Assembly (NCBI GenBank): GCA_021160245.1
Contig: JAGHCW010000087.1
Span: 1-8,399 of the forward strand
Length of the DNA stretch: 8,399 nucleotides
Direction of reading: 5' to 3'
Origin: a bacterium
GTDB taxonomy: Bacteria; B130-G9
This document shows, piece by piece, positions 1 through 8,399 of this stretch. The position numbers were made by a program, and so were the translations under genes. The notes beneath the pieces were generated by a model that worked only from the letters and a program-made list of their open reading frames with translations, searched no databases and was not told where the DNA came from. Numbering within the stretch: the stretch's first letter is position 1; every line of letters starts with the position of its first letter.

Positions 1-462
1 GATGAGTTCAAGCCCAGAGTTGATTTCCTCTGGGGCGTCTGCAGCTCGTACCGGCGCGAGGCCCTTCTTGATGCGGGTGGGTTCGACGAGCGCTTCCGGA
101 CAAACGGCGAGGACATGGACATGGGCCTGCGCCTCAACTCGATGGGCAGGCGGCTCTGCTATACCCCCGACGCAATTGTTCATCACCAGCGGACGGACAC
201 CGTCATCAGTATTTGCAAGATGATGTTCCGCTGGCATTACTGGGGTTACCTCGCCATGCGAAAGACCCGAGGCAAGGCCTTCACCTTCTACCTCAAGACC
301 ATCGGCAAAGTCCTCCTCCGCAACCTCTACATCGACCTCATCCGCCACAAATCCCCCCGCCTCGCCGCGCTCTCGATCGTGATGTTCCGGACCGAGCTCG
401 TCGCCATGGTGAAAGCTGCGGTCGGGGCGAGTCGCATTTTAGGCGGCTGTTCGGGTTCGTAG
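1..462 (+). CDS. Glycosyltransferase family 2, C-terminal part (5' end outside window)
   Basis: The frame is open from base 1 to TAG at 460-462, giving 153 residues of a protein that starts upstream. Family 2 (GT-A fold) glycosyltransferases move a sugar from a nucleotide-sugar to an acceptor, usually for cell-surface polysaccharide or glycolipid. The recognisable part is at residues 10-62: a G-x-C-S-S-Y-R-R-E-A-L stretch, then G-G-F-D-E-R-F, then G-E-D-M-D (residues 36-40) with the E-D pair that supplies the catalytic base in this family, and an H-H pair (61-62). The remaining ~90 residues are basic and aromatic (W-H-Y-W-G-Y, R-N-L-Y-I-D-L), as in the tails of many membrane-associated family members; I see no clear transmembrane helix. 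The N-terminal nucleotide-binding half and the D-x-D motif lie outside the window. Acceptor and donor cannot be inferred. The family call is firm, the pathway unknown. Confidence 0.85.
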   Translation, partial: DEFKPRVDFLWGVCSSYRREALLDAGGFDERFRTNGEDMDMGLRLNSMGRRLCYTPDAIVHHQRTDTVISICKMMFRWHYWGYLAMRKTRGKAFTFYLKTIGKVLLRNLYIDLIRHKSPRLAALSIVMFRTELVAMVKAAVGASRILGGCSGS

Positions 463-482
463 GGGTGGTTCACGAACCGCCC
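463..482 (+). terminator. Stem-loop directly after the glycosyltransferase stop
   Basis: GGGTGGTT (463-470) pairs with AACCGCCC (475-482) around a 4-nt CACG loop: 8 bp including one T-G wobble. It begins at the base after the stop codon. No T tract follows, so it is either a weak or factor-assisted terminator or a 3'-end-protecting hairpin. The next 105 bases up to the convergent minus-strand gene show nothing else. Confidence 0.4.
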
Positions 483-587
483 GCTAGGGCCGACTATCAG
501 CCGCCAGCGCGAGGTTCTCATAGATTACCGGCTTGCAAGCGTATTCGAGAGTTCTGGCGTGCTACATGGCTACGACCAGCGCCGCGG

Positions 588-989
588 TCAAAGCGAATGT
601 CTCTTGGCCAGCCATAGGACGTGCTCTCGAGACATAGCTTCTTCAGCATCAAGCACGAAGTGCGAAAGCTCGGTCTCATTCTTGATGTGGGATGCCTTAG
701 CATCCATCAGACCCAATTCGTGACTTGCCATCGCGTATGATCGAGCAAGTCCGTCAAAGCGATTTATGCTCTGCCAAGCCATGAATGTTGCCGTAAACGC
801 TGCGAATACAGGGGCGAGAGACAATCCTAAATCCATCCAGCATGCGGCGACGATTCCGGATATAATCGTGAACAATTGTGCGAGGACGACCAGAATGAAC
901 CACATTAATGAAGCACGTTTGTTTGCTTCTGCCTTCGCAGCATACCAAGTCCTTTGATCCGAGATCCGATCACAAACATACATTTCCAT
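588..989 (-). CDS. Small two-TM SLATT/DUF4231-like membrane protein
   Basis: 133 residues from ATG at 987-989. An AGGAAG sequence a few bases upstream of that ATG supports it over the longer frame from GTG at 1041-1043; a second ATG lies two codons in. The layout fits the SLATT (SMODS- and SLOG-associating two-TM effector) / DUF4231 families: an amphipathic lead-in with R-I-x-D-Q-x-x-W-Y-x-x-K-A-x-x-N-K-R (8-25), a hydrophobic helix at ~27-50, a short turn, a second helix at ~53-72, then a soluble helical tail ending E-E-A-M-S-R-E-H-x-x-W-L (116-127). That last pattern is typical of the family's C-terminus. SLATT proteins are proposed to form membrane pores in nucleotide-signalling defence systems. 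Here no nucleotidyltransferase, SLOG or TIR gene is adjacent and the gene stands alone between convergent and divergent neighbours. Related proteins can carry a second, N-terminal SLATT-like unit that is absent here, so it may be a short family member or a remnant. Family assignment is from pattern recognition only. Confidence 0.6.
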   Translation of the reverse strand: MEMYVCDRISDQRTWYAAKAEANKRASLMWFILVVLAQLFTIISGIVAACWMDLGLSLAPVFAAFTATFMAWQSINRFDGLARSYAMASHELGLMDAKASHIKNETELSHFVLDAEEAMSREHVLWLAKRHSL

Positions 990-1050
990 TCCACTTCCTG
1001 GCCGGCCAAATGTAAGCCATACAGCTAACAACCAAACCCTCACCCAGCAA

Positions 1051-1080
1051 GATATACGAAAACTCCTGAAAGGCAGTTAA
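1051..1080 (-). promoter_or_regulatory. Weak candidate sigma70 promoter for the two-TM gene
   Basis: On the minus strand TTAACT (1080-1075) and TATATC (1056-1051) are separated by 18 bp, each matching 4 of 6 consensus bases, and would give a leader of about 55 nt. This is the best candidate in the divergent spacer but such matches arise by chance. Confidence 0.25.
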
Positions 1081-1132
1081 GGGATTAAGTCATTGGTGGC
1101 TTGGCGGATCATCTTAATCCAAGTCGATTGCC

Positions 1133-1161
1133 TTGACTTGCCGCGTTCGCAGGAATATATT
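1133..1161 (+). promoter_or_regulatory. Consensus-like sigma70 promoter of glnA
   Basis: TTGACT (1133-1138, 5/6 to consensus) and TATATT (1156-1161, 5/6) are separated by exactly 17 bp. Transcription would start near 1168, leaving a leader of about 108 nt before glnA. I saw no sigma54 -24/-12 element (GG-N10-GC) in this spacer and no glutamine-riboswitch core in the leader. Confidence 0.65.
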
Positions 1162-1276
1162 GCCGCCGCTGCCGGAAGCGTTTGGACCATTTCTTGTTTC
1201 GGGGAGTTTTCGGAGGCATATTTGTCTATAGAGAGCGGATGTTCTAGTTGATTTGGTTATATACAGGGAGGAATAA

Positions 1277-2719
1277 ATGCCAATAGCAGAGATTCAGACG
1301 ATTGATGAGCTTATTTCGTATTTGTCGGGCAGCTTCCGGTTCTGTGACCTGAAGTACTGTGACCTGATCGGTCGCTGGCATCATATAACTGTGCCGACCT
1401 CGGGCGCGGGCCTGGAGTCGCTGAGAACAGGCATCGGCTTTGATGGCTCAAGCGTTCCCGGTTTCACAAGGCTTGAACGAGGGGATATGATTTTAAGGCC
1501 TGATCCAGGGACGGCATTTATCGACCCGTTCTATGAGGAACCGACGCTGAGCGTGATCTGCGATTGTCTGCTCTGTGATACGAATGAGCCTTTTGAGCGC
1601 GACCCCAGGCATATTGCCCGAAAGGCCGAGGCGTTCCTTAGAGGTTTTGGCGAGGCGGACGAGGCATTCTGGCTGCCGGAGCTTGAGTTCAACGTCGTAT
1701 CGGGCGCCTCGTATTATGACGAGAGCTATGGCTCAGGCTACACGCTACGGGCGATGGGATCGCGTAGTGTTCTCTCCTCGCTTGGTGAGGAGGGGATTGA
1801 CCTCGGTCTCGGTCCGAAGGCCGGTTACCACGCGTTGCCGCCGATGGACCAGTTAGCTCAGCTGCGAACGGAGATGGTCAAGAGCATGGAGGATGCAGGG
1901 ATATCGGTGAGATATCACCACCACGAGGTGGGCGCCGACGGCCAGGTTGAGATAGAGTGTCTCTTCAGCACTTTGCAGAAGACAGCTGACAACATACTGA
2001 CCGCGAAATACCTGATCCGAAATATCGCACGCGAGAGCGGACATGTTGCCGTTTTCCTTCCTAAGCCGTTTTTTGGCGAGGCGGGCAATGGTATGCACTT
2101 TCACCAGTATCTGAGGAAAGGGGGCGAGCCAGTCTTCTATCAAGAGGGCAACTACGCCGACTTAAGCGATGTGGCCTTGCACTATATTGGCGGCATACTC
2201 AGGCACGGCCGGTCGTTGCTTGCGTTCACGAATCCGAGCACCAATTCGTATAAGCGGCTAGTGCCGGGTTATGAGGCCCCGACCAACCTCTTCTTCTCGT
2301 CCGGCAATAGGTCAGCTGCGATTCGCATTCCGCTTTACGCGAACACGCCGGAGACCAAGTGCATGGAGTTCCGGCCTGGAGACGCGACGATGAATCCATA
2401 TCTAGCAATGGCGGCAATGTTGATGGCGGGCCTTGATGGCATCAAGAACAAGATAGACCCGACTGCCGAAGGCTTTGGGCCCATTGACCTTAATATAACG
2501 AAGATGTCGCCTCAGGAGCTCTCCAAGATAACTCCTGTGCCAAAGGACCTCGACGAGGCGCTTCAGGCGGTTGAGGATGACCACGACTACCTTCTTGCTG
2601 GAGGTGTATTCCCCGAGGACTCAATCGATGTCTGGGTGAATCACAAGCTCGAGAATGACGTGAAGGCCCTCGGTCGCCGCACGCACCCCTATGAGGTCGC
2701 GTTATACTTCGATTTGTAG
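1277..2719 (+). CDS. glnA: Glutamine synthetase, type I (EC 6.3.1.2)
   Basis: 480 residues; makes glutamine from glutamate, ammonia and ATP in the cytoplasm, normally as a dodecamer. The start is set by GGGAGGAA seven bases upstream. Family landmarks occur in order: F-D-G-S-S at 55-59 (ammonium-site Asp56), E-x-E at 135-137 (metal site), H-H-H-E-V at 214-218 and Q-V-E-I-E at 223-227 (metal-binding Glu217/Glu225), N-G-M-H-F-H at 271-276 (substrate His274), N-P-S-T-N-S-Y-K-R-L-V-P-G-Y-E-A-P at 319-335, N-R-S-A-A-I-R-I-P at 344-352, and E-F-R-P-G-D at 364-369 followed by N-P-Y-L. Length fits the class (about 440-475). The segment aligned with the N-L-Y-D-L-P-P-E-E adenylylation loop of enterobacterial enzymes reads N-I-T-K-M-S-P-Q-E, so the modifiable Tyr is Thr408 and control by adenylylation is unlikely. 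It is transcribed alone from its own promoter; neither glnB nor ntrBC adjoins it. Confidence 0.97.
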   Translation: MPIAEIQTIDELISYLSGSFRFCDLKYCDLIGRWHHITVPTSGAGLESLRTGIGFDGSSVPGFTRLERGDMILRPDPGTAFIDPFYEEPTLSVICDCLLCDTNEPFERDPRHIARKAEAFLRGFGEADEAFWLPELEFNVVSGASYYDESYGSGYTLRAMGSRSVLSSLGEEGIDLGLGPKAGYHALPPMDQLAQLRTEMVKSMEDAGISVRYHHHEVGADGQVEIECLFSTLQKTADNILTAKYLIRNIARESGHVAVFLPKPFFGEAGNGMHFHQYLRKGGEPVFYQEGNYADLSDVALHYIGGILRHGRSLLAFTNPSTNSYKRLVPGYEAPTNLFFSSGNRSAAIRIPLYANTPETKCMEFRPGDATMNPYLAMAAMLMAGLDGIKNKIDPTAEGFGPIDLNITKMSPQELSKITPVPKDLDEALQAVEDDHDYLLAGGVFPEDSIDVWVNHKLENDVKALGRRTHPYEVALYFDL

Positions 2720-2852
2720 TTATTATTCGAGTCTGGTCGAGATGCTGTCTGCTTGTGCCAATTATCGGTCGTGTCGCGCAATGCTGACGGACCGGTATTT
2801 TGGCTGGCGGTTCATTTGATGCGGCGAAATCCGAGGCGGTGCGAGGCGCGGA

Positions 2853-3524
2853 TTATGTCAGAATCTCTTGAGTAGCGTTCTCGGACGGCGCATCAACCGG
2901 CGAGTTGTCCTCTGAGGACTTGTCTTGGCCGGAGAAGCATATTCGCTCGATGACCGTATAAATTGCCCCTTTAGGGCGCAATTGGCTGCGCATCAGAAAT
3001 ATGTGGTCAGCGTTTATCGGCTCGATCTTCGCCTCTGGCAAGTTCTTGATTGTGGCTCCGAGTTCTTGGGTGGATTTTAAGTATTTCACCCGGCAGAGCG
3101 TGATATGTGGTCTGAAGGGTCTCGATTCTGGTTTGAATCCTATTGATTCCATTGAAGCTCGCACATCCTTCGCAAGACTCGCGAGATGATCTGCGCCATC
3201 GCTCACACCAAGCCAGATGATCCTTGGTGATGCAGGCCCCGGGAAGACGCCAACTCCGCCAAAAGTCAGCTTGAATGGCGCGTGCCTCGCCCCAATGGCC
3301 GCGAGGTTTTTTGAGATCGATCCGAGCCTTCCTCTCGTGCATTCGCCGAGGAATTTCAGTGTTATGTGCATGTTGTTCGGGCTGCACCAGCTCATCTTGC
3401 CCTTGACGCCCTTTAGAGGCTCCGCGGCGAGGGCGATCTGCTCTCTGATTGGATGTGGGATCTCAATTGAGATGAAAGCCCTGATTCCGGCGCCATTTGA
3501 TCGCTTGATGAGTCTTGAAACCAT
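2853..3524 (-). CDS. thpR: RNA 2',3'-cyclic phosphodiesterase (2H / LigT family)
   Basis: 223 residues from ATG at 3522-3524, with an AGGGG SD seven bases upstream. The conserved N-terminus (R-A-F-I-S-I-E-I-P) begins at residue 15, so a 14-residue extension precedes it. Two H-x-T-x motifs define the 2H phosphoesterase active site: H53-I-T-L (in H-I-T-L-K-F-L-G-E) and H140-I-T-L. Enzymes of this group open 2',3'-cyclic phosphates on RNA ends to 2'-phosphates and were first described as tRNA 2'-5' ligases; they are cytosolic and monomeric. The core ends near residue 195 (Y-T-V-I-E-R-I-C-F), followed by a polar, acidic tail of ~25 residues rich in Ser, Asp and Glu, longer than in most relatives. 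It converges on glnA with a 133-bp spacer in which I found no clear bidirectional terminator. No operon partner is seen. Confidence 0.93.
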   Translation of the reverse strand: MVSRLIKRSNGAGIRAFISIEIPHPIREQIALAAEPLKGVKGKMSWCSPNNMHITLKFLGECTRGRLGSISKNLAAIGARHAPFKLTFGGVGVFPGPASPRIIWLGVSDGADHLASLAKDVRASMESIGFKPESRPFRPHITLCRVKYLKSTQELGATIKNLPEAKIEPINADHIFLMRSQLRPKGAIYTVIERICFSGQDKSSEDNSPVDAPSENATQEILT

Positions 3525-3984
3525 GAATAGCCCCTGTAATTTATTTGCCTACCCTCCGGCAATCACGCAGAAGGCCGGTCTATGCAGAATACTAAAAGAC
3601 CAGAGCGCCTGCTGTCAAGGTTTGAGGCACAAGTCTCCATTCGACGGAAGCGGGAGAAAAGGGGAAAAGGAAAAGAGGAGATAAGGGATATTGATCCAAA
3701 CTGTGTTAAGCCGTCGCGTCCAGAAGATCGCGGATATGCAAAATGCGACCGGACCGCAAGCGAAAAGCCCCCCTTCGAATTACGGCTGTACATTGACTGT
3801 CCGTCGTGTATGTATCAGAAGGTGACAGAATCTGGCATTGTGTCACAGGGTTGCGAAAAGGCAATATGTATCCAGATTGCTGCAATATAGAGAGCAGCAA
3901 TTAAGGCAACATGGGTATTGCAAGGGAAAATATCATAAAAACACAAAAAAAGTACTTGACATAGTATGAATAATGAACCACTGT
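3525..3984. other. Intergenic stretch without a convincing gene
   Basis: About 460 bases between the divergent thpR start and the structured RNA. A plus-strand frame (3582-3890) and a minus-strand frame (3563-3793) are open but show no family motif, no good ribosome site and low-complexity basic composition, so I do not call them genes. The most marked feature is a run of 30 purines without a break (3652-3681). The 3' part (3925-3955) is A-rich, and a perfect TTGACA (3956-3961) lies 24 bases before the RNA but has no matching -10 box at 16-18 bp. Confidence 0.6.
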
Positions 3985-4218
3985 CTCTTCGGAAGATGTT
4001 TTTAATTTGTTTAACCTGAATGCATAGAGGCGGAATTAGAAGGAGCGGAGGCTAGACCGGAGAGGAAGTAGGAGCCTGCTAAGTTAGTTGCTTCCTACAT
4101 CTTCTTAGACCGGACCTATTATGAATCGGGGAAAGCCGTCAGTACCCCTTTGGGGAAACGATAGTAATCAAAGCGGACCCGGTGACAGTCTGGTAGGACC
4201 GGTCTCTTGTCCGAAGAG
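3985..4218 (+). ncRNA. Putative structured RNA of about 234 nt, family not recognised
   Basis: No coding frame spans this stretch, and it holds nested complementarity. Closing helix: CTCTTCGGA (3985-3993) with TCCGAAGAG (4210-4218), 9 bp, perfect. Arm A: 4061-4072 with 4094-4105, 12 positions with one A-A mismatch and one wobble, extendable by two pairs. Arm B: 4107-4121 with 4191-4205, 15 positions with a single A-A mismatch and two wobbles. Arms A and B are separated by one base, so they could stack. Inside arm B, CCCC (4145-4148) can pair with GGGG at 4128-4131 or 4152-4155. A ~67-nt segment between the closing helix and arm A has no strong pairing. It lies upstream of and in line with the secreted-protein genes, so it could be a long leader element or an independent RNA. 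I compared it by eye with RNase P, tmRNA, 6S, SRP RNA and common riboswitch cores and saw no match. The strand is assumed from the neighbours. Confidence 0.55.
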
Positions 4219-4262
4219 CAAGCCAATGTTCCACAATGAATAGGAGCTAGTGGACTATCTAA

Positions 4263-4283
4263 TCATCAGCGTCACGTGATGAT
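4263..4283 (+). promoter_or_regulatory. Inverted repeat between the RNA and the small secreted-protein gene
   Basis: ATCATCA (4263-4269) pairs with TGATGAT (4277-4283) over an 8-nt loop, and the 8-bp palindrome TCACGTGA (4272-4279) sits inside. It could be a small stem-loop or a protein-binding site. It covers the GTG/ATG codons (4276, 4279) of a longer alternative start of the gene that I begin at 4354. Confidence 0.3.
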
Positions 4284-4353
4284 GACCTTACCTGAGAGAC
4301 TTCAGGCGAGCGGCTGGTTCAACGACTCCTCGAATCGTCGGGAGCGGGAGAAT

Positions 4354-4857
4354 ATGGCCATTCGGTATCCGTTGGGCACAAAGAGACCGCGTAGGCGCGG
4401 ACTCCGTTCGCTCATAAAGGGCCCTGCCTTTCAGGTTATTGCAGCCTTCCTGGTGATGATATTGCTGCTTTTGTGTCTCGCTTTTTGCGATGTCGCTCTC
4501 GCAGAACGCGCGATTATATGTCAGCTTAGAAAGCCCACCCTAAATGAGCATGCCGGAAATCTCGCTCTGCAGGGCCTTTCATGCACCAAACACGCCATTC
4601 CACAAAATCCACCGGGCGAACGCGGTGTTGTCAAGTGGTCATCCAGATGCTTGATGAGCTCAATAGCCTCTCTATTGGGCGGCACTACTCCAGGGTCGGG
4701 CGATCTATGTCTTGGACAGCTTATGCTGAACAGCCAGGTTCAGGGCGGTTCTGCCCGGTGGTGGATTATTGGAGATGGGGCAATCAGCAGTGCAATCGAA
4801 TGGGAAAGTCAAATATGGCGCTATCGAATATCGTCTCTCTTAAGAGACGCAGCATGA
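4354..4857 (+). CDS. Small predicted secreted protein, no recognised family
   Basis: 167 residues from ATG 4354, chosen because GGGAG (4340-4344) sits nine bases upstream and because the N-terminus then reads as a signal peptide. The longer frame from GTG 4276 adds 26 polar residues and has no SD. The n-region is strongly basic (K-R-P-R-R-R-G), followed by a hydrophobic core around residues 29-46 and a possible A-x-A-like cleavage site at V-A-L-A just before E-R. The mature part of ~115 residues holds four Cys, two adjacent Trp and no motif I know. Codon use and composition do not strongly separate this frame from the alternative at 4581-4865, so the downstream half may be unreliable or frameshifted. 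It precedes the other secreted-protein genes in the same direction, which suggests, without proof, that it belongs with them. Confidence 0.45.
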   Translation: MAIRYPLGTKRPRRRGLRSLIKGPAFQVIAAFLVMILLLLCLAFCDVALAERAIICQLRKPTLNEHAGNLALQGLSCTKHAIPQNPPGERGVVKWSSRCLMSSIASLLGGTTPGSGDLCLGQLMLNSQVQGGSARWWIIGDGAISSAIEWESQIWRYRISSLLRDAA

Positions 4858-4865
4858 ACCTTTAG

Positions 4866-4875
4866 AGGAGGTGAT
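4866..4875 (+). promoter_or_regulatory. Near-complete Shine-Dalgarno sequence AGGAGGTGAT
   Basis: Ten bases complementary to the 3' end of 16S rRNA, nine bases after the stop of the small secreted-protein gene. The nearest downstream start in an open frame is GTG 4885, 13 bases from the GGAGG core, longer than usual. It may be a real ribosome site with poor spacing or part of the structured leader that follows. Confidence 0.4.
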
Positions 4876-4884
4876 TCTATAGAG

Positions 4885-4992
4885 GTGAGCAGATTCAGTT
4901 TAGTAAAGGGTACCCCCGAGGCGAGGGATTGGAAACCACAAAGCCCCGAGGGTCACCCGGACGCGATCCCGCAATCTAGCGGGCGCGACTAG
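4885..4992 (+). CDS. Possible 35-residue leader-type small ORF
   Basis: GTG 4885 to TAG 4990-4992. The peptide starts M-S-R-F, like the 317-aa protein that follows, then is polar and Pro-rich with no membrane segment. Support is limited to the strong SD upstream (spacing 13) and its place in front of the tandem hairpins. The same bases contain GC-rich inverted repeats, notably CCCGC (4968-4972) with GCGGG (4979-4983), flanked by GCG/CGC, so the region may instead be untranslated leader RNA. Confidence 0.2.
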   Translation: MSRFSLVKGTPEARDWKPQSPEGHPDAIPQSSGRD

Positions 4993-4993
4993 T

Positions 4994-5069
4994 TATTAGA
5001 CTCTACATTATAGAGTCTAGTATTGCTCAAATTGGCTAAAAAAGTCAAGAAATCGGCCAATTTGGGCAA
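4994..5069 (+). promoter_or_regulatory. Two abutting stem-loops in the leader of the 317-aa secreted-protein gene
   Basis: Stem-loop 1: 4994-5005 pairs with 5011-5022 (12 bp with one wobble, 5-nt loop CATTA); its core is the perfect repeat TAGACTCTA/TAGAGTCTA. Stem-loop 2 begins at the next base: 5023-5036 pairs with 5056-5069 (14 bp with one wobble, 19-nt A-rich loop). It ends nine bases before the GGGAGG ribosome site (5079-5084). Neither is followed by a T tract, so simple intrinsic termination is unlikely. Translational control, transcript stabilisation after processing, or a DNA operator (stem-loop 1 is a near-perfect palindrome) are possible. Confidence 0.6.
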
Positions 5070-5094
5070 AGCTTCAAAGGGAGGTTTTTGAGGC

Positions 5095-6048
5095 ATGTCT
5101 AGATTTTTGACAGTTTTTGTATGCATCACCGCTCTGGTTCTGATGAGCGGCGCTGCGCTGGCTACTTGGGACTCCGGGACCGAACCGTACACGGGCACGG
5201 GAGAAGACAAGGCCGCATGGCGTTGGTTTGTCGATCCGGGTGACAAGAGCGGTAGAGCTGAAGGGTACGGCAGTTCCAGTTTGGGCGAGCGTGGCCTTAA
5301 CTACTCCTACGCCTGGGGGGCCGGCTTCTATGATACGTGGTTCTACTACGACTGGAGCGGCCCACCCTTCTGGGTAATGGGCGACAACGGTAGCCACACC
5401 GGTGCCGATGGTACTGGCGAGGGATACTACAACCTTCAAATAGACGCAGACATTGAGATGTTCGCCAACGAATGGATGGAGAACAGCTTGTTGTACTTCC
5501 ATAGGCTGACCACGGTGGAGAGCATGAACGCATACTGGGACTACTGGATCGAGTCCAACAACGGGATGTGGGTTTTCCTCACAGTGGATGATGACTGTTG
5601 CTGGGGTGGTCTCGACTCAGGCTATCTACCTTATCTGGACATGGTCAACAGGCGACCCGCTCCCTATGACTGGGACGACACGAGTGGCAAACCAGGCGCG
5701 CGTGGATATGAAACCGAGACCACTTGCCCAAACATGGGGAGTCGCTATTATGTTGACAACACCGCCAAGGGCGGTTCCGCCGCCGATGTGGTGCTTCCGA
5801 TCGACTTCTACATGAAGGCGAACGGTGAGGGATCAGCAGCCGCCGGCACCTATGTCTTGGGCGATTACTCTGCTGAAGGCAACAGCGGCACGTTGATGGG
5901 GATCACATGGTATCCAGACGAGACTGGCGTATTGCGTTATCCTGGCAAGAGGGGCACGACCTTCAAGGCAAACCTTTTACCACACAAATACCAACCAGAC
6001 GGCCGTTATATCATGGACCCGATAGTGGAGCTAGCTCCGTACCTATAA
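5095..6048 (+). CDS. Secreted aromatic- and glycine-rich protein, 317 aa, subunit-like
   Basis: ATG 5095 has GGGAGG ten bases upstream. Residues 1-23 form a Sec signal peptide (S-R-F, hydrophobic core, then G-A-A-L-A before T-W), without a lipobox. The mature protein is unusually rich in Trp, Tyr, Gly, Asp and Asn, with W-F-Y-Y-D-W and Y-W-D-Y-W clusters. It has an acidic D-D-D-C-C-W segment with vicinal Cys168-Cys169 and a third Cys at 211. The C-terminal ~100 residues, including K-Y-Q-P-D-G-R-Y at 298-305 and a final alternating hydrophobic strand, match the end of the protein encoded at 6154-6825, so the two share a domain. I do not recognise the family. The final strand loosely recalls the G-x-Y-x-D-x-V ending of spore-coat-U/Csu-type pilins, which would suit a surface subunit, but that is inference. 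A structured leader lies upstream and a terminator-like hairpin downstream. Confidence 0.85.
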   Translation: MSRFLTVFVCITALVLMSGAALATWDSGTEPYTGTGEDKAAWRWFVDPGDKSGRAEGYGSSSLGERGLNYSYAWGAGFYDTWFYYDWSGPPFWVMGDNGSHTGADGTGEGYYNLQIDADIEMFANEWMENSLLYFHRLTTVESMNAYWDYWIESNNGMWVFLTVDDDCCWGGLDSGYLPYLDMVNRRPAPYDWDDTSGKPGARGYETETTCPNMGSRYYVDNTAKGGSAADVVLPIDFYMKANGEGSAAAGTYVLGDYSAEGNSGTLMGITWYPDETGVLRYPGKRGTTFKANLLPHKYQPDGRYIMDPIVELAPYL

Positions 6049-6076
6049 GCTGGGTCTGTTAAGTTAGAACATATTT

Positions 6077-6108
6077 GGGGCCGGGGAAACCTCGGCCCCT
6101 TCCTCTCT
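6077..6108 (+). terminator. Strong GC hairpin with pyrimidine tail
   Basis: GGGGCCGGGG (6077-6086) pairs with CCTCGGCCCC (6090-6099) around an AAA loop: 10 bp with one G-T wobble. It is followed by TTCCTCTCT, a T-containing but interrupted tail. It lies 28 bases after the stop of the 317-aa gene and is the best intrinsic terminator in the window. Imperfect tail composition may allow read-through into the next two genes. Confidence 0.75.
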
Positions 6109-6153
6109 AAGTGAAAGCGGAAAACGGGAGTGGCAAATGGAGACCAATGTGTG

Positions 6154-6825
6154 ATGCGACATGGGATTTCGATGGTGTCCATTTTGTCCTTATACTTTCT
6201 TCTGGCTCCTTTCACTACGGCGGAGGACGCAGTACATAACCCTACTAAGCAGTTTTCTGGAGAGCCCCTGGGCAAGGTCACAGTCCCAGGAAGGCCGGTC
6301 TGTGCTCATCCGGGGCCTTTGAAGTCAAGGCTTGGTGCCTTCTCACAGGATCAGAATGGATGCTTCATTCACATTGGCCTACCCCATACTAAGCTTTATT
6401 TTCATGTAGCAGAGCCCGGCAGCGCGAAAGATCTCTCGGTATCACTTCCTATAACCATAACTTCATCGCATCCGCAGCGCCTTGTAATCAGAGGGAAAGA
6501 TCCAGAATCAGATGTTAGCTTACTTAGTATTGTGTCGTCGGGTGTTGAACGGTCCGGCTACGTTAAGCCGACCGAGAAGGGGACGAGCCTCAGTGTTCGG
6601 TGGTATGTAAGGACACTGCATGAATACCCAGAGTGGACAAGTGGGGAGCCGGTGAGGCTCATACGAGAGGGCACGGTCTTGGAAGGTGTATCTTGGGCGC
6701 TGGGTTCTTCCCTCCCTGGCGAGGCGCGATGTGAGATAAAATGTGAGCTTGTTCCGGACAAATATCAGATAGATGGCCGTTATTCAAATCACGAGCTCAC
6801 TATAGATTTTGTGCCAATGTTTTGA
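6154..6825 (+). CDS. Secreted protein sharing the C-terminal domain of its upstream neighbour
   Basis: 223 residues from ATG 6154; GGAG (6139-6142) lies 11 bases upstream. GTG 6151 (spacing 8) is equally possible, and GTG 6130 would add eight residues with little SD support. The signal peptide (M-R-H-G-I-S-M, a hydrophobic stretch, then F-T-T-A before E-D) predicts export. The mature part has about four Cys, including C-E-I-K-C near the end. From about 6556 on, it parallels the 317-aa protein: [G/Y]-Y-V-x-x-T-x-K-G, then G-T-x-x-x-G-[IV]-[ST]-W, then P-G and K-x-x-L-[LV]-P-x-K-Y-Q-x-D-G-R-Y (6760-6783) and a hydrophobic terminal strand. The N-terminal halves do not visibly align and this one lacks the aromatic clusters. 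It follows a terminator-like hairpin and is 19 bases from the next start, so it is probably co-transcribed with the downstream gene. Function unknown; a minor subunit of the same structure is a reasonable guess. Confidence 0.8.
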   Translation: MRHGISMVSILSLYFLLAPFTTAEDAVHNPTKQFSGEPLGKVTVPGRPVCAHPGPLKSRLGAFSQDQNGCFIHIGLPHTKLYFHVAEPGSAKDLSVSLPITITSSHPQRLVIRGKDPESDVSLLSIVSSGVERSGYVKPTEKGTSLSVRWYVRTLHEYPEWTSGEPVRLIREGTVLEGVSWALGSSLPGEARCEIKCELVPDKYQIDGRYSNHELTIDFVPMF

Positions 6826-6844
6826 AGTTAGAGGGGAGCAGTCT

Positions 6845-8399
6845 GTGAAAGACCATCAAATGACTACTATATTCTCACATGTCGGGTTGGTGCGGCAGCG
6901 CGCGACAGGCCTATCCAGGCCAGGGCTGTTGTGGGCCTTGATTCCGATTGCCATGTTTGTACTCGGTGGCTCACAGGCAAGCGCTCAATACGGAATATCT
7001 CCTCAGATTGTGCGAAAGTCGGCCGCGCCGGGCAGCGTGGTGACTTATTCGATCACTTGCAGCAATGGCACAACCGAGACGGCAGCCGTCAAGGCCAAGA
7101 TACGGTACGTTGGGACGAACGAGAGCGGCATGCCGGTGCCGTCGAATGAAGCTCAGAGACGTCCGTGCGTCGATTGGATGACTCTCGACCCCGATGTCTT
7201 TGCTCTTGGGCCCGGCGAAGCGAAGCAGCTTCAATGCACGGTCAACATCCCGTCCGAGGGGGTTGTGGGTGGCTATTACGCGTATATTGGTGTTCTCTTT
7301 CGACCACCCATGCCTGAGACTGTGAAAAAGGGGGCAAATATCTTGATGCAATATCGCGTCAATTGCATTGTCATGCTCACTGTCACTGGCGATTCGCTCA
7401 GAACGGGGGTTGATGTTGCAGGCTTAGACCTCTGGCTTGCTGACGTTAAAAACGATAAGGGAGGCTTTAGCGGGGAGTCTAGAGCCTGGAAGGCACGGGT
7501 AAATCTGATCAACACAGGAAACGTGCATCTGTCCTCTGGGGTTAGTGCTTCGATATTCGAGGAAGCGGGGAAGTTGGTCGATTCGGTTGGGTGCGAGCCG
7601 CGGGGCGGATTTGTCCTGCCAGGGACCCAAAGGTCATTTGAGGCAACCGGTAGCAAAGATCTTCCGGATGGGGTGTACGTTTGCTCAATGAAAGTGGGAA
7701 GCGGCGAGGGCAGCGGAGCCGTTCGGTCTGTCTCATTCGCGGTTCTGCGCGGCAAAGTCATGAAAGGCGAGCCTAGCGCGGCTATTAGAGCCGTCCTGGA
7801 TGCGACTGTGCCGGGCTTTGCGCCGGCTACTCGCACAATCGAGGAGAATCTGCCCCCCAAAGGTAAAAGAACGAAGATCGTCGAGCTACAAAATATTACT
7901 GGGCAGGAGATTGAAGTTGAGGGCAGAGTACTGGGCGTTACGCAGAGAGTTGACGGCTCGCTTGAGTATCAGGAGTTGTCAAAGAATGTCGGATTCATCC
8001 CAGAAAAACGCATGATAAAGCTCAAACCAAAATCGCTAAAGATCGCTCCGGGTAGGAAAGGCAAGTTCAAGGTCCGCCTCAAGATGCCCAAGAAGGCTGA
8101 AGGGGAGTTCTGTGGGGCAATAGTGTTCTCAAAAAAGGGCACCTCATTGGTTTACTCGGAGTATCTTCTGGCGCCTGTGTCAACGCGCGTATTCCTCACC
8201 GCCAAAGGCACCGAGAAGCGAGGCGTGAAGATCACGAAGTTCGAGGCGACGAAGAAGAAGGACGGAACTTGTGACCTGAAGGTCTGGGTGAAGAACGAGG
8301 GCAATTGCCGTGTTGGGATTGCCGGGTCGATCGAGATTGTGGATGCGAAGGGCGAGGCCGTTCCGCCCAAGATAGAGCTTGGGGGCAAGGGCACGATGC
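6845..8399 (+). CDS. Large exported multi-domain beta-sandwich protein, chaperone/scaffold-like (3' end outside window)
   Basis: GTG 6845 is preferred: a GAGGGGAG sequence ends six bases upstream. ATG 6860 is the alternative. The frame stays open to the window end (518 codons). A long signal peptide (Arg-rich to ~25, hydrophobic 28-42, then Q-A-S-A before Q-Y) ends near residue 47. Four units follow. A1 (~48-182) holds S-A-A-P-G-S-V-V-T-Y, W-M-T-L-D-P-D-V-F-A-L-G-P-G-E and G-G-Y-Y-A-Y-I-G-V. B1 (~190-303) holds N-T-G-N-V-H-L and L-P-D-G-V-Y. A2 (~328-455) repeats the A pattern (L-K-I-A-P-G-R-K, then G-E-F-C-G-A-I-V-F). B2 (from ~458) starts like B1 with N-E-G-N-C-R-V and is cut off. The A pattern resembles the N-terminal sandwich of PapD-type pilus chaperones and DUF916-like surface domains in general layout only. 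A periplasmic or surface scaffold, or a chaperone for the two preceding proteins, is inferred; the exact family is not recognised. Confidence 0.85.
   Translation, partial: MKDHQMTTIFSHVGLVRQRATGLSRPGLLWALIPIAMFVLGGSQASAQYGISPQIVRKSAAPGSVVTYSITCSNGTTETAAVKAKIRYVGTNESGMPVPSNEAQRRPCVDWMTLDPDVFALGPGEAKQLQCTVNIPSEGVVGGYYAYIGVLFRPPMPETVKKGANILMQYRVNCIVMLTVTGDSLRTGVDVAGLDLWLADVKNDKGGFSGESRAWKARVNLINTGNVHLSSGVSASIFEEAGKLVDSVGCEPRGGFVLPGTQRSFEATGSKDLPDGVYVCSMKVGSGEGSGAVRSVSFAVLRGKVMKGEPSAAIRAVLDATVPGFAPATRTIEENLPPKGKRTKIVELQNITGQEIEVEGRVLGVTQRVDGSLEYQELSKNVGFIPEKRMIKLKPKSLKIAPGRKGKFKVRLKMPKKAEGEFCGAIVFSKKGTSLVYSEYLLAPVSTRVFLTAKGTEKRGVKITKFEATKKKDGTCDLKVWVKNEGNCRVGIAGSIEIVDAKGEAVPPKIELGGKGTM

Follow-up and report, generated by a model that had tools for sequence, protein, structure and literature searches.

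Does the segment 3985-4218 of this stretch encode a structured RNA, and if so, of what kind? The window (the whole stretch of 8,399 nt that was analysed) lies on contig C82 of a 3.4-Mb genome (G000). Its phylum is sampled by four genomes of one family; two of the three relatives' genomes (G001, G002, G003) are labelled Candidatus Coatesbacteria. A sequence-only reading had described the segment as three helices in a region devoid of open frames, and no frame of at least 50 aa crosses it. The structures concerned are the following.

3985-3993 x 4210-4218, + strand: closing helix proposed by the sequence-only reading, perfect 9 bp.
4060-4106, + strand: P2, conserved hairpin with the core AGGARCYYGCTARRTTAGYTGYTTCCT at 4070-4096, four copies in the family.
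4060-4075 x 4090-4106, + strand: helix of P2, 14 ungapped positions with one A.A mismatch, extra pairs above.
4107-4205, + strand: P3, adjoining hairpin, 99 nt in the window versus 14-21 nt in the relatives.
4107-4121 x 4191-4205, + strand: helix of P3, 15 positions with one mismatch.

All three helices are present at the positions originally assigned to them. The inner two are adjacent, as had been described, except that the one-base gap placed between them is not found: the fold leaves no base between them. The minimum free energy of 3985-4218 is -79 kcal/mol (z -2.4), a value equalled by 10 of 1000 dinucleotide shuffles and close to that of the reverse strand (z -2.1). The layout, scored as a perfect 9-bp helix around two adjacent helices of at least 12 positions with one mismatch, recurs when these 234 nt are shuffled (15 of 1500 shuffles) and, by a coarse scan, at six or more other places in the window, the interior of glnA included. 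The inner two helices by themselves fold better (z -3.0 for 4058-4207; z -3.5 for 4060-4205). With z at -2.4 and the same layout in 1% of shuffles, the statement that chance rarely gives such an arrangement was too strong, and the single-sequence statistics are only suggestive of an RNA. They are also what speaks for chance folding of non-coding DNA, with an accidental similarity to G001 and G002. That explanation is very improbable, as the hairpin is restricted to one family, is found in three genera and lies in the same kind of context in each; for P2, it is already largely refuted. The RNA call is credible because homologues exist, not on thermodynamics alone.

These homologues were found with covariance models and a pattern of the P2 core. 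The model R1, built from window positions 4056-4208 alone and searched against 145 genomes, matches, besides its own genome, only G001, at two tandem sites (E 2e-5 and 6e-4). The part common to the window and to these matches is P2. The pattern of the P2 core is found once more in G002 and in none of 141 outsider genomes at up to three mismatches. The four family genomes contain exactly four copies (one in the window, two in tandem in G001, one in G002), whose carriers span three genera; G003 (genome 83% complete) contains none. R3, a model built from the four copies, retrieves them within the phylum at 66-76 bits, with no other credible match there. In 382 outside bacterial genomes, it gives four weak matches (26-32 bits), which is the chance number at E<=0.01 per genome. 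L106, L107 and L108 were inspected and G154 was left out; none of the three is a homologue (L106, AT-rich palindrome lacking the core; L107, 'GAACTCGCTAAATTAGCTGATTC' within a lysA-like coding sequence; L108, no core). The local alignment of 3985-4218 scores above 2000 of 2000 shuffles against the G002 leader and above 1998 of 2000 against that of G001.

Pairing within P2 is retained in the homologues. Over 17 pairs and four copies, 95.6% of cells hold standard pairs, and the proportion falls to 37-62% when the partner is slid by 1-3 columns. Two pairs are altered on both sides; others vary on one side and can still pair (to G-U or back). Since only four sequences are available, covariation by itself is only suggestive: 95 of 500 shuffles match the observed pairing and covariation scores. 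The conserved stem-loop reads UAGGARC-YY-GCUARRUUAG-YUGY-UUCCU, and its helix bases are conserved, not just its loops. This last feature, together with the near symmetry of the core as DNA, would suit an imperfect palindrome recognized by a transcription factor downstream of a promoter rather than an RNA structure. Such a DNA operator is improbable. Among the varying pairs, G-U is found in eight and A-C in one (p=0.04), a bias that points to an RNA read from the + strand, in the direction of the secreted-protein genes; R3 scores the sense strand above the antisense strand by about 39-45 bits. Furthermore, the lower stem varies on both sides, and the presumed transcript would start about 70-100 nt before P2. 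P2 is well supported as a conserved RNA hairpin. It also stands up to the refuting observations named by the sequence-only reading: homologues are present and retain the pairing, and the hairpin is not covered by any protein-coding signal.

Known families do not account for it. The window has no match to Rfam 15 at gathering score, and 3975-4230 has none at E<=10, in line with the sequence-only reading, which recognised no known bacterial RNA core; all matches of the G001 and G002 copies are below the gathering level. The second G001 copy (G001b) weakly resembles the trans-acting small RNA families suhB/mmgR (22 bits, E 0.03, far below gathering). A nucleotide search returned only the locus itself, whether run against the genome of the window, 145 genomes or phages and plasmids, and P2 was not found in IMG/VR. 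Two other candidates were rejected. For a group I intron (RF00028, P3-P4-P6-P7 core), a few core-like words are seen, but no Rfam match is found at E<=10 and P6/P7 have no room between 4183 and 4191. For a protein-coding gene, no open frame with a coding signature is found in the RNA region.

What encloses P2 is less constant. Folded alone, G001b and G002 each give a closing helix (P1), then P2, then P3 (z -3.6 and -5.2, respectively). The 5' strand of the window P3, AGACCGGACC, is aligned to AAACCGACC of G002. P1 of G002 is far above shuffled flanks (p about 0.001); P1 of G001b is marginal (p 0.03-0.29, depending on the flanks). In the window, an alternative to the 9-bp helix is given by the fold of 3978-4240.

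4042-4053, + strand: 5' arm of the alternative closing helix P1, pairs with 4221-4232, placed as in G001b and G002.
4221-4232, + strand: 3' arm of the same helix.

The two helices cross, so that a nested fold can hold only one of them. Neither stands out: the flank test gives p=0.10 for 3985-3993 x 4210-4218 and p 0.16-0.33 for 4042-4053 x 4221-4232 at flanks that include it, which is no better than shuffled. The latter is the better counterpart of P1 because of its position relative to P2: the gap from P1 to P2 is 6 nt in the window, 6 nt in G001b and 5 nt in G002, whereas the 5' arm of the 9-bp helix lies 66 nt before P2. This arm would moreover overlap the start site implied by a conserved TTGACA. 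A direct repeat, TAGACCGGA, flanks P2 (4053-4061 and 4106-4114); the copy at 4053-4061 is a potential competitor of the 5' arm of P3. The initial call of a structured RNA is therefore kept in part: an RNA-like, family-conserved element lying before secreted-protein genes, with no Rfam match, is retained; its single-sequence significance and its 9-bp closing helix are not. A helix layout seen by eye needed homologues, under which P2 survived and the closing helix failed.

Upstream of the hairpin, the following signal is found.

3956-3984, + strand: promoter-like TTGACA (3956-3961, shared by the relatives), 17-nt spacer and weak -10 CACTGT (3979-3984).

In all four copies, the P2 core is preceded by TTGACA at a distance of 103-114 nt. 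The promoter is strong in G001, whose copies have TTGACA-17-TATAGT (11/12 to consensus), and weak elsewhere; a promoter scan of the window did not pick up the poor -10 at 3979-3984. In G001 (L067 6015-6380, minus strand), a 150-nt block carrying promoter and P2 is tandemly duplicated (89% identical, units 192 nt apart). In G001b, P3 is an 8-bp hairpin followed by the U-rich tail TCTTTTCT, resembling an intrinsic terminator.

These features raise the possibility of an independent small RNA gene, with its own promoter, P2 as its body and P3 as its terminator, which would act in trans and lie near secreted-protein genes by inherited order. This is a real possibility, if a somewhat doubtful one. 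The tandem units, duplicated with their 11/12 promoters, suit it, as do the terminator-like end of the second one, the long and variable distance to the genes and the weak suhB/mmgR resemblance. It is weakened by the tail, which is absent in G002 and weak in the window, by the duplicated block, which stops at P2 and excludes P3 (P3 differs between the two copies), and by the location of the RNA, which is upstream of secreted-protein genes and co-oriented with them at 3/3 loci. The gene context in the window is as follows.

2853-3524, - strand: thpR (LigT phosphoesterase), divergently oriented neighbour; its counterparts in the three relatives are 58-66% identical.
4354-4857, + strand: open frame of 167 aa with no Pfam match, unlikely to be a gene and lying within a long untranslated stretch.
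5095-6048, + strand: first credible downstream gene, secreted protein of 317 aa with an N-terminal signal-like segment, no Pfam family and a strong codon score.

No credible coding gene lies between the RNA and the secreted-protein gene in the window, G001 or G002. The frame 4354-4857 has a codon score of -0.07 per codon and a GC3 that is not raised (glnA, thpR, 5095-6048 and 6842-8398: +0.16 to +0.39 per codon). This frame and its counterparts in G001 and G002 lack a coding signature, which suggests a long untranslated leader, roughly 0.5-1.1 kb in length, at every locus; between P3 and the first credible gene lie about 890, 510 and 400 nt at the three loci.

The flagged stretch is probably a regulatory RNA. 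Of the two options first put forward, a new ncRNA or a large cis-regulatory leader, which remain the right pair, the second is preferred: with a probability of about 0.5, the stretch carries a regulatory RNA element, specific to this lineage, located where the long untranslated leader of an operon for secreted proteins begins. It is favoured over an independent small RNA because of its constant relation to secreted-protein genes. Several points count against a leader: only four copies with thin covariation, the length and variability of the distance from P3 to the gene, the duplication of the G001 unit together with its promoter, the closing helix that cannot be demonstrated in the window, and the lack of a copy in G003. 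The nature of the downstream genes also counts against it. Those of G001 and G002 form an orthologous operon of tandem beta-helix secreted proteins; those of the window are unrelated to them, and a protein search found no homologue of the window's secreted-protein genes in the phylum. The window genome does have an orthologue of the G002 beta-helix gene, but it sits elsewhere (C202), with no such hairpin upstream. This orthologue (L071, G000:C202:27081-28757, minus strand; 54% identical over its length) carries a single in-frame TAG, which may reflect a pseudogene, an assembly error or recoding.

The G002 contig carrying glnA-thpR (C224) shares an 87-nt overlap with the contig carrying the RNA (C209), which would set the G002 RNA beside thpR as in the window; the alternative is an assembly repeat. 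The overlap (L068 1-87, L040 1-87) contains a G+C-rich palindrome. No RNA is found ahead of thpR in G003 or G001; contig ends are near.

In the leader, transcription would start between TTGACA and P2. The P2 stem-loop may be read by a protein or another factor, and P3 and the closing helix may serve as a variable scaffold. Binding of the factor would alter either the continuation of the transcript into the secreted-protein genes or its stabilisation for them. The most concrete version is control by premature termination, given the U-rich tail after P3 of G001b; this tail is not conserved. More tentatively, and unlikely in its full form, the element could represent a new regulatory RNA class confined to the phylum, in which an invariant P2 bound by a dedicated factor would govern an operon encoding secreted or surface proteins through a leader of ~1 kb also holding the structured segment 4860-5094.

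Three known systems provide comparisons. Cis-regulatory leader RNAs of the candidate-riboswitch type (PMC2864571) likewise lie between genes, ahead of an operon and in its orientation, and have a hairpin junction with a conserved sequence core in one hairpin. The element described here differs from them by its four known copies in one family with no Rfam match, by a core that is a hairpin with a small internal loop and no recognised ligand pocket, and by the lack of a consistent expression platform. Intrinsic-terminator attenuators are resembled by P3 of G001b followed by TTTCTTTTCT; the missing (G002) or weak (window) tail sets the element apart. Tandemly duplicated bacterial small RNA genes are resembled by the two G001 units with their own promoters; they differ in that the terminator here is not conserved and the location is always before secreted-protein genes.

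P2 offers a first entry point to RNA-level control of secreted proteins in this phylum, which is represented here by only four genomes, and its 27-nt core is a defined query for new genomes.

The strongest structure of the window (z -5.7 to -6.7 on both strands) occupies 4860-5094 and immediately precedes the gene at 5095. It comprises a G+C-rich hairpin (4908-4958) and hairpins at 4959-4990, 4994-5022 (12 bp), 5023-5069 (15 bp) and 5071-5094 (10 bp), the last containing the probable ribosome-binding site of that gene. An additional pairing of GGGAUUG (4924-4930) with CGAUCCC (4964-4970) is possible. This segment matches no Rfam family above chance level; the genomes searched contain no relative of it, and a model of 4902-4992 (R2) found none either. 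Lastly, a stand-alone gene at 588-1043 (- strand) encodes a SLATT_1 two-transmembrane effector (Pfam E 1.6e-28) with no visible partner in the window; the SLATT_1 family is linked to anti-phage defence.
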